From Pararhizobium qamdonense (lineage in GTDB: Bacteria; Pseudomonadota; Alphaproteobacteria; Rhizobiales; Rhizobiaceae), in assembly GCF_029277445.1 (NCBI RefSeq), contig NZ_CP119567.1, positions 434,001 through 498,000 of the forward strand: DNA of 64,000 bases, written 5' to 3'. Shown here in pieces: positions 1-64,000 of the stretch (within the stretch, counting starts at the first letter, position 1; each line of letters opens with the position of its first letter). The position numbers and the translations under genes are program-made. Under the pieces are notes generated by a model that saw nothing but the letters and a program-made list of their open reading frames with translations, did no database searches and was not told the DNA's origin.

Positions 1-570
1 CGGGCGCGCATTGCGCCGGGCGATGTGGCGGCCGTCATCGGCTGCGGGCCGATCGGCATCATGGTGGCGCTGGCGGCGCTGGCCGGCGGCTGCAGCCGTG
101 TGTTCATAGCCGATTTCAGTGCTGAAAAGCTTGCTATCGCCGGCCGCTATCCGGGTATCGTGCCGGTCAACATCGCCGATCAATCTTTCGCGGACGTCCT
201 GCAGCGGGAAACCGCAGGCTGGGGCGCGGATTTGGTGTTCGAGGCAAGCGGCAGCGCAAAAGCCTTCAACGGCATTTTCAATCTCGTCCGGCCGGGCGGG
301 GCGGTGGTTCTTGTCGGATTGCCGGTCGAACCGGTCGCCTTTGACGTGCCCGGTGCTATCTCCAAGGAAGTCCGGATCGAAACGGTATTCCGCTATGCCA
401 ACATCTTCGATCGCGCCTTGGCCCTCATTGCATCAGGAAAAGTGGACCTGATGCCGCTGATTACGGGCACATTCGATTTCAAGGACAGCATCAAGGCGTT
501 CGATCGTGCGGTGGCGGCCAATCCCTCCGACGTGAAACTGCAAATCCTGATGAATAACGGGGAGATTTGA
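1..570 (+). CDS. Zinc-type (MDR) sugar/polyol dehydrogenase, C-terminal part
   Basis: The window opens inside this gene, so only its last 189 codons are visible. They form the NAD(P)-binding half of a medium-chain dehydrogenase of the alcohol/sorbitol type. A GCGPIGI glycine loop is at visible residues 14-20, followed by a strand ending in Asp (FIAD) that would hold the ribose of NAD(H). The zinc-binding N-terminal half lies outside the window, so the substrate cannot be judged. The ABC ATPase gene begins 2 bases after the stop codon, so the two form the end of one operon, probably for uptake and oxidation of a sugar or polyol. Confidence 0.85.
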
Positions 571-572
571 GC

Positions 573-1664
573 ATGGCGACCATTGTATGCGCGCATGTTG
601 ACAAGGCCTATGGCGCGGTAAACGTGATCAGGGATTTCAACCTGGATGTTGCCGATCAGGAATTCATCGTTTTTCTCGGACCTTCCGGTTGCGGCAAGTC
701 CACGCTGCTGCGGATGATTGCAGGGCTCGAAGACATCTCAGGCGGAGACGTGATCATTGGCGGCAAGACAGTCAACGATCTGCCGCCGCGTGACAGGGGC
801 GTCGCTATGGTCTTCCAGAATTACGCGCTTTATCCGCACATGACGATCTACGACAATATCGCTTTCGGGCTGAAGCGTATGAAGATTCCGGGTCCGGAAA
901 TCGACACGCGGATAAGGGCGGTGTCGGCGACGCTCGGCCTTGGTCCATATCTGGACCGCAAGCCGAATGCACTTTCCGGCGGCCAACAACAGCGCGTTGC
1001 CATCGCGCGTGCAATGATCAAGACGCCGCGTGTGTTCCTGTTCGACGAACCTCTATCCAACCTCGATGCAAAGCTGCGCAACCACATGCGCGTCGAAATC
1101 GCCCGGCTGCATCAAAAGCTGAAGACGACCACAGTCTATGTCACCCATGACCAGTTGGAGGCCATGACGCTCGCCGACCGAATCGTGCTGATGAAAGATG
1201 GCAGCATCGAACAGGTGGGCACGCCGGCGGAAATCTACGAGCGGCCGCGCACGCTCTTCGTTGCCAGCTTTATCGGCACGCCAAACATGAATTTCATTGA
1301 CGCAACCGCCGAAACAAAAGGAGACGGCTGGTTGTTGCACGTGGAAGGAGCCAGTTTTGCGGTCTCCGATAAAAGGTTCTTCCTGTCTGACGGTCAAAAG
1401 ATCGTGCTTGGCATCCGTCCTGCAGACTTGGATACCGCAGCAGTGGGATCGGTGGAGGTCAATTGCGTTGCCGGTACGGCGGACCTCGTCGAATTCCACG
1501 GCAACGATGCTCTCGTCACCTTCCTCTTCGCGGGTAAGGAAATCGGAGCTCTCGTTAAAGCAGGCGGCTGCCCGAAATCCGGCGATGGCGTCCGGTTTGC
1601 CGTCGATGAGAACCGCATGCATCTGTTCGATGCCCAGACCGGGCTTACTCTTTTAAAACAATGA
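573..1664 (+). CDS. Sugar ABC transporter ATP-binding protein, UgpC/MalK type
   Basis: This is the ATPase of a carbohydrate importer (CUT1 class), a cytoplasmic subunit of 363 aa, the usual family length. Walker A is GPSGCGKST, the signature is LSGGQQQR, Walker B ends in FLFDEP, and the switch histidine is in VTHD. The C-terminal third is the regulatory TOBE region of MalK/UgpC proteins. The ATG at 573 is preferred over an in-frame TTG six bases upstream because GGGGAG sits about 8 bases before it. The gene follows the dehydrogenase directly. Its permeases and binding protein must lie to the left of the window, so the sugar is unknown. Confidence 0.9.
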
Positions 1665-1718
1665 GTGCTCCATCGCGCTATTGCTGCGCGAGTTCGTCGA
1701 GGTCTTCAAAACCAAAGG

Positions 1719-3580
1719 TCACGAGGGAGATCGGCCGTTGCGGATCTGCACGACGCTATCCTGACGCGCGCCTGTTTCGCTGGCGACCGGCGACATGGTG
1801 GCCTCAACCTGCGCCATTGGCGCGCTCAATCGCAGGTTGAGGCCAGTTGGGCGATAGGCCACATCCACCGTTCCAAATGCGCTGAGGCTTGAGGCAATCA
1901 ACCGCGAACCAAAGCCCTTGCGCTCGGGAGCGACAACCGTGGGGCCATTCATCTCCACCCAGCTGAACTGGAATGTCTTTTCATCGTCTGCGTAAACAAC
2001 CGACCAATCGATCTCGACGCGCCCTTCGTCGTTCGAAAGCGCGCCGTATTTAACAGCGTTCGTCATCAACTCGTGCAGTACAAGGCCGAACGACATGGCT
2101 ACCTGTGGTCCTAGAACCACTTTGGAACCTCGAACCTGAACGCGGCCGCTGTCCTGCATGCCCATATTGCGAACGGTATTATCGACGACGTCTCTCATTG
2201 CTGCGCCGCGCCAATCGTCCTGGGTCAACACATCGTGCGCTTTGGACAGTGCCGTCAGACGCGATTGAAGCTTTTCGCCGGCTTCTTTGACCGAAGAGGC
2301 ATTCCGCAACGACTGCGCCGCGATCGCTTGCACGACGGCAAGCGTGTTTTTGACGCGATGAGCCAGCTCATGCATCAACATATGCTGGGTTTCTTCCGCT
2401 TTCTTCCGCTCGGTGATTTCCACCGCCGCACCTGAAAACCTCACAGGTTCGCCGGTGGCGTCGCGAATGAGGCGACCTCTTGCATGCACCCAACGAACCC
2501 CTCCGTCTGGCTGGACGATACGATATTCGGCGGAGAAGGTTGGCTGACCCGCGAAAACGCGAGCGAGTTCTGCCTCAAAAGCAGGCATGTCGTCGGGATG
2601 GAAATTGCGGATATATTCTTCCAGCGGCGCTCCTGCGGATGCTCTGTCTGGTGAAACGGTGTAGATTTCCGCAAAGTTGGGGTCGGCGTAAATCAGGTTT
2701 TCAGGTCCCAGTCCCAGATGCCGACCATTGTGGATGCGCCAAGAGCCGATTGCAGGCGCTCCTCGCTTCTGGCCAACTTCTCCTGCATCGCCTTAAGGTC
2801 GGTGATATCCAGCGAAACGCCGCTCATAAAGGCAGCCTGGCCACGATTGTCGTTCACCAACTGACCGCGCACAAGTACCCAAGACACCCTGCCGTCAGAG
2901 CGAACGATCCGGTACTGGATATCGTAGCCTATGCCAGTTGCAAGCGTTTCGCGCACAGCCGCCTGCATGCGGGACAGATCGTCCGGGTGTATAACACTGA
3001 TGAGTTCGTCGTAGGTAAAAGCTTCGTTCTCGTCGCGTCCAAAGTTTTTTTTGCACACATCGGATGCCTCCAGAACCATCGTCTTGAGATCAAGCTCCCA
3101 GTATCCAAGGCTCCCCGCCTTCAACGTGTCCTTCATTCGACGCTCAGAACGCAAGGCGGCCTCTTCAGCCTTTCTGGTCCCCGTAATATCGCGTGATATG
3201 GACAAAATGCGGTCTGGACTGCCGTCAGGCCCGAAGATCGGAGAGACTTTCACCTCCCACCATCGCGGATTGCCTTTCGCGGTGTCCGCCGTTCCGATGA
3301 AGGTGTGGCTCTTGCCTGCTCTCGCAAAATCCAGGGCCTCTTTGGCAGCCTCGTTCCCTTCGTCTTTCCAGAAATCTGGCCAGGGGCATCCGCGGATGGT
3401 GTCGAAGTCATCGACCTCCATCACCCGCATTCCACCTACGCTCATAAAGCTCAGGTTTCCGTCGAGACCGATCACCTTGATGCAATCGTCGGACGCCGAC
3501 AGAATTTCGGCCATCAGCGTCGCGTCAACAGCAGTCTGTTCGAATGGCGCAGCGGGAAGGCGAGGGGCCGCGCCGCTCAT
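1719..3580 (-). pseudogene. PAS-PAS-PAS-HWE sensor histidine kinase, frameshifted
   Basis: Two adjacent reading frames together encode one HWE-family sensor kinase of about 620 aa. The upstream frame (3580 to 2693) carries two PAS domains and the start of a third, ending WDWDLKT-stop. The downstream frame continues the same PAS fold (NLIYADPNF, then IRNFHPDDM) and then the HWE core: HELAHRVKN phospho-acceptor box, LHELMTNAVKYG N-box, and the WVE signature. Adding one A to the AAAA run at 2698-2701 (minus strand) restores WDWDLKNLIYADPNF. Either this is a true one-base deletion or a homopolymer sequencing error. No transmembrane segment is visible, so it would be a cytoplasmic sensor. The start at 3580 is an ATG within a frame that also offers a TTG at 3598. 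If the stop is real, a 295-residue PAS-only protein would be made. Confidence 0.8.
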
Positions 3581-3759
3581 ATTGTTGCCGGAGGGCAAAG
3601 TATCGGGAACGTCGTCGCGAAATTCATCATTGGCCGTTTCATCTCATGGTTAGCCAGAGCCAGGAACTGCAGCCCCTTCCAGGTAGAAGCGGCCGCATTC
3701 GAAGTCAATTAAAGCATAACATAGCTCAGTCATTTTTCGGGATGCACGCGTCTACTACT

Positions 3760-4182
3760 TCAAGCCGATCCCCGGGGGCCGACGATGATACTTGGAGGCA
3801 CCGTGAGATTGACGTCTCCACGGAGAAGACGCGCAATATAGCTGAGGGCGTTTTGAAGCCCGTTCATCGTATAGGGCTTCTCAATCACACCGATTGCACC
3901 AACAAAATCATCCGGTACCCGTTTAAGGTTTCCGGTTACGAACACATAAGGGATACCCCGCTCCGCAAGGTGTCTGCCGACGTCGATCCCGGTCGGGCCA
4001 TCCGTTAAGTGAACGTCCACGAACGCAAACTCGGGCACCTGCCGCTCCAGAATTGCCATTGCCTGTTTCTCACTCATGGCCTGGCCGATGACGGAGTGCC
4101 CGGCTGCCTCGACTTCTTCCTCGAGTTCGAGTGCGAGCAGGGCCTCGTCTTCGACGATCATGATTTTCAAACGGCGCTCCAT
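3760..4182 (-). CDS. Single-domain response regulator (receiver only)
   Basis: A 140-aa stand-alone receiver with no output domain. The acidic pocket is E11-D12, the phospho-acceptor is D56 in FVDVHL, the switch Thr is T83 in FVTGN, and the conserved Lys is K102 in EKPY. Its ATG comes one base after the stop of the LOV kinase gene, so the two are co-transcribed and probably translationally coupled. That makes it the likely partner, or a phosphate sink, of the LOV protein and possibly of the HWE kinase next door. Related single-domain regulators feed the general stress response in alphaproteobacteria. That role here is inference. Confidence 0.88.
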   Translation of the reverse strand: MERRLKIMIVEDEALLALELEEEVEAAGHSVIGQAMSEKQAMAILERQVPEFAFVDVHLTDGPTGIDVGRHLAERGIPYVFVTGNLKRVPDDFVGAIGVIEKPYTMNGLQNALSYIARLLRGDVNLTVPPSIIVGPRGSA

Positions 4183-4183
4183 G

Positions 4184-5293
4184 TCAATGATCCACCATCA
4201 GCGTGACGCGGACGATTGTCTCCCGCCCTCGGATTTCACGATGGATTTCCGCCTCGACCTGACGGCAGCAGGTCTCCAGCATAAGCCGTCCGAAGTCGTC
4301 GTCTTCTGGATTGACGGCAACTGGATCGGCAGTGTCTCTGACCTCGATCAGGAAATGTCCATTCGGCTGATTGACCGTCAGGTGAATTTGACCGCCGCCG
4401 TCCCGTAATCCCCGGCGCACGGCGTCGCCGATCAGCTCGTTGACAATGAGTGCGAGCGGGGAGGCTTTTGCAGCAGGAACGAGGACGGGAGCAAGCTCCA
4501 TCGTAATTTGGATATCGTTGCGTCGGAGTGATCCGACAAGGTCTACGACGAGATCGCGGGCGAAGTCAGCAACGTCGAAACGGGCTACGTCGTGTGCCGT
4601 GAAGAGCTTCCGTTGAACCGTGCTGAGGGCCTCGACCCTGTTCAGGACCGAGAGAAGTGTATGGCGCACCGTCTCATCTTTGGTTTTACGGGCCTGCAGT
4701 TTCACAATCGACGCGATGGTCAATAGGTTGTTTTTTACCCGGTGGTCCACCTCGTGGACAAGTGTGATCTTGGCGTCGAGTGCCTGGCTCAATTCGCTGG
4801 CTCGCGCGGCAACTTCGGCTTCGGCTTTTCTGCGGGCGGACGCCGTTTTCATCAGCTTGATCTTGTCGTCGGTGAAATCGAGTTGAGACGCGAAAAAATA
4901 GATCGCCTCGCCGCTTTCGTCGAAAACCGGACTAATGAAGAGAGCGTTCCAGAATATCGATCCATCCTTGCGATGGTTGACAATGTCGATCGCTATGGAG
5001 CGAAACTCGCTGATCGCTTCGGCAATTTTCTGGACAGATGCGCGATCGGTCTCCGGTCCTTGTAGAAAACGGCAATTGCGTCCGATCAGTTCGTCTGCGG
5101 CGTAGCCTGTCAGATCGCTAAACGCCTTATTGGAAAAAATGATCGGGTTATCATGCTGCCGGGGATCAGTGATGATCATTGGCATGCGGGTAGCCTTGAA
5201 CGCCGCCGCGAATGGGTCTTCCGATGGGTGTTCCGCAAGAAGTCTGTTTCCGGCGTTTTGCGCACCTCTTTTTGCCGAAACTTCGTCGTCCAT
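4184..5293 (-). CDS. LOV-domain sensor histidine kinase (HisKA_2 type), catalytic domain degenerate
   Basis: A 369-aa soluble blue-light sensor. Residues about 30-140 are a LOV domain with the flavin-adduct motif GRNCRFLQ; the reactive Cys is residue 74. An HisKA_2 dimerisation/phospho-acceptor box (DHRVKNNL) follows. The ATP-binding part is unusual: the N-box reads NELIGDAVRRG where NELVTNALKH is typical, and no clear DxGxG motif is seen (RDTADPVAV instead). Kinase activity is therefore doubtful. The start at 5293 is preferred over in-frame codons up to 5401 because AAAGG precedes it and because an EcfG-like promoter (5321-5345) lies inside the longer alternative. It is followed immediately by a receiver gene. 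Confidence 0.87.
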   Translation of the reverse strand: MDDEVSAKRGAQNAGNRLLAEHPSEDPFAAAFKATRMPMIITDPRQHDNPIIFSNKAFSDLTGYAADELIGRNCRFLQGPETDRASVQKIAEAISEFRSIAIDIVNHRKDGSIFWNALFISPVFDESGEAIYFFASQLDFTDDKIKLMKTASARRKAEAEVAARASELSQALDAKITLVHEVDHRVKNNLLTIASIVKLQARKTKDETVRHTLLSVLNRVEALSTVQRKLFTAHDVARFDVADFARDLVVDLVGSLRRNDIQITMELAPVLVPAAKASPLALIVNELIGDAVRRGLRDGGGQIHLTVNQPNGHFLIEVRDTADPVAVNPEDDDFGRLMLETCCRQVEAEIHREIRGRETIVRVTLMVDH

Positions 5294-5320
5294 TAACACG
5301 CCTTTTGTGAATCCGTCGGT

Positions 5321-5345
5321 AACGCGCAGGAATGTGAAATGTTCC
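5321..5345 (-). promoter_or_regulatory. Sigma-EcfG-like promoter of the LOV kinase operon
   Basis: Read on the minus strand this is GGAAC, 16 bases, then CGTT. This matches the alphaproteobacterial general-stress promoter (GGAAC-N16/17-CGTT). Transcription would begin near 5312, about 20 bases before the ATG at 5293. The match is exact in both boxes, but it is a single short motif and was found by eye. Confidence 0.6.
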
Positions 5346-5605
5346 ACTCCCTGAATATGCATTTTGGCAGGTAGGAGAAAAAGCCGATTCGATGCAACCA
5401 ACTGCGATCAGTGCAGTAATTCTCGAAAAGCTCTCAGAAAATATATATACTTATAATAGTAAATTGTCAGGAATTCGTGGATGCCCGCGATGGCCGTTGA
5501 CACCGCTGAAATGGCCGCCCACGTAACTAGCTGGCGGATAATCGTGCTTTCACTCGTGGGGAAGTGTCTCCGTGTCGCGTGCAATCCGCCAATGGCGGAT
5601 ATTAC

Positions 5606-5629
5606 GGGAGTGCCCGTCTCGACACTCCC
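5606..5629 (-). terminator. Possible terminator hairpin after the MFS gene
   Basis: A perfect 7-bp stem (GGGAGTG/CACTCCC) with a 10-base loop lies 27 bases beyond the MFS stop codon. A second 7-bp hairpin follows at 5584-5600. Neither has a clear run of T, so intrinsic termination is uncertain. Confidence 0.3.
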
Positions 5630-5655
5630 TCAACGCTAGAGGCCAGTGAGTTCCT

Positions 5656-6864
5656 CTATTCGGCGGCTGCGGCTAGTCGTGTGCGGCCTGCAAAGCCGAT
5701 CAGCGTGGCGCCGAGTAGGGCGGACAAACCGGCGAAGGCGAAGACACCGGCGGGGCCATGGGTTCCAACGATCAAACCGCCGAAGACGGCACCACTCGAA
5801 ATGGCGATCTGGAAAGTCGTGAGCGTTAACGCACCGGCACTTTCCGGTTCGTCAGACGCCGCCTGAGTGACAAAACTCTGGACGCTGACCGGGAGAGCGC
5901 CAAAGGCGAAGCCCCACAGGGTCGTGGCGACTGTGGCGACGATGGGCGAGGCGCCGGCAAAGCTGAGCACGAACGCGGTGATGGCAATACCGGCTGCCGC
6001 AAGTGTCATTGACAGGGCGGTATTGCGCTCGGCAAGAAATCCGCCGGCAAAATTCCCGAAAAACCCACCGATACCGAATGCCAGCAGAATTCCTGAGACG
6101 CCTTCGACGCCAAAATGTGGTACATCTTCCAGAAACGGGCGGATGAACGTAAACCCTGCGAAGTGTCCTGCGACGACCAGTAGGATGGTCAGAAGCCCGA
6201 TGCGGATCGCTGGGCGGCGCAGGACGGTTGCCATCGTGCCTAGATTGGCCGGCCCGGTGGAAGGCATGGCCGGCAAGGTGAGTGCCTGCGCCAAAAGCGC
6301 CACCACCCCGAGCACGCCCGTGATGACAAAGGCGGACCGCCAGCCCATCATTTCGCCGACCCAGGCCCCGACCGGTGCTGCGCAGACGGTTGCGGCGGAG
6401 ACGCCGCCCATGATGATGGCCATGGCCCGTGGCATTAGCCGTTCCGGCACGAGCCGCATCGCCAAGGCAAGTGACATGGCCCAGAATCCACCAAGGCCGA
6501 TCCCAAGAAGGGCGCGTGATAAGAGCAGCATCGTCATGCCGCTGGATAAGGCTGCGATCAGGCTGGACACGATCAGTAGCGTGGTGAGACCCAAGAGCGT
6601 ATAACGCCGATCGAAACGGCTGGTGCCGACGACGATGGCGGGTCCTGCGATCGCACCGACAACGGCTGTCATGGTCACCGATTGCCCGGCCGCGCCGATG
6701 CTGACGCCCAGGTCATGCGACATCGGTGTCAGCAGGCTCGCCGGCAAAAATTCTGCGGTCACCAAACCGAACACGCCGAGGGAAAGAGAGACCACACCCG
6801 CCCAGGCGGGCTTCGTGGTGCCGTCGTCGGCGCGAAAACCGTTTGTTTCATGTCTGGTATTCAT
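5656..6864 (-). CDS. MFS exporter, DHA1 family (NepI/AraJ-like)
   Basis: A 402-aa inner-membrane proton antiporter with about 12 hydrophobic segments. The stretch GGFWAMSLALAMRLVP together with the following GGVSAATVCAAPVGAW resembles NepI, the purine ribonucleoside exporter, and related AraJ-like proteins. The start at 6864 was chosen because GGAG lies 7 bases upstream; further upstream the frame is basic and not family-like. The gene is divergent from an AraC-type regulator with 104 bases between them, the usual arrangement for an inducible exporter. The true substrate cannot be read from the sequence. Confidence 0.85.
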   Translation of the reverse strand: MNTRHETNGFRADDGTTKPAWAGVVSLSLGVFGLVTAEFLPASLLTPMSHDLGVSIGAAGQSVTMTAVVGAIAGPAIVVGTSRFDRRYTLLGLTTLLIVSSLIAALSSGMTMLLLSRALLGIGLGGFWAMSLALAMRLVPERLMPRAMAIIMGGVSAATVCAAPVGAWVGEMMGWRSAFVITGVLGVVALLAQALTLPAMPSTGPANLGTMATVLRRPAIRIGLLTILLVVAGHFAGFTFIRPFLEDVPHFGVEGVSGILLAFGIGGFFGNFAGGFLAERNTALSMTLAAAGIAITAFVLSFAGASPIVATVATTLWGFAFGALPVSVQSFVTQAASDEPESAGALTLTTFQIAISSGAVFGGLIVGTHGPAGVFAFAGLSALLGATLIGFAGRTRLAAAAE

Positions 6865-6968
6865 CTGCTGTCTCCATAAATGTTGACAGAAGGCTAGACG
6901 GGATGTTCTGGTGTTTCTATGCTGTAAAAGCCAAAAGGCATGACTATTCGTCCAACTTGGGTGCTGAG

Positions 6969-7907
6969 ATGACTGATCCGTTGACCGAGATGCTGCGGGG
7001 ACTGCGCTTGGACGGTGTGGAATATGGCCGTTGCCAGCCATCCGCCCCTTGGGCGACGGCATATCCGAGGCAGGCGGAAGCGCAGTTCCATTTCCTGGCT
7101 GCTGGTCATGCCTTTCTGCAGTCACCTTCGGGCGAATGGACCGAAATGCATGCCGGCGATGCGGTCCTCTTGCCACGCGGCGACGCGCATGTGCTGGCAA
7201 GCGAGCCTGGGCTGCCATCAACGCCGGTGGAATGCATGGCGCGAAAGCGTCTTTGCGATGGTATCGTCGATCTGCAATGCGCCTGCCCTGACACCAGCAA
7301 TCTTCTTTTCTTTGCGGTAATGCGGTTCAACGTCGATAAGCGGCATCCGCTCCTGGAACTGATGCCGGACGTCATGCGCACAAGCGACCTGGCTGTCAGC
7401 GAGCCGACGATCCCATTGCTGCTGGATGCAATGATGCGGGAGGTCGATATGAACCGGGTCGGGGCAGGGGGAATTCTCTCGCGCCTGGCTGACGTTCTGA
7501 CCGCCACACTTATCCGCACCTGGGTTGAGCATGGTTGCGGCGACTCGACCGGCTGGCTTGCGGCCGTCCGCAATCCGGAAGTCGGCCGTGTGCTGGCGGC
7601 TATTCACCTGGATCCGTCGCATGATTGGAGCGTCAACGAACTGGCCCGCCACATGGGGGCCTCCCGCTCCGGTTTTGCGCAACTGTTTGCCACCGTCGTC
7701 GGTGAAACGCCGGCCCGGTACGTGGCCAAGATGCGTATGCACCAAGCCCATCAGTGGCTGAGGGATGGGCAACGTGTCGCGGTTATCGCCGAACGCCTCG
7801 GTTATGAATCCGAAGCGTCCTTCAGCCGCGCCTTCAAACGCATCATCGGCGCGTCGCCGAGCCAGTTCCGCGAACATGGGAAGAGCAATGGGGCCGTGCG
7901 CATTTGA
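6969..7907 (+). CDS. AraC-family transcriptional regulator with cupin sensor domain
   Basis: A 312-aa regulator. The N-terminal half is a cupin-like ligand domain (AraC_binding_2/Cupin_6 type, with HAGDAVLLPRGDAH). The C-terminal 100 residues hold the double helix-turn-helix, with VNELARHMGASRSGFAQLF and the second helix pair ending SFSRAFKRIIGASPSQFR. The frame is open further upstream, but that stretch overlaps the divergent MFS gene and is not family-like, so the ATG at 6969 is used although its ribosome site is weak. It probably controls the divergent MFS exporter. Confidence 0.85.
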   Translation: MTDPLTEMLRGLRLDGVEYGRCQPSAPWATAYPRQAEAQFHFLAAGHAFLQSPSGEWTEMHAGDAVLLPRGDAHVLASEPGLPSTPVECMARKRLCDGIVDLQCACPDTSNLLFFAVMRFNVDKRHPLLELMPDVMRTSDLAVSEPTIPLLLDAMMREVDMNRVGAGGILSRLADVLTATLIRTWVEHGCGDSTGWLAAVRNPEVGRVLAAIHLDPSHDWSVNELARHMGASRSGFAQLFATVVGETPARYVAKMRMHQAHQWLRDGQRVAVIAERLGYESEASFSRAFKRIIGASPSQFREHGKSNGAVRI

Positions 7908-8066
7908 TCTGAGTTGGAAATTGTATCGTTGAATTTTGCTGCCCGGCGAACGCGAATGTTGCACGTCCTTCATATCGATTGACGACGTGCGTCTTGCCGC
8001 CGAACGCGGATCTGGAGTGAACGCGGGCGAGATGCTGGCGCAAACAATTGATGACGTATTCGCGTA

Positions 8067-9467
8067 CTAAATAAGAGACGTCCGCGCTCTTTCGAGATAG
8101 TTGCCTGACCCTTTGGTCGCGACGAGCACCTCACCGTTTGTCACTGTCTTTCCGCGTAGAAGCACCCGCACCGGCCACCCCGTGACCTTCAGGCCCTCAT
8201 AGGGTGTATAGTCAGCGCCGTGATGCAGGATGCCGTTCGTGATGACGACGGATTTCTTCGGGTCCCAGAGCGCAATATCTGCATCCGAACCGATGGCGAT
8301 TGTTCCCTTGTTGGGATAGAGGCCATAGAGTTTGGCATGGTTGGTGGATGAAAGAGCGACGAACTGGTTGAGGTCGATCCGCCCCTTGACGACGCCTTCG
8401 GAAAACAGGATGGGCAGCCGGGTCTCGACACCCGGAATTCCATTCGGGATCCAGCGAAAATTCCGCTTCCCTTTTTCATTCAGCTTGCCTTGATCATCCT
8501 CGAAGCGAAACGGGCAGTGGTCTGAGGAGAAGAGGTCGAACGTTCCGTTCTGCAGGCCTTCCCAGCAAGCCGCCTGGCTTTCCTTGTCGCGCGGCGGCGG
8601 GGAGCAGACGAACTTCGCGCCCTCCAGCTCCGTGGCGTCGAGGTCGTCCGCCGTCAACATCATATATTGCGGGCAGGTTTCCCCCGCGACCTTGCTGCCG
8701 CGGGCGCGTGCCCGCTGAATTTCTTCCATGGCCTCGCGGTTCGACACGTGGACGATGACGATCGGCGTATCGACGATTTCGGCCAGCGATAATGCCCGGT
8801 GGGTTGCCTCGCGCTCGGCAGCGACGGGGCGGCTGCTGGCATGATATTTCGGCGCCAGTTCGCCGTTCTTCTCATGGCGGCCGATCAGGAAACGGATGGC
8901 ATCCTCATTTTCGCAATGGACCATCACCAGAGCGCCGGACGAGCGTGCGCTGTCAAGCGTCGCCAGGATCTCGTCATCGCGAAGGCGCAGATTGTCATAG
9001 GTCATGAAGACCTTGATCGAGGTATAGCCGTCCTCGACCAGAGCTGGCAGTTCCTGCCCCAGCACATATCCGGTCGGATCGGTGACGACGAGATGGAAGC
9101 TGACGTCAACATAGCATTCACCGTCAGCCTTGGCGTGATAGACCTTGAGCGATTCCCTGAGCGTCGTGCCCTTTTCCTGCATGCAGAACGGCATCACCGT
9201 GGTGTTGCCGCCGAAAGCTGCCGACAATGTGCCGCTGGCGAAATCATCGGCCATGACGATGCCGTCGCCGGACGACTGCGCAAGATGCACGTGGCTATCG
9301 ATACCGCCGGGCATGACGTAGAGGCCGCTGGCATCGATGATCTCCGCCGCGTCATCAAGACTGCCGGCGAGGGCTGTGATGCGGCCATCCTGGATGCCGA
9401 CATCGCACCGGAAGGTATCGCTGGCGGTAACGACGGTTCCGTTGCGGATAATCGTGTCGAACTTCAT
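8067..9467 (-). CDS. hydA: Dihydropyrimidinase / D-hydantoinase
   Basis: A 466-aa cyclic-amidohydrolase that opens six- or five-membered cyclic ureides such as dihydrouracil or 5-substituted hydantoins. Metal ligands are visible: the HVH pair in GGIDSHVHL, the carbamylated Lys in SIKVFMTY, His in MVHCEN and IVHVSN, and Asp in SSDHCPF. Length and order fit the family. It is the last gene of an operon with an unusual PLP enzyme and a polar amino-acid ABC importer, so its substrate is more likely an imported cyclic ureide of an amino acid than a nucleobase. No N-carbamoyl amidohydrolase is nearby to complete the usual route. Confidence 0.88.
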   Translation of the reverse strand: MKFDTIIRNGTVVTASDTFRCDVGIQDGRITALAGSLDDAAEIIDASGLYVMPGGIDSHVHLAQSSGDGIVMADDFASGTLSAAFGGNTTVMPFCMQEKGTTLRESLKVYHAKADGECYVDVSFHLVVTDPTGYVLGQELPALVEDGYTSIKVFMTYDNLRLRDDEILATLDSARSSGALVMVHCENEDAIRFLIGRHEKNGELAPKYHASSRPVAAEREATHRALSLAEIVDTPIVIVHVSNREAMEEIQRARARGSKVAGETCPQYMMLTADDLDATELEGAKFVCSPPPRDKESQAACWEGLQNGTFDLFSSDHCPFRFEDDQGKLNEKGKRNFRWIPNGIPGVETRLPILFSEGVVKGRIDLNQFVALSSTNHAKLYGLYPNKGTIAIGSDADIALWDPKKSVVITNGILHHGADYTPYEGLKVTGWPVRVLLRGKTVTNGEVLVATKGSGNYLERARTSLI

Positions 9468-9483
9468 GCGGGATCCTCCGGGT

Positions 9484-10767
9484 TCAAGCGGGCGTGGTGA
9501 CGGTAGCGCCGGCGGAGGCGAGGATCTGATCCAACGCCGACGTCATCCGGTCAATCTCTTCGATCGTGTTGTAATGAACCATCGAGACACGGACCATGCC
9601 ATTGTTTTCGGTGAGGCCGAGATATTCAGCGAGCCTGCGCGAGTGGAAGTCGCCAAAGCGGATCGCGATGCGATGGGCATCCATCGCCTTGCAGATTTCA
9701 GCCGAGTCACGGCCGTCGAAGACGAAGCTGATGGTCGGGATGCGGTGGCCGTCGCGGTTGGTACTCTGACCGATGATCCGGCAGTCGTTGCGGCCCCGAA
9801 GATAGCCGAGAAGCCGGTCGACGAGAGCATTTTCCTGCAGCGTGATCGCGCCATAGGCCGCGACGATCTTTTCACGGGTGGAGCCCGTTTCTCCGGCCTT
9901 TTCGCCGAGCTCGCTGAGGTAATCGACGATACCGCAGGTCGAATAGGCGAGCTCATAGTTCGGGTTGCCGGGCTCCAGTTTGCCCGGCACTTTGTCCTTG
10001 CCGTAGAAGTAGTGGTAGAGCGTGTCGAGTTCGAGCAGGTGCTCGTACTTGCCGTACATCAATGCGTAATGCGGACCATAGGTCTTGTAGAGGCTGAAGA
10101 CGTAGTAATCGACATTCCAGTCCTGGACATCGATCGCGCGGTGCGGCGCATAGGCGACGGCGTCGATGCAGATGCGCGCCCCCTTGGAGTGCACGAAATC
10201 GGCGATCTCCCGCACCGGATTGATCGAGCCGAGGATGTTCGACACATGGGTGATGCAGACAAGCTTCGTGCGCTCTGACATCAGCGGTTCGAGATCGGCA
10301 AGATCGAGCGTGAAAGTGTCCTTGTTCAGCGGCCAGAATTTGACGGCCATGCCGGCATCGCGCAGCCGGTCCCAGGGGCCAATATTGGATTCGTGGTCGG
10401 CAATGGTGACGACGATCTCGTCGCCTGGCGTCAACTGGCTGGTCATGGCGCGGGCAAGGTTCTGTAAGAGCGCGGTGGTCGAATTGCCGAAGACAATTTC
10501 CTCCGGCCGCCTCGCGTTGACGAGATGCATCGCCGCGGTGCGGGCTTCATAAAGGGCCTTGGCGGCCGCCTGCGACACCTCGTAACTGCCGCCAATCTGG
10601 ACGTTCTTGTCATAGAGGAAGGTGTTGATCCGCTCGACGGCGCGCTTGAGGATCTGCGATCCGCCGGCATTGTCGAAAAACGTCCAGCCATGGGAAAGAC
10701 CGGGAAACTGGCTACGGACGAAGTCGATATCCAGTCGGTCCTGGGTCGGGTTGTCTTGGTTCGGCAT
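9484..10767 (-). CDS. Class V PLP enzyme, cysteine-desulfurase-like (lacks the desulfurase Cys)
   Basis: A 427-aa fold-type I PLP enzyme of the aminotransferase class V family, closest in pattern to the cysteine-desulfurase-like group TIGR01976. The PLP lysine is in FSLYKTYGPH; the cofactor Asp/His lie in CIDAVAYAPH and ADHESN. In true SufS/CsdA enzymes a catalytic Cys follows R-x-G-x-H near the C-terminus. Here the matching stretch is IRFGDFHSRRLAEY, with no Cys. Desulfuration by the standard persulfide mechanism is therefore unlikely, and a lyase, epimerase or transaminase reaction is equally possible. It sits between the ABC transporter and the dihydropyrimidinase in one operon. Confidence 0.85.
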   Translation of the reverse strand: MPNQDNPTQDRLDIDFVRSQFPGLSHGWTFFDNAGGSQILKRAVERINTFLYDKNVQIGGSYEVSQAAAKALYEARTAAMHLVNARRPEEIVFGNSTTALLQNLARAMTSQLTPGDEIVVTIADHESNIGPWDRLRDAGMAVKFWPLNKDTFTLDLADLEPLMSERTKLVCITHVSNILGSINPVREIADFVHSKGARICIDAVAYAPHRAIDVQDWNVDYYVFSLYKTYGPHYALMYGKYEHLLELDTLYHYFYGKDKVPGKLEPGNPNYELAYSTCGIVDYLSELGEKAGETGSTREKIVAAYGAITLQENALVDRLLGYLRGRNDCRIIGQSTNRDGHRIPTISFVFDGRDSAEICKAMDAHRIAIRFGDFHSRRLAEYLGLTENNGMVRVSMVHYNTIEEIDRMTSALDQILASAGATVTTPA

Positions 10768-10796
10768 TGGGTCCTCCAGACCGTCTTTTGTTTTTC

Positions 10797-11534
10797 TCAG
10801 TGGTTGAGAACGGCGCGCAGGAACCCGCGTGTCCGCTCTTCCTTGGGGTTGTCGAAGATTTCGCCCGGCGTGCCCTGTTCGATGATGCGGCCGCCATCCA
10901 TGAAGATGACGCGGTCGGCCACCTGCCGGGCAAATCCCATCTCGTGGGTGACGACGATCATCGTCACACCGGTGCCAGCGAGCCTTTTCATGACATCCAG
11001 CACCTCGCCGACCATTTCCGGGTCGAGCGACGAAGTGGGCTCGTCGAACAGCATCACCTTCGGCTCCATCGCCAGGGCGCGGGCAATCGCGACGCGTTGC
11101 TGCTGTCCCCCCGATAGTTTTCCGGGATATTTCTCCGCCTGCTCGGCAATGCCGACACGGGAAAGAAGCTCGCGTGCTTTGCGCTCGGCCTCTTCAGGCT
11201 TCTTGCCCCGCACGCGCATGGGGGCAAGCATGACGTTTTTCAAAACCGTCAGATGCGGGAAGAGGTTGAAGGATTGGAACACCATGCCCACTTCGGCCCG
11301 AACCTTGGCCAGCGCCTTGCCCGGCCCGACGGTGACGCCATCGACGACAATGCTGCTATCGCTGGAAAAAGCCTCAAGCCGGTTGATGCAGCGGATAAGG
11401 GTCGACTTTCCCGAACCGGATGGCCCGATGACGCAGACGACTTCCCCCTCGGCAATGTCAAGATCGATGCCATGCAGAACGGTGAAGATGCCGTAGGCCT
11501 TTTTCAGATTGGTGATCTGGATGAGGGGGCTCAT
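10797..11534 (-). CDS. Polar amino-acid ABC transporter ATP-binding protein (GlnQ/HisP type)
   Basis: A 245-aa ATPase of the polar amino-acid uptake family. It shows Walker [10 protein letters not shown], the signature LSGGQQQR, Walker B VMLFDEP and the switch VTHEMGF, which is typical of GlnQ/ArtP/HisP. There is no C-terminal regulatory domain, as usual for this class. Its ATG overlaps the end of the permease gene by 4 bases, so translation is coupled. It energises uptake of the compound that the two downstream enzymes presumably process. Confidence 0.93.
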
Positions 11535-12205
11535 GAGCGCTTCTCCCCGCCGAAGCGTTTTTCAAGGCGCGCAACGATGCTGACCAGCGGCCAGAGCAGG
11601 GCAACATAGATGAGGGCCGCACCGATCAGCGGCGTCGGATTGGCTGACAGCGCCTGCGCCTGGGTGGCCTGTTTGAGAAGGTCGGGCATGGCGACGACAG
11701 AGGCGAGGGCGGTGTCCTTGAGGACGTTGATGCAATTGTTGGTCAGCGGCGGAATGACGATCTTGATGGCCTGCGGCAGGATCACGTCGATCATCATGTG
11801 GCGGCCGGAAAGCCCCAGCGCCTGCGATGCCTCAAACTGGCCATGCGGAATGGCCTCGATGCCGGCACGGAAAATTTCCGCCGTATAGGCCGATGACACT
11901 AGGGTCAATGCCACGACGGCCGAGACGAATGGCGAAAATCGGATGCCGACGAAGGGCAGGGCGTAATAGACCACGATCAGCAGCACCAGAAGAGGGATCG
12001 AGCGGAAAATGTCGATGTAGATCTTGGCAAGGAACGGAAATGGACCGGCTCCGTAAAGCCTGACGAGCGCCAGAAACAGGCCGCCGGCCAGACCGGCGAC
12101 GATGCTTGTAATGCCGATTTCCAGCGTCACCAGAAGCCCTGATAAAAGCAGCGGAAAGGTTTCGATCAGGATTGGTATATTGAAGAAGGTATTGAGCAGA
12201 TTCAT
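11531..12205 (-). CDS. Polar amino-acid ABC transporter permease (HisM/GlnP type)
   Basis: A 224-aa inner-membrane permease with about five hydrophobic segments and the family EAA loop ([22 protein letters not shown]), where the ATPase docks. A single permease gene implies a homodimeric channel. It lies between the binding-protein gene, 61 bases upstream, and the overlapping ATPase gene. Confidence 0.92.
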
Positions 12206-12266
12206 GAGGCCACCGGCTTTGAATGTGATGGCGGCGCGCCAACGCCGTCATCACATGGGGTCACGG

Positions 12267-13067
12267 TTACTTGGCTGACGGCATGTCCATGACCATCACG
12301 GTCGATGTCGTCTCCTCGGCCTTGGCACCGAACCAGGTCTCGTGCAGCTTGGCGACGAACCCTTCCTTCTTCAGCGTCGAAATGACCTCATTGACCTCGG
12401 TCGCCAGAGGATCGCCCTTGTTGAACATGACGGAATATTTCTCGCCCGTCGTGATGCGCTCCACCACCTTCAGTTCCGGCTTGTCCTTCACGTAGTACTG
12501 AAGTGCCGGAATATCGCTGATATAGCCGTCGATGCGGCCCGCAGCCAGGTCGAGCATGGCTGGCGACAGGCCCTCGAACTTGCGGATCTCGCCAAGCTTG
12601 TATTTTGCCGTATTGGTGGTCGCCCACATGTCGCCGGTCGAGCCGGTATCGACGCCGACGACTTTGCCTTCCATGGTGGAAAGGCCGGAAATGCCGCTGG
12701 AGGCCAGCACCGTCAACGACTGGTCACTGTCATAGTATGGCTGCGCGAAAGTGACGGATTCCAGCCGTTTTTCGGTGATCGTGATGGACGAGACGGCCAT
12801 ATTGATGCGGCCGGACTGCACGGCGGAAAACAGCCCGCTGAAAGGGATGTTGACAAATTCGACGGACTTGCCGAGCCGCTTGCCGATTTCGGTCACAAGG
12901 TCGATTTCAAAGCCGACGGTCTTGCCGGACGCATCCTGAAATTCCCACGGGACGTTGCCGATGTTTGCGCCGACTGTCAGATCGGCTGCGATGGAAGAGG
13001 ATGCAAAGCCTGCCGTGGCAAGCAGAGCGGACAGGATGGTGGACTTGATACGGGTGAGCGTTTTCAT
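12267..13067 (-). CDS. Periplasmic amino-acid-type solute-binding protein
   Basis: A 266-aa SBP_bac_3 protein. A Sec signal peptide covers roughly residues 1-27 (basic start, hydrophobic core, SSSIAA cleavage region). The mature part has the family landmarks FEIDLVTEIGKRLG and MAVSSITITEKR. It captures the substrate for the adjacent HisM/GlnQ-type importer. It is the first gene of the operon and faces the FadR-type regulator, with a palindromic operator just upstream at 13122-13138. The ligand is unknown. Confidence 0.92.
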   Translation of the reverse strand: MKTLTRIKSTILSALLATAGFASSSIAADLTVGANIGNVPWEFQDASGKTVGFEIDLVTEIGKRLGKSVEFVNIPFSGLFSAVQSGRINMAVSSITITEKRLESVTFAQPYYDSDQSLTVLASSGISGLSTMEGKVVGVDTGSTGDMWATTNTAKYKLGEIRKFEGLSPAMLDLAAGRIDGYISDIPALQYYVKDKPELKVVERITTGEKYSVMFNKGDPLATEVNEVISTLKKEGFVAKLHETWFGAKAEETTSTVMVMDMPSAK

Positions 13068-13113
13068 GATGTTCCCCTTGATTTTTTGGCTTAAACACGT
13101 TTACGCTGGATTG

Positions 13114-13138
13114 ACTGGTCTAACTGGTCAGACCGGTT
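13114..13138. promoter_or_regulatory. FadR/GntR-type operator between importer operon and regulator
   Basis: AACTGGTCAGACCGGTT (13122-13138) is a 17-bp palindrome with one mismatched pair. It has the GGTC-N-GACC core typical of FadR-subfamily operators. A further direct copy of the half-site ACTGGTC lies 9 bases to the left at 13114-13120. The site is 55 bases before the binding-protein ATG and about 84 before the regulator start, so it could control both directions. Confidence 0.65.
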
Positions 13139-13221
13139 CAACCAAGGAAGCATGACTGTCTGGCAATTGCAAGACAGCGTGCCGATAAAATAGACTGGCT
13201 CAGATAATAGGCGGCAGCGTT

Positions 13222-13950
13222 GTGGCGCACAGCGCGATGGTACGAATGGATCCCACGAGAATGTTGAACAGAACTTTGGTTCCCCAATCGGTCGCCCGCG
13301 AGATCCAGACCATGATCCAGAATGGCAGCTTGAAGATTGGCGAAAAGATTCCCTCGCAACGGGACTTCTCGCAGAAATTCGGCATCAGCCGGGCATCGTT
13401 GCGGGAAGCCTTGTTGACCCTCGAGACACTTGGCTTGCTGAAAACGGAGGCGGGACGGGGGACATTCGTTTCAGGCGGTCCGTCTTCGGAATCCAACCAT
13501 ATGGCGCCCTGGCGCTATTCCGGCAGCTATTCGGTATTCGACGTCTTCCAGACGCGCATCATGCTGGAGGGGCAGATCGCGAGCCTGTCAGCCGGAAGGC
13601 TCATGGCCAATCAGTTGGAGCAAATGGAGCATGCAACCCGCCAGATGGAAGAGTGCTGGGCGAAACAGGATCTATTGGCCAATGTCGAGGCCGACCTGGA
13701 ATTCCACGCAATCATCGCATCGGCGTGCAGCAACACGATGCTGCGTGCGCTCTATGAAACCGTGCGCGAACAGCTGACGGAAACACAGCGCCAGCCAATC
13801 CCGATAACCGACCCGGCCCGCATGAGCGCGTCCATCGCGGAGCACCGTCGTATCATAGCGGCCCTGCGCTCCAATGATCCCACCGCTGCGCGTGCTGAAA
13901 TGGAAACGCATATCCGCAATACGGCGCGCTGCGCCGGGCTCGAGCCCTAG
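13222..13950 (+). CDS. GntR-family regulator, FadR subfamily
   Basis: A 242-aa repressor. The N-terminal winged helix contains VAREIQTMIQNGSLKIGEKI and the recognition helix region SRASLREALLTLETLGLL. The C-terminal part is an all-helical FCD ligand domain with metal-binding-type His residues (EFHAII, EHRRII). The GTG at 13222 has AGGCGG at good distance; ATG codons at 13237, 13246 and 13261 are alternatives. It is divergent from the amino-acid importer/dihydropyrimidinase operon, which it very likely controls through the GGTC-N-GACC operator. Confidence 0.9.
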   Translation: MAHSAMVRMDPTRMLNRTLVPQSVAREIQTMIQNGSLKIGEKIPSQRDFSQKFGISRASLREALLTLETLGLLKTEAGRGTFVSGGPSSESNHMAPWRYSGSYSVFDVFQTRIMLEGQIASLSAGRLMANQLEQMEHATRQMEECWAKQDLLANVEADLEFHAIIASACSNTMLRALYETVREQLTETQRQPIPITDPARMSASIAEHRRIIAALRSNDPTAARAEMETHIRNTARCAGLEP

Positions 13951-13983
13951 AAAGAACGTCATGCGGCAGGAGCCCTGATGCGT

Positions 13984-14006
13984 GCGGCGATTGACGCCGC
14001 TTTATT
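13984..14006 (+). terminator. Terminator after the GntR-family gene
   Basis: A GC-rich stem GCGGCG/CGCCGC with a 5-base loop is followed by TTTATT. It lies 34 bases after the regulator stop codon, in the gap to the convergent aldo-keto reductase gene. The tract overlaps the 3' end of that gene. Confidence 0.5.
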
Positions 14007-15090
14007 GGAGGCGCCTTGAAGCGTTTGCCTGCGCCTCTCTAATAAGGCCTGAATACATTTTCTCCTTGCCCGGATACCAGGGCATGGTTCCAATAGAGCC
14101 GAAGCCGGCGATCGTTTCCATATGCGCGACCATACGGGCGCGCATGCGCTCGTCTGGAAGCGGACCGGTCATCGCCTGCACGTTGTCGCTCATATGATCC
14201 GGGTTCGATGTTCCGCACAGCACGCTCGTGACAGCAGGATGCGCCATGACCCATTTCAAGAAGAACTGCGCCCAGCTCGTCGCGCCAAATTCCTGCGCAA
14301 AACCCGGAAGAGGCTGGCCCTCCACAACTTTCATGAGCCGCGCCTTTTCGAGCGGCAGATTGATAAGCACGCCGACGCCCTTATCGGCAGCCAGTGGCAG
14401 CAGGCGCCGCTCGGCGTCGCGGCTGAAGATCGAGTAATTCGTCTGGATGAAATCGACATCGTCGCGTTGCACGATGGCCGCGAGTTGATCCTGAGCGGAG
14501 GTCTCATGATGCGTCACGCCGACATGCCGGATCAACCCTTCCTTTTTCCATGCCTTCATCAGCGGGATGACGACCGGTGCATTGGTAATGCTGTGGCATT
14601 GCAGGAGATCGATCATGCCCCGCCAGGTGCGCAGCCGCGATTGCCGGAAGCTTTCCTGCGCATGGCTTTCATCGCCGAGATATTCTCCCGTCGACCACAC
14701 CTTGTCGGCGAGGAATAGCGAGTCTGAGCCTGGAAATTCACCCATGAGCTGGCCGACGCTCACTTCTGCCGAACCATAGAGAGGCGATGTGTCGACGACG
14801 CGACCGCCGGCCGCGACATATCTCTCGAAAACCTGCCGTAGGCTATCGCGAGCATCGCCGGGCCTCAGATCGAATGTCAGAAACGTACCAAGGCCAAGTG
14901 CCGTCACCGTTTCACCGGTGCGCGGCAAAGTGCGGGTCAGGATATCGGGCTTGGGGGCGGATTCTGGCAAAGCTGAATTTGCGCCCTGCGTCTGCGCCAC
15001 GGCGGTGGCAGGACCGGCGAGGGCCAAGCCGGTTGCTGCTGCACTCACCGTTCCGAGGAACTTGCGTCTGTTGATCTTCGACTGGTCCAT
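14002..15090 (-). CDS. Aldo-keto reductase family protein with Tat signal
   Basis: A 362-aa protein. Residues 8-13 are RRKFLG, a twin-arginine motif followed by a hydrophobic stretch, so export by Tat is predicted. The rest is an aldo-keto reductase barrel with the catalytic tetrad recognisable as Asp in VVDTSPLYG, its Tyr, Lys in LADKVWS and His in LLQCHS. The ATG at 15090 has AGGAG 7 bases upstream. A periplasmic NAD(P)H-dependent reductase would be odd because free nucleotide is scarce there; other members may use a bound cofactor. It is 26 bases downstream of an exported metallo-hydrolase, as the second gene of an operon facing a LysR regulator. Confidence 0.85.
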   Translation of the reverse strand: MDQSKINRRKFLGTVSAAATGLALAGPATAVAQTQGANSALPESAPKPDILTRTLPRTGETVTALGLGTFLTFDLRPGDARDSLRQVFERYVAAGGRVVDTSPLYGSAEVSVGQLMGEFPGSDSLFLADKVWSTGEYLGDESHAQESFRQSRLRTWRGMIDLLQCHSITNAPVVIPLMKAWKKEGLIRHVGVTHHETSAQDQLAAIVQRDDVDFIQTNYSIFSRDAERRLLPLAADKGVGVLINLPLEKARLMKVVEGQPLPGFAQEFGATSWAQFFLKWVMAHPAVTSVLCGTSNPDHMSDNVQAMTGPLPDERMRARMVAHMETIAGFGSIGTMPWYPGKEKMYSGLIREAQANASRRLQ

Positions 15091-15116
15091 GGGAGATCTC
15101 CTGTGTGAGCTTACTG

Positions 15117-16109
15117 TCAAAACTGCCAGTTGGCAGGCACCCAGGCGTAACCGCCATCGGTCTTGAGCATTCGGCCAAGGCCGGGAAACGGATAGTGGAA
15201 ACCGAGCACCGGAATCTGATCGGCGGCCGCCCTGTCGAAAATGCGCCGGCGAGAGGCAAGTGCGGTCTCCTTGTCGCGGTCGGGCCCCGGAAGCCAGGAC
15301 CTGTCCACGTTGACAACCGGGTGGTAGGCAAGGTCGCCGGTCAGCATCAACTGATCATTTCCCGAATGCACGAGGAACGTCGCCATTCCGGGCGTGTGCC
15401 CTGAGGCAACAATTGTCGTCAGTCCTGGTAGGATTTCGGCCCCGGCCTCATACAGTTCAACGTCGCTTTTAACCGGCTGCAGGCTGCTCTTGATGGCTGC
15501 AGCAAAGCGCAGGCGGAATTCTTCCGGGACCGGCAGGTAAGATAGATCAGGGTCCGTGCGGACGAAGAAATCCCAATCCGCCTTTGGCAGGAAAACGGTG
15601 GCGCGGGGAAAAGCCCTGCCACCGTCTGCAGCCCTGAGATTACCAACGTGGTCTGGATGAGTGTGCGAAATGACGATTGCGTCGATATCAGCTGCACTGA
15701 GCCCGATCGCAGCCAGATTCTCAAAAAGTCGGCCACCATTTGGACCCATCGTGCCACCGGCCCCGGCTTCGATCAGGATGCGCCGGCCGCCCGTTTCGAT
15801 CAGAAGGGTGTTCAAGTTGAGCGCCAGGTGGTCGGTTGGAAGAAATGCGCGCCGCAGAACCTCCTGTAGCTCTGCCTCTGGAGCGTCGCTTGCATAGACC
15901 CGTGGCGGACCGCCAATCATACCGTCGCTCAAAACCGTTGCGCTTATTTCGCCAATGCGGAAGCGATAGTAACCGGCATTGCCGCTAAGAGAGGATTTTG
16001 CCTGTGCTTGTGCAATGCCGCTGCCGCTTACGCCTGGCAAGAGCATGCTCGAGGCGCCGGCGACGGCAGAGAGCATCACAGCCCGTCTCTTGATGGTGAA
16101 CGCGTTCAT
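15117..16109 (-). CDS. MBL-fold metallo-hydrolase, exported
   Basis: A 330-aa metallo-beta-lactamase-fold protein. The metal motif HTHPDH is visible in ISHTHPDHVGNL; later ligands are in SGHTPGM and LTGDLAYH. The N-terminus has KRRAVML followed by a hydrophobic, Ala-rich stretch ending AQAQA, so Tat or Sec export is predicted. The second of two adjacent ATG codons (16109) is best placed after AAAGGA. The arrangement MBL hydrolase, aldo-keto reductase and divergent LysR suggests an inducible pathway acting on an external, perhaps ester, lactone or phenolic, compound. The substrate is unknown. Confidence 0.87.
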   Translation of the reverse strand: MNAFTIKRRAVMLSAVAGASSMLLPGVSGSGIAQAQAKSSLSGNAGYYRFRIGEISATVLSDGMIGGPPRVYASDAPEAELQEVLRRAFLPTDHLALNLNTLLIETGGRRILIEAGAGGTMGPNGGRLFENLAAIGLSAADIDAIVISHTHPDHVGNLRAADGGRAFPRATVFLPKADWDFFVRTDPDLSYLPVPEEFRLRFAAAIKSSLQPVKSDVELYEAGAEILPGLTTIVASGHTPGMATFLVHSGNDQLMLTGDLAYHPVVNVDRSWLPGPDRDKETALASRRRIFDRAAADQIPVLGFHYPFPGLGRMLKTDGGYAWVPANWQF

Positions 16110-16221
16110 CATGGTTCCTTTCAAAATCAATGAGACGCCGAGGCGTATCAGGACATCTCGAAAGACCATGACATCCACGGGCTGCGCTGATAAGTGATGT
16201 AAAATAGATCGGCTTGATAAG

Positions 16222-17139
16222 GTGAGCTTCGCAATCAGTGCGTTACGTCTCGATAGTTTTGATGTTTTTGCCGCTATTGTCCGCTGCGGTGGTTTCCGCG
16301 CGGCGGCGCTTGAACGTGGCGTGTCTTCTTCGGCATTGAGTCAAACAATCAACGCGCTGGAAGAGACGCTTGGTATTCGGCTGCTCAATCGGACCACCAG
16401 AAGTGTCTTTCCAACGGAGGCCGGGCAACGTCTGCTGGACCGCCTTAATCCAGCCTTGACGGACATCAGGCTTGCCATTGCCGAGGTCGATGAGTTGAGA
16501 GATACGCCTTCGGGAACCTTGCGGATCAACGCGCCTGCCCCTGCCGTTGATCATCTTCTGTGCCGCCTCGTCTTCGAGTTCATGGAAACATATCGCGAGG
16601 TAAAAGTAGAAATCATCAGTGACGCCGCAGTGATCGACATCGTCGAACAGGGATTCGATGCGGGCGTGAGGTTCGGCAAGCAGTTGGCCCAGGACATGAT
16701 TGCAGTCCCGTTAGGGCCATCGCTCAGATATGCGATCGTTGGCTCTCCGGACTACATCGAACGGCGAGGTCGGCCCGAAACGCCGCACGATCTCGTCAAT
16801 CATGACTGCGTAAGGCGACGGTTCCCTGGCGGCACGCTGGTGACATGGCGGTTCACCAATGCAAGCGAAGAGCTCGATGTCACGCCGGACGGACGGCTGA
16901 CACTCAGTTCGGCGCATAATGAGCTTCAGGCAGCATTGGCCGGCAAAGGCATCGCGCACGTTCTGGACGACTACGCGAAACCTTATGTTCAAAGCGGTCA
17001 TTTGGTAGAACTCCTCATCGACTGGAGCCCTTCCTTGCCAAGCTGGTTTTTGTATTACCCCAACCGCCGTCTTCCGAGTGCGGCCATGCGCGCATTTCTG
17101 GACTATATAAGAGGCTACAAATGGGACACCAGCACATAA
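16222..17139 (+). CDS. LysR-family transcriptional regulator
   Basis: A 305-aa LysR regulator. The helix-turn-helix is at about residues 10-65 (SSALSQTINALEETLGIRL, LNRTTRSV) and the substrate domain follows. It belongs to the group with the C-terminal FLYYPNRRLPSAAMRAFLDY, which is common beside redox enzymes. The GTG at 16222 is used; no strong ribosome site is seen. It is divergent from the MBL hydrolase/aldo-keto reductase operon and probably controls it. It resembles the second LysR at 18751 in many stretches. Confidence 0.9.
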   Translation: MSFAISALRLDSFDVFAAIVRCGGFRAAALERGVSSSALSQTINALEETLGIRLLNRTTRSVFPTEAGQRLLDRLNPALTDIRLAIAEVDELRDTPSGTLRINAPAPAVDHLLCRLVFEFMETYREVKVEIISDAAVIDIVEQGFDAGVRFGKQLAQDMIAVPLGPSLRYAIVGSPDYIERRGRPETPHDLVNHDCVRRRFPGGTLVTWRFTNASEELDVTPDGRLTLSSAHNELQAALAGKGIAHVLDDYAKPYVQSGHLVELLIDWSPSLPSWFLYYPNRRLPSAAMRAFLDYIRGYKWDTST

Positions 17140-17266
17140 CCGACCGGCCCGGCGAGCACACCGATTTTGAACAGCAAACGAAGGTGTACGGTCATGTGTT
17201 GTCTCTTCTGGTCGGATGTCCGCTGTTAACGGACTTCAGCGCTTGGCGCTGCTGACGACGGCGTGC

Positions 17267-17764
17267 TTATTTGACGCGTTCCCATTCGATCACGATCTTA
17301 GTGCCTTCCGGACGTTGAAAGCTCTCATGCATGCGATCGCCGACAACGGTCAGAGTCAGTTCCTGTGTCGTCCGCGTTCCGCCGACCCAGTTCGGAAACG
17401 TTGAAGCCTCCACGCGGTTACCGCTGAATGCACCGTTTTCATCGACCGTATAGGTGCCGAAGAAACCAATATTGCGCGCCATCGCATCGCGATTTTCCGT
17501 ATCGGTACCGCCGCCTCGGGCATTTGATGCGAAGCGAGGCGTATCGGCGTCCGTCAGCACTTCGACGAAATGCATGTCCGGTGTGAACACGAGCAGTCCG
17601 AGTGGGCGCTGCCCGTAAGCCGGGGTATTTGCGCCCTCCGGGTCGATCTGCGCCGAGATCATGCGCCAGGTTCCAACGATCTGATTGACTTGAGCCGTCT
17701 GCGCGGCGGCGGCGACCGGAGACAAGGCGATGAACGCGCAGAGAAGCGTTGATCGAAGTTTCAT
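17267..17764 (-). CDS. Lipocalin-like domain protein, periplasmic
   Basis: A 165-aa small beta-barrel protein. Residues 1-21 are a clear Sec signal (MKLRSTLL, hydrophobic core, AAAAQ). The mature part follows the Lipocalin_5 pattern: IVGTWRMISAQ at the start, FTPDMHFVEV, PRFASNARGGG, FFGTYTVDENG, and a final WERVK. AAGGA lies 7 bases before the ATG at 17764. It is 55 bases beyond the SDR gene on the same strand, so it may be co-transcribed. Family members are not well characterised; ligand binding is presumed from the fold. Confidence 0.75.
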   Translation of the reverse strand: MKLRSTLLCAFIALSPVAAAAQTAQVNQIVGTWRMISAQIDPEGANTPAYGQRPLGLLVFTPDMHFVEVLTDADTPRFASNARGGGTDTENRDAMARNIGFFGTYTVDENGAFSGNRVEASTFPNWVGGTRTTQELTLTVVGDRMHESFQRPEGTKIVIEWERVK

Positions 17765-17819
17765 GAGGAATTCCTTTGCGACAACGTTGTTGGGTGCGAG
17801 CGAGCTTGATCTCCAAGCA

Positions 17820-18650
17820 TCAAAGGTCCTGCCGGTCCGCGGAGTGTGCAATCTGCTGTTGCCCTTTGATTGCCTCCAGACGTGCGGCGAGTGCTGTCGA
17901 GATGGAAGCGTAAGCAGTGCTTCCAAGCGCGAGACGCAAGCCCGGTCTGGCGCTGTCGGCGGCCGAGATGATCGCCGTGACTGTTCGAGCGGCGTCACCC
18001 TTCAGGACGAAGCTGCCATCGCTGATTGCTCGCCGCACGGCGCCCGCTGGGGTGTTCTCGTAGATCTCCATAGGGGTGGCGCGCACGAGACCGGAACCGA
18101 AATTCGTTCCCGTCGGGCCTGGTTCGACAATGATGAAATCTATGCCGAGGGGTGCAACTTCCTGGGCTACCGACTCCACAAACCCTTCAATGCCCCATTT
18201 GGTAGCATGATAGAGGCTGAAACAGGGATAGGCGATCTGACCCCCTTCCGACGAAATCTGGATGATGCGTCCACCGCCTTGCTCACGAAGCCACGGCAAC
18301 GCCGCCCGGATGATTTGTATCGAGCCTGTCAGGTTCGTCGCGATTTGTTGATCGATCTGATCGTTGGTCAGTTCTTCCGCTGCGCCGAACAAGCCGTATC
18401 CTGCGTTGCTGACGACAACATCAATCTGTCCCATCTCCTCGAACGCCCTGTCGATCGCTTTTCGGATGCTGGCAATGTCGGCCAGATCCAGGAGCGCAGC
18501 ACGAAAGTTTCCGCCGTAGCGTTGCTCAAGATCCAACTGCATCTCTTTTTTGCGTACCGTGCCGACGACCCTGTCGCCGCGGGCGAGGAGCTGTTGTGTC
18601 ATCTCTTGACCTAAGCCAGAGGACACGCCGGTGATCAGCCAGGTCTTCAT
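17820..18650 (-). CDS. Short-chain dehydrogenase/reductase (SDR)
   Basis: A 276-aa classical SDR. It has the glycine motif TGVSSGLG near the N-terminus, NAG in VVSNAGYG, catalytic Ser in IQISSEGG and the YHATK active-site pair. The C-terminal extension (EIYENT and onward) is like that of the oxidoreductases often annotated as related to ketoreductases. ATG codons at 18656 and 18650 are both possible; the second has better spacing from AAAGGG. It is divergent from a LysR gene 100 bases away. Confidence 0.87.
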   Translation of the reverse strand: MKTWLITGVSSGLGQEMTQQLLARGDRVVGTVRKKEMQLDLEQRYGGNFRAALLDLADIASIRKAIDRAFEEMGQIDVVVSNAGYGLFGAAEELTNDQIDQQIATNLTGSIQIIRAALPWLREQGGGRIIQISSEGGQIAYPCFSLYHATKWGIEGFVESVAQEVAPLGIDFIIVEPGPTGTNFGSGLVRATPMEIYENTPAGAVRRAISDGSFVLKGDAARTVTAIISAADSARPGLRLALGSTAYASISTALAARLEAIKGQQQIAHSADRQDL

Positions 18651-18693
18651 CGTCATAAACCCTTTCATAAGAACTGAATTTAATGTAGCGGAG

Positions 18694-18703
18694 ACCAATT
18701 GGT
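18694..18703. promoter_or_regulatory. Palindrome in the SDR/LysR intergenic region
   Basis: ACCAATTGGT is a perfect 10-bp palindrome midway between the divergent SDR and LysR genes. It is a candidate regulator-binding site. It is short, so chance is possible. Confidence 0.3.
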
Positions 18704-18750
18704 GCAATAAGACATCCAATTCAGGATGACCAAGTGCAAAGAATTCACGA

Positions 18751-19689
18751 ATGGTTCGGCCAACCCTAAACGACCTTGCGTCATTCGCTGCGGTGGCCAA
18801 CCACCGCAATTTTCGCATCGCCGCAGAGACACTCGGCGTCTCGCGGTCGGCTCTGAGCCATGCCATCATCGCTCTCGAGAGCAAGCTCGGTATCCGGCTT
18901 TTCAATCGCACCACGCGCAGCGTGTCCCTCACGCAGGCAGGGGCGCAGTTGCTCGCGCGTCTTGACCCCGTTCTTCAGGATCTGGACGCGGCGCTCGACA
19001 CGCTCGCCGAGACCCGCGGAACGCCCAGTGGAGTTTTGCGGATCAACGCCAACAAGAGCGGCTCGCGCACTCTTCTTCGCATCGTCATTCCTCATTTTCT
19101 CGATAGCCACCCGGAAGTCGAAATCGATCTCGTTTCGGAAGGGCGCCTCGTCGACATCGTCGATCAGGGATTTGACGCCGGGGTACGGCTGGCCGAAGCC
19201 GTGCCGCAGGACATGGTTGCCGTGAAGTTCGGCGGTACCGTCCGCTTCATAACGGTTGCCGCGCCGCGTTATCTCAAGGACAGAGTGCCCCCTGGCACGC
19301 CGGACGACCTCCAGGCCCACGCCTGTATCCGGCAGCGCCTGCCCAGCGGAAAGCGATATCGGTGGGAGTTTTCGAGACGAGGGGCGGAGGTTGCGATCGA
19401 CGTTCCAGGTAAGCTCACATTGGACGACAACGACCTTCTCGTTCAAGCTGCAGTGGACGGCCAAGGCATTGCCTACGTTCCGGATAGCTTTGCACATCCG
19501 TTCCTGGCCTCGGGGCAACTTGTCACGCTCCTGGACGAGTGGTGTCCGCCAGTCCCCGGCTTGGTTCTTTACTACCCCCGCAACCGCCATGTCCCGGCGA
19601 CATTGCGGGCGTTCATCGATACCATGAAGGTCATCTTCCAAGATGAGGACAACAGGAAGCAGCACCACCATTCAACGCGTCGCGAATGA
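18751..19689 (+). CDS. LysR-family transcriptional regulator
   Basis: A 312-aa LysR protein. The DNA-binding part contains NFRIAAETLGVSRSALSHAI and LFNRTTRSVSLTQAG; the ligand domain ends with the LYYPRNRHVPATLRAFID pattern. It is clearly related to the LysR at 16222 (shared LNRTTRSV/FNRTTRSV, DTPSGTLRIN/GTPSGVLRIN, IDIVEQGFDAGVRF/VDIVDQGFDAGVRL). It faces the SDR gene and is the likely regulator of it and of the lipocalin-like gene. Confidence 0.9.
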   Translation: MVRPTLNDLASFAAVANHRNFRIAAETLGVSRSALSHAIIALESKLGIRLFNRTTRSVSLTQAGAQLLARLDPVLQDLDAALDTLAETRGTPSGVLRINANKSGSRTLLRIVIPHFLDSHPEVEIDLVSEGRLVDIVDQGFDAGVRLAEAVPQDMVAVKFGGTVRFITVAAPRYLKDRVPPGTPDDLQAHACIRQRLPSGKRYRWEFSRRGAEVAIDVPGKLTLDDNDLLVQAAVDGQGIAYVPDSFAHPFLASGQLVTLLDEWCPPVPGLVLYYPRNRHVPATLRAFIDTMKVIFQDEDNRKQHHHSTRRE

Positions 19690-19710
19690 ATGGCATTAGC
19701 GTCAGTGAGG

Positions 19711-20316
19711 TCATGTCACCTGATGGACAGTGCGCCTTGGAGCACGGCGGCTAACACGATAGACTGCCGCAGGCGGGACGTTTGCAAGCGTGCGTCCCAC
19801 ATACGTTGCTTTGAGGCCCAACCGATCGAGTAATGGTCTTGGTATCGGACATCTTGGGCCATACGTGAATTGGTAAAAGGCGCCGTTCTGACGCAGGTGC
19901 GAGAACGCACCATCAAGTATGGCAATAACCTTTCGCGCCGGCATCGAAAGAAGCGGGAGACCACTCACGACTGCGCCCACTGGAGTGTGCGGTTGGAGCG
20001 CCAGTGTGAGTAAATGTGCGGCGTCCATCTGAATGGTTCTGGCCTTGGGAAACCGAACTTCGAGCTTCGCCGCAAAGTCTGAACCGAATTCGATCAGTAC
20101 AAGATTTTCTTCTGGGACGCCCCTGCCGAGCAGAGCCGTCGTGAACACACCGGTTCCGGGCCCCAGTTCAATAACCGTCCCGGTTTCTTGCGAAATCTCC
20201 GTTGTCATTAAAGCTGAAAGCGCTCGGCCAGACGGCGTGATGGACGCGACCTGTAACGGCGCAGAAAGCCAGGCTCTAAAAAACAAAGAGGCTTCAGCGA
20301 TCCTGCTTGTCATCAC
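19711..20316 (-). CDS. SAM-dependent methyltransferase, phospholipid N-methyltransferase-like
   Basis: A 201-aa class I methyltransferase. Motif I is VIELGPGTGVFT, the acidic SAM-ribose residue is in VLIEFGSDF, and a SGLPLLSMP motif follows. The N-terminal FFRAWLSAPLQVASITPSGRALS is like the membrane-associated start of PmtA-type phosphatidylethanolamine methyltransferases of rhizobia. It starts with GTG (20316) or ATG (20313); the GTG overlaps the TGA of the preceding 36-codon gene as GTGA. True lipid substrate is not proven by sequence. Confidence 0.75.
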   Translation of the reverse strand: MMTSRIAEASLFFRAWLSAPLQVASITPSGRALSALMTTEISQETGTVIELGPGTGVFTTALLGRGVPEENLVLIEFGSDFAAKLEVRFPKARTIQMDAAHLLTLALQPHTPVGAVVSGLPLLSMPARKVIAILDGAFSHLRQNGAFYQFTYGPRCPIPRPLLDRLGLKATYVGRTLANVPPAAVYRVSRRAPRRTVHQVT

Positions 20317-20423
20317 TTGTTACTCGCGATGGCGGGTATAAAACGCTCCGCCAGTCCCATCGCCATCAAACCAAATAGGCCGTAGAGCCCAATCCATTCT
20401 ACGAGGTTGCCAAGAGGATCCAT
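20313..20423 (-). CDS. 36-residue DedA-like N-terminal fragment or small membrane protein
   Basis: A 36-codon gene encoding one hydrophobic segment (WIGLYGLFGLMAMGLAER) followed by FIPAIASNK. This resembles only the first 35 residues of DedA membrane proteins, which start with a short helix and then E-x-x-x-P-x-x-P-S. GGGGA precedes the ATG at 20423, and the stop overlaps the methyltransferase start as GTGA. It may be a leftover of a deleted dedA gene kept for translational coupling, or a real small membrane protein. It lies 1 base after the end of the upstream SDR gene. Confidence 0.45.
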   Translation of the reverse strand: MDPLGNLVEWIGLYGLFGLMAMGLAERFIPAIASNK

Positions 20424-20424
20424 G

Positions 20425-21405
20425 TCAGAGATCCCCGCTTGTTGCCGCATCGAGATGAGCGACCGCCGGGGGCGCAATCTGTCTGTCGAAGGCAACGCCG
20501 GTCAATTGTTCGGACGTGTGCCACAGACGGTGCGCGACATGCGTTTCCAATGCTTGGGCGGGGATTTGCGATATTGCGGGATATCCTCTCGTCTCGCCGA
20601 ATTTATGGGGGCCGTAATAGGCGCCACCGCGTGCCGCAGTTGACGTGGCTGCGAAAAGGGTGGGCAGTGCGCCTTGCGCCGCCGGCTGAAACAGGAACCA
20701 CAGCAACGATCTGATGCGGCCTTGGGCGCTCACCCGTCCCGGCCCGTTGTGAAGCAGGTCGGTGCGTGAGATGCCGGGGTGTGCTGCGATGCTCGTGATG
20801 CCCCAGCCGGCCGCCTTGCTGCGACGCTGAAGTTCGAGCGCGAACATCAAACATGCCAGTTTGGACTGGCTATAAACCGGCATGGGCTTGTAGTCATGCT
20901 CCGCCTGCAAATCGTTGAAGTTGATTGCGGCATTGCCGCCGCGCACGGCCACGCTCGACAGAGTCACTACCCTCGGCGCTTCGCCGCGCATCAGCAGTGG
21001 AAGAAGCTGTGCGGTGAGCGCAAAATGGCCGAGATAGTTGGTGCCGAACTGCAATTCAAAGCCGTCGACGGTTGTCTTGCGGGCCGGAGGCATCATCACA
21101 CCGGCATTGTTGATGAGAACATCTATATGATCTCGTTCACCCTTTAACCGCTGGCTGAAAGCCGCAATCGACCCAAGGTCGCCAAGGTCGACTGCCTCGA
21201 AAGTAACGGAAGCGTTCCGCACTTCCTGCCTGATCCGTCGCATCGCCTCGGCGCCTTTGGCCGGATTGCGGCCGGCGATGATGACGTCACCGCCCGCCCG
21301 GGCCAGGGCAATCGCATCTTCAAAACCTAAGCCACCCGCGCCGGTGACCACGATCGTTCGGCCCTTCTGGGACGGCATATCCTCAAGTGTCCAGAATTTG
21401 GTCAT
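20425..21405 (-). CDS. SDR-family oxidoreductase (retinol-dehydrogenase-like)
   Basis: A 326-aa SDR of the extended retinol dehydrogenase/WW-oxidoreductase-like group, beginning MTKFWTLEDMPSQKG as related proteins do. NNAGVMMPP and the YSQSK active site are present. The glycine loop reads TGAGGLG, one residue shorter than the usual TGxxxGxG, which may weaken cofactor binding. The start at 21405 follows AAAGGAAAG. It is the first gene of a tight trio with the DedA-like fragment and the methyltransferase, 157 bases downstream of an MFS gene on the same strand. Confidence 0.82.
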   Translation of the reverse strand: MTKFWTLEDMPSQKGRTIVVTGAGGLGFEDAIALARAGGDVIIAGRNPAKGAEAMRRIRQEVRNASVTFEAVDLGDLGSIAAFSQRLKGERDHIDVLINNAGVMMPPARKTTVDGFELQFGTNYLGHFALTAQLLPLLMRGEAPRVVTLSSVAVRGGNAAINFNDLQAEHDYKPMPVYSQSKLACLMFALELQRRSKAAGWGITSIAAHPGISRTDLLHNGPGRVSAQGRIRSLLWFLFQPAAQGALPTLFAATSTAARGGAYYGPHKFGETRGYPAISQIPAQALETHVAHRLWHTSEQLTGVAFDRQIAPPAVAHLDAATSGDL

Positions 21406-21562
21406 TGTCTTTCCTTTCGGGAGAGAAGCAAGATTTGCAGGTCCGCCGAAGATGCCAATTTGCGGGGCATTTTCAGCGGACTCCGAAGTCGCCATGGGGT
21501 GAAGGCGACCTTCTCAGATCGGGAATGGGGCGAAGTCATCTTTCCGATGAAGTTGGCGCGGG

Positions 21563-22876
21563 TCAGCGATGGCGGAGGAAAGCCGCGATGCGTTGATTTG
21601 TGATCAGGTAGACGATGCCGGTCAGAACGCTCGCCAAGGGCACGATCAACAGGCCAAGCCCAAGGCCGTTCGGAATGTTGGCTGCTGTCGCCGCATCACT
21701 GACGATGCCAACGATCAGAGGGCCGAGCGCCGGGCCGGCAAGACCGGTTCCGATCATCACGAGGCTGGTCGCTTGTGCCTGACGTCCCGGACCAGCAATC
21801 AGATGCGCAGCCCCGAAGCCCCAAGGCAACATGAACGAAAACGACAGCATTCCGGGGACGAAGAGCGCGATGGATATCCATCCGGTTGGTGCAAACAATG
21901 CTGCCGTCGTCGTTACGCTGGCGACCAGGAAAAGAATGGCCGGGGGGCCGAGCACCTTGCCGGTGCCCGAGCGAACAGCGTAGTCAAACCAGCGTCCACC
22001 GCCCAGTGTCCCGATAATCCCCATCAGCCCTTGCAACATGCCGAAGGAAATGCCGACTTCGGTTGCGGTGAAGCCATATGTGCGGATCAAAAACGGAATG
22101 GAAAAGACATAAAAGGGCGCTCCTGCGAAGCCCAGGAAAACGGCACCTGTGAACAGCCAGCGGAACGGCGGAGACGATAGCAGGTCAAGGCTGGTTCGCA
22201 GAAAGGGTTCGTTGCGACCGGCTGTCAGGGGACGCGGGGGAGTAGGGCCGGTGACAAGAATGGTCAACAACCCGATCAAGACGCCGATCGCTCCCGCGCC
22301 CATCAAAACGATGCGCCAGCCGAATACATCTGCAATCGCGCCGCCGGCCGCAAATCCCACCATCGTGCCCAGGGGGATGCCCATTGCGAAAAGACCGATG
22401 GCAAGACCGCGCTGCTCCGGCGCAATTTTGCGGACGATGAGAGCATGGCCCGCCGGTACTGCGCCTGCCTCTCCGAATGCGACGCCGAAGCGTGTGAGGG
22501 CCAGGAACATGAAACTGGCGGCAAAACCGCCGAGTGTCGTCATGACACTCCAGATCAAAACGCAGGACACCAGCACCAGCCGCGGTGATCCCCGATCCGC
22601 CGCACGGGCAAGCGGCAATGATAGAAGTGCGTAACACACGGCAAATGCAAGGCCGGTGAGCAGGCCCATCTGCGTGTCGGTCAACGATAGGTCTGCTTTG
22701 ATTTTTTCCGCCAGGATGAATGGAAGTATTCGATCAATCTGCGAGAACACGTTGATGAGCAAAAGTATGATGCATATGGCGGCCATTCGCAGGCCTTTTG
22801 CGTAGTCCCGGCTGGCGGCAGCGGGTAGGGGTCGTATCTCTGAAGGGTCTATTGACCGGGCGACAATTTCTGTCAT
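21563..22876 (-). CDS. MFS transporter, Spinster/hexuronate-like
   Basis: A 437-aa, 12-helix major-facilitator protein. The first helix region carries INVFSQIDRILPFILAEKI and the loop RAADRGSPRLVLVSCV, like Spinster-related transporters (usually YxxxRxxxxxL and D-R-x-x-x-R). GAGGAG lies before the ATG. It is divergent from an AraC-type regulator 51 bases away, so induction by the exported or imported compound is likely. The substrate is unknown. Confidence 0.85.
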   Translation of the reverse strand: MTEIVARSIDPSEIRPLPAAASRDYAKGLRMAAICIILLLINVFSQIDRILPFILAEKIKADLSLTDTQMGLLTGLAFAVCYALLSLPLARAADRGSPRLVLVSCVLIWSVMTTLGGFAASFMFLALTRFGVAFGEAGAVPAGHALIVRKIAPEQRGLAIGLFAMGIPLGTMVGFAAGGAIADVFGWRIVLMGAGAIGVLIGLLTILVTGPTPPRPLTAGRNEPFLRTSLDLLSSPPFRWLFTGAVFLGFAGAPFYVFSIPFLIRTYGFTATEVGISFGMLQGLMGIIGTLGGGRWFDYAVRSGTGKVLGPPAILFLVASVTTTAALFAPTGWISIALFVPGMLSFSFMLPWGFGAAHLIAGPGRQAQATSLVMIGTGLAGPALGPLIVGIVSDAATAANIPNGLGLGLLIVPLASVLTGIVYLITNQRIAAFLRHR

Positions 22877-22927
22877 CTTGGGGTCACTCCTCGCTTGGTT
22901 GCACCCTTAAGCTAGATGGAGTGTCCC

Positions 22928-23962
22928 ATGACCAGAATGCCCGAACCTTCAAGAAACTTGCCTATTCCTACACAAGAAGATACCACTGCGGGTGAAGGCC
23001 GCGTGTTGCCATGGCCGCAAAAACAACCGGAATCGCGCTTGGCATCACCGATACTCAACGCTGTCACGACGTATATCGAGAGTCAGGGTGGGGGACAGGG
23101 CTTGTTTCCCACCGCCATTGATGGGTTCAGCATCGTGCGTTCGTACCAGGCGATGATGCCGATGCGTGCGCTCTATCGCCCTTCACTTTGTGTCGTTCTT
23201 CAAGGCGCGAAGGAAATCCGGTTCGGCGACGACCGGCTTGACTACCGCGCCATGGAATGCCTCGTTGTCAGCATTGGGCTTCCAGCTGCCGGACGCATCG
23301 TGGAGGCCAGTCCCGAGTATCCGTATGTGGGCGTCCTGATTGATTTCGACGTCGTCACGATGCGGCAGGTTCTGGAACAGCTCGACACCCCGCCAGCCCC
23401 AGCCGCCACCTCCGGCCCTTGCGCGTTCGTGGGAAAAGTGGATCAACCACTTGCGGATTGCATCCTGCGTCTTGTCAGAATGACAGAAACGCCGAAAGCA
23501 ATTCCGATACTGGCGCCCTCAGTCATGCGCGAAATTTGCTATTGGCTGCTCAGCGGTCCACATGGCGGGGAACTCTGCAAACTGGCATTGCCCGAATCGA
23601 ACATCGAGCGGGTCGTCAAGGCAATCGCGACGCTGCATGTCAACTTTGCGCAGACATTGCGTGTCGAGCAGCTGGCAGATGTGGCGCGTATGAGCCCGTC
23701 GTCGTTTCATCAGCACTTCAAAGCGTTGACCTCGATGACACCTCTGCAGTTCCAGAAACAACTCCGGCTCCTGGAGGCAAGGCGCCTCATGGTGGCCGAG
23801 GCCGCCAATGTGGCCGATGCTGCCTACAAAGTGGGATACGAAAGTCCTTCACAATTCAGCCGGGAATACTCACGTGAGTTCGGGATCGCACCGAAACAGG
23901 ATGTTCTAAACCAGCAGCGGCTCTATAATGAATATGCCAGCCGCACGGTTCGAACCGCCTGA
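22928..23962 (+). CDS. AraC-family regulator with AraC_N domain
   Basis: A 344-aa AraC protein of the PF06719 type. The N-terminal part has SLCVVLQGAKEIRFGDD and a metal- or ligand-binding-like cupin; the C-terminal double helix-turn-helix includes VEQLADVARMSPSSFHQHFKAL and YESPSQFSREYSREFG. The second ATG (22928) follows GGAG at proper distance; an in-frame ATG at 22916 is an alternative. It faces the MFS gene and probably controls it, and perhaps the SDR trio downstream of it. Confidence 0.87.
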   Translation: MTRMPEPSRNLPIPTQEDTTAGEGRVLPWPQKQPESRLASPILNAVTTYIESQGGGQGLFPTAIDGFSIVRSYQAMMPMRALYRPSLCVVLQGAKEIRFGDDRLDYRAMECLVVSIGLPAAGRIVEASPEYPYVGVLIDFDVVTMRQVLEQLDTPPAPAATSGPCAFVGKVDQPLADCILRLVRMTETPKAIPILAPSVMREICYWLLSGPHGGELCKLALPESNIERVVKAIATLHVNFAQTLRVEQLADVARMSPSSFHQHFKALTSMTPLQFQKQLRLLEARRLMVAEAANVADAAYKVGYESPSQFSREYSREFGIAPKQDVLNQQRLYNEYASRTVRTA

Positions 23963-24287
23963 GCTGAAAGACGCGACGTGGCAACCGATTTCGAGAGTGC
24001 AAATCCTGAGACCCAACACCAAGTTGTTCCCTGACGATCGGCTAGCACAAAACTAGCCGGTCAACGAGGAACGACAAACGCGACGATCCAATCTCTACAA
24101 AACAACCTGGGGGTTTCGGCTGGAAAATGAGCGAATGCACCAAGCATCTTGTGATGGAGGATCTGGCAAGCAGGATCAGGTATTGCATTTTCATACACCG
24201 TTGATGTTTCGCGGAACCATCATTGAAGCTGCGTGTTTTGCTGTGTCGGACTGATAAAAATACGCTGTGCAATCACGAGGCCATCAC
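23963..24287. other. Intergenic gap before paoABC
   Basis: No gene is recognised in these 325 bases. A perfect 7-bp hairpin (CGGCTAG/CTAGCCG, loop CACAAAA) at 24039-24059 may end the AraC transcript, although no T-run follows. The promoter of the downstream molybdoenzyme operon should lie in the right part; no confident boxes were found. Confidence 0.5.
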
Positions 24288-24794
24288 ATGTCGATAATGA
24301 TTAACGGGTCGCCTACCGAACTACCGCGCGATGCACGCATATCGCTTCTGGATTTTCTGCGTGAGGAACTGCACCTCACCGGCACCAAAAAGGGTTGTAA
24401 CCAAGGCGCATGCGGGGCCTGTACGGTGCTGGTTGAGGGGGAACGGATTTTGTCCTGCCTGGCGCTGGCCATCCAGTATGACGGACGCGCGGTCACGACG
24501 GTGGAAGGACTTGCGGCCCCTGATGGCCTGCATCCGTTGCAACAGGCCTTTATCGACCATGACGGCTTCCAATGCGGCTATTGTACACCTGGACAGATCT
24601 GTTCGGCAATCGGAATGGCTGCAGAGGCAAGGCGCGGCGTTCCAAGTCATGTCAGCGCCGATCTGCGCGCCGACGTGGTTCTGACGCGTGAGGAACTGCA
24701 GGAGCGCATGAGTGGCAACCTCTGTCGCTGCGGCGCGCATAATGGGATCATCGATGCAATCCGCGATACGGTCGCTGCGGAGATGGTGGCATGA
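24288..24794 (+). CDS. paoA: Aldehyde oxidoreductase small subunit, two [2Fe-2S] clusters
   Basis: A 168-aa xanthine-oxidase-family iron-sulfur subunit. The plant-type ferredoxin cluster is CNQGACGACTVL with a further Cys in ILSCLAL; the second cluster is in CGYCTPGQI and NLCRCG. Electrons pass from the Mo site through these clusters to FAD. E. coli PaoA carries a Tat signal for periplasmic export; here the start (GAGG 8 bases before 24288) gives no signal peptide, so the enzyme is probably cytoplasmic. Its stop overlaps the next start as ATGA. Confidence 0.9.
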   Translation: MSIMINGSPTELPRDARISLLDFLREELHLTGTKKGCNQGACGACTVLVEGERILSCLALAIQYDGRAVTTVEGLAAPDGLHPLQQAFIDHDGFQCGYCTPGQICSAIGMAAEARRGVPSHVSADLRADVVLTREELQERMSGNLCRCGAHNGIIDAIRDTVAAEMVA

Positions 24795-25777
24795 ACCCGT
24801 TCGAATATGTGCGTACGGCTGACGCTGCGGAAGCGGTGCGACTGGGGCAGGGAAGTACAACTGCCTACCTGGGGGGCGGCACCAATCTCGTCGATTTGAT
24901 GCGTGAGACGATAGCGCGCCCCGACAACCTGATTGACGTAACGAGCCTCTCAGCGGCGATCCAGGAAACAGAAAGCGGAGGCCTGATGATCGGCAGCGCG
25001 GTTCGCAACACCGCATTAGCCGAGCATGACATGGTGCGAAGCCGTTACCCGGTGCTCTCACGCGCAATTCTGGCGGGCGCTTCGGCGCAGATCAGGAATA
25101 TGGCGACGGTTGGCGGCAACCTGCTCCAGCGGACGCGATGCACCTACTTCTACGACACCGACGGTTCAAGCTGCAACAAACGGATGCCGGGTTCGGGGTG
25201 CGATGCAATTGAGGGGTTCAACCGAATTCATGCGATTTTCGGCGCATCCTCCGCATGCGTTGCGACACACCCATCTGACATGTGTGTTGCGCTCACAGCG
25301 CTGGATGCGACCGTCCATCTCCAAAGTACGGACGGCGTACGGACACTCCCCTTTGCCGAATTGCACAGGCTGCCGGGCGATCATCCGGAATTCGATACGG
25401 CACTCAAGCCCGGCGAACTTATCACCGCCGTCGAATTGCCTGCTTTGCCCTCCGAAGTTCGTTCGAGCTATCGCAAGGTTCGCGACAGGGCAAGCTATGC
25501 CTTTGCGCTGGTGTCAGTCGCTGCCCTGCTTGAAATGGAGGATGGCCACATCAAAGATGTGCGCATCGCGCTGGGTGGCGTCGCACACAAGCCGTGGCGT
25601 GCGTCAAAGGCTGAAGCCGTGCTGCTTGGCAGCCCTCTGACGGAAAAAATTCTTCAGGATGCGGCGAGTGCCGAACTGAGCGATGCCAAGCCACTCCGCG
25701 ATAACGGCTTCAAGATCGAACTTGTCAACCGCACCCTCGTGGCCGTCCTCGGCGATCTTACAGGAGCAACAGCATGA
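24791..25777 (+). CDS. paoB: Aldehyde oxidoreductase FAD subunit with extra [4Fe-4S] site
   Basis: A 328-aa CO-dehydrogenase/xanthine-oxidase FAD subunit. The FAD motif AYLGGGTNLVDLM and TVGGNLLQRTRC are present. A Cys-rich insert (CTYFYD, SSCNKRMPGSGCDA, ASSACVATHP) matches the segment that binds an additional [4Fe-4S] cluster in PaoB/YagS and not in ordinary xanthine dehydrogenases. This supports the PaoABC assignment. It overlaps both neighbours by ATGA. Confidence 0.9.
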   Translation: MNPFEYVRTADAAEAVRLGQGSTTAYLGGGTNLVDLMRETIARPDNLIDVTSLSAAIQETESGGLMIGSAVRNTALAEHDMVRSRYPVLSRAILAGASAQIRNMATVGGNLLQRTRCTYFYDTDGSSCNKRMPGSGCDAIEGFNRIHAIFGASSACVATHPSDMCVALTALDATVHLQSTDGVRTLPFAELHRLPGDHPEFDTALKPGELITAVELPALPSEVRSSYRKVRDRASYAFALVSVAALLEMEDGHIKDVRIALGGVAHKPWRASKAEAVLLGSPLTEKILQDAASAELSDAKPLRDNGFKIELVNRTLVAVLGDLTGATA

Positions 25778-28119
25778 GCATCGTCGATACCGTCAAGGGC
25801 GCGGCCCAGGCCGCAGTGCAGGGAGCGATGGCAAAACTGGTGCCACTGGCGCCCGACAGCTGGATTCCGGGCGGCGTTCCCGATCCTTTGATACGCCGCC
25901 AGCATGGGTTAATCGGCAAGCCGGTCTCGCGTCTCGACGGCATGTTGAAGGTGAAGGGCGCAGCGTCGTTCGCCGCCGAATTTTCGCTTGAGAACATGGC
26001 CTATGCTGCACTTGCCTATGCAACGATCCCGCGCGGACGGATTGCGACGCTCGACACATCTGCCGCGGAGGCGGCGACCGGTGTCGTGGCCGTGATGACG
26101 CACAAAAACGCGCCAAGAATGAACGCGCCCGCAGTTTTTGGAACGTCGCCGAGCGCGGCCGGCCCCGCCGATTTACCGATCATGCAGGATGATCGTATCC
26201 ATTGGAACGGGCAGCCCATCGCGGTTGTGCTTGCTGAAACTCAGGAGCAGGCGGATCACGCCAAATCCTTGATCGTCGCGACCTATGCTATTGAACCATC
26301 GACCACCTCGCTTTCAAAAGCCAAAGCTGCAGGCGCACAACCAGCGCTGTTCATGGGCGAGCCATTGCTGACCGAAATTGGCGATGCAGAGGCGATGTTG
26401 ACGGCGGCCGCGCACAAGGTCGATCACATCTACACAACACCGAGGCACAATCACAATGCGATCGAGTTGCATGGCGCGAGCATAGCATGGGTTGACGGCG
26501 AACTGGTCATTCACGATGCCAGCCAGCTCGTCACAATGGAGGCCGCAACAATTGCAGGCGTATTCGATTTCAAGCCGGAGCAAGTCCGCGTGACGTCCCC
26601 CTATGTCGGTGGCGGTTTTGGCGGTAAATGCCTGTGGGACCATCAGATCCTCGGTGCTGCCGCCGCAAAGGTTTCGGGACGCCCGGTTCGCATTGCGCTG
26701 ACGCGTGAGGGAGTATATCGCGGTGTGGGTGGCCGCACGCTAACCGAACAGCGTGTTGCGATCGGAGCGACCGCAGACGGTCATTTCCAGGCGATGATCC
26801 ACACCGGTATTTCAGCTGTAAGCCCGCACAACAACATGCCCGAAGCTTTCATCATGGGAACGCGCTCGGGCTATGCGGCGGATAGTTTCAAGCTGTCGGT
26901 CGAGACCGTCACCATGAACATGCTCGCCAACACCTTCATGCGCGCGCCGGGCGAATCGGTCGGGACATTTGCGCTGGAATCGGCAATCGACGAGTTGGCA
27001 GCCGCGTTGCAGATCGATCCGGTCGAACTACGCATCCACAACGAACCCGAGAAAGACCCGACCTCGGGCTTGCCTTTTTCCGCGCGCCATATCGTCGAGG
27101 CATGGCGGTCAGGCGCTGAGCGGTTCGGGTGGGACCAGCGGAGCAAGACGCCCGCCACCCGGCGCGACGGAGAGTGGATGGTCGGCATGGGCTGCGCGAC
27201 GGCGACCTATCCGTATAACCGCATGCCAGGGGCTGCTGCACGGATCACACTTCACCGGGACGGACCGGATGGTGTTGGCGCGATCATTGAGGTCGCCGCG
27301 CACGAAATGGGAATGGGAACGTCCACCACCACGGCCATGGTTGCGGCAGAGCGTCTTGGCCTGCCGATGGACGCGATCGAGGTCCGCTACGGCGATTCGA
27401 ATATTCCCGGCGCCATTCTGGCAGGTGGATCGCAACAGACCGCAGCGATCGGAGGTGCGGTGATTGCGGCGCATAATGCCTTGGTTGCCAAATTGTTGAA
27501 GCTTGCAGGCAACGATTCGCCGCTTGCGGGTCTGGCACTCGAAGAGGTTGGCAGTGAGGATGGAGGCCTGGCCAAGCTGGACGAACCCACACGCAGGGAA
27601 GGCTATGCCTCGATCCTCGACCGCGCGCAGTGCGATAGCATCACTGTTGAGGAAAAGGCGTCGCAGCCACTGGAATCGATGCACTGGTCGATGCATTCCC
27701 ATGGCGCGGTCTTTTGCGAGGTTCGCGTCAATTCGGTTACCGCAGAGACGCGCGTCAGCCGCATCCTGGGATCCTATGATTGCGGCCGGATCCTCAACCC
27801 AAAGACTGCGCGCAGCCAGTTCCGTGGTGGCATCATCATGGGGCTCGGGCTGGCGCTGATGGAGGAGACGCAGTTCGATGAGCGCAATGGCCGGATTATG
27901 AACCCTAGCTTAGCCGAGTATCACGTGCCGGTGCACATGGACGTCCCCGAAATCGATATAATCTGGACCGACATCGCCGATCCCCACACGCCGATGGGAG
28001 CGCACGGCGTCGGCGAGATCGGCATTACCGGTGTCGCTGCCGCCGTGGCGAATGCGATCTACAACGCGACGGGCAAGCGCATCCGCGACCTGCCGATCAC
28101 GCTTGATAAGCTGCTGTGA
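25774..28119 (+). CDS. paoC: Aldehyde oxidoreductase molybdenum-cofactor subunit
   Basis: A 781-aa large subunit that binds molybdopterin and oxidises aldehydes. The family landmarks are VGGGFGGKCLWD, FMRAPGES, GSQQTA and, near the C-terminus, HGVGEIGITG, whose Glu is the catalytic base. It is longer than E. coli PaoC, with an extra N-terminal leader (QAAVQGAMAKLVPLAP). It ends a tight paoA-paoB-paoC operon. The maturation factor paoD (XdhC-like) is not next to it, unlike the E. coli locus, so it must be supplied elsewhere. Confidence 0.9.
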   Translation: MSIVDTVKGAAQAAVQGAMAKLVPLAPDSWIPGGVPDPLIRRQHGLIGKPVSRLDGMLKVKGAASFAAEFSLENMAYAALAYATIPRGRIATLDTSAAEAATGVVAVMTHKNAPRMNAPAVFGTSPSAAGPADLPIMQDDRIHWNGQPIAVVLAETQEQADHAKSLIVATYAIEPSTTSLSKAKAAGAQPALFMGEPLLTEIGDAEAMLTAAAHKVDHIYTTPRHNHNAIELHGASIAWVDGELVIHDASQLVTMEAATIAGVFDFKPEQVRVTSPYVGGGFGGKCLWDHQILGAAAAKVSGRPVRIALTREGVYRGVGGRTLTEQRVAIGATADGHFQAMIHTGISAVSPHNNMPEAFIMGTRSGYAADSFKLSVETVTMNMLANTFMRAPGESVGTFALESAIDELAAALQIDPVELRIHNEPEKDPTSGLPFSARHIVEAWRSGAERFGWDQRSKTPATRRDGEWMVGMGCATATYPYNRMPGAAARITLHRDGPDGVGAIIEVAAHEMGMGTSTTTAMVAAERLGLPMDAIEVRYGDSNIPGAILAGGSQQTAAIGGAVIAAHNALVAKLLKLAGNDSPLAGLALEEVGSEDGGLAKLDEPTRREGYASILDRAQCDSITVEEKASQPLESMHWSMHSHGAVFCEVRVNSVTAETRVSRILGSYDCGRILNPKTARSQFRGGIIMGLGLALMEETQFDERNGRIMNPSLAEYHVPVHMDVPEIDIIWTDIADPHTPMGAHGVGEIGITGVAAAVANAIYNATGKRIRDLPITLDKLL

Positions 28120-28407
28120 CACCAGACGATCGCGCGCGTCGGGCAATGGGTCGACATCGACGGTATACAATACGACTTGCTCCAAGTTTCGTAATTGGCG
28201 CCGTTCGGACGGATTAGGTCCCTATGGTAAGTTGGAGAAAGCCGGTCATTAGTTGGCCGCCTCAAACCAAAGTTTAAACCGGGTCTGGCATCTCCAAACA
28301 AGACGAGTGACCAACCGTTGCGATGCGGCCGTGCTGCCCGATAGCCCATCACTCGATACCCTGTCTTGGGATCATCTCCTGACATTGAAATCGGCGGATC
28401 TCTGGCT

Positions 28408-28500
28408 CGCAAGATGTCGGCCGTAACTGTAGGCGCTGTCCCGCTTGGCGATAATGCCTTTAAGGCCGCGGAAGCGGGCATTTTCCATAATATGGCGTCG
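28408..28500 (-). pseudogene. Probable ATP-dependent DNA ligase remnant
   Basis: A minus-strand frame reads GLKGIIAKRDSAYSYGRHLAS. This resembles the conserved EGI(V/I)(S/A)KR-x-DS-x-Y-x-x-GR stretch of ATP-dependent DNA ligases. No extended ligase domain remains in that frame, so it is a fragment at best. The match is short but specific in pattern. Confidence 0.4.
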
Positions 28501-28560
28501 AACCGAAGCTTCGAAGGCAAACAGAACCGACCCCGTTGCCGCCCGCTGCACATCGCGGCG

Positions 28561-28745
28561 GCCTCCGCAATGCGCCGAAATCGGAGTGCCCTTCAGCGCT
28601 TCGTCTGGCGGGGACGAGGTAGAGCCTTCATCCTTGGGCGCCTGCATCCAGATGTCCTTTTCTTCCAGCGTTAGCAGCAGAGCGGGTCTCGCCTTTCATG
28701 GATGGCTTGACCACGCACGGCGTTCGGATCGGTGGTCAGAAAGCA
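28561..28745 (-). pseudogene. SOS response-associated peptidase (SRAP/YedK) C-terminal remnant
   Basis: Two minus-strand frames in sequence read FLTTDPNAVRGQAIHER and then RPALLLTLEEKDIWMQAP followed by PPDEALK. Together they match the C-terminal part of SRAP/YedK proteins (TTDPNAV, IHEKAMPALL, W-x-x-AP, PLPDEAL). The frame changes near 28690, and the N-terminal part with the catalytic Cys is absent. It is a decayed gene fragment. Confidence 0.55.
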
Positions 28746-28843
28746 ATGAAGGCATCACTCGCCGGACCGTTCCTAACCTTGCGAAGAATGGTCCGTTTAG
28801 CGGCATCAATGAACTCCGCGAAATTCGACATTAGCCAAATGGG

Positions 28844-28893
28844 TTGACAACAGACGTCATGTTCATTATTACGAACGCATTCATTATAATGAA
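28844..28893 (+). promoter_or_regulatory. Promoter and IclR-type operators of the IclR operon
   Basis: TTGACA (28844-28849) with TATTAC 16 bases later (28866-28871) is a plausible promoter. Over and after it are two dyads: GTTC-N8-GAAC at 28861-28876 and the perfect 14-bp palindrome TTCATTATAATGAA at 28880-28893. They share the TTCATTAT half. Their placement suggests autorepression by the IclR protein. Confidence 0.55.
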
Positions 28894-28913
28894 CTGTTTT
28901 GGGAGAGATTCTG

Positions 28914-29666
28914 TTGAGTGGCCGTGGTGTGGAGCGCGTTCTTGATATGATTGAATGGTTTGCAGCCACGACTGCGCCTGCCGGACTGTCTGAGATTGCG
29001 GCGGCATTGGTGATGCCCAAGTCAAGCGCGCTTCAGATGCTTCAGTCTCTGACAGAGCGCGGCTATATCCAGCGTCTGGACAATGGCGAATACGAGTTGC
29101 GCCGTCTGCCAGGCGAGATTTCGGCGGACGGCCGAAACTACGGCGCGCTTATTGCACTGGTATCGCCTTATCTTCTCGAGGCTGTGCAGCAGACCGGAGA
29201 AAGCGGCTTCATCGCCGTTCTCGAAGACCAGTCGATCCGCTACCTCAACAAAGTCTTGCCGAAGCGCGAAATATTGTACGACCGGGATATCGTTCCAACG
29301 CGCCCGGCGCACAAGGTCGCGAGCGGCATCGTTTTGCTATCGCGCGCAAGCAAGGCGGAAATCGATCGCTACGCGGTTCTGGCATCGCTCACCGCGCAGG
29401 AACATTCCAAGCTTCAGGAAGCCATCGCAAGTGCCTTGAGTTCGGGGTTTTATCTCAATCCCATGGGGATTGTCGAAGGTGCGGCGGGTGCGGCCGCTCC
29501 GATTATCGGCGCTGACGGCAAAGTTGTCGCCGCATTCAACATATCCGGTCCGCAGGCGCGGTTCGTCTCGAATTCCGACCGCATCAGTCAAGTGGTCCGG
29601 GAAGCCGCAGTCGCCGTCAGCGAGGAGCTGGCGCGGCGTGGTCGTCGCTTATCCAAAGGGAGGTAA
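28914..29666 (+). CDS. IclR-family transcriptional regulator
   Basis: A 250-aa IclR protein: winged helix at the N-terminus (GLSEIAAALVMPKSSALQMLQSLTERGYIQ) and an IclR ligand domain (ending GPQARF, ISQVVREAAVAVSEELARR). The likely start is the TTG at 28914, 7 bases after GGGAGA; no ATG is suitably placed. It is the first gene of the operon, 2 bases before the binding-protein gene, so it presumably controls the whole transport and catabolic cluster to 37369. Confidence 0.88.
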   Translation: MSGRGVERVLDMIEWFAATTAPAGLSEIAAALVMPKSSALQMLQSLTERGYIQRLDNGEYELRRLPGEISADGRNYGALIALVSPYLLEAVQQTGESGFIAVLEDQSIRYLNKVLPKREILYDRDIVPTRPAHKVASGIVLLSRASKAEIDRYAVLASLTAQEHSKLQEAIASALSSGFYLNPMGIVEGAAGAAAPIIGADGKVVAAFNISGPQARFVSNSDRISQVVREAAVAVSEELARRGRRLSKGR

Positions 29667-29668
29667 CA

Positions 29669-30766
29669 ATGAAATTAACAACGCTTTCGGTCATGGCCGG
29701 GCTGTTTGCTGGCATTGCCGGTTTCGCTCAGGCGCAAGAGGTGCCGGCAGGCTATCCCGCCGACTATTCCAAGATCATCGAAGGGTCTCGCGCCGAATCC
29801 GGCCTGATGATCTATTCCAATATGGCCGACAACAACTGGCAGCCGATCCTCAAGGGGTTCAGCGCCAAATACCCCTGGGTGAAGGTCGAGACCATCGACC
29901 TGGGTTCGGGCACCGTTCATTCGCGCTGGGAGGCCGAAAAGGGATCGAAGTCCCGCACTGCCGATGTGCTTGTCTCAGGTGCAAACGACCGCTGGGCCGC
30001 CTATGGCAAAGACGGCTTGATGGAGGATTACAAGAGCCCGGAAATCGCACAGCTGCCGGAATTCGCCTATCCTTATCCTGGCGTCAACGTCCTTTCGACA
30101 GACCCGCTGGTCATCACCTATAATGCGGCGCTTCTCCCGGATACGCAGCGGCCAAAGGGCTTTGCCTCGCTGGTTGCTGCTGCGACGGCAGACCCCGACA
30201 CTTTCACGGGCAAAATTACGACCTATGATGCCGCGCGCAACAGCTTCGGTCTCAGCGCCTGGTGGAGCTACATGGACAAGAAGGGCGATCAAGGCTGGAG
30301 CGACCTTCGCAAGATCGGTCCCATGATCCGTGGCGAAACGTCCGGCGGTCCAATGAACGAAAAGATCGCCACCGGTGAATACCTGATGGGCATTGCCGTT
30401 TCCGGCATCACCATCTTCCCGCGTCTGGAGCAGCCAGGCGGCGAAATCCTCGGTTTCGCCTTCCCTGATGACGGCACCATCATGATGTTGCGCGGCATGG
30501 GCATTCCGAAGGGCGCAGCCAACCCGAACTCGGCCAAGCTGTTCATCGACTACGCGCTCAGCCAGGAAGGCCAGACGCTGGTCGGCAAGGGTGGTCTCGT
30601 TCCTTATCGTGAAGACGTGCCGGAAGACCAGGTTCGTTATACTTTCCAGAAGATCAGCGAAATCGTCGGAAAGGACAACATCATCACTGCCGGTTTCGAC
30701 CAGCGCCTGATCACCGAAGCGGGTCCCTTCGTCGAGAAGTGGAACGCGGCAATCGCCGGCAAGTAA
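29669..30766 (+). CDS. Periplasmic binding protein, Fbp/PotD-like class
   Basis: A 365-aa extracellular solute-binding protein. Residues 1-23 are a Sec signal ending AQAQ. The mature part resembles the SBP_bac_6/11 group used for Fe(III), phosphonates or organic acids: GLMIYSNMADNNW, SRWEAEKGSKSRTADVL, and ALSQEGQTLVGKGGLVPYR. The Tyr pair used by ferric-binding proteins is not evident. With CoA-dependent catabolic genes downstream, an organic acid is more likely than iron. This ligand assignment is inference. Confidence 0.87.
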   Translation: MKLTTLSVMAGLFAGIAGFAQAQEVPAGYPADYSKIIEGSRAESGLMIYSNMADNNWQPILKGFSAKYPWVKVETIDLGSGTVHSRWEAEKGSKSRTADVLVSGANDRWAAYGKDGLMEDYKSPEIAQLPEFAYPYPGVNVLSTDPLVITYNAALLPDTQRPKGFASLVAAATADPDTFTGKITTYDAARNSFGLSAWWSYMDKKGDQGWSDLRKIGPMIRGETSGGPMNEKIATGEYLMGIAVSGITIFPRLEQPGGEILGFAFPDDGTIMMLRGMGIPKGAANPNSAKLFIDYALSQEGQTLVGKGGLVPYREDVPEDQVRYTFQKISEIVGKDNIITAGFDQRLITEAGPFVEKWNAAIAGK

Positions 30767-30774
30767 GCCGAGCC

Positions 30775-30800
30775 AAGGGGCCGGCTTCCCGTCGGCCCTT
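30775..30800 (+). terminator. Hairpin after the binding-protein gene
   Basis: A stem of AAGGG-GCCG paired with CGGCCCTT lies 8 bases after the binding-protein stop and before the permease gene. Such hairpins commonly stabilise the abundant binding-protein mRNA and reduce read-through. The T-run is short. Confidence 0.45.
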
Positions 30801-30825
30801 CTACCAACCCTGACAGGAAAATTCG

Positions 30826-32544
30826 ATGACGGATATCAGCCACCCCGGCACGGCCGGACGGGGGATGGACCGATCGCGTGCGATCTACTGGGGCGTTGCG
30901 GCGCTGACGACGATCCTCGTATTCGGTCCGATCACTCCGATTGTCTTCCAGGCCTTCCTCGACAAGCCGCTCTACGACGATACCGCAGTCATGACGCTTG
31001 GCAATTTCACCCGCCTGTTCAGCGAACCGGGCATGGCCGGCGTCTTCGTCAACACGTTGTATTTCGGGGCGCTGACGATGCTTATCGCCCAGGTGTTTGG
31101 GGCGGTCATGGCGGTTCTCGTCGGGCGCACCAATCTTCCGGGCCGCAAGTGGCTCGGCGAAATCTTCATCTGGCCGCTCTTCGTCTCGAATCTCGTCATC
31201 GCCTTCGGCTGGTTCACCATGTACGGCCCATCCGGCTTTATGACGCTGGCGGCCAAAACCTATCTCGGCGGCGCGCCCTGGAACCTTTACACCGTGACTG
31301 GAATGGGCATCGTCGCCGGCCTCAGCCAGGCGCCGCTCACCTATCTCATGTGCCTTGCCGCCGTAACCAAAGCCGATCCGTTGCTGGAGGATGCCGCCCG
31401 TTCCACCGGTGCCGGCCCGTTCCGGGCGTTGTTCTCGGTCACCATTCCGATGATCCGTCCCGCGATCATCTATTCGGCCGTCCTCAATTTCGTCGTCGGC
31501 ATCGAGATGCTGGCAATTCCGCTTCTGTTCGGCGGCCCCTCCGGCATTCAGACGGTCACGACCTTTCTCTACAATGCAGGCATCAATGCCGCCGTGCGCC
31601 CGGAATACGGTATCGTCGGTGCCGCCGCCGTGATCCTTTTGATCGTGGTTGCGTTCCTGGTCTGGTTGCAGGGGTTCCTGATGAAGGGGGCCGGCCGTTT
31701 CGTCACCGTGCGCGGCAAGGCCAGCCGTCCCTCGACGCTCGATCTCGGCGCCTGGCGCTGGCCGGCCTTTCTCTTCGTCTTCGCCTTTGCCTTCCTGACG
31801 ATCATCTCGATCTTCGGCGGCATCTTCATGCGCTCGGCGGTCAGTTTCCTGACGCCGCTCATTCCCTTCTGGAAAGTGCTGACGACCGCCAATTTCGAGC
31901 ATGTCCTCGGATCGGCGAACTATGTGCGCTCCATCGTCAACTCTGTCATGGTTGCGACAATCGGCGCTGCGATCGGCACGTTTTTCATCCTCGTCATCGC
32001 GCTCGTCGCACGTCGTTCGGATTTCAAGCACAACCGCGCTCTGGAATATATCGCACTCTTCCCGCGCGCTTTGCCCGGCATCATCGCAGGTCTGGGCTTC
32101 TTTTATGCCGTTATCTGGCTGCCCGGAGCAGACGTCATCCGTGGGACGATCGCGGTGCTGATCCTCGCCTTCATGATCCGCTACATCCCGGTCGGCTTCG
32201 GCGCCATCGCCCCGGCTCTCGCTCAAGTCGGTGAGGAACTCGACCGCGGTGCGCGCATTTCCGGTGCCGACTGGTGGACAACGGTGACCCGCATCATCGT
32301 GCCGATCCTCAAGCCTGCGCTCTTCAGCTGTTACGCGCTGCTGTTCATCCACTTTTTCAAGGAATACGTGACGGCAGCCTTCCTCTACCAGCCGGGGTCC
32401 GAAATCATCGGCACCACCATGCTGCAGCTTGTCGCCCAGGGCGACAACGGCCCGGTCTCCGCCCTTGCAACCATCCAAGTCGTCATTACCGCCGCGTTCG
32501 TTCTTATCGCACGCCGCGTCATGGGAGCCAAAATCTATGGCTGA
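30826..32544 (+). CDS. ABC transporter permease, two fused modules (FbpB/ThiP type)
   Basis: A 572-aa inner-membrane protein with about 12 hydrophobic segments arranged as two permease modules. Each has an EAA-type ATPase-docking loop: EDAARSTGAGPFRALFSVTI in the first half and ELDRGARISGADWWTTVTRI in the second. Such fused permeases pair with Fbp/PotD-class binding proteins. It overlaps the ATPase gene by 8 bases. Confidence 0.9.
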   Translation: MTDISHPGTAGRGMDRSRAIYWGVAALTTILVFGPITPIVFQAFLDKPLYDDTAVMTLGNFTRLFSEPGMAGVFVNTLYFGALTMLIAQVFGAVMAVLVGRTNLPGRKWLGEIFIWPLFVSNLVIAFGWFTMYGPSGFMTLAAKTYLGGAPWNLYTVTGMGIVAGLSQAPLTYLMCLAAVTKADPLLEDAARSTGAGPFRALFSVTIPMIRPAIIYSAVLNFVVGIEMLAIPLLFGGPSGIQTVTTFLYNAGINAAVRPEYGIVGAAAVILLIVVAFLVWLQGFLMKGAGRFVTVRGKASRPSTLDLGAWRWPAFLFVFAFAFLTIISIFGGIFMRSAVSFLTPLIPFWKVLTTANFEHVLGSANYVRSIVNSVMVATIGAAIGTFFILVIALVARRSDFKHNRALEYIALFPRALPGIIAGLGFFYAVIWLPGADVIRGTIAVLILAFMIRYIPVGFGAIAPALAQVGEELDRGARISGADWWTTVTRIIVPILKPALFSCYALLFIHFFKEYVTAAFLYQPGSEIIGTTMLQLVAQGDNGPVSALATIQVVITAAFVLIARRVMGAKIYG

Positions 32545-33613
32545 TCTCGTCCTACAGAACCTCACCATCAAGTACGGCGCCGTCACGGCCGTCGATAATC
32601 TCAACATCCACGTCGCGTCGGGCGAGTTCCTGACGCTGCTGGGGCCATCGGGTTGCGGCAAGTCGACGTCGCTGTTTGCAGTCGCGGGTCTCAACCACGC
32701 GACATCGGGCACGATCCGTGTCGGCGAACGGGTGCTGTTCGACGGTAACCCGAACAACACCGTGCCGCCGGAAAAGCGCAATATCGGTCTGGTCTTCCAG
32801 TCCTATGCGCTCTGGCCGCACAAGACGGTCGCGGAAAATCTCGCTTTCCCGCTGACGCTGCGCAAGATCGGCCGGGCTGAACGTGACGAGCGCATCAAGG
32901 AAGCGCTCGGCCTCGTGGAAATGCTGCCCTATGCGGATCGCTATCCGTTTGAACTGTCCGGTGGCCAGCAGCAGCGCGTGGCGCTGGCCCGCGCGCTCGT
33001 CTATCGCCCGCCGCTGCTGCTTCTCGACGAGCCGCTCTCCAACCTCGACGCCAAACTGCGCGAACGCGCCCGCGTCTGGCTGCGCGAACTGCAGGAGCGG
33101 CTGAAGGTCACCACGATCTACGTCACCCACGATCAGGCGGAAGCGCTTGCCGTTTCGGACCGGATCGCAGTGATGAGCATGGGCCGTATGCGCCAGCTCG
33201 GCACGCCTCGCGAGATTTACGAGCGTCCCGCCGACAGCTTCGTCGCCGACTTCATCGGATCGTCGAATTTCTTCGATGGCACCATGATCGAAAGCGGAGC
33301 GGATACAGCCCGTATTCGCCTGGTCGATGGCAGCGAAATCGCCACGCCGCCCGCGCCGGCCGGTGCAAACGGCGCGGTGGTCGTCGCCATTCGTCCGGAA
33401 AAGATAGAGCTTGCCAGCGAAACAGGCCCGAACACGATGCGGGTGTCGATCGAGCAGCGGACCTATCTTGGCTCCGTCTGGCAATATGCGGTGCGATCCG
33501 GTCCAATCGAATTCCGCATCCAGACACCGGCGGAATTGAAGGAAGACAGCATTCTTGTGCGTGTTCCCAAGGAGCATTGCGCCGTCTTCCCCGACAAGCC
33601 CGGCGCAAAGTGA
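32537..33613 (+). CDS. ABC transporter ATP-binding protein (FbpC/PotA type)
   Basis: A 358-aa ATPase. Walker A is GPSGCGKST, the signature LSGGQQQR, Walker B LLLLDEP and the switch VTHDQAEA; a C-terminal TOBE domain follows (residues about 280-350). The ATG at 32537 is preceded by GGAG and lies within the end of the permease gene. It energises the importer of this operon. Confidence 0.92.
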   Translation: MADLVLQNLTIKYGAVTAVDNLNIHVASGEFLTLLGPSGCGKSTSLFAVAGLNHATSGTIRVGERVLFDGNPNNTVPPEKRNIGLVFQSYALWPHKTVAENLAFPLTLRKIGRAERDERIKEALGLVEMLPYADRYPFELSGGQQQRVALARALVYRPPLLLLDEPLSNLDAKLRERARVWLRELQERLKVTTIYVTHDQAEALAVSDRIAVMSMGRMRQLGTPREIYERPADSFVADFIGSSNFFDGTMIESGADTARIRLVDGSEIATPPAPAGANGAVVVAIRPEKIELASETGPNTMRVSIEQRTYLGSVWQYAVRSGPIEFRIQTPAELKEDSILVRVPKEHCAVFPDKPGAK

Positions 33614-33620
33614 GGTCTTC

Positions 33621-34826
33621 ATGGCAGAGCCTGACAAAACAGTCCGTTTCGATGCCACACGCAAAGGACCGCTGCACGGCATCCGCGTCGTCGATCTCAG
33701 CCGTGTCGTTGCCGGCAACATGCTGTCGCTGCAGCTCGGCGATTTCGGTGCCGACGTCATCAAGGTAGAGCCGCCGCAGGGCGACGCTCTTCGTGAATGG
33801 CGCGACAAAGGGCACTCGCTGCACTGGAAGACCTACGGTCGCAACAAGCGCTCGATTGCGCTCAACCTGCGCCAGCCAAAAGCGCTGGACGCCCTCAAGA
33901 AGCTGATCGGGAAGGCCGATGTCTTCATCGAGAATTTTCGGCCGGGCACGCTGGAGGAAATGGGCCTTTCGCCGAAAAGCCTGCTGGAACTCAATCCGTC
34001 GCTGATCATCGTTCGGATCTCTGGCTTCGGCCAGACGGGACCCTATGCCAAGTTTCCGGGATTTGGCACGCTGGTCGAAGCGATGAGCGGCTTTGCCTCA
34101 CGGACCGGTTTCCCGGATCGCGAGCCGGTTCTTCCTCCGTTGGCGCTGGCGGACATGATCTCCGGCCTGACCGGGGCCAATGCGGTGATGATGGCGCTTT
34201 TTGCCCGTGAACGTGGGGACGCGAACGGGCAGGTCATCGACCTTTCGTTGCTGGAGCCGATCTTTGCTTCGCTCGGGCCGGAAGCCTCCATCTATCGTGT
34301 CACAGGCAAGGTCAAGCAAAGATCAGGATCCGGTTCCAACACGGTATCGCCGCGCAACGTCTACCTGTGCAGCGATGGCAAATACGTGGCCTTGTCCGGG
34401 TCCACGCAGGTGATTGCGATGCGGATTTTCGACATTGTCGGACGCCCCGAGATGAAAGACGATCCGCGTTTCTCCACCAATATGGAGCGTGTCAGACACA
34501 GGGAACTGGTGGACGAGGCGCTGGGAGCGTGGTTCGTGACCCGCAGCCGCGACGATGCCCTGGCGGCTATGCGTGCGGCCGGTGCGACCGTCGGTCCGGT
34601 CTATGACATTGCCGACATCAGCACCGACAAGCATTTCGCCGAACGAGGCATCGTCGTGGAAGTCGAGGATGCCGATCTTGGCAGCATTCCCCAGCACAAT
34701 ATCTTCCCGCGCTTCTCCGCGACGCCCGGCGTCTTTCGTCATCCGGCACCTGACGTCGGCGAGCAGACGGACGCCATCCTCGAGGAAATCGGGCTGACGC
34801 CGGGTGATCTGGAAGGTGACGAATGA
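33621..34826 (+). CDS. CoA-transferase family III (CaiB/BaiF)
   Basis: A 401-aa family III CoA-transferase, which moves CoA between carboxylic acids. The N-terminal LHGIRVVDLSRVVAGNM and DFGADVIKVEPP, then ENFRPGTLEEMGL, are family landmarks; the catalytic Asp is the one in LALADMISGL. GAGG is 6-7 bases before the ATG at 33621. It is placed after the ABC importer and overlaps the CitE-like lyase gene as ATGA, so it likely activates the imported acid to its CoA ester. Confidence 0.9.
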   Translation: MAEPDKTVRFDATRKGPLHGIRVVDLSRVVAGNMLSLQLGDFGADVIKVEPPQGDALREWRDKGHSLHWKTYGRNKRSIALNLRQPKALDALKKLIGKADVFIENFRPGTLEEMGLSPKSLLELNPSLIIVRISGFGQTGPYAKFPGFGTLVEAMSGFASRTGFPDREPVLPPLALADMISGLTGANAVMMALFARERGDANGQVIDLSLLEPIFASLGPEASIYRVTGKVKQRSGSGSNTVSPRNVYLCSDGKYVALSGSTQVIAMRIFDIVGRPEMKDDPRFSTNMERVRHRELVDEALGAWFVTRSRDDALAAMRAAGATVGPVYDIADISTDKHFAERGIVVEVEDADLGSIPQHNIFPRFSATPGVFRHPAPDVGEQTDAILEEIGLTPGDLEGDE

Positions 34827-35671
34827 TCGCCTCGCTTCTCTATGTTCCCGGCAACGCGCCCCGGTTTCTGGAAAAGGCCGGTACGCGCAAAGCCGATGTC
34901 GTGATCATCGATCTGGAGGACGCAGTGCCGGAAGGCGCCAAGACCGGAGCGCGTGAAGGCCTGGCAAAGTGGGTGCCGGAGATCAAACGCATCGGCTGTC
35001 AGGTTTTCGTTCGGGTCAATCAGTCGGACCGGATCATCGACGATTCCATTGCGGCGGCGCTTGCCGGTGCCGACGCGCTTTACATCCCCAAGGTCAACAG
35101 CGTGGACAGTCTCGTCCGGCTTGCTGAAAGCCTTGTCCCACATGAGCAAGGCCGTAGCCCGATCGCCTTCGTGCCCTTGATCGAGGACATGAAAGGCCTG
35201 TTTGAGGTGCGGGCCATCGCCCATGGGCCGCGTGTGACGGGACTGACATCCGGCGGAGAAGACCTCGCGACCGCGATGAACGCCAAGCCGATGCCGGAGG
35301 TTCTGCGCTATCCCAAGCTGATGATCCATTACGCAGCCAAGGAGGCCGGTATCCTGTCCTTCGGCATGCTGCGGACGACGGTCGATTTTGCCGACAAGGA
35401 TGCGCTTCGGGCAGCGGCGATTGAAGCGCGTGATTTCGGCTTCGATGGCGCGACCTGTATCCATCCCTCGGTCGTGCCGATCCTCAACGAATGTTTTTCC
35501 CCCACGCCGGAAGAGATCGCCTGGGCCCGAAAGGTCGTCGCGGCCAACGAGACAGAGGCCGCAGCCGGGCGCGGCGCTTTCATGCTCGACGGCAAATTCG
35601 TCGATGCGCCAATCGTGATGCGAGCAGCAAATCTTCTTGCCAGAGTTGAGAAAGGATGGGCTATCTCATGA
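34823..35671 (+). CDS. CitE-like CoA-ester lyase (HpcH/HpaI family)
   Basis: A 282-aa TIM-barrel protein of the citrate-lyase-beta/malyl-CoA-lyase type. SLLYVPGNAPRFLEKA starts it; DLEDAVPEGAK, FVRVNQ, PLIEDMKG and TSGGEDLATAM carry the conserved Arg and the Glu/Asp metal ligands. It has no citrate lyase partners nearby, so it is a stand-alone lyase for a 3-hydroxyacyl-CoA such as a malyl- or citramalyl-CoA. It overlaps both the CoA-transferase and the dehydrogenase genes. Confidence 0.88.
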   Translation: MIASLLYVPGNAPRFLEKAGTRKADVVIIDLEDAVPEGAKTGAREGLAKWVPEIKRIGCQVFVRVNQSDRIIDDSIAAALAGADALYIPKVNSVDSLVRLAESLVPHEQGRSPIAFVPLIEDMKGLFEVRAIAHGPRVTGLTSGGEDLATAMNAKPMPEVLRYPKLMIHYAAKEAGILSFGMLRTTVDFADKDALRAAAIEARDFGFDGATCIHPSVVPILNECFSPTPEEIAWARKVVAANETEAAAGRGAFMLDGKFVDAPIVMRAANLLARVEKGWAIS

Positions 35672-36684
35672 CCCATGACGTGATCCAGGGGGTGCAGCAC
35701 GGCCAGCGTGGCCGGCGAATCCTCGTCACCCATAACAAGATCGCTGAAAAAGCGATCCGGCTGCTGAACGAGCACGATGTCGATGTGTTCTTCTCACCGC
35801 CCTACGATCCGTCCGGCGTGGTCGCCAAACGCGCCGCCGACCTCGGGATCGACGGAATGATGGTGCGCCAAGGCCGCATCACGCAGGAGGTTATTGCTGC
35901 ATCGGCCAATCTGAAAGTGATCGCCAAGCATGGCGTCGGTATCGACAATGTCGATATCGCGGCGGCGGCGAAACTTGGCATTCCTGTGTTGAGGGCGATG
36001 GGTTCGAACTCCCGCGCTGTGGCGGAACACACGATCGCGCTGGCGTTGAGCCTCATCAAAGAAGTGCTGCCGCTCGACAAGGCGGTCAAGGCCGGCGAAT
36101 GGCCGAAACCGACCTTCACCGGCAAGGATTTCCTCGGCGCGACGATTGGCCTGATCGGCTATGGTGGGATCGGCCGCGAGACAGCCCGCATGGCGGAGGC
36201 GCTGGGCATGGAGGTGGTCGTTCACGATCCCTTCGCGCCGGGGGCGGCCGAGGCCGATGGCTTCGTGTCCGCAACGGACATCGACGCCATGCTGCCCTCG
36301 CTCGATATTCTCAGCATTCATTGCCCGCTGACGGCGGCAACACGCGACCTCATCGACGCGCGCCGTCTTGACCTGATGAAGAAAAGCGCGGTGCTCGTCA
36401 ACACGGCCCGGGGCGGGATCATCAACGAGGCGGCACTTGCCGGGGCGCTGGCCGCCGGAACAGTTGCGGGGGCAGCTTTGGACAGTTTCGCCACCGAGCC
36501 GCCCGCCGTCGATAGCCCGCTTTGGACTTTGAACACGCTGATCGCGACCCCGCATATCGGCGGCGTGACCTATGGCTCGGCCGAATCGATGGCCGTGATC
36601 GCCGCGCGGCACATCATTAGCGTTCTTGACGGCAATGCGCCGGACGAACACTCGATCGCCCATCCAACCGAACTCTCTGCCTGA
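35668..36684 (+). CDS. D-2-hydroxyacid dehydrogenase (NAD-dependent)
   Basis: A 338-aa protein of the phosphoglycerate/glyoxylate reductase family. The NAD loop GLIGYGGIGRETARMA is central; catalytic Arg is in NTARGG, Glu in FATEPP and His in ATPHIGG. The ATG at 35668 overlaps the previous stop as ATGA, preferred over one at 35656. It would interconvert a 2-oxoacid and a D-2-hydroxyacid within this pathway. Confidence 0.9.
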   Translation: MTHDVIQGVQHGQRGRRILVTHNKIAEKAIRLLNEHDVDVFFSPPYDPSGVVAKRAADLGIDGMMVRQGRITQEVIAASANLKVIAKHGVGIDNVDIAAAAKLGIPVLRAMGSNSRAVAEHTIALALSLIKEVLPLDKAVKAGEWPKPTFTGKDFLGATIGLIGYGGIGRETARMAEALGMEVVVHDPFAPGAAEADGFVSATDIDAMLPSLDILSIHCPLTAATRDLIDARRLDLMKKSAVLVNTARGGIINEAALAGALAAGTVAGAALDSFATEPPAVDSPLWTLNTLIATPHIGGVTYGSAESMAVIAARHIISVLDGNAPDEHSIAHPTELSA

Positions 36685-36691
36685 GGTATCC

Positions 36692-37369
36692 ATGACTTAC
36701 GGATTTCGCGTCAAACTGAACTGGGATCGCATCGAGCCGGCGCTTGTCGAATCCTTTCGCAGCCTCCCCGTGGCCAATGTCAGCGATTCCATGTCGCGTA
36801 TCTGCGCGCTCGGCACCGGAATGCGGCCGATGCATCGGTCGGGCAATCTCGCCGGTCCGGCGCTGACGGTGCGGACCCGTCCGGGCGACAACCTGATGCT
36901 GCACAAGGCGATCGACATGGCGCAGCCGGGCGACGTGATCGTCGTCGATGCGGCTGCGGACATGGCCAATTCCCTGATGGGCGAGCTGATGCTGGCCCAC
37001 GCCATCCGCCGCGGTGTGGCCGGCTTCGTACTCAACGGCGCGATCCGCGACGCCGAGGCATTTCTGGAACGTAACGTTCCCATCTTTGCGGTCGGCGTGA
37101 CCCATCGTGGTCCTTATCGGACGGGACCGGGAGAAATCGGCCTGCCGATCGCGATCAACGGCACTGTCATCGAACCAGGCGACCTCATCCTGGGCGATTT
37201 CGATGGCGTCGTGTGTGTCCCGAAGGCCGATGCGCCGGACATCCTGAAAGGCACCATCAAGAAACATGAGGCTGAAACGAAGCAGATGGCCGAAACAGAA
37301 GCCGGCACGCTCGCCCGGGAATGGGTCGATCAGGCGCTGAAAGAGGCAGGGTGCGAGTTTATCGCGTAG
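36692..37369 (+). CDS. RraA-family aldolase/decarboxylase (HMG/CHA aldolase-like)
   Basis: A 225-aa protein of the RraA/4-hydroxy-4-methyl-2-oxoglutarate aldolase family. The pattern GELMLAHAIRRGVAGFVLNGAIRDA contains the G-E-L and R-D residues used for the metal, pyruvate and catalysis in class II HMG/CHA aldolases. The presence of these residues argues for an enzyme rather than an RNase E inhibitor. It is the last gene of the operon, 7 bases after the dehydrogenase. It might cleave a 4-hydroxy-2-oxoacid to pyruvate or decarboxylate oxaloacetate. Confidence 0.85.
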   Translation: MTYGFRVKLNWDRIEPALVESFRSLPVANVSDSMSRICALGTGMRPMHRSGNLAGPALTVRTRPGDNLMLHKAIDMAQPGDVIVVDAAADMANSLMGELMLAHAIRRGVAGFVLNGAIRDAEAFLERNVPIFAVGVTHRGPYRTGPGEIGLPIAINGTVIEPGDLILGDFDGVVCVPKADAPDILKGTIKKHEAETKQMAETEAGTLAREWVDQALKEAGCEFIA

Positions 37370-37883
37370 CGCATGGAAAGAGCGCGATAAATTGGCCAAT
37401 GTAGCCGAGAGGAAACTACGGCTTTTTGTACCGGGCGCGTTTGAGGAAGAAGAACGGGACCGATTTTTATCGGGCTTGAAACCTTGGACAGGTGAACAAT
37501 TCGATGGCGGTCAAACGCCATCGACGCTGCGATTTACGATGCTCAATTTTCAGTTGAGGTCGTGGACGTTTTTCCAACCTTTGCTTTGGTTGGCTTGAAG
37601 ATAGTCGTGAGTGACATCGACGGACAATGCTTGGATTTGGATGCAGGCAGACCAACACCAACGGTATCTTCGCCCTAAACGTGTAGTTCGACAGATAGAT
37701 GGGTAGATCGGTTAGGTTTGACCGGGGTAACCTAACCATCTGTTGGGAGTGACGGTGGTATCTACTCACCGCAGCAGCGAATGACAGTGTCTGATAAACT
37801 ATTGATGATAGGCCAAAAAATCGGCGTAAGCACGGTCCAGGCGCTCTCTTTAGTTCCATAATGCTGATTACGTGATTTGAGCG
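37370..37883. other. 514-base gap before the insertion sequence
   Basis: No gene is recognised. A plus-strand frame around 37500-37677 reads smoothly (YDAQFSVEVVDVFPTFALV, then KIVVSDIDGQCLDLDAG) but has no start signal and no family I can name; it may be a gene remnant. No terminator with a clear T-run was found after the RraA-like gene. Confidence 0.5.
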
Positions 37884-37932
37884 TGTAGCCGCAAAGTTGA
37901 AGTGTCCTGTTTCTGCAAAGTTAGAGTGTCAC
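37884..37932 (+). repeat. Left terminal inverted repeat of the IS
   Basis: This 49-bp end pairs with 39502-39551. The outer 24 bases match at 18 positions, and the inner GCAAAGTTA-x-A-x-TGTCAC segment matches closely. Confidence 0.7.
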
Positions 37933-37965
37933 ACTCCCCGCGTTTGATAACGCGGAGACGAGCAG

Positions 37966-39339
37966 ATGGGATTGATAGCGATGAGCGAGCGCGATCTGCA
38001 GCGGATCGAGGTTTTGTCGAAGGTTGTTGCCGGCCGGATGACGTTGGTATCGGCGGCACATGTGCTTGATCTGAGCGAGCGCCAGATCCGCCGGCTGCTG
38101 GAGCGTATGCGCACTGGTGGTGCGGCGTCGATCCGGCACAAGGCGATCGGCCGGCCGTCGAACAACCGGATCAGCGACGGTGTCCGGGATTATGCGATGA
38201 CGCTGGTTCGCGAACGCTATGCGGATTTCGGACCGACCTTGGCGGCGGAGAAGCTTGCCGAGCGGGATGGTTTGCATGTGTCGCGCGAGACGCTGCGCGG
38301 CTGGATGTCTGAGGCCGGACTGTGGCTGTCGCGCAAGCAGCGGCGGACGTTCCATCAGCCGCGGCGGCGGCGTGAAGCCTATGGCGAGCTGGTGCAGATC
38401 GACGGGTCGGCGCATCGCTGGTTTGAGGATCGCGGACCGCCGTGCTCGCTGCTGGTGTTCGTCGATGATGCGACCGGCAGGTTGATGCAGTTGCGCTTTG
38501 TGCGCTCGGAAAGTGCCTTTACCTATTTCGAGGCACTGGAGCTCTATCTGCAGGATCACGGTGCGCCGATTGCTTTTTATTCCGACAAGCATTCGGTATT
38601 CCGGGTGGCGAAGAAGGATGCCAAGGGCGGCCAGGGCATGACCCAGTTCGGGCGTGCGCTGTGTGAGCTAAACATCGAGATTCTCTGCGCAAATTCCAGC
38701 CAGGCCAAGGGTCGTGTCGAGCGCATGAACCGGACGCTGCAGGACCGTCTGGTCAAGGAGTTGCGGCTTTCCGGCATCGACAGCATGGAGGCTGGCAATG
38801 CGTTCTTGCCGGGCTTCATGGAGAACTACAACGCGCGTTTTGCAATCGTCCCTGCCCGACCCGATGATTTGCACCGGCCGCTGAATCTGGTGCCGGATCG
38901 ATTGGCCAAGATCCTGTGCAAGCGCGAGCAGCGTTATGTCGGATCGCAGCTGACGTTTTCGTTTGAACGCAAGCGGATCATGCTGGAGGAGACCGAGATG
39001 ACGTGTGGGCTGGTGGGCCGCTACGTCGAGACCTATGCCTATGCGGATGGGCGGCTCGATGTGCGCTGGAAGGGACATTCCCTACCCTATACGGTGTTCG
39101 ACAAGGACCAACGGGTAACGCATGCGGCAATTACCGAGAACAAGCGGCTCGGCGAAGTGCTGGCCTATGTCAAAGAGCGCCAGGACCAGAAGGTAACGCC
39201 GGCCGTGAAGACAAATAGCGACAAGAACGGCTACAAGCCGACAGGTCGCAAACCCGGAAGACGCACGGATTCCATGAACGATCCGGCAGTCATTGCGCGA
39301 CGTGAGAAGGCCCTGTTGCGGCAGCAAGCTGCCGAGTGA
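37966..39339 (+). CDS. ISNCY-family transposase
   Basis: A 457-aa DDE transposase. The N-terminal helix-turn-helix contains LSERQIRRLLERMRTGG. The catalytic triad is Asp in QIDGSAHRWF, Asp in FYSDKHSVFR and Glu in KGRVERMNRTLQDRLVKE. The C-terminus is basic. GGAG precedes the ATG at 37966. The gene is full length and unbroken, so the element may be active. Confidence 0.9.
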   Translation: MGLIAMSERDLQRIEVLSKVVAGRMTLVSAAHVLDLSERQIRRLLERMRTGGAASIRHKAIGRPSNNRISDGVRDYAMTLVRERYADFGPTLAAEKLAERDGLHVSRETLRGWMSEAGLWLSRKQRRTFHQPRRRREAYGELVQIDGSAHRWFEDRGPPCSLLVFVDDATGRLMQLRFVRSESAFTYFEALELYLQDHGAPIAFYSDKHSVFRVAKKDAKGGQGMTQFGRALCELNIEILCANSSQAKGRVERMNRTLQDRLVKELRLSGIDSMEAGNAFLPGFMENYNARFAIVPARPDDLHRPLNLVPDRLAKILCKREQRYVGSQLTFSFERKRIMLEETEMTCGLVGRYVETYAYADGRLDVRWKGHSLPYTVFDKDQRVTHAAITENKRLGEVLAYVKERQDQKVTPAVKTNSDKNGYKPTGRKPGRRTDSMNDPAVIARREKALLRQQAAE

Positions 39340-39501
39340 ATGACCGATCGGATCGTCTTAAAGCTAAAGCCGAAGGGCAGCGTCTCACCCGCCCCCGCCC
39401 TTCCCTTGCAACCCGGCCCAGCCGGTCCGGTCGGGGGCTTGCCTCAGCACACCTGGACATACCGAGCGTCGCATTTCTAAACGGATGCAGATGCGCCCAA
39501 A

Positions 39502-39551
39502 GTGACATTTTAACTTTGCACACAAACGGACATTTCAATCCTGCCGCCACA
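39502..39551 (-). repeat. Right terminal inverted repeat of the IS
   Basis: This 50-bp end is the inverted partner of 37884-37932, with one extra base relative to it. Confidence 0.7.
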
Positions 39552-39656
39552 GAGCGTGTAGCCGGGTGGGTTCAAGGGTGAAGTGCAACATGCCACAAAT
39601 GGTGGCGGCAGTTTCAATAGGCCGCGCCTCCATGATCCCCCCGGAATATTTGAGCA

Positions 39657-39685
39657 TTGCATCGCCGCAAAAATCCGGTTTATAA
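39657..39685 (+). promoter_or_regulatory. Predicted sigma-70-type promoter upstream of the SulP gene
   Basis: TTGCAT (39657-39662) and TTATAA (39680-39685) are separated by 17 bases. It lies 105 bases right of the IS and 140 before the SulP ATG. Confidence 0.4.
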
Positions 39686-39825
39686 GTCCTGCAATCACCA
39701 CGGACCCGGTGGAATTCCGGGTGGCTCTTCTGGCCGCCGATCCGCCAGACAACGCAAAACCTGCATGCCGATTTGAGAGCCGCTTTCGAAAAGCGCGCCG
39801 GTCATGCTTTGCGAGACTGTATCCC

Positions 39826-41292
39826 ATGCAATTATCCTCCATCCGCCGGGATTGGTCCGCCAATCCCTTACGCGACATGCTTGCAGGCGCTGTTGCGACC
39901 TTTGCGCTGATCCCGGAAGTCATTGCCTTTTCCTTTGTGGCGGGGGTCGATCCGCAGGTTGGTTTGTTTGCGTCCTTTGTCATCGGTATCGTCATCGCCT
40001 TTACCGGCGGGCGGCCAGCGATGATTTCTGCGGCGGCAGGGTCGGTCGCGCTTGTTGCGGCGCCGCTGGTGCATGTGCACGGGCTGCACTATCTGTTTGC
40101 AGCCGGTCTTCTGGCGGGCATGATCCAGATCCTCTTCGGGGTGTTGCGGCTTGGCGTGCTCATGCGGTTCGTGTCAAATTCCGTGCGGACCGGCTTCGTC
40201 AATGCCCTGGCCATCCTGATCTTTGCGGCTCAGCTTCCGCATATTATCGGTGGCGACTGGATTTCCTATGCGATGCTGGCTGCCGGTCTGGCCGTGATCT
40301 ATCTTGTGCCAAGGATCACCACGGTCATCCCCTCGCCGCTGATCTGCATCCTTGTTCTGACGGTTGCGTCGATCACGCTGGACCTTCCGGTTATGACCGT
40401 GGCGGACCTTGGGAAGCTGCCGGATACGCTGCCGGTTTTCGGCTGGCCGCAAGTGCCTCTGACCTGGGAAACACTCACCATCATCGCCGGACCTGCCCTT
40501 GCCATCGCCATGGTCGGCCTGCTCGAATCCATGATGACGGCCAGCGTCGTCGATGACCTGACGGCGACCACAAGTTCGAAGAACAGGGAATGCACCGGTC
40601 TTGGCATCGCCAATTCCGCAGCCAGCCTGTTTGGCGGGATTGCCGGGTGCGGAATGATCGGCCAGACGGTCAGCAACGTCAAATATGGCGGACGCGGCCG
40701 TCTCTCCACCCTGTTTGCGGGCGCGTTCCTGCTGATCCTGATGGTGCTGCTGAAGCCATGGGTTTCGCAGGTTCCCGTCGCTGCACTGGTGGCCATCATG
40801 GTGATGGTGTCGATCGACACGTTCAACTGGTCGTCGCTGCGCTCGGTGGTTGTTCACCCGAAGATGTCGAGCGCCGTGATGGTGGCGACCGTCATCGTCA
40901 CGGTGTTCAGTTCCAACCTGGCACTAGGCGTCACGGTCGGCGTGCTCCTGAGCGGCGTCTTCTTCACGTTCAAGGTTGCCCGGTTGTTGCGCGTCGAAAC
41001 CGGGATCGATGCGCAGGCTCGCCGTATCAGCTACCGCGTGTCCGGCCAGGTCTTCTTCGCGTCCGCCGATATTTTCATCGAGGCTTTTGATATTCAGGAA
41101 GCGGAGAGGATGACGGTTTTGATCGATGTGTCGGACGCGTATTTCTGGGACATCACCGCCGTCGCCGCACTCGACAAGGTGGTGCAGCGGTTCAAGCTGC
41201 ATGATATTGCCGTTGAAGTCGCCGGTCTCAATCAGGCAAGTTCGGCGCTTATCGGCAGCCTCGACGGGGGTATGGAGCCGAAGCTGGCTTGA
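39826..41292 (+). CDS. SulP-family anion transporter with STAS domain
   Basis: A 488-aa inner-membrane transporter. Residues about 15-370 hold 11-12 hydrophobic segments with SulP features (NPLRDMLAGAVATFALIPE, GGRPAMISAAAGSVALV, NSAASLFGGIAGCGMIGQT). The last 90 residues are a STAS domain (VLIDVSDAYFWDITAVAALDKV). Substrate could be sulfate, bicarbonate or a dicarboxylate. The ATG at 39826 was chosen because the frame upstream is not family-like. The ribosome site is weak. Confidence 0.88.
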   Translation: MQLSSIRRDWSANPLRDMLAGAVATFALIPEVIAFSFVAGVDPQVGLFASFVIGIVIAFTGGRPAMISAAAGSVALVAAPLVHVHGLHYLFAAGLLAGMIQILFGVLRLGVLMRFVSNSVRTGFVNALAILIFAAQLPHIIGGDWISYAMLAAGLAVIYLVPRITTVIPSPLICILVLTVASITLDLPVMTVADLGKLPDTLPVFGWPQVPLTWETLTIIAGPALAIAMVGLLESMMTASVVDDLTATTSSKNRECTGLGIANSAASLFGGIAGCGMIGQTVSNVKYGGRGRLSTLFAGAFLLILMVLLKPWVSQVPVAALVAIMVMVSIDTFNWSSLRSVVVHPKMSSAVMVATVIVTVFSSNLALGVTVGVLLSGVFFTFKVARLLRVETGIDAQARRISYRVSGQVFFASADIFIEAFDIQEAERMTVLIDVSDAYFWDITAVAALDKVVQRFKLHDIAVEVAGLNQASSALIGSLDGGMEPKLA

Positions 41293-41298
41293 AACACG

Positions 41299-41315
41299 TG
41301 GGGGACATTCCCCCA
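41299..41315 (+). terminator. Hairpin after the SulP gene
   Basis: TGGGGGA/TCCCCCA is a perfect 7-bp stem with a 3-base loop, just after the stop codon. No T-run follows, so termination is uncertain. Confidence 0.35.
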
Positions 41316-41447
41316 TGGTTGCAGTGCGTACCTCTGCAGATTTCCAAGCGTCCCTGAAGCTTGAAAGTTAGGGCGGCTCTCGCTAAAGCGTCTCTTCCAG
41401 CGTATCCATTCTTGCCGAGAAGAGGCCTCTGCCTCCATAAAGGTCCC

Positions 41448-42056
41448 ATGACACTTGATTCGAAAATATTCGTTGGCCTGAAATCCACGCGTAAAAAGCA
41501 GGCGCCCGAGAGCGAGCCCACCGGCCCGAAATGCCAATGGGACGGCTGCGACAAGAAAGGCACGCATCGTGCGCCGGTCGGGCGGGATGCGGAAGGCCTG
41601 TATCTGCTGTTCTGTCTTGAGCACGTGAAGGAATACAACAAGGGATATAATTTCGCCACCGGCCTGTCTGACGCCGACATCGCACGCTACCAGCGGGAAG
41701 CGACCACGGGCGGGCGCCCGACATGGGGGACCAGCGTCAACCAGGCGAGCGAAATCCCGATCCCGTCCACGGTCCGCTCCGGATCGGCAAAAGCATTGAA
41801 CGCGCGCAAAAATGCAGCGCAGCGCCAGGCGCAAAAGGCCAATCTCCAGGTGCGCAAGCTCAAGGTTCTCGAAGCCAAGGCATTCGAAACACTCGGTCTT
41901 TCACACGATGCGACAGCCGAGGAGATCAAGACCCGCTACAAGGAACGGCTGAAAATGCATCATCCCGATGCCAATCAGGGAAACCGGACCTCGGAAGACG
42001 AACTTCGCGCCTCCATCGAGGCGCACAAGATCCTGAAGCTGAACGGCTTCTGTTGA
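41448..42056 (+). CDS. J-domain (DnaJ-like) protein
   Basis: A 202-aa protein. A Cys/His segment near the N-terminus (CQWDGCDKKGTH, then FCLEHVKEYN) may bind zinc. The C-terminal 60 residues are a J domain with AFETLGLSHDATAEEIKTRY and the HPD tripeptide in KMHHPDANQGN, which stimulates DnaK. The middle is Ala/Lys rich. AAGG precedes the ATG at 41448. Such short J-domain proteins are common in Rhizobiales; the client is unknown. Confidence 0.87.
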   Translation: MTLDSKIFVGLKSTRKKQAPESEPTGPKCQWDGCDKKGTHRAPVGRDAEGLYLLFCLEHVKEYNKGYNFATGLSDADIARYQREATTGGRPTWGTSVNQASEIPIPSTVRSGSAKALNARKNAAQRQAQKANLQVRKLKVLEAKAFETLGLSHDATAEEIKTRYKERLKMHHPDANQGNRTSEDELRASIEAHKILKLNGFC

Positions 42057-42177
42057 TAGCTCCGTCCAGGGCGCTCTGGATGGACATGTCGTCTCACGCA
42101 TGAAACTGAAGAAATCGAAGTTCTGCTGAAAGAAAACCTTTGAGCAAAATTCCGACCCGCCCGCTCCGTACGAGGCT

Positions 42178-43443
42178 CTAAATCCAGGAATGCAGCGGCG
42201 GCTGGATGTCGTTGAGATAGAACTGGCCGATCGCGTGCAGTTTCCAGCGCACGGGATCGTGCAGCGTGTGCGTGCGCGCGTCGCGCCAGAAACGGTCGAG
42301 ATTGTGCACGCCCAGCGTCGAGCGCGTTCCGGCAAGTTCGAACAGCTTGGATGAGGCAAGCAGCGCAATATCCGTGCTCAGCACCTTGGCTTCGGCAACC
42401 GCGATCTTGGCCAGCCCGATCGTTTCCTCGTTGACATCAGCGATCGTGGCATCGAGTTGCAGACCGGCGCGCTCCAACAGGGCCTCGGAGGCATGCAGCT
42501 TGATCTTCAGATCGCCGATCGCCGCGATCGTATAGGGATCGTCCGAGGCGCGCGCTTGGCCGCTATCGATCCATGGACGGGCATGGTTGCGAACGAGGTC
42601 TATGGTCGCTTCGATAGCGCCTCTGGCGATGCCCGCATCGATGGCCGCGTGGATCAGCTGGCTCTGCGGTCCGACAGCGCTTGGATGTTCATAAACGATA
42701 TGCGCCGGCAGGACACGCGCGGCATCGACGAGGACATTGTCGAGAATGACCGTGCCGCTCGCAGTCGTCCGCTGCCCAAAGGCGGACCAGTCGTTGACAA
42801 CCGTGAGGCCGGGTGCATCGCGGTCGGCGACGGCGACCACCACATGCCCGTCCTCATCAAGCGCGACGATGGGGACCAGATGGGCAAACAGCGCCCCGGT
42901 CGAATAGAATTTCTGGCCTTGGACGGTATAGCCGTCGCCATGCGCCTTCAAGGTCGTCTCGAAGGCCTCGACATTCTTGCCCTTGAATTCCGAAAACGCA
43001 TTGCCGAGCCGCTGCCCGGCCAGCACCTTGCCGAAAAGATCGCGTTTCTGCGCCTCGCTTCCGGTCAACCGGATGACATCGATGATTTCGAAGCTGTTCT
43101 GGGCGATCTGGGTCAAGGAGGGATCGCCGGATGCCAGCGTCGCAAAGACCTTGGCAAGTGTGATCTGGGATACGCCCGCGCCGCCATATGCCTTGGGAAT
43201 GGTGATGCCCCAAAGCCCGCTTTGCGAAAACAGATCGACCTCGGCAAAAGGCAACCGCCGCTCGCGGTCCCGCTCGACCGCCTCGGCCGCAAACAGTGGC
43301 TTGAGCTGTGCTGCGACGGCAAGTGCCTCGGCATCGTCACGGATGACATGCGCCGCAACAGCCGGTTTTGCCGGAACCCATCCGGTGTCGCCCGGCAGCA
43401 GGGGCGTTGGGAGAATGGCTGCGGCAGTGGCAGAGTGACTCAT
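42178..43443 (-). CDS. sfnB: SfnB-like acyl-CoA dehydrogenase-fold flavoenzyme
   Basis: A 421-aa flavin-dependent protein of the SfnB/DszC group, related to acyl-CoA dehydrogenases. LWGITIPKAYGGAGVSQITLAKV, FYSTGALFAHL and the C-terminal HNLDRFWRDARTHTLHDPVRWK are family landmarks. These enzymes oxygenate or desulfurise organosulfur compounds using reduced flavin. It is the last gene of the sulfur-scavenging operon, 84 bases after the MetQ-like gene. The precise substrate is not known. Confidence 0.83.
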   Translation of the reverse strand: MSHSATAAAILPTPLLPGDTGWVPAKPAVAAHVIRDDAEALAVAAQLKPLFAAEAVERDRERRLPFAEVDLFSQSGLWGITIPKAYGGAGVSQITLAKVFATLASGDPSLTQIAQNSFEIIDVIRLTGSEAQKRDLFGKVLAGQRLGNAFSEFKGKNVEAFETTLKAHGDGYTVQGQKFYSTGALFAHLVPIVALDEDGHVVVAVADRDAPGLTVVNDWSAFGQRTTASGTVILDNVLVDAARVLPAHIVYEHPSAVGPQSQLIHAAIDAGIARGAIEATIDLVRNHARPWIDSGQARASDDPYTIAAIGDLKIKLHASEALLERAGLQLDATIADVNEETIGLAKIAVAEAKVLSTDIALLASSKLFELAGTRSTLGVHNLDRFWRDARTHTLHDPVRWKLHAIGQFYLNDIQPPLHSWI

Positions 43444-43527
43444 GGAAAACCGTCTTTGGCTGGTGTTGCATCGTGAAAACCCTGGCGGAGCCAGAAGCAC
43501 CGCCAGGGTTCGGAAGGCCGCGTGAAA

Positions 43528-44340
43528 TTAGAAGGCAGCGACGATCTGGCCCTTGTAACGGTCCTCGATAAACTTGCGCGTTTCGGCGCTGTTCAAGGCC
43601 TTTGCCAGCTTGGCGATCCGCGGATCATCCTTGGTTTCCGGACGCGTGACCAGATATTCGCTCCAGACATTGTAGCCATCCTGGCCGCGATCGATCAGCA
43701 GCGCCTTGGACAGATCAAGCTTGGCCTCGAACACATAATTGCCGTTCAGCGCGCCGAGATCGACTTCGCCCAGTGCGCGCGGCAAAAGTGCCGATTCAAG
43801 CTCGACGATCTTCAGGTTCTTGGGGTTTTCCACCACGTCCTTGAGGGTCGGCAGCTTGTCGTCCGGCGAGGTGAGTTCGGGCTTGCCGCTGACCTTGATC
43901 AGCCCGAGCTTTTGCAACAGCAACAGGCCACGCCCGCCATTGACGGGGTCGTTGGGGATCGCCACCGTCGCACCATCGGCCAGTTGGTCGATCGCGCTGA
44001 TCTTGGTGGAATAGGCGACGAACGGCTCGATGTGAACCGGAACGATCGGGACGAGACCCGTTCCGCGCTCCTTGTTGTAATCGTTGAGGAACGGCCGGTA
44101 CTGGTAATAATTGGCGTCGAGTTCGCCGGAAACGAGCTGCGCATTCGGCTGGATATAATCGGTAAAGACGCGGATATCGAGGTCGAGGCCTTCCTTGGCG
44201 ACGATCGGCTTGACGAATTCAAGGATTTCCGCGTGCGGAATGGCGGTCGCGCCGACGATGAGCGTATCGGCAGCCTTTGCCGCCTGCGACAGGCCGAATG
44301 CCATAGCGGCAGCGAAGGTCAGAGTTTTCAGAATGCGCAT
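43528..44340 (-). CDS. metQ: MetQ/NlpA-family periplasmic binding protein
   Basis: A 270-aa binding protein of the MetQ family. Residues 1-24 are a Sec signal cleaved after AKA; there is no lipobox Cys, so unlike many MetQ proteins it is soluble. Landmarks are LIVGATAIPHAEIL, QLVSGELDANYYQYRPFL, VAIPNDPVNGGRGLLLLQ and NGNYVFEA. AGGAGG is 6 bases upstream of 44340. Within a sulfur operon it more likely binds a sulfur compound related to methionine than methionine only. Confidence 0.87.
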   Translation of the reverse strand: MRILKTLTFAAAMAFGLSQAAKAADTLIVGATAIPHAEILEFVKPIVAKEGLDLDIRVFTDYIQPNAQLVSGELDANYYQYRPFLNDYNKERGTGLVPIVPVHIEPFVAYSTKISAIDQLADGATVAIPNDPVNGGRGLLLLQKLGLIKVSGKPELTSPDDKLPTLKDVVENPKNLKIVELESALLPRALGEVDLGALNGNYVFEAKLDLSKALLIDRGQDGYNVWSEYLVTRPETKDDPRIAKLAKALNSAETRKFIEDRYKGQIVAAF

Positions 44341-44360
44341 GCTTATCCTCCTATATGGGT

Positions 44361-45020
44361 TCATTTTCGGGAAAAGTGGGAGACGAGCCGGTTGCCGGCC
44401 GCCTGGATGAGCTGGACGAAGACGATGAGGATGACCACGCAGACCAGCATGATTTCCGTCTGGAAGCGGTGATAGCCATAGCGGATCGCCAGATCCCCAA
44501 GACCGCCGCCGCCGATCGCGCCGGACATGGCGGTGTAATCGACCAGAACGATCGCCGTAACGGTCACCGCAGCCAGAAGGCTCGGCAGGGCTTCCGGCAG
44601 GACCGCGCGGAAAATCGTCTGCGTGGTAGAGGCGCCCATCGCCTGGCTCGCCTCGATGATCCCTCTATCGACCTCGCGCAGCGCCGTCTCGACCAGCCGC
44701 GCAAAGAAGGGAGCCGTGCCGATCACCAGCGGAAAGATCACGCCGCGAATGCCAAGCGACGTGCCGGTGACGATCACCGTAATGGGCATCAGGACGATCA
44801 AAAGAATGATGAAGGGGACGGAGCGAATGATGTTCAGGACGAAGGACAGACCGCCATAGGCAAGCGGCTGCGAAAAGATCTGCTGGCGCCCGGTCAGATA
44901 TAGGAGAATTCCCAGAGGCAACCCCAGAAGCACCGTCAAGGACAGCGCGCCCCCGACCATGGCCAGCGTCTGCGACAGGGCCTTGAAGATATCGGCCCAG
45001 TAGAGGTTCTCAAACGACAT
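44361..45020 (-). CDS. metI: MetI-family ABC permease
   Basis: A 219-aa inner-membrane permease with five hydrophobic segments and an EASQAMGASTTQTIFRAVLPEA docking loop, typical of MetI. It overlaps the MetN gene by 11 bases and is followed by MetQ. Confidence 0.9.
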   Translation of the reverse strand: MSFENLYWADIFKALSQTLAMVGGALSLTVLLGLPLGILLYLTGRQQIFSQPLAYGGLSFVLNIIRSVPFIILLIVLMPITVIVTGTSLGIRGVIFPLVIGTAPFFARLVETALREVDRGIIEASQAMGASTTQTIFRAVLPEALPSLLAAVTVTAIVLVDYTAMSGAIGGGGLGDLAIRYGYHRFQTEIMLVCVVILIVFVQLIQAAGNRLVSHFSRK

Positions 45021-46107
45021 GACGAAGGCCTCCGTCCCTGTGCAGAGAGGGCAAGGGCGTCAGCGAAAGCCTCTTTTCCCCATCCGCGTCATGGACCTCA
45101 CCGCCATGGACTTCGACCGTGACGCCGCCGGCGCGCAATCCGGCAATGGCGCCCGCGACATCCTGCCCGGAGAGCGACACGGTGAATTGCGCATAGGGGG
45201 TGTCGCGGATATTGCCCACCCGGCCGGAGAGGATCTGGTAATCGGCGCCGTGTTCGCGGGCAATCTTGCCAAGCAGCGGCTTGCGCGCCGCATCGTTGAC
45301 GAATGTCAGCCGCACGATCCGCCCCGGCACGCCGGCGGCTGCGATATTGCTCAAAAGTCCGCCATCGGGTTCGGCTTCCCGCACCAGTTTCAGCGTCGCC
45401 TCGTGTTGCGGATGCAGGAAGACCTGCGTGACCGGCCCTGTCTCGACAACCCGCCCGTGGTCGAGGACCGCGACGCGATCGCAGGTACGGCGAACGATAT
45501 CCATCTCATGGGTAATGAGCACGATGGTCACGCCGAGGTCGCGGTTGATCTGCTGCAAAAGCTCAAGCACCGAGCCCGTGGTCTGCGGGTCGAGCGCGCT
45601 GGTCGCCTCGTCGCACAGAAGAACTTTTGGCGCGCAGGCAAGGGCGCGGGCGATCCCCACCCGCTGCTTCTGGCCGCCCGACAATTGCCGCGGATATTTT
45701 TGCGCATGGGCTTCAAGCCCGACCCGGGCCAGCAAGGTCCCGACCTTGTCGGCAATCTCATGGCGGCCGTATTCGCCGGTCAGTTCCAGCGGATAGGCGA
45801 CATTGCCGAAGACCGTGCGGGCGCTAAGCAGATTGAAATGCTGAAACACCATGCCGATCTGGCGGCGCAAATCCCGCAGGTCCCCGCCCTTGAAATCCGT
45901 CACAGCGCGGCCGTCGACGATCACCTCGCCGCCGGTCGGGCGCTCCAGCAGATTGATCAGCCGGACCAGCGTGGATTTTCCAGCGCCGGAGGAGCCGATG
46001 ATGCCGAAGATTTCTCCCTTGGCGATCGAAAGGTTGACGCCATCGAGCGCGGTGACGGCCCCGGTCTTTCCGGAAAAATCCTTCCTGATGTTTTCGAGCG
46101 TGATCAT
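45010..46107 (-). CDS. metN: MetN-family ABC ATPase with NIL domain
   Basis: A 365-aa ATPase. Walker A is GSSGAGKST, signature LSGGQKQR, Walker B VLLCDEA, switch ITHEMD. The C-terminal NIL domain (about residues 260-340) is the methionine-sensing regulatory part of MetN. It begins 6 bases after the SfnB-like gene upstream, so one operon. Confidence 0.9.
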   Translation of the reverse strand: MITLENIRKDFSGKTGAVTALDGVNLSIAKGEIFGIIGSSGAGKSTLVRLINLLERPTGGEVIVDGRAVTDFKGGDLRDLRRQIGMVFQHFNLLSARTVFGNVAYPLELTGEYGRHEIADKVGTLLARVGLEAHAQKYPRQLSGGQKQRVGIARALACAPKVLLCDEATSALDPQTTGSVLELLQQINRDLGVTIVLITHEMDIVRRTCDRVAVLDHGRVVETGPVTQVFLHPQHEATLKLVREAEPDGGLLSNIAAAGVPGRIVRLTFVNDAARKPLLGKIAREHGADYQILSGRVGNIRDTPYAQFTVSLSGQDVAGAIAGLRAGGVTVEVHGGEVHDADGEKRLSLTPLPSLHRDGGLRHVV

Positions 46108-46113
46108 GACGGG

Positions 46114-47427
46114 TCAGACCGCACTCAGGCCAATGCGCCACTGATAGGGCGGCAAGGTGCCGTTGACGGAGAAATCGCCGATGATGCGGTCCTTGTAGAT
46201 GCGCGGATTGTGCGATGCGAGCGTCCGCGCATTGCGCCAGTGACGGTCAAGCCCCGACGGCTTCTTGGTGGCGGACGCGCCGAGCGCATCGAAGACGATG
46301 GTTGCTGCATCAAGAATGAGCGTCGAAACCACGGTCTGGGCCTGGGCGGTCTCCAGCTCGGCAACGGCATTTGCCGTCTCTTCCGCTTCGGGATCACCCG
46401 CAAAATGCGCATCGAAGGCCCGCTGCAGCGATTGCGCCGCCTGCAGGACGATGGCGCTGGCGGCATAGGCGTTGCTGCGGATCCGGCCGACGACCTGCAG
46501 GACCTGCGGGTCCTGGCTCGAACGGGGGCCGGCCGCATTGGTATAGGTCCGGCGGCGCTCAGCCACGGCCCTTGAGACATCATTGGTCAGCGCACGGCCG
46601 ATACCGGCGAGCGTTGCCAGATGCACCAGCTGGTAGAAGGCTGCGGAATACCGGAATTTCTCTTCGTCGATGATGACGTCGTCGGCTGAGATGTCCACAT
46701 TGGTGAAGGTCGTCGTGCCGCTGGCCGTCAGCGTCTGGCCGAAACCGTCCCAGTCGTCGATCACAACGACACCGTCGGCATGGCGGCGGACGGAGACGGC
46801 AACGCCCTGCCCGTCCTCATTGCTCGCTCCGACATCGATCCAGTCGGCAAACAGCGAACCTGTCGTGTAATATTTGGTGCCGTTCAGAACCAGTTTGCCG
46901 TCTTTTCCGGAAACGCGCGTCGAAAAGCCTTCCTGCTTTGCCTCGCCGATTTCCGTCCAGGCATTCCCGGCGATTTCACCGCGCACCAGGCGTTCGGTCC
47001 AACGGGTGCGCCACGCGCCGCTGGCCTTGTTGACGATATCCTCGGCAAAGCCGAAATGGCCGCGAAGCGCCTGCGTGATGTTGGAATCCGCCTCCGACAA
47101 CTCAATGAGAAGATTGAAAAATTCCGGCAGCGTCGCCCCCTGCCCGCCTTCCGCGACGGGAAGCCGCAAGGCTCCGAAACCGGCTTGCTTCAACCAGCCG
47201 ATCTGCTCATGCGGCAGGTCGCGGTCAAGTTCGCGTTGCACCGCACCTTCAGCGATGCGGGCAAAGAGCGGCCGGAAACCTGCGGCCAGTGTTTCATAGT
47301 GCGGGCTTGGCCCGGCGCCCCATACCAAATCGACCTGGCTCACTGACGTTCCTGCATTTGTTTCCGGCTGATGGTAAAGGCCTGCGGCCGGTTTTGCGTG
47401 GCGTTCGAGAAGTGTGTCCCCCATCAC
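46114..47427 (-). CDS. SfnB/DszC-like flavoenzyme
   Basis: A 437-aa acyl-CoA-dehydrogenase-fold protein. FGALRLPVAEGGQGATLPEFF, YYTTGSLFADWIDVGA, GFGQTLTASGTTTF and SGLDRHWRNARTLASHNP are landmarks shared with the SfnB-like protein at 42178. The start is GTG (47427) or ATG (47424) and overlaps the monooxygenase stop. It probably acts together with the LLM monooxygenase on an organosulfur compound; flavin reductase must come from elsewhere. Confidence 0.83.
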   Translation of the reverse strand: MMGDTLLERHAKPAAGLYHQPETNAGTSVSQVDLVWGAGPSPHYETLAAGFRPLFARIAEGAVQRELDRDLPHEQIGWLKQAGFGALRLPVAEGGQGATLPEFFNLLIELSEADSNITQALRGHFGFAEDIVNKASGAWRTRWTERLVRGEIAGNAWTEIGEAKQEGFSTRVSGKDGKLVLNGTKYYTTGSLFADWIDVGASNEDGQGVAVSVRRHADGVVVIDDWDGFGQTLTASGTTTFTNVDISADDVIIDEEKFRYSAAFYQLVHLATLAGIGRALTNDVSRAVAERRRTYTNAAGPRSSQDPQVLQVVGRIRSNAYAASAIVLQAAQSLQRAFDAHFAGDPEAEETANAVAELETAQAQTVVSTLILDAATIVFDALGASATKKPSGLDRHWRNARTLASHNPRIYKDRIIGDFSVNGTLPPYQWRIGLSAV

Positions 47428-48839
47428 GCACCCACCGTCTTCAGCTTGGGCTCGCCTTGCAGCTGGCGCGCCTTGACCGCTTCGATGTCACGGTAGCCGT
47501 CGGCCGGATGGGTTTTGGGCAGATAGGGGCCATCGCCAAAGAGCTTTTCTCTCAGCGTGCCCGGCTTGTAAGCAGTGGGATAGGCGCCGCGCTTTTGCAG
47601 TTCCGGCACGATATGGCCGACGACATCCTCGAAACTGTCCGGTGTCACCGCATAGGCGATGTTGAACCCATCGACACCGGTATCCTCGACCCATTCCTGC
47701 AGGATATCGGCAATCCGCTCAGGCGAGCCGACGAAGACAGGCCCCATGCCGCCGATGCCGCCGAACTGCGCGAGCTCGTCGATCGTCCATGACGTATCGC
47801 CACCGGCAATATGTTCCACAAAGGAATGGATGGCGTTGGTCTCGATCTTCTTGACCACGTCGGTCGGCGCGTACTGGCCGAAATCAATGCCGCTCCAGCC
47901 GGACATGAAGGTGAGCGAGCCGTCATAGGAGACGTAGCTCTTGTATTCCTCGAACTTCTTTTGCGCTTTCTCTTCGGTTTCGTCGGTGATGATGGTGATC
48001 AGCGTGTAGATGAACACCTTCTTCGGATCGCGCCCGGCCTGGGCAATGCGTTCGCGGATGTCAGCGACATAGCCCTTGAGCACCGATTTCGTCGGTGCGG
48101 CGACGAAGATGCACTCGGCATGACCGGCGGCGAATGTCTTGCCCGGACCTGAAGCGCCCGCCTGGTAGAGAACCGGGGTGCGCTGCGGCGACGGCTCGCT
48201 GAGGTGATAGCCGGGCACATCGAAATATTTGCCCTTGTGGCCGATTTCGTGGACCTTGCTGGGGTCGGTGAAGATGCGGTTCTCGCGATCGCGCAAAACC
48301 GCCCCCTCCTCCCAGCTGCCCTCGAACAGCTTGTAGAGCACCTCGACATATTCGGTGGCGACCTCGTAGCGGTTGTCATGGCCGCGCAGCCCGCCCTGAC
48401 CGATATTCTTGGCGCCGCTTTCCAGATAGGACGTGACGATGTTCCAGCCGACACGGCCCTTGGTGTGATGATCGGCCGTCGCCAGCCGGCGGGCGAAAGT
48501 GTAGGGGTGCTCGAACGAGGTCGATGCGGTGATGCCGATGCCGAGATGTTCGGTGGCAAGCGCAATCGGTGCGGCGAGCTGCAGCGGGTCGTTGACCGGG
48601 ATCTGCGCCGCCTGATGGATCGCGTGATAGTTGGTGCCCTTGTAGACATCGTAGTAGCCGATGACATCGGCAATGAAGATGCCATCGAAGACGCCGCGCT
48701 CGAGCGTGCGGGCGAGATCCTGCCAGTAGTCGAGGTCCTTGTATTTCCATGACCGGTCGCGCGGATGCGACCACAATCCCGGCGACTGATGGCCAACGCA
48801 GTTCATGTCGAAAGCGTTGAAGCGAATTTGACGGGCCAT
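47424..48839 (-). CDS. FMN-dependent LLM-class monooxygenase (NtaA/SnaA/DszA family)
   Basis: A 471-aa luciferase-like monooxygenase. The start RQIRFNAFDMNCVGHQSPGL, then FDGIFIADVIGYYDVYKG, GRVGWNIVTSYL and YQAGASGPG are NtaA/SnaA/DszA landmarks. These enzymes use reduced FMN from a partner reductase to cleave C-S or C-N bonds. GGAG is 6 bases before 48839. It is the first gene of the operon LLM, SfnB-like, metN, metI, metQ, sfnB. Likely role: release of sulfite from an organosulfur compound during sulfur limitation. Confidence 0.87.
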   Translation of the reverse strand: MARQIRFNAFDMNCVGHQSPGLWSHPRDRSWKYKDLDYWQDLARTLERGVFDGIFIADVIGYYDVYKGTNYHAIHQAAQIPVNDPLQLAAPIALATEHLGIGITASTSFEHPYTFARRLATADHHTKGRVGWNIVTSYLESGAKNIGQGGLRGHDNRYEVATEYVEVLYKLFEGSWEEGAVLRDRENRIFTDPSKVHEIGHKGKYFDVPGYHLSEPSPQRTPVLYQAGASGPGKTFAAGHAECIFVAAPTKSVLKGYVADIRERIAQAGRDPKKVFIYTLITIITDETEEKAQKKFEEYKSYVSYDGSLTFMSGWSGIDFGQYAPTDVVKKIETNAIHSFVEHIAGGDTSWTIDELAQFGGIGGMGPVFVGSPERIADILQEWVEDTGVDGFNIAYAVTPDSFEDVVGHIVPELQKRGAYPTAYKPGTLREKLFGDGPYLPKTHPADGYRDIEAVKARQLQGEPKLKTVGA

Positions 48840-49044
48840 GGATATCTCCAGTTTCCAGACAGGCGGCGGTTGAAAACACCGCCAAAGCCGGAACAAAATA
48901 GCCGCAAATCCGCGCAAATACAGATAATCTATGTTTTTTATAATCTAAATAAGGAAATCCAATTCCATTTATATCGCCGCTCAGCCAAGGCCGGACAGCT
49001 GCAGGTTGTTCACGCTTGCAAGGCTCACCCCGGCCAACCATTTT

Positions 49045-49081
49045 GTGTCCGGCCGGTCCTTTTTTTACTGCGGCCGGGCAC
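49045..49081. other. 11-bp inverted repeat with poly-T loop
   Basis: GTGTCCGGCCG and CGGCCGGGCAC flank a 15-base loop containing TTTTTTT. It lies in the 275-base gap between the sulfur operon promoter region and the end of the smoK-like gene. The T-run is in the loop rather than after the stem, so it is not a normal terminator. The rest of the gap holds an AT-rich stretch at 48920-48970 that may be the sulfur operon promoter. Confidence 0.4.
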
Positions 49082-49114
49082 ACGCTACCGGAGCGCTTTT
49101 CCCCGTGAGCCGTG

Positions 49115-50116
49115 TCATCGGATTGCCAGTCCCTTGTCGTTGAACGTGTGCACGCGGCCTTGCTCGGGTGTGAGGAAGACCTGGTCGCCGTGTTTGACGG
49201 CGAAGTCGCCGCCGACGCGGGCGGTGACGAGGCCGATGCCGTCGACATGGATGTGCAGGAACGTGTCGGAGCCGAGATGTTCGGCAACGCCGACCGTGCC
49301 GCGCCAGGTGCCGGTTTCGGTGGAGAGCTGCAGATGTTCGGGGCGCACGCCGATCGTATGGGCATCGTGCGGCTTGGCAAACGCGCCGGTGGCAAAGTTC
49401 ATGCGCGGCGAGCCGATGAAGCCGGCGACGAAGATATTGTCGGGCCGGTGATAGAGATCGAGCGGCGAGCCGACCTGCTCGATATTGCCGGCGTTCAGGA
49501 CGACGATCTTGTCGGCCATGGTCATGGCTTCGACCTGGTCATGGGTGACGTAGATCATCGTCGTCTTCAGCTGGTGATGCAGCTCGCTGATCTCCAGCCG
49601 CATCGTGCCGCGCAGCGCCGCATCCAGGTTGGACAGCGGCTCGTCGAACAGGAAGGCCGAGGGTTCGCGCACGATGGCGCGGCCGATGGCGACACGCTGG
49701 CGCTGGCCGCCCGACAGCTGGCCCGGGCGCCGGTCGAGATAATTGGTGAGGTTGAGCACGCGGGCTGCCTCCGCCACCTTCTTGTCGATCCCCGCCTGGT
49801 CCATCTTCGCCATCTTCAACGGGAAGGCGATATTGTTGCGCACCGTCATATGCGGATAGAGCGCATAGGACTGGAACACCATGGCGAGCCCCCGCTTGGC
49901 CGGAGCCGCGCCGGTAACGTCGCGCCCGTCGATCTCGATCGTGCCGGAGGTCGTGTCCTCAAGGCCGGCGATCAGCCGCAGAAGCGTCGATTTCCCGCAG
50001 CCCGAGGGACCGACGAAGACGACGAACTCGCCCTCGTTGATGGTCAGGTCGATGCCGGGAATGACCTGCGTCGCGCCAAAGCTCTTGTTGACTTTTTTCA
50101 GTTGGATATTGCCCAT
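49115..50116 (-). CDS. smoK: Polyol ABC transporter ATP-binding protein
   Basis: A 333-aa CUT1-type ATPase. Walker A is GPSGCGKST, signature LSGGQRQR, Walker B AFLFDEP, switch VTHDQVEA; a TOBE domain ends the protein. GGAGG is 5 bases before 50116. It follows two permease genes and is the last gene of the operon running left from 54266. The set matches the SmoEFGK sorbitol/mannitol importers. Confidence 0.87.
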
Positions 50117-50164
50117 GCGTGCCTCCCAAGACTTTGTTTTTGCGTTCAAGTCTTTTCTTTTGCG

Positions 50165-50989
50165 TTATTTCACGGCGCCGAAGGTCAGGCCGCGGACAAG
50201 TTGTTTCTGTGAGAACCAGCCCATGATCAGGATCGGGGCGATGGCCAGCGTCGAGGCGGCCGAAAGCTTGGCCCAGAACAGGCCCTGCGGCGAGGAGAAG
50301 GACGCGATGAAGGCCGTCAGCGGTGCGGCATTGGTGGTGGTCAGCCGGATCGTCCAGAAGGCTTCATTCCAGGCCAGAATGATGTTGAGCAGCATGGTGG
50401 AGGCAATGCCCGGCACCGCCATCGGCGTCAGCACATACCAGATCTCGCCCCAGAGCGATGCACCGTCCATGCGCGAGGCTTCGAGGATCTCGCCGGGAAT
50501 TTCGCGGAAGTAGGTATAGAGCATCCACACGACGATCGGCAGGTTGATCATCGTCAGCATGATGGTCAGGCCAAAGCGGCTGTCGAGCAGGCCGAAGTCG
50601 CGGAACAGAAGATAGATCGGCACCATGACGGCAGCCGCCGGCATCATCTTGGTGGACAGCATCCACATGAGGATGTCCTTGGTCTTGTTGGTCGGCGAAA
50701 ACGCCATCGACCAGGCGGCCGGCACCGAGATCAACAGCGCAATCAGCGTCGAGCCGACCGAGATGATCACGGAGTTCAAAAAGAACTTGAAGTAATTGCT
50801 CTGCGCCTGCACGGCGGCATAGCTTTCCACCGTGCCCGACGGAATGAGGTTGAACCCCTGGATCGCCTCGGTCTCGGACTTGAACGAGGTGATGATCGTG
50901 TAGAGGATCGGAAAGAAGATCACCAGCGCGATGACCCAGGCGACAATGGTGAAGAAGACGGTTCTTCTGGTCGAAACGGCTCTGGCCAT
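50165..50989 (-). CDS. smoG: Polyol ABC transporter permease (SmoG-like)
   Basis: A 274-aa inner-membrane permease with six hydrophobic segments. The docking loop is EASRMDGASLWGEIWYVLTPM. GGGAG is 7 bases before 50989. It lies between the other permease and the ATPase. Confidence 0.85.
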   Translation of the reverse strand: MARAVSTRRTVFFTIVAWVIALVIFFPILYTIITSFKSETEAIQGFNLIPSGTVESYAAVQAQSNYFKFFLNSVIISVGSTLIALLISVPAAWSMAFSPTNKTKDILMWMLSTKMMPAAAVMVPIYLLFRDFGLLDSRFGLTIMLTMINLPIVVWMLYTYFREIPGEILEASRMDGASLWGEIWYVLTPMAVPGIASTMLLNIILAWNEAFWTIRLTTTNAAPLTAFIASFSSPQGLFWAKLSAASTLAIAPILIMGWFSQKQLVRGLTFGAVK

Positions 50990-51000
50990 GGTCTTCTCCC

Positions 51001-51873
51001 TTATTTGTCGAGGTTCTTGCCGACGGCGCGCATCAGGAAGAAGGCGACGATATTGGCAAGGATGACAGCGATGATACCGCCTGCCGACGCACCGCCGACA
51101 TCGTAGCCGAGCAGGGCCGTGCGGTAGATCAGGAACGGCAGGTTGGTCGAGGCATAACCCGGGCCGCCATTGGTGGTGACGAGGATTTCGGCGTAGACGC
51201 CCAGCAGAAAGATCGTCTGGATCAGGATGACGACGGTGATCGAGCGGGCGAGATGCGGCACGGTCAGATAGATGAAACGGTTGGCAAAGCCGGCGCCATC
51301 CATTTCGGCTGCCTCCTTCTGCTCGCCATCCAGCGATTGCAGCGCAGTCAAAAGGATCAGCGTGGCAAATGGCAGCCATTGCCAGGCGACGATGATGATG
51401 ATCGAAAATAGCGGATATTGCCCGAACCAATCGACCGGCTGCAGCCCGAAGAAGCGGCTGATATCGGCAAACACGCCATATTGCGGATGCATGATCATGT
51501 TCTTCCACACCAAGGCTGCCACCGGCGGCATGACGAAGAACGGCGAGATCACCAGGATGCGCACCAGCCCCTGGCCCCACATCGGCTGATCAAGCAACAG
51601 CGCAATCGAGATACCGCCGATGACGGTGATCAAAAGCACGCCGACCACGATGACCAGCGTGTTCCAGATCGACTGGAAAAACGCGGGATCCGAATAGAAA
51701 TACTGGTAGTTGAACAGGCCGGCGAAACTGACATTGCCCGGATTGAGCAGATTGTAGTTCTGGAACGAAAACCACAGCGTCATCGCCAAAGGCACGATCA
51801 TCCAGATCAGCAAAAGCCCAACCGACGGGGCCATCATCCAGCGCGCAAGCGTTTTGGTCTGTTGTGTTGCCAT
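51001..51873 (-). CDS. smoF: Polyol ABC transporter permease (SmoF-like)
   Basis: A 290-aa inner-membrane permease with six hydrophobic segments and the docking loop EAAEMDGAGFANRFIYLTVPHL. A GGAGGG ribosome site precedes 51873. The gap to the upstream gatZ-like gene is 111 bases and contains a 6-bp hairpin at 51930-51949. Confidence 0.86.
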   Translation of the reverse strand: MATQQTKTLARWMMAPSVGLLLIWMIVPLAMTLWFSFQNYNLLNPGNVSFAGLFNYQYFYSDPAFFQSIWNTLVIVVGVLLITVIGGISIALLLDQPMWGQGLVRILVISPFFVMPPVAALVWKNMIMHPQYGVFADISRFFGLQPVDWFGQYPLFSIIIIVAWQWLPFATLILLTALQSLDGEQKEAAEMDGAGFANRFIYLTVPHLARSITVVILIQTIFLLGVYAEILVTTNGGPGYASTNLPFLIYRTALLGYDVGGASAGGIIAVILANIVAFFLMRAVGKNLDK

Positions 51874-51984
51874 CCCCCGGCCCTCCCTCACTCAGCCTGC
51901 CGGCGCACCGAGGGCGCGCCTTTCCTGATGCTGACCGGAAACAGTCAGCCCCCACTTCATCTGCCGTGCAGCGGCAATCCTCTA

Positions 51985-53262
51985 TCAGACGGCCGTCTGG
52001 TTCACGGCGCGGTCGTAAATGGCAAGCACACGATCGACTGCCGCGATCATGATATCTTCAGCGGAAAGGCTGCGGATGTCCCCGGTATCAAATTGCGGAA
52101 GATACTGATGCTGCAGGGTTTCCGGGATCACCACATCGGTCAATACTTTCAGAAGCGTATCGACCGCGCGAACCGCCTGCGGCCTGTTCCAGTAATAGCG
52201 GATCCGGTCGCTGTAACTGTAATGGCGCTGCAGCCGCAATGCGCGTTCATCGCCGTGATAATGGCCCTGCCAGTCCTTGGGATGCGCCGTCATCACGTCT
52301 TCCATCGCGTGGAACAGCGGACGCTCGCCATAACCGGGCACCAGTTCGGTGGCGATCAGGTCGAGTGCGTACAGGGCTTCGCGGTAGGCGAAGGTGACGC
52401 CGGGGCCAACCTTCAGGATCGGGAACCCGTCGCGCACGAGCGCTGCGAGTGCCGCCTCCGGCTGATAGTCCGTGGAATGGGCCTCGAAGACGAGCATCTC
52501 GTCATTGTCAAGAACCTTCGCCAGGCGCGCCGCTTTAAAAGGATCGTATGCGATGACGTTATCGCTGCCGAATTCGACCCCCGGCTGGACGACGAAGGCG
52601 ATCGTGCGGGCGAATGCCTCTGTGAGGCCGGCCTTCTCGAAGATGTCGCGATGGATCGCGATCGTTGAAACAGCGGCATCCGGCGATGTGGGTTCCACCG
52701 TATCGAGAACATGATCGGCGCCGCCGGGAACGGGAACTTCCGTTCCCAGAATATAGACCGGCATGGGACGATTATGATCACGGGCCGTGTCCTCGGCCAC
52801 CGCGCACAATGCCGCCGCCCGCGTTGCGATCGTGGCGTCGTCGAGCGCTGCGGGCTCTCCAGCACAGCCCATCGACGCATCCAGGTGGATCTTGCTGAAG
52901 CCGGCCGCCACATAGGCCGCAACCATCGCCTTGGCCTTTTCCATCGCGGCTGCCGGGTCTTCACTCCGCCAGGGGTTCGGCCCGAGATGATCGCCGCCGA
53001 AAATCAAAAGGGTGCGGTCCAGCCGCTCTTCAGCGGCAATACCCTCGACCAGGCCGACGAAATCGGAGGGCGTCATGCCGGTATAGCCGCCGAGATGGTT
53101 GACCTGGTTGCAGGTGGCTTCAATCAACACGGGTTGCTGCGTCTTTGCCGCCAGGCGAAGCGCCGCGCGCAGCACAACGGGATGCGCCGAGCAGACCGAA
53201 GTTATGCCGCGCGGCCGCCCATTGCGTCGCGCCTTGGCCAGGTCCAAAAGAGGATTGCTCAT
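51985..53262 (-). CDS. gatZ: GatZ/KbaZ-family protein (tagatose 6-phosphate metabolism)
   Basis: A 425-aa protein of the GatZ/KbaZ family (COG4573). Landmarks are [48 protein letters not shown] and [15 protein letters not shown]. In enterobacteria it is the non-catalytic partner of tagatose-bisphosphate aldolase. No GatY/KbaY aldolase is nearby here. From memory, a relative in Agrobacterium was shown to epimerise tagatose 6-phosphate to fructose 6-phosphate, which would fit this operon better. Its start overlaps the kinase stop as ATGA. Confidence 0.86.
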
Positions 53263-54266
53263 GCTGAAACCCTTCCCTGATCGGACAGCACCAGATTGGC
53301 CGCTATGAAAGCATCGAGTTCCGCAAGAGAGGACGTGCCCTCCATCGGGCCTTGCCTGGTGACGTTGCGGGCTCCGGCGGCATTGGCGTAGCGCAGTGCC
53401 TGTTGCGGCGCGTGTCCCTTGCGGCGGCAGGTGAGATAGGTTGCTCCAAAGCAGTCTCCGGCCCCCGTCGGGTCGATTTCCTCGACCGCGAATGCCGGAC
53501 AATCGACCGCCCCGTGGCTGCGGCTATAATGAGAAGACCCCTGCCGCCCCCGTTTCAGGACGACCTCGGAAATTCCGCGTGCAAGCAGGCTCTCGATGGC
53601 CGGCGCCTCGCCGTCGACACCGGCGGCTATGGAAAGCTCTTCTCCGGATGGCAGCAGCAGGTCGGTGACGTCAAGCACGCTGTCAAACTGTCTCTTTGCC
53701 TCGCCGCCCCCGCTCATCAATTCCTTCCGGACATTCGGATCGAACGAGACGGTACCGCCCCTCGCCTTCACAACCGACACGGCCTCAAGGATGATGGGCG
53801 CAATGCCGGGGATGGCGAAGGCGGAGCCCATGACATGCACATGTCCGGCCCGCGCAATCAAATCACGGGCCTGCCCGGTCATGGCGGTCGCGCCAGAAGC
53901 CGACTTGCCGATGTTGAAAACGAAATCGCGCGCGCCATCCGGCCGGTAGCGGACGAAGGCGCTTCCTGTGGGCAGATCGGGCAAAACAGCGATGGCCGAG
54001 ACATCGACGCCATCGCGCTCAAGCCGGTCGATATTCAGGTGCCCGAAATCATCGTCGCCAACCGCCGAGACAATGCCACAGGCGCCACCAAGTTTTGCGA
54101 CCTGATCGATGAAGATCGCGGGTGCTCCGCTGGGAAAAGGTCCAATCAGGGACTGGGCTTCCCGAAAACCGTTGCCGACGGTTGTCGCCATGATTTCGAC
54201 GAGGATCTCACCGATCGTGATCGTCGGCCCAAGCGCCTCCGGCGCCAGCGTATAACGCTGATCCAT
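53259..54266 (-). CDS. PfkB-family carbohydrate kinase, probable tagatose kinase
   Basis: A 335-aa ribokinase-family kinase. [16 protein letters not shown] and the C-terminal [14 protein letters not shown] signature, with the catalytic Asp in GAGDC, are clear. It is the first gene of the operon with GatZ and the polyol importer, so its substrate is likely the ketose made by the dehydrogenases encoded on the other strand, for example tagatose or fructose. GGGGAG lies before 54266. Confidence 0.87.
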
Positions 54267-54342
54267 TCCTGTTTCTCCCCACCTTACGATCCGAAACCTG
54301 CGCAACCGCACTGGCGAATGATGTACTCACGTCAAACGACGC

Positions 54343-54370
54343 TGTCAACATTATATTTTACACGCGTAAA
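54343..54370. promoter_or_regulatory. Divergent control region: operator and promoter of the kinase operon
   Basis: TTTAC-ACGC-GTAAA at 54357-54370 is a LacI-type dyad. Just left of it, read on the minus strand, TTGACA (54343-54348) is a candidate -35 box of the kinase-gatZ-transporter operon. The same dyad recurs near the smoE promoter, so one regulator could act on both directions. Confidence 0.55.
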
Positions 54371-54476
54371 CAAAGCAGGAATTCGGATTTTGACTACCGT
54401 ACGCGCAAAACCCCTGCAAATAGCGATTTCAAAATAGCCACTTGCATCATTCCTGCGCATTTACACGCTCTCCAGC

Positions 54477-54505
54477 TTGACAAGAGAAATCAATTACCGG
54501 ATAAA
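54477..54505 (+). promoter_or_regulatory. Promoter of the binding-protein (smoE) operon
   Basis: TTGACA (54477-54482) and GATAAA (54500-54505) are 17 bases apart. The ATG of the binding protein is 52 bases downstream. An upstream half-operator TTTACACGC lies at 54460-54468. Confidence 0.6.
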
Positions 54506-54508
54506 AAC

Positions 54509-54522
54509 TTTACGCATGTAAT
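54509..54522. promoter_or_regulatory. LacI-type operator at the smoE transcription start
   Basis: TTTAC-GCAT-GTAAT lies directly after the -10 box, where bound repressor would block initiation. It shares the TTTAC-N4-GTAA pattern with 54357-54370. The LacI regulator at 57937 is the obvious candidate. Confidence 0.6.
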
Positions 54523-54557
54523 TATATGCGAAAACGTTCGTAAAGGAGGAGAATGTC

Positions 54558-55871
54558 ATGGGTAAATACGCACGCATACTCTCGGCTTCCGTCGTCGGCG
54601 CCGGCTTGCTGGCCGGCATGGCCAGCGCGGAGGAAATCAATGTCGCCACCGTCAACAATGGCGACATGATCATCATGCAGAAACTGTCGGGTGCCTGGGA
54701 GAAGGAAACCGGCAACAAGATCAACTGGATCGTCCTGGAAGAAAATGTATTGCGCGAACGCGTGACCACGGACATCGCCACGAAAGGCGGCCAGTTCGAC
54801 GTCATGACGATCGGCGGCTACGAGGCCCCGATCTGGGGCAAGCAGGGCTGGCTGACGCCGGTCGACGACCTCGGCGATGACTACGACTATGCCGATCTCC
54901 TGGAGCCTATCAAGGCGGGCCTGACCGTCGATGGCAAGCTCTATGCCGTGCCGTTCTACACCGAAAGCTCGTTCACGCTCTATCGCAAGGACCTGTTCGA
55001 GGCCGCCGGCCTCACCATGCCGGAAGAGCCATCCTACGACCAGATCAAGGACTTCGCCGCCAAGCTCACAGACAAGGCCAAGCAGCAATATGGCATTTGC
55101 CTTCGCGGCAAGCCCGGCTGGGGCGAAAACATGGCGTTTCTCGGCACGATGGTGAACAGCTATGGCGGCCGCTGGTTCGATATGGACTGGAAGCCGCAGC
55201 TGAATTCCGAGCCATGGAAGAATGCCGTGACAGACTATGTTCAGCTTTTGAACGAATACGGCCCGCCCGGCGCAACGGCAAACGGGTTCAACGAAAACCA
55301 GACGCTCTTTGCCAGCGGCAAATGCGCGATGTGGATCGATGCCACCTCGGCTGCCGGCCGCGTTTTCGACCCCAAGCAGAGCCAGGTCGCCGACAAGATC
55401 GCCTTCACCCGTTCGCCGGTTGCCGTAACGCCAAACGGTTCCAGCTGGTCGTGGTCATGGGACCTCGCAATACCGGCGACATCGCAGAAGGTTGACGTCG
55501 CCAAGTCGTTCCTCAAATGGGCGACCTCGAAGGAATATGTGAAGATGGTTGGCGAATCCGAGGGCTGGGTCGCGGTTCCGCCCGGCACCCGCAAATCGAC
55601 CTATGCGCTGGCTGAATATCAAAAGGCCGCCCCGTTTGCAGACACTGTTCTGAAGGCCATCATGTCCGCCGATCCGGCAAAGCCCACGAAGGACCCGGTT
55701 CCCTATACCGGCGTTCAGTTCGTGGCCATTCCGGAGTTCCAGGCCCTTGGGACATTCGTCGGCCAGCAGATCAGCTCGGCGCTGTCGGGACAGCAGTCGG
55801 TCGAGGATGCGCTAAATGCATCGCAAACCCAGGCGGAGCGTGAGATGACACGCGCCGGCTACATCAAGTAA
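54558..55871 (+). CDS. smoE: Periplasmic polyol-binding protein (SmoE-like)
   Basis: A 437-aa binding protein of the carbohydrate SBP_bac_1 class. Residues 1-24 are a Sec signal (ASA cleavage region, then EEINVATVNNGD). FYTESSFTLYRKDLFEAAGL and SWSWSWDLAIPA are as in SmoE-like sorbitol/mannitol binding proteins. A strong GGAGGAG precedes the ATG. It is divergent from the kinase/transporter operon and is followed by a stable hairpin and two dehydrogenase genes. Confidence 0.88.
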   Translation: MGKYARILSASVVGAGLLAGMASAEEINVATVNNGDMIIMQKLSGAWEKETGNKINWIVLEENVLRERVTTDIATKGGQFDVMTIGGYEAPIWGKQGWLTPVDDLGDDYDYADLLEPIKAGLTVDGKLYAVPFYTESSFTLYRKDLFEAAGLTMPEEPSYDQIKDFAAKLTDKAKQQYGICLRGKPGWGENMAFLGTMVNSYGGRWFDMDWKPQLNSEPWKNAVTDYVQLLNEYGPPGATANGFNENQTLFASGKCAMWIDATSAAGRVFDPKQSQVADKIAFTRSPVAVTPNGSSWSWSWDLAIPATSQKVDVAKSFLKWATSKEYVKMVGESEGWVAVPPGTRKSTYALAEYQKAAPFADTVLKAIMSADPAKPTKDPVPYTGVQFVAIPEFQALGTFVGQQISSALSGQQSVEDALNASQTQAEREMTRAGYIK

Positions 55872-55909
55872 GTCCATAGGCCGCGCTTTACGCGCAGCCC
55901 CTCCCGGAG

Positions 55910-55939
55910 GGAGCCCGGACAATGATTCCGGGCTCCTTT
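55910..55939 (+). terminator. Strong hairpin after smoE
   Basis: GGAGCCCGGA/TCCGGGCTCC is a perfect 10-bp stem with a 7-base loop followed by TTT. It is 39 bases after the binding-protein stop and before smoS. It likely ends part of the transcript and protects the smoE mRNA. Confidence 0.65.
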
Positions 55940-56004
55940 CGCCCTCACGACCTTTAAAGACAACTTATGCGGCGGCGAACGTCTGAACCGCGGAGGAAAC
56001 CTTC

Positions 56005-56775
56005 ATGAGACTGCTGAACAAGATTGCGCTGATCACGGGTGGTGCGCGCGGTATCGGCCTGGGCTTTGCCGAGGCCTTTGTCGCCGAGGGCGCAAAAGTC
56101 ATCATTGCCGATATCAATATCGACCGCGCGCTCGAAGCTGCAGCGGCGATCGGCCCCGATGCCACGGCGATCAGGCTGGATGTTACCGATCTTGCCAGCA
56201 TCGATGCGGCGGTCGCCGACGTCGATCAGCGCTTTGGCGGCATCGATATTCTCGTCAACAATGCCGCGATCTTCGACATGGCGCCGATCCAGGGCATCAC
56301 CGAGAGCAGTTACGACCGCGTCTTCGACGTCAATCTCAAAGGGCCGCTGTTCATGATGAAAGCGGTTTCGAACGTCATGATCGCCAGGGGCCGCGGTGGC
56401 AAGATCATCAATATGGCAAGCCAGGCCGGCCGCCGGGGCGAAGCGCTGGTCACGCTATACTGCGCCTCCAAGGCCGCCATCATCTCCGCCACACAATCGG
56501 CAGCCCTGGCGCTCGTCAAGCATGGCATCAATGTCAACGCGATCGCGCCCGGCGTTGTTGATGGCGAGCACTGGGATGTCGTCGATGCCAAGTTTGCCGA
56601 ATGGGAGGGCTTGGCACCCGGCGAGAAAAAGGCCCAGGTCGCCCAGTCCGTGCCGATCGGCCGGTTTGCAACGCCGGCTGACATCAAGGGGTTGGCGGTT
56701 TTCCTCGCGTCGGCCGACAGCGATTACATTCTGGCGCAGACCTATAATGTCGATGGCGGAAACTGGATGAGCTGA
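56005..56775 (+). CDS. smoS: Polyol dehydrogenase, SDR family (SmoS/galactitol dehydrogenase-like)
   Basis: A 256-aa SDR. TGGARGIG is the NAD loop, NNAA follows, MASQAGRRGE holds the catalytic Ser, and LYCASKAA the Tyr/Lys pair. The pattern is like SmoS sorbitol and galactitol dehydrogenases of alphaproteobacteria. It would oxidise an imported hexitol to a ketose. It lies 11 bases before the zinc dehydrogenase gene. Confidence 0.85.
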   Translation: MRLLNKIALITGGARGIGLGFAEAFVAEGAKVIIADINIDRALEAAAAIGPDATAIRLDVTDLASIDAAVADVDQRFGGIDILVNNAAIFDMAPIQGITESSYDRVFDVNLKGPLFMMKAVSNVMIARGRGGKIINMASQAGRRGEALVTLYCASKAAIISATQSAALALVKHGINVNAIAPGVVDGEHWDVVDAKFAEWEGLAPGEKKAQVAQSVPIGRFATPADIKGLAVFLASADSDYILAQTYNVDGGNWMS

Positions 56776-56786
56776 GGAGCATCACC

Positions 56787-57797
56787 ATGAAGGCGATCCA
56801 GTTTGTCGAAAAGGGAAAGGCTGTGTTGGCGGATATCCCCGTCGGCGCAATCCCGCCGGGCCACGCGCTCATTCGCGTCAAGGCGGCCGGGCTTTGCCAC
56901 ACCGATATCGATGTCCTCCACGCGCGTTATGGTGCCGGCGCGTTTCCGCTGGTTCCCGGTCATGAATTTGCCGGAGAGGTTCTTGAGGTCGGAGACGGCG
57001 TCACCTGCGTTCGCGCGGGAAGCCGCGTCGCGGTGGACCCCAACCTGCCCTGCGGCACCTGCCCGGCTTGCGAGAAAGGCTTGACCAATCTCTGCCGCGA
57101 TCTGAAGGCCTATGGCGTTTCCCATAATGGCGGCTTCTCCGAATTCAGCATCGTCAACGCCGGTCACCTGCACGATATCGGCGACATGCCGTATGATCTT
57201 GCGGCACTGGCCGAACCGTTGGCCTGCGTGCTGAACGGCCTTGGCGCTGCGGGGATCACCGGCAAGGCGAGCGCGCCTTCGCAGGCCCTGATTTTTGGCG
57301 CAGGCCCGATCGGGCTGCTGCTCGGCCTTGCCCTGAAATCTGCGGGGTCAGATACCGTCACCTTCGCCGATATCAACGAGGATCGCCTGGCGTTCGCCTC
57401 AGGTCTGGGTTTCACGCCGGTGAGATCCGGTTCCGAGGAATTGTTGTCGCGGCGGCAAAGCTTTGACCTGGTGGCGGATGCGACGGGTATTCCAAGTGTG
57501 GTGGAAGGAATGCTGGATCTGGTCGCCGACGGTGGTACCGGCTTGGTGTTCGGCGTCTGCGCCCCGGAGACCCGGGTATCCGTCTCACCGTTTCAGATTT
57601 TCAGGCGGCAGCTGAAGCTGGTTGGTTCGCATTCCCTCAATCGCAATATCCCGCAGGCATTGTCGGTGCTTGCAGGCGACCGGGCGAGGATGTCGCAGCT
57701 CGTGACCCACCGGTTGCCGCTGGCGGAAATGGTTCCCTACTTCCTGACCAAACCGAGCGATCCCGCCACCATGAAAGTGCAGTATGTCGACGGCTGA
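56787..57797 (+). CDS. Zinc-dependent MDR dehydrogenase (sorbitol/threonine dehydrogenase-like)
   Basis: A 336-aa medium-chain dehydrogenase. Catalytic zinc ligands are Cys in GLCHTD and the GHE pair; the structural-zinc cluster is CGTCPACEKGLTNLC; the NAD loop is GAGPIG. It follows smoS in the same operon and may oxidise a second polyol or another carbon position, giving the locus two entry routes. Confidence 0.88.
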   Translation: MKAIQFVEKGKAVLADIPVGAIPPGHALIRVKAAGLCHTDIDVLHARYGAGAFPLVPGHEFAGEVLEVGDGVTCVRAGSRVAVDPNLPCGTCPACEKGLTNLCRDLKAYGVSHNGGFSEFSIVNAGHLHDIGDMPYDLAALAEPLACVLNGLGAAGITGKASAPSQALIFGAGPIGLLLGLALKSAGSDTVTFADINEDRLAFASGLGFTPVRSGSEELLSRRQSFDLVADATGIPSVVEGMLDLVADGGTGLVFGVCAPETRVSVSPFQIFRRQLKLVGSHSLNRNIPQALSVLAGDRARMSQLVTHRLPLAEMVPYFLTKPSDPATMKVQYVDG

Positions 57798-57936
57798 GGC
57801 GACACCGCTCATTCCGGCTTTTCTAAAGGAGACCGAGCGTTTAAGAGCAGGGATCGATGATTGGAGCGGTCCCTTAGCTTCCCGTCATCGGCCCTGGTAG
57901 AAAGACGTTTGCCTATAACTCGACGGAGTATGACGA

Positions 57937-58977
57937 TTGGCCAAAGCGATCAAGACAATGGAGGACTTTTCGGAGTTCGTCGGCCTGTCGCGTCCGACCG
58001 TGTCGAAATATTTCAACGATCCAACTTCGGTGCGCCGTAAAACCCGCGATACGATCGAAGAGGCGCTGAAAAAATCCGGTTTCCGGCCCAATATGTTCGC
58101 CGTCAATCTCAACCGCCGGCGCAGCAACATCATCGGCATCGTCATCCCGAACACGCTCGATCCCTTCTTCATGGCGCTGACCAGGCGCATCGAGATCATG
58201 GCCAATGAAGCCGGCTTCCTGGCATTCGTGCTGTCGTCGGACGGAAAGCCAGATATCGAGGAAGAGGCCATCAAGACCTTTCGATCGATGAACGTTGCCG
58301 GAGCCATCATCGCGCCGATTGGCCGGCAAACCGGCAGCGCGACGCTGGAACAGCTGGGACGGGACATTCCGCTCGTCTACGTGGACACGCCGCTGGACGA
58401 CAAGGCGGCATTCGTCGGCACGGACAACCGCCAGAGTTTTGGCCTGATCGTCGATTATCTCTGCCGGTCGGGCGAGCCTCCCTGCTATTTCGGCATGCCG
58501 GAGGTCAACATCAACGCGATCGAGCGGCGGAACGCCTATGTCGAGGCCATGAAGGGTTTTGGTCTGACGCCGGAACTGATCAAGCTCTCCACGACTGCGA
58601 CCTGGGACTTCGAACGTTTCGCGCTGGAGGAGGCCTCGGTCCTGTTCGATACGCTTTCGCGCCTGCCAACCAGGACGATTGTTTGCGCCAATGACCGTCT
58701 GGCCTTCGGCGTGCTGGCGGCCGCCTGGCAAAAAGGCCTCAAGGTCGGCCACGGTCCGGGTTGCGACATCCGCGTCGCCGGTCATGACGATCATCCACTG
58801 TCGCAATATACCTGCCCGCCGATTACGACGGTTGCCCAGAACTACAAGGAAATCGGCCGCCTGGCCATCGGGCTGCTTTTCAAGCAACTCGGCGAGGATG
58901 CGCAGGGCGACGACGTGCTGCTCAGCCAGGACCGTATCCTGCTCAAGGCGGAATTGATGCTGCGGAAATCGGCATAG
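57937..58977 (+). CDS. LacI-family transcriptional regulator
   Basis: A 346-aa LacI protein. The helix-turn-helix is TMEDFSEFVGLSRPTVSKYFND, then VRRKTRDTIEEALKKSGFRPN; the sugar-binding core follows (NIIGIVIPNTLDPFF, VANDR-like CANDRLAFGV, AGHDDHPLSQY). The start is a TTG at 57937 with GGAG upstream; an ATG 21 bases later lacks a ribosome site and would cut into the DNA-binding domain. It probably represses both polyol operons through the TTTAC-N4-GTAA sites. Confidence 0.9.
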   Translation: MAKAIKTMEDFSEFVGLSRPTVSKYFNDPTSVRRKTRDTIEEALKKSGFRPNMFAVNLNRRRSNIIGIVIPNTLDPFFMALTRRIEIMANEAGFLAFVLSSDGKPDIEEEAIKTFRSMNVAGAIIAPIGRQTGSATLEQLGRDIPLVYVDTPLDDKAAFVGTDNRQSFGLIVDYLCRSGEPPCYFGMPEVNINAIERRNAYVEAMKGFGLTPELIKLSTTATWDFERFALEEASVLFDTLSRLPTRTIVCANDRLAFGVLAAAWQKGLKVGHGPGCDIRVAGHDDHPLSQYTCPPITTVAQNYKEIGRLAIGLLFKQLGEDAQGDDVLLSQDRILLKAELMLRKSA

Positions 58978-59052
58978 GTGCCTGGGTAGCGCGAAAAGCA
59001 CTTGCTGCGGTGGCGCCGGGGGCCAATTTTCACCGGCGCCGCAGGTCTCGCC

Positions 59053-59985
59053 TCAGATCTTCAGATCAGCCGCACCCGTATCGATATGCGGTGCCCAGAA
59101 CGCGATGCTTTCTGCAATGGCGGGGATGACGTTGCGGTCGTCGGGTTCGCGCTCCTTGAAGGAAAGCTCAAGGCAGATTTCATTGTCCACCGCACCGCCT
59201 TGATGAAAAGCTTCCAGCAGCGGTTCCGGCTGAACCCGCCCCGTGGCATTGTGTTCGGCGGTAAACGGGCGGTGACCGCCCTTGTCCATCTTGCTCTGCT
59301 TGATATGGATGATCGGCGAAACCTTCGGCACGGCCCGCGCCCACGCATAGGGATCGGTATCGGCCGGGTCCGGGGACGTGACGTCGCCATGATCGATATC
59401 GGCCATCATCCACATCGGGATGGCCATGTTGGCGGCCGTCAGCCTGCCCTGTAGCGCCATGCATTCGGGAATGGTATGGCCGAATTCGCGGCCAACCGAC
59501 ATCGGTTCCCAGAACACGTAATCCAGCCCGGCTGACTTGCCGTGTTCTGCGACCTCAGCCCAGCAGTCGATGGCAATCTGGATGAGGTCTTCCCGGCGTT
59601 GCGCATCATCGAAATCGGCGAATGTGAAGATGGCGAACTGGGTCCCGACGGATTTCGCGCCGAGATCTGCGGAAATATCGGCGAAAGTCTTGAACCAATC
59701 GACATAATAGCGCCGCACGTCGCGATCGGGATGGCCGAAATGGTTCAGCCGTCCATAGGGGCCGGTCATGCCGGAGGTGACGCGCACGCCGGTTCGATCA
59801 AGGGCAGCCCGGAAACTGCGAGTCACCCTGCGGATCACCGGCGCTGGCCATGACGGGTTGATGAACTCATGGGTCAGTTGCAGGTCGCGGATTTTCAGAT
59901 CGCGCGCGACGGTGTCGATGAGGTCATCGGCGCCGGCAAAACGGTTGACCAGCGGATTGGTGTTCAGCGAGAGGGTCAGGGACAT
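59053..59985 (-). CDS. eryC: EryC-like tetrulose 4-phosphate racemase (TIM barrel)
   Basis: A 310-aa sugar-phosphate isomerase/epimerase of the AP-endonuclease-2 barrel type. Metal and substrate residues are suggested in QLTHEFINPSWPAP, VFWEPMSVGREFG, MMADIDHGDVTS and ICLELSFKERE. Together with eryB and eryA upstream this matches EryC of Brucella and Rhizobium, which racemises the 3-tetrulose 4-phosphate made by EryB. It is the last gene of the operon and converges with the LacI gene. Confidence 0.85.
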   Translation of the reverse strand: MSLTLSLNTNPLVNRFAGADDLIDTVARDLKIRDLQLTHEFINPSWPAPVIRRVTRSFRAALDRTGVRVTSGMTGPYGRLNHFGHPDRDVRRYYVDWFKTFADISADLGAKSVGTQFAIFTFADFDDAQRREDLIQIAIDCWAEVAEHGKSAGLDYVFWEPMSVGREFGHTIPECMALQGRLTAANMAIPMWMMADIDHGDVTSPDPADTDPYAWARAVPKVSPIIHIKQSKMDKGGHRPFTAEHNATGRVQPEPLLEAFHQGGAVDNEICLELSFKEREPDDRNVIPAIAESIAFWAPHIDTGAADLKI

Positions 59986-60039
59986 GATGGCTTCTCAAGG
60001 TTGATTGCGGACGATAACAAAGTCACAGGCAGCAGGCGA

Positions 60040-61563
60040 TCAGCTTGAGGCCCGCAGGCGCACAGCGCCATCCGCCTCGAACCAGGCGGCAAAAGCTGCT
60101 TTTTCGTTTGCGCTGAGATGCAGGCCTTGCTTCGTGCGGCGTTGAAGGACGTCTTCAGCCGTCATCGCCCATTCATGCGCCATCAGATAACGCACTTCGG
60201 CCTCGTAGAGCTGCGCGCCGAAATGCTGGCCGAGGCCCTCCAGTGACGTGGCGTTGCCGATGATTTTGCCGATGCGCGATCCATAGAGGCGGCCGTAATG
60301 ATGGACCAGCGCGCGCGGCATCCAGGGGTGGGTGCGGCGCAGGTTTTCCGTGAACTGGATGAAATCGGCATTCTCGATTTCGCCACCGGGCAAGGTTGCC
60401 TGCCGCGTCCAGTTTCCGCCCATGGTGGGAAAGAATTTCGCAATTTTCTCGATCGCATGCTCGGACAGCTTGCGGAATGTGGTGATCTTGCCGCCGAACA
60501 CGCTGAGCAGCGGTGCACCGCCGGTTTCATCGAGATCGAACGTATAGTCGCGCGTGACGGCGGATGGGTTGCCCTGGCCATCGTCAAACAGCGGCCGCAC
60601 ACCGGAGAATGTCTCCAGCACGTCCGTACGCCGCAACGTTTCCTTGAAGTAGCGGTTGACGGCGGCGAGCAGATATTCGACTTCGCTTTCCTCCGCCTTC
60701 ACCTCTTCAGGCGCGCCCTCATAGGGAATGTCGGTGGTGCCAATCAGAGCCTTGTCACCCTCATAGGGGTTGATGAAGATGACCCGCTTGTCATGGTTCT
60801 GCACGAGATAGGCATGCTGGCCCTCCCAGAATTTCGGCACAATGATGTGGCTGCCTTTGACGAGGCGCACGTTGCGGCGGCTGTTGGAGCCCGCGACCCG
60901 GCCGACGATATCGTTGACCCACGGCCCGCCGGCATTGACGACGACACGGGCGCGAACCGTGCGGGTTTCCCCTGTTTGTTCGTTCCGCATCTGGATCGTC
61001 CACGCGCCGTTTTCGCGCCGTGCACTGGTGCAGGCCGTGCGTGTCAGGATTTCGGCACCCTTTTCGGCAGCACCGACGGCGTTCAGAACGACGAGGCGGG
61101 CATCGTCCACCCAGCAATCCGAATATTCAAAGCCCTTGACGTATTTGTTCAGGATCGGCGCGCCCTCGGGATCGCGGCGCAGATCGAGCGAGCGGGTGCC
61201 CGGCAGCTTCTTGCGGCCGCCGAGATGATCATAGAGAAACAGGCCGAGCCGGACCAGCCAGGCGGGGCGATCGTCAGGACTGTGCGGCAGCACGAAGCGC
61301 ATCGGCCAGATGATGTGGCTTGCAGAGTTCAAAAGCACTTCGCGTTCGATCAGGGCCTCGCGCACCAGACGGAATTCGTAATATTCCAGATAGCGCAGGC
61401 CGCCATGGACGAGCTTGCCCGATCGCGACGACGTCCCTTGCGCCAGGTCGTCCTTCTCGCACAGGATTACCGACAGACCCCGGCCCGCCGCATCGCGCGC
61501 GATGCCCGCGCCGTTGATGCCGCCCCCGATAATGAACAGGTCGATCATCCGGGAATCATTCAT
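60040..61563 (-). CDS. eryB: EryB-like erythritol 4-phosphate dehydrogenase (GlpD family)
   Basis: A 507-aa FAD-dependent dehydrogenase of the GlpD family. FIIGGGINGAGIARDAAGRGL is the FAD loop, then GTSSRSGKLVHGGLRYLEY, GVRPLFDD and SVFGGKITTFRKLSE. By sequence alone it could be glycerol 3-phosphate dehydrogenase; lying between eryC and eryA argues for EryB, which passes electrons to quinone in the membrane. AAGGAG precedes 61563. Confidence 0.83.
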   Translation of the reverse strand: MNDSRMIDLFIIGGGINGAGIARDAAGRGLSVILCEKDDLAQGTSSRSGKLVHGGLRYLEYYEFRLVREALIEREVLLNSASHIIWPMRFVLPHSPDDRPAWLVRLGLFLYDHLGGRKKLPGTRSLDLRRDPEGAPILNKYVKGFEYSDCWVDDARLVVLNAVGAAEKGAEILTRTACTSARRENGAWTIQMRNEQTGETRTVRARVVVNAGGPWVNDIVGRVAGSNSRRNVRLVKGSHIIVPKFWEGQHAYLVQNHDKRVIFINPYEGDKALIGTTDIPYEGAPEEVKAEESEVEYLLAAVNRYFKETLRRTDVLETFSGVRPLFDDGQGNPSAVTRDYTFDLDETGGAPLLSVFGGKITTFRKLSEHAIEKIAKFFPTMGGNWTRQATLPGGEIENADFIQFTENLRRTHPWMPRALVHHYGRLYGSRIGKIIGNATSLEGLGQHFGAQLYEAEVRYLMAHEWAMTAEDVLQRRTKQGLHLSANEKAAFAAWFEADGAVRLRASS

Positions 61564-61639
61564 GGCACTCTCCTTTGGCAAAGCCAATTGTGGTGGATGC
61601 GCTGCACCGGATCTTGCGTCCGGCAGCACTTTAATGTCG

Positions 61640-63199
61640 TCATTGCATTGCCCGGCCGAGCATGTCCCAAACAGGCTCAAGCGCACGGCGGGCATGCTGA
61701 TAGGGCGGAAATAGCCTTGAATAGATTTCGGCCAATGCCGGATCGGGCGCTTCGGCCGGACCGAGCAAGGGTGTTACCCATTGCGCGATACAGGCATGCA
61801 TGTCGCCGTAGACGCCGATGGCAACGGCGGCGATCATGGCAGCGCCTGCAGCACCCGCTTCTTCACGCGAAGAGACACGGGCCGGTGACCCGACGGCCGC
61901 TGCGATCACCGACCGCAGGGCACGCGAGCGCGCGGCTCCGCCCGTCAGGCGCAGTTCTGCCGGCATCTCGCCCATCGCCGCGTAACAGTCGCGCGTGCCC
62001 ATTCCCAGTCCCTCGACAACAGCCCGCAGGAGATCGGGAAACCGGTGGCCGCTGCTCAAGCCGATAAAGCCGGCGCGGGCATCCGGATTGACGAACGGTC
62101 CGCGCTCTCCGGCCTCGGAAATATAGGGATGATAGAGAATGGCACCCGGACGGCTTGCCGCAAGCCAGCCTTCGATCTTCCCCACCAGGTCAGCATGGGA
62201 AACCGGATGCCCCATCTCGCCCATCAGGTCGCCGGCCATTTTCAGCGCCCAGTCAATATTGAGCGTGGCCGCCATGTTGGATTGCGCCGGTGCCACGATC
62301 CCCGGTATCGGCAGGACGACCATGTACCCGGTGCCTTCGGCATTCAGGATGGTGTCATCGACAGCCATCGCGCGCATATGCATGCCGGTCGAGCCGATCG
62401 TCGAGCAGGCCGATGCCCTGCCCTCTGTGACGATACCGGCGCCCAAAGCCGTGCAGGCGAAATCGACATAACCAAGGCTCACGGGCGTGCATTCGAGAAG
62501 CCCGGTCTGTGCCGCTGCGGCCGCAGAGAGCGGATGCACGATCTGCGTTCCGTCGATGATCTCCGGCAACAACGGGCGTTTTGCACTGAGCCCCAGCATG
62601 GCGATGACATCGTCGTCATATTGGCGCGTGCGAAAATTTCCGAATGTAAAACTTGCCTCTGACGGGTCGGTGGCTCGCACGCCGGTCAGGTTCAGGTAAA
62701 GCCAATCCTTGCAATGGAGCGCGATATCCGCCTCATCCAGCACGTCAGGACTGTCAGAGAGCATATGCGCGAGCTGCGCGCCCTGCTGACAGGTGTTAAG
62801 CCCGGTTCCCGTCGCCTCGAAGCGGGCCCGGTTCTCAGGAGAAGCGCAGAGTTTCCGCACGGTCGGGGCGGCGCGCGCATCGAGCCAGAGCCAGGCGTCC
62901 GCTGCCGGTGTGCCGTCCTTGCGCACGAGCCAGGTGCCGTCCCCCTGCCCGGTCACGCCGAGTGCTGCCACGCGCTGCGCAAGGCCGTCGATCTTGGTGG
63001 CAAGATCGCGGATGGTCTGGGCGCAATCGGCCCATGTCTTTTCCAACGACTGGAACGCGGCACCATCAGCGCCTGTCGAATAGGTATTGGGCACGGAGGC
63101 TGCGGCAATCTGGCGGCCCGCAAGGTCAAACGCGACGGCCTTGATCACCGAGGTTCCGGCATCGATGCCGATCAGGATATCTTTCCCGGCATCAGACAT
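61640..63199 (-). CDS. eryA: Erythritol kinase (FGGY family)
   Basis: A 519-aa FGGY kinase, the length of known erythritol kinases. GIDAGTSVIKAVAFDLAGRQ is the phosphate-binding start, TGQGDGTWLV and WLWLDARAAPTVR hold substrate residues, and TGGAARSRALR closes the C-terminal ATP site. It makes L-erythritol 4-phosphate for EryB. The gap of 107 bases from the regulator gene upstream may contain a promoter; none was identified. Confidence 0.88.
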   Translation of the reverse strand: MSDAGKDILIGIDAGTSVIKAVAFDLAGRQIAAASVPNTYSTGADGAAFQSLEKTWADCAQTIRDLATKIDGLAQRVAALGVTGQGDGTWLVRKDGTPAADAWLWLDARAAPTVRKLCASPENRARFEATGTGLNTCQQGAQLAHMLSDSPDVLDEADIALHCKDWLYLNLTGVRATDPSEASFTFGNFRTRQYDDDVIAMLGLSAKRPLLPEIIDGTQIVHPLSAAAAAQTGLLECTPVSLGYVDFACTALGAGIVTEGRASACSTIGSTGMHMRAMAVDDTILNAEGTGYMVVLPIPGIVAPAQSNMAATLNIDWALKMAGDLMGEMGHPVSHADLVGKIEGWLAASRPGAILYHPYISEAGERGPFVNPDARAGFIGLSSGHRFPDLLRAVVEGLGMGTRDCYAAMGEMPAELRLTGGAARSRALRSVIAAAVGSPARVSSREEAGAAGAAMIAAVAIGVYGDMHACIAQWVTPLLGPAEAPDPALAEIYSRLFPPYQHARRALEPVWDMLGRAMQ

Positions 63200-63306
63200 C
63201 AGACCGGCATCCGGCGCTGGCCAGAGCCAGCCGTAAATCCGGGAGCGTTCAGCTCGATCGAGTGATTGACAGCAGCCATAGCTGGCCTCCCATTCCTTAA
63301 ACCGCG

Positions 63307-64000
63307 TCAGGACGCGTCGTTGACCAGCGCAGACGCCGTCTGTTCGTCGATAATCAGGCCGCTCAGACAGCCGCTCAGCAGCGCCGAGCGGATTGCGGCT
63401 ATCTTGCCCGGCCCGCCGGCGATGGCGACAATCCGGCGCGCCTTCATGCTTTCAAGGCTCGGCGATAGGGTCCGTTCGCCCAACGTCGTCTCGACCGGCT
63501 TTCCGTCCGCATCGAAGAAGTGACCGAGCATTTCGCCAACCCCGCCATGATCGCGCACGTCCTGCATTTCCGGCACTTCGATCATCTGCGACACGACAAG
63601 CTGCGAATCCAGTTCTGCCGTTCCGATGCCGATCAGCATCAGATCAGCGCGGGCGGCGAGATCAAAGACGTGACGCACGCCCCGCTGAGACAGAAGCACT
63701 TCCCGGTCCTCAACCGAATTGGCAAAGAACGGCACGGGCATGACATAGGACACCGCGCCGGTTTTTTCGGCGAGACGGTGCATCACGTCATGGGGATTAG
63801 CCGCATAGTTTCGCGTCAATCCGCCCAGCAGCGAAACGAACCGGACGTCGCCCGCATCCACAGTGGGCATGGCGGCGATAGCGGCGGCCAATGTACGGCC
63901 GTTGCCGATGCCGATGACCTGGCCCTGCAGGTTCTTGATTTCGCGCTGCAGGAATTCGGCGCCGGCAACGCCCAGCGCGCGCATCAGCAGGCTCTTGTCG
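63307..64000 (-). CDS. eryD: SorC-family regulator, partial (EryD-like)
   Basis: The gene continues beyond the right edge, so only the last 230 codons are seen and the helix-turn-helix is outside. They form a SorC/DeoR-type sugar-binding domain: VIGIGNGRTLAAAIAAMP, FVSLLGGLTRN, DLMLIGIGTAELDSQLV and a final AIAGGPGKIAAIRSALLSGCLSGLIIDE. Position directly upstream of eryA, on the same strand, supports an EryD-like regulator responding to erythritol. In Brucella eryD is the last gene of the operon; here it comes first. Confidence 0.82.
   Translation of the reverse strand, partial: DKSLLMRALGVAGAEFLQREIKNLQGQVIGIGNGRTLAAAIAAMPTVDAGDVRFVSLLGGLTRNYAANPHDVMHRLAEKTGAVSYVMPVPFFANSVEDREVLLSQRGVRHVFDLAARADLMLIGIGTAELDSQLVVSQMIEVPEMQDVRDHGGVGEMLGHFFDADGKPVETTLGERTLSPSLESMKARRIVAIAGGPGKIAAIRSALLSGCLSGLIIDEQTASALVNDAS

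Follow-up and report, generated by a model that had tools for sequence, protein, structure and literature searches.

A Rhizobiaceae LOV photoreceptor lineage that has lost its ATP-site residues, a candidate light-gated phosphotransferase with a probable EcfG-type stress promoter

The two-gene locus described here encodes a LOV photoreceptor without the residues of its ATP site and a receiver partner, and we consider the pair, with a probability of about 0.64, to be a stress-induced, blue-light-gated histidine phosphotransferase/phosphatase, that is, a phosphate sink of the LovK-LovR type whose kinase half has been erased. The locus lies in a stretch of 64,000 nucleotides, called the window below (positions 434001-498000 of contig C2, in a genome of 6.24 Mb). 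The position of the promoter, the loss of ATP-site residues, the retention of the Cys, the His and the receiver, and the selection on the remnant domain can be read from sequence comparison. Its features, in window positions, are the following, counts of homologues referring to the best 120 of 4481 matches, query included:

5345-5321, minus strand: EcfG-type promoter GGAAC-ATTTCACATTCCTGCG-CGTT (N16), a motif match, 27 bases before ATG 5293
4184..5293, minus strand: P0001, LOV - HisKA_2 - degenerate CA protein of 369 aa, start ATG at 5293-5291
5072..5074, minus strand: codon of Cys74, the photo-adduct residue (GRNCRFLQ), C in 120 of 120
4742..4744, minus strand: codon of His184, the phospho-acceptor (HRVKN), H in 120 of 120
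4424..4426, minus strand: codon of Asp290, which replaces the Mg/ATP-binding N-box Asn, D in 118 and A in 2 of 120
4322..4336, minus strand: former G1 box DTADP, residues 320-324 (canonical DxGxG), G322 in 0 and G324 in 0 of 120
3760..4182, minus strand: P0002, single-domain response regulator of 140 aa, LovR/SdrG-like, with Glu11, Asp12, Asp56 and Lys102 present

We infer a phosphate flow with a direction, a light dependence and a sign of feedback, as follows. The two genes would form a stress-induced operon, transcribed when phosphorylated PhyR takes NepR away and EcfG is freed. The product would be a blue-light (or flavin-redox) sensor with a C-terminal half in which the phospho-accepting histidine is kept and ATP binding is lost; such a LOV protein would not phosphorylate itself, and its His184 would receive phosphate from receivers, which might be a regulator of the MrrA/SdrG type or the LovR-like partner itself. 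The phosphate would be passed on to, or removed from, the LovR-like partner, light would alter the rate of this transfer or removal, and on balance the stress response would probably be subject to negative feedback, as it is with Caulobacter LovK-LovR. If this is true, light sets the speed at which phosphate leaves the stress pathway, not that at which it enters.

Several published systems, cited here from excerpts of the sources, resemble parts of this scheme. In Caulobacter, phosphorylated MrrA is reported to donate phosphate to LovK and PhyK, and LovK to hand phosphate to LovR and to dephosphorylate LovR~P, the authors' conclusion being that LovK and PhyK are phosphotransfer proteins and that LovK-LovR is a SigT-controlled phosphate sink (PMC5964349). 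The excerpt describes no significant autophosphorylation of LovK, which one earlier study had reported (PMC5964349, PMC4438053). Flavin redox sensing was noted for Caulobacter LovK (PMC6530869) and may be an alternative input for the LOV protein of the window. Caulobacter LovK-LovR is like the window pair in joining a LOV-HisKA_2 protein to an adjoining single-domain regulator, there under sigma-T control, and the further likeness that we propose is that of a phosphotransfer protein and LovR phosphatase (PMC5964349, PMC4438053, PMC6530869). The CA domain of Caulobacter LovK, however, is well conserved by its description (PMC5964349), whereas the clade of the window protein lacks the ATP-site residues; the nearest named relative to Caulobacter LovK that was compared by sequence, from Brevundimonas (L083), is canonical.

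PhyT of Sphingomonas, whose ATPase domain is degenerate, is described as a phosphotransferase from SdrG to PhyR (PMC5898713). PhyT (PhyP) of Sphingomonas melonis shares with the window protein an HRxxN histidine (HRVKN at 184-188 in the window protein) beside a degenerate ATPase domain, and was proposed to be kinase-derived (PMC5898713). PhyT is a membrane protein whose gene belongs to the phyR locus, and the window protein has a LOV domain and its own adjoining receiver; here phyR, nepR and an ECF sigma gene adjoin one another, with phyR on C1 near 1.698 Mb, and the operon lies away from them, on C2 at 0.438 Mb. Brucella LOVHK, which is reported to autophosphorylate (PMC4438053), and the Erythrobacter LOV kinases share the LOV sensor, the HWE/HisKA_2 histidine region and the links to PhyR and LovR, but differ from the window protein in being active autokinases (PMC4438053). 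Likewise unlike the window, lovhk and lovR of B. abortus are described in the same excerpt as unlinked and without the sigma motif (PMC4438053).

The earlier note on this DNA had described the product as a LOV kinase with an intact LOV motif. The motif GRNCRFLQ is indeed intact, and Cys74, the flavin-contact residues Asn106, Asn116 and Gln137, and His184 are present in all of the best 120 of 4481 matches. The word kinase, by comparison, is unsupported, the ATP-site residues being lost in every clade member examined. Aligned with canonical homologues and with the solved blue-light kinase 4r39/4r3a, which we take to be EL346, the N-box NELxTNAxKH has become NELxGDAxRRG and the G1 box DxGxG has become DTxxP. 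The solved kinase retains the N-box Asn and both G1 glycines, and canonical relatives have N where the best 120 homologues have Asp or, in two of them, Ala. The G1-box Asp and the N-box Glu are retained in these best-listed homologues; two loci (L055, L058) have one G left in the G1 stretch, yet Asp in the N-box. Since the N-box Asn and both G1 glycines are lost in the best-listed homologues, the LOV protein is probably not a kinase, and ATP binding would be lost with them. The same Asn-to-Asp change is found in EnvZ N347D, residue 347 presumably being the N-box Asn, and this variant is called kinase-/phosphatase+, with reverse phosphotransfer, in the title of its source; it is, however, a HisKA kinase with one residue changed in the laboratory, whereas the window clade is a natural light-sensing family.

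Pfam profiles find in the 369 residues only PAS/LOV, HisKA_2/HWE and an ATPase match below the cut-off, HATPase_c scoring 15.7 bits (cut-off 26.4) versus 35.8 and 46.6 in two canonical relatives. The window protein also falls below the cut-off of the NCBIfam model for blue-light-activated histidine kinases (NF052306; 243 bits, cut-off 450). This was rejected as a sign of kinase loss, because five canonical LovK-type relatives miss the cut-off too (250-258) and the model covers another subfamily.

The LOV gene ends at 4184 and the receiver gene starts at 4182, with one base between them, and the operon with a single-domain regulator that the earlier note had pictured is borne out in the relatives: in 39 of 40 clade loci the LOV gene has a receiver gene directly downstream, the exception (L060) having a broken LOV frame. 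At least 93% of the receiver rows retain Glu11, Asp12, Asp56 and Lys102, the solved relatives of the receiver include the SdrG and PhyR receivers, and P0002 scores 201.6 bits with the response regulator subfamily NF009971 (cut-off 151). Both window proteins are 99% identical to their counterparts in Rhizobium sp. Root483D2. The nearest other receiver of the genome (C1:1599099, 39% identity) is preceded by the EcfG motif, 181 bp before its longest start, and would be a candidate MrrA/SdrG-type donor.

The gene neighbourhood bears on a different role, that of a non-catalytic partner, in which the LOV protein would form mixed dimers with an active HWE kinase, His184 being phosphorylated in trans, or would act by allosteric regulation of that kinase alone. 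We regard this as plausible, though unlikely. A second HWE kinase is found in the examined flanks of 15 of 40 loci (14 of 30 with longer flanks), as compared with 17 HWE matches for the entire genome of 6.2 Mb, and Caulobacter LovK is reported to bind the kinase SkaH, with unphosphorylatable LovK being active (PMC6530869). Nevertheless, the neighbour kinases are unlike one another in position, orientation and sequence (identity of 34-48% once L041 and L042 are set aside), that of the window is frame-broken, and the constant partner is the receiver, not a kinase. An obligatory neighbouring kinase was discarded as a general feature, being seen at those 15 loci only and in varied form. The frame-broken gene, which codes for a multi-PAS HWE kinase and adjoins the operon (window 1719-3598, minus strand), is interrupted near 2693, perhaps through recent loss or through an error of sequencing; in Root483D2 the copy (L041 7695-9578) reads through as a single frame of 627 aa.

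The phosphotransferase/phosphatase reading may extend to a whole group of proteins. Of 80 loci found, 47 were used (L041-L086 and L100), the other 33, mostly matches to the LOV part, being left out. In a tree of 56 rows, built without L060 (its frame is broken), L084-L086 (HWE proteins of another type) and L044 (a near-copy), the 36 rows whose ATP site is lost in the manner of the window protein cluster together, with support 100/100 and a stem of 1.18, in a group whose members are Rhizobiaceae wherever the family is named. The CA remnant of this clade is under purifying selection and is not decaying, since its median dN/dS over 28 pairs is 0.26 (LOV 0.20, DHp 0.19) and new states have been fixed (D290, R294 and G295 in 34 of 34 clade rows). 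Mean identity in the CA part is 60% within the clade versus 42% among the canonical rows, a set drawn from more families. L041, L044 and L060 were left out of the clade set of this test, and L081, L082, L084-L086 and L163-L167 out of the canonical one; the 28 canonical rows were picked after inspection of the boxes, so that their 28 of 28 is partly by construction.

HATPase_c is matched at E<=0.01 by 25 of 49 aligned members, of which only 5 are canonical, so at least 20 of 44 clade members carry a recognizable match; the ATPase fold thus probably persists in the clade, and the remnant may bind nucleotide weakly or in an unusual way. These matches, together with the weak one of the window protein, the retained domain order and histidine, and the active kinases reported among Brucella and Erythrobacter relatives (PMC4438053), would suit a normal LOV histidine kinase, with autophosphorylation in light and transfer to the receiver, whose ATP-site motifs are just unusual. 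We judge this distinctly improbable, given that the N-box Asn and both G1 glycines are gone from the best 120 of 4481 homologues and are kept by the aligned 4r39/4r3a.

The loss of the ATP site is not confined to the main clade. A sample of 151 genomes of the family contained 26 with a match at E<=1e-60, counting that of the window. Setting the latter aside leaves 25 loci: the boxes of the clade are seen in 10 (61-69% identity) and canonical boxes in 12, and in the remaining 3 (L164, L166, L167) the boxes were lost differently, as they were, in another way, in a locus of Paracoccus (L081). All four of these loci outside the main clade keep the histidine and a receiver downstream, and a further one on a very long branch (L082) has lost the boxes and has no receiver nearby. 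On a tree of 50 rows, ATP-site loss takes 4 changes, of which well supported branches force at least 3, and the ATP site has thus, by this tree, been lost in parallel in several LovK lines. We see an even chance that the Rhizobiaceae photoreceptor lineage as a whole is a light-gated phosphotransferase/phosphatase without kinase activity, in which case the site would have been lost in parallel because LovK-type proteins do not need it. One relative (L165) has Y at the column of the LOV cysteine. A clade member occurs in Rhizobium leguminosarum WSM1325 (L137); in the plasmid search, which covered the best 40 of 651 records, six were examined. A LOV-HK of R. leguminosarum has reportedly been studied before (Bonomi 2012, cited in PMC4844311).

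Transcription of the operon by EcfG, with the stress response of the cell, is very probable from the sequence context. The earlier note had placed GGAAC-N16-CGTT just upstream of the LOV start, in the right orientation and at the right distance, and the motif is present there (5345-5321, minus strand), with a transcription start expected, from the spacing, at about 5312-5314; the same motif was reported for R. etli EcfG1 in the excerpt of PMC3892343. The genome-wide scan suggested by that note as a measure of background gave no excess (N16/17, 133 matches versus 154 for the reversed control), and in the window the N15-18 pattern has 4 matches versus 2.29 expected, at least 4 occurring in 21 of 100 shuffles. 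The motif count was accordingly dropped as evidence for a promoter, and what makes the site convincing is its conserved position in relatives, the motif alone proving nothing.

This position was compared in 36 clade loci (the 40 minus 4 near-copies, L060 kept), with expectations computed from the remainder of the same loci. The 200 bp before the orthologous start contain the strict form in 9 of the 36 (0.08 expected); the looser GGAAC-N18/19-TT is there in 25 (0.72 expected). The looser form falls in the 23-bp zone from -70 to -48 at 22 of the 36 loci (0.084 expected), with differing spacers; the zone was chosen after a first look at the loci, which are related and hence do not make 36 independent cases. 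Neither form was found within 200 bp upstream in 11 of the 36 loci, the R. tropici group among them. A strict CGTT as a clade-wide rule was rejected, the ending being CATT in many relatives. Outside the clade, the strict motif also stands upstream of relatives at -49 (L139), -64 (L164) and -163 (L080), and near -100 in L068, L069, L158 and L160. That the site is a chance match, another sigma factor driving the operon, is very improbable, since the lack of excess in window and genome and the 11 loci without the motif stand against 25 related loci that have it within 200 bp and 22 that have it in one narrow zone. Clade members without the EcfG motif include L059, L062, L064 and L138 (R. tropici CIAT 899), and the operon of the last adjoins an ECF sigma/ChrR pair and is perhaps under a different sigma factor.

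The genome also holds the factors that such a promoter calls for, namely phyR, nepR and the adjacent ECF sigma gene, in agreement with the EcfG-type promoter of the earlier note. We take the sigma gene to be ecfG by its place next to phyR and nepR, since the model that it matched is named only RNA polymerase sigma factor. An EcfG motif is found 50 bp upstream of phyR as well.

The promoter was also held to decide the start codon, as a longer frame would run through it. In fact, the frame upstream of ATG 5293 is open to a TTG at 5401, and the annotated start of a database copy with 99% identity (P0003) adds 23 residues and takes the frame through the promoter, which makes a promoter-based choice of start of practical use. 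ATG 5293 is the best candidate start, as the N-terminal alignment begins at M1 in nearly all relatives and an in-frame stop lies upstream of the ATG and downstream of the promoter in L049 (39 bases) and L100 (15 bases).

Light sensing within the stress regulon, as the earlier note proposed it, agrees with the EcfG-type promoter but is not new, a LOV protein under a stress sigma factor being already described, in the excerpts, for Caulobacter lovK-lovR (PMC5964349, PMC4438053). Among the matches listed in the open-licence literature (titles and beginnings of abstracts), we found no report of a LOV photoreceptor clade that has lost its ATP site throughout. The clade is a natural test, in which the light sensor, the histidine, the receiver and, at most loci examined, the stress promoter are kept and the ATP-site residues are erased, and it makes the phosphotransfer model directly testable. 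Rhizobial and agrobacterial genes labelled histidine kinase or PAS protein may not encode kinases.

The general stress core itself seems to be duplicated in this genome, as suggested by two NepR matches (C1:1698709 and C1:3799910) and two receivers in PhyR-sized frames (C1:1697838 and C1:3800758, 268 and 265 aa), the first of which was confirmed as PhyR. Beside phyR there is an HWE protein (L131 3508-4602) with no HATPase match at E 0.05, and its catalytic half may therefore be atypical too, as in PhyT-type regulators. The second LOV protein of the genome (L133 2893-3957, on C3 near 429 kb) scores 526 with the NCBIfam blue-light kinase model (cut-off 450), and since it passes this model, there may be one active LOV kinase in the cell beside the LOV protein without an ATP site.
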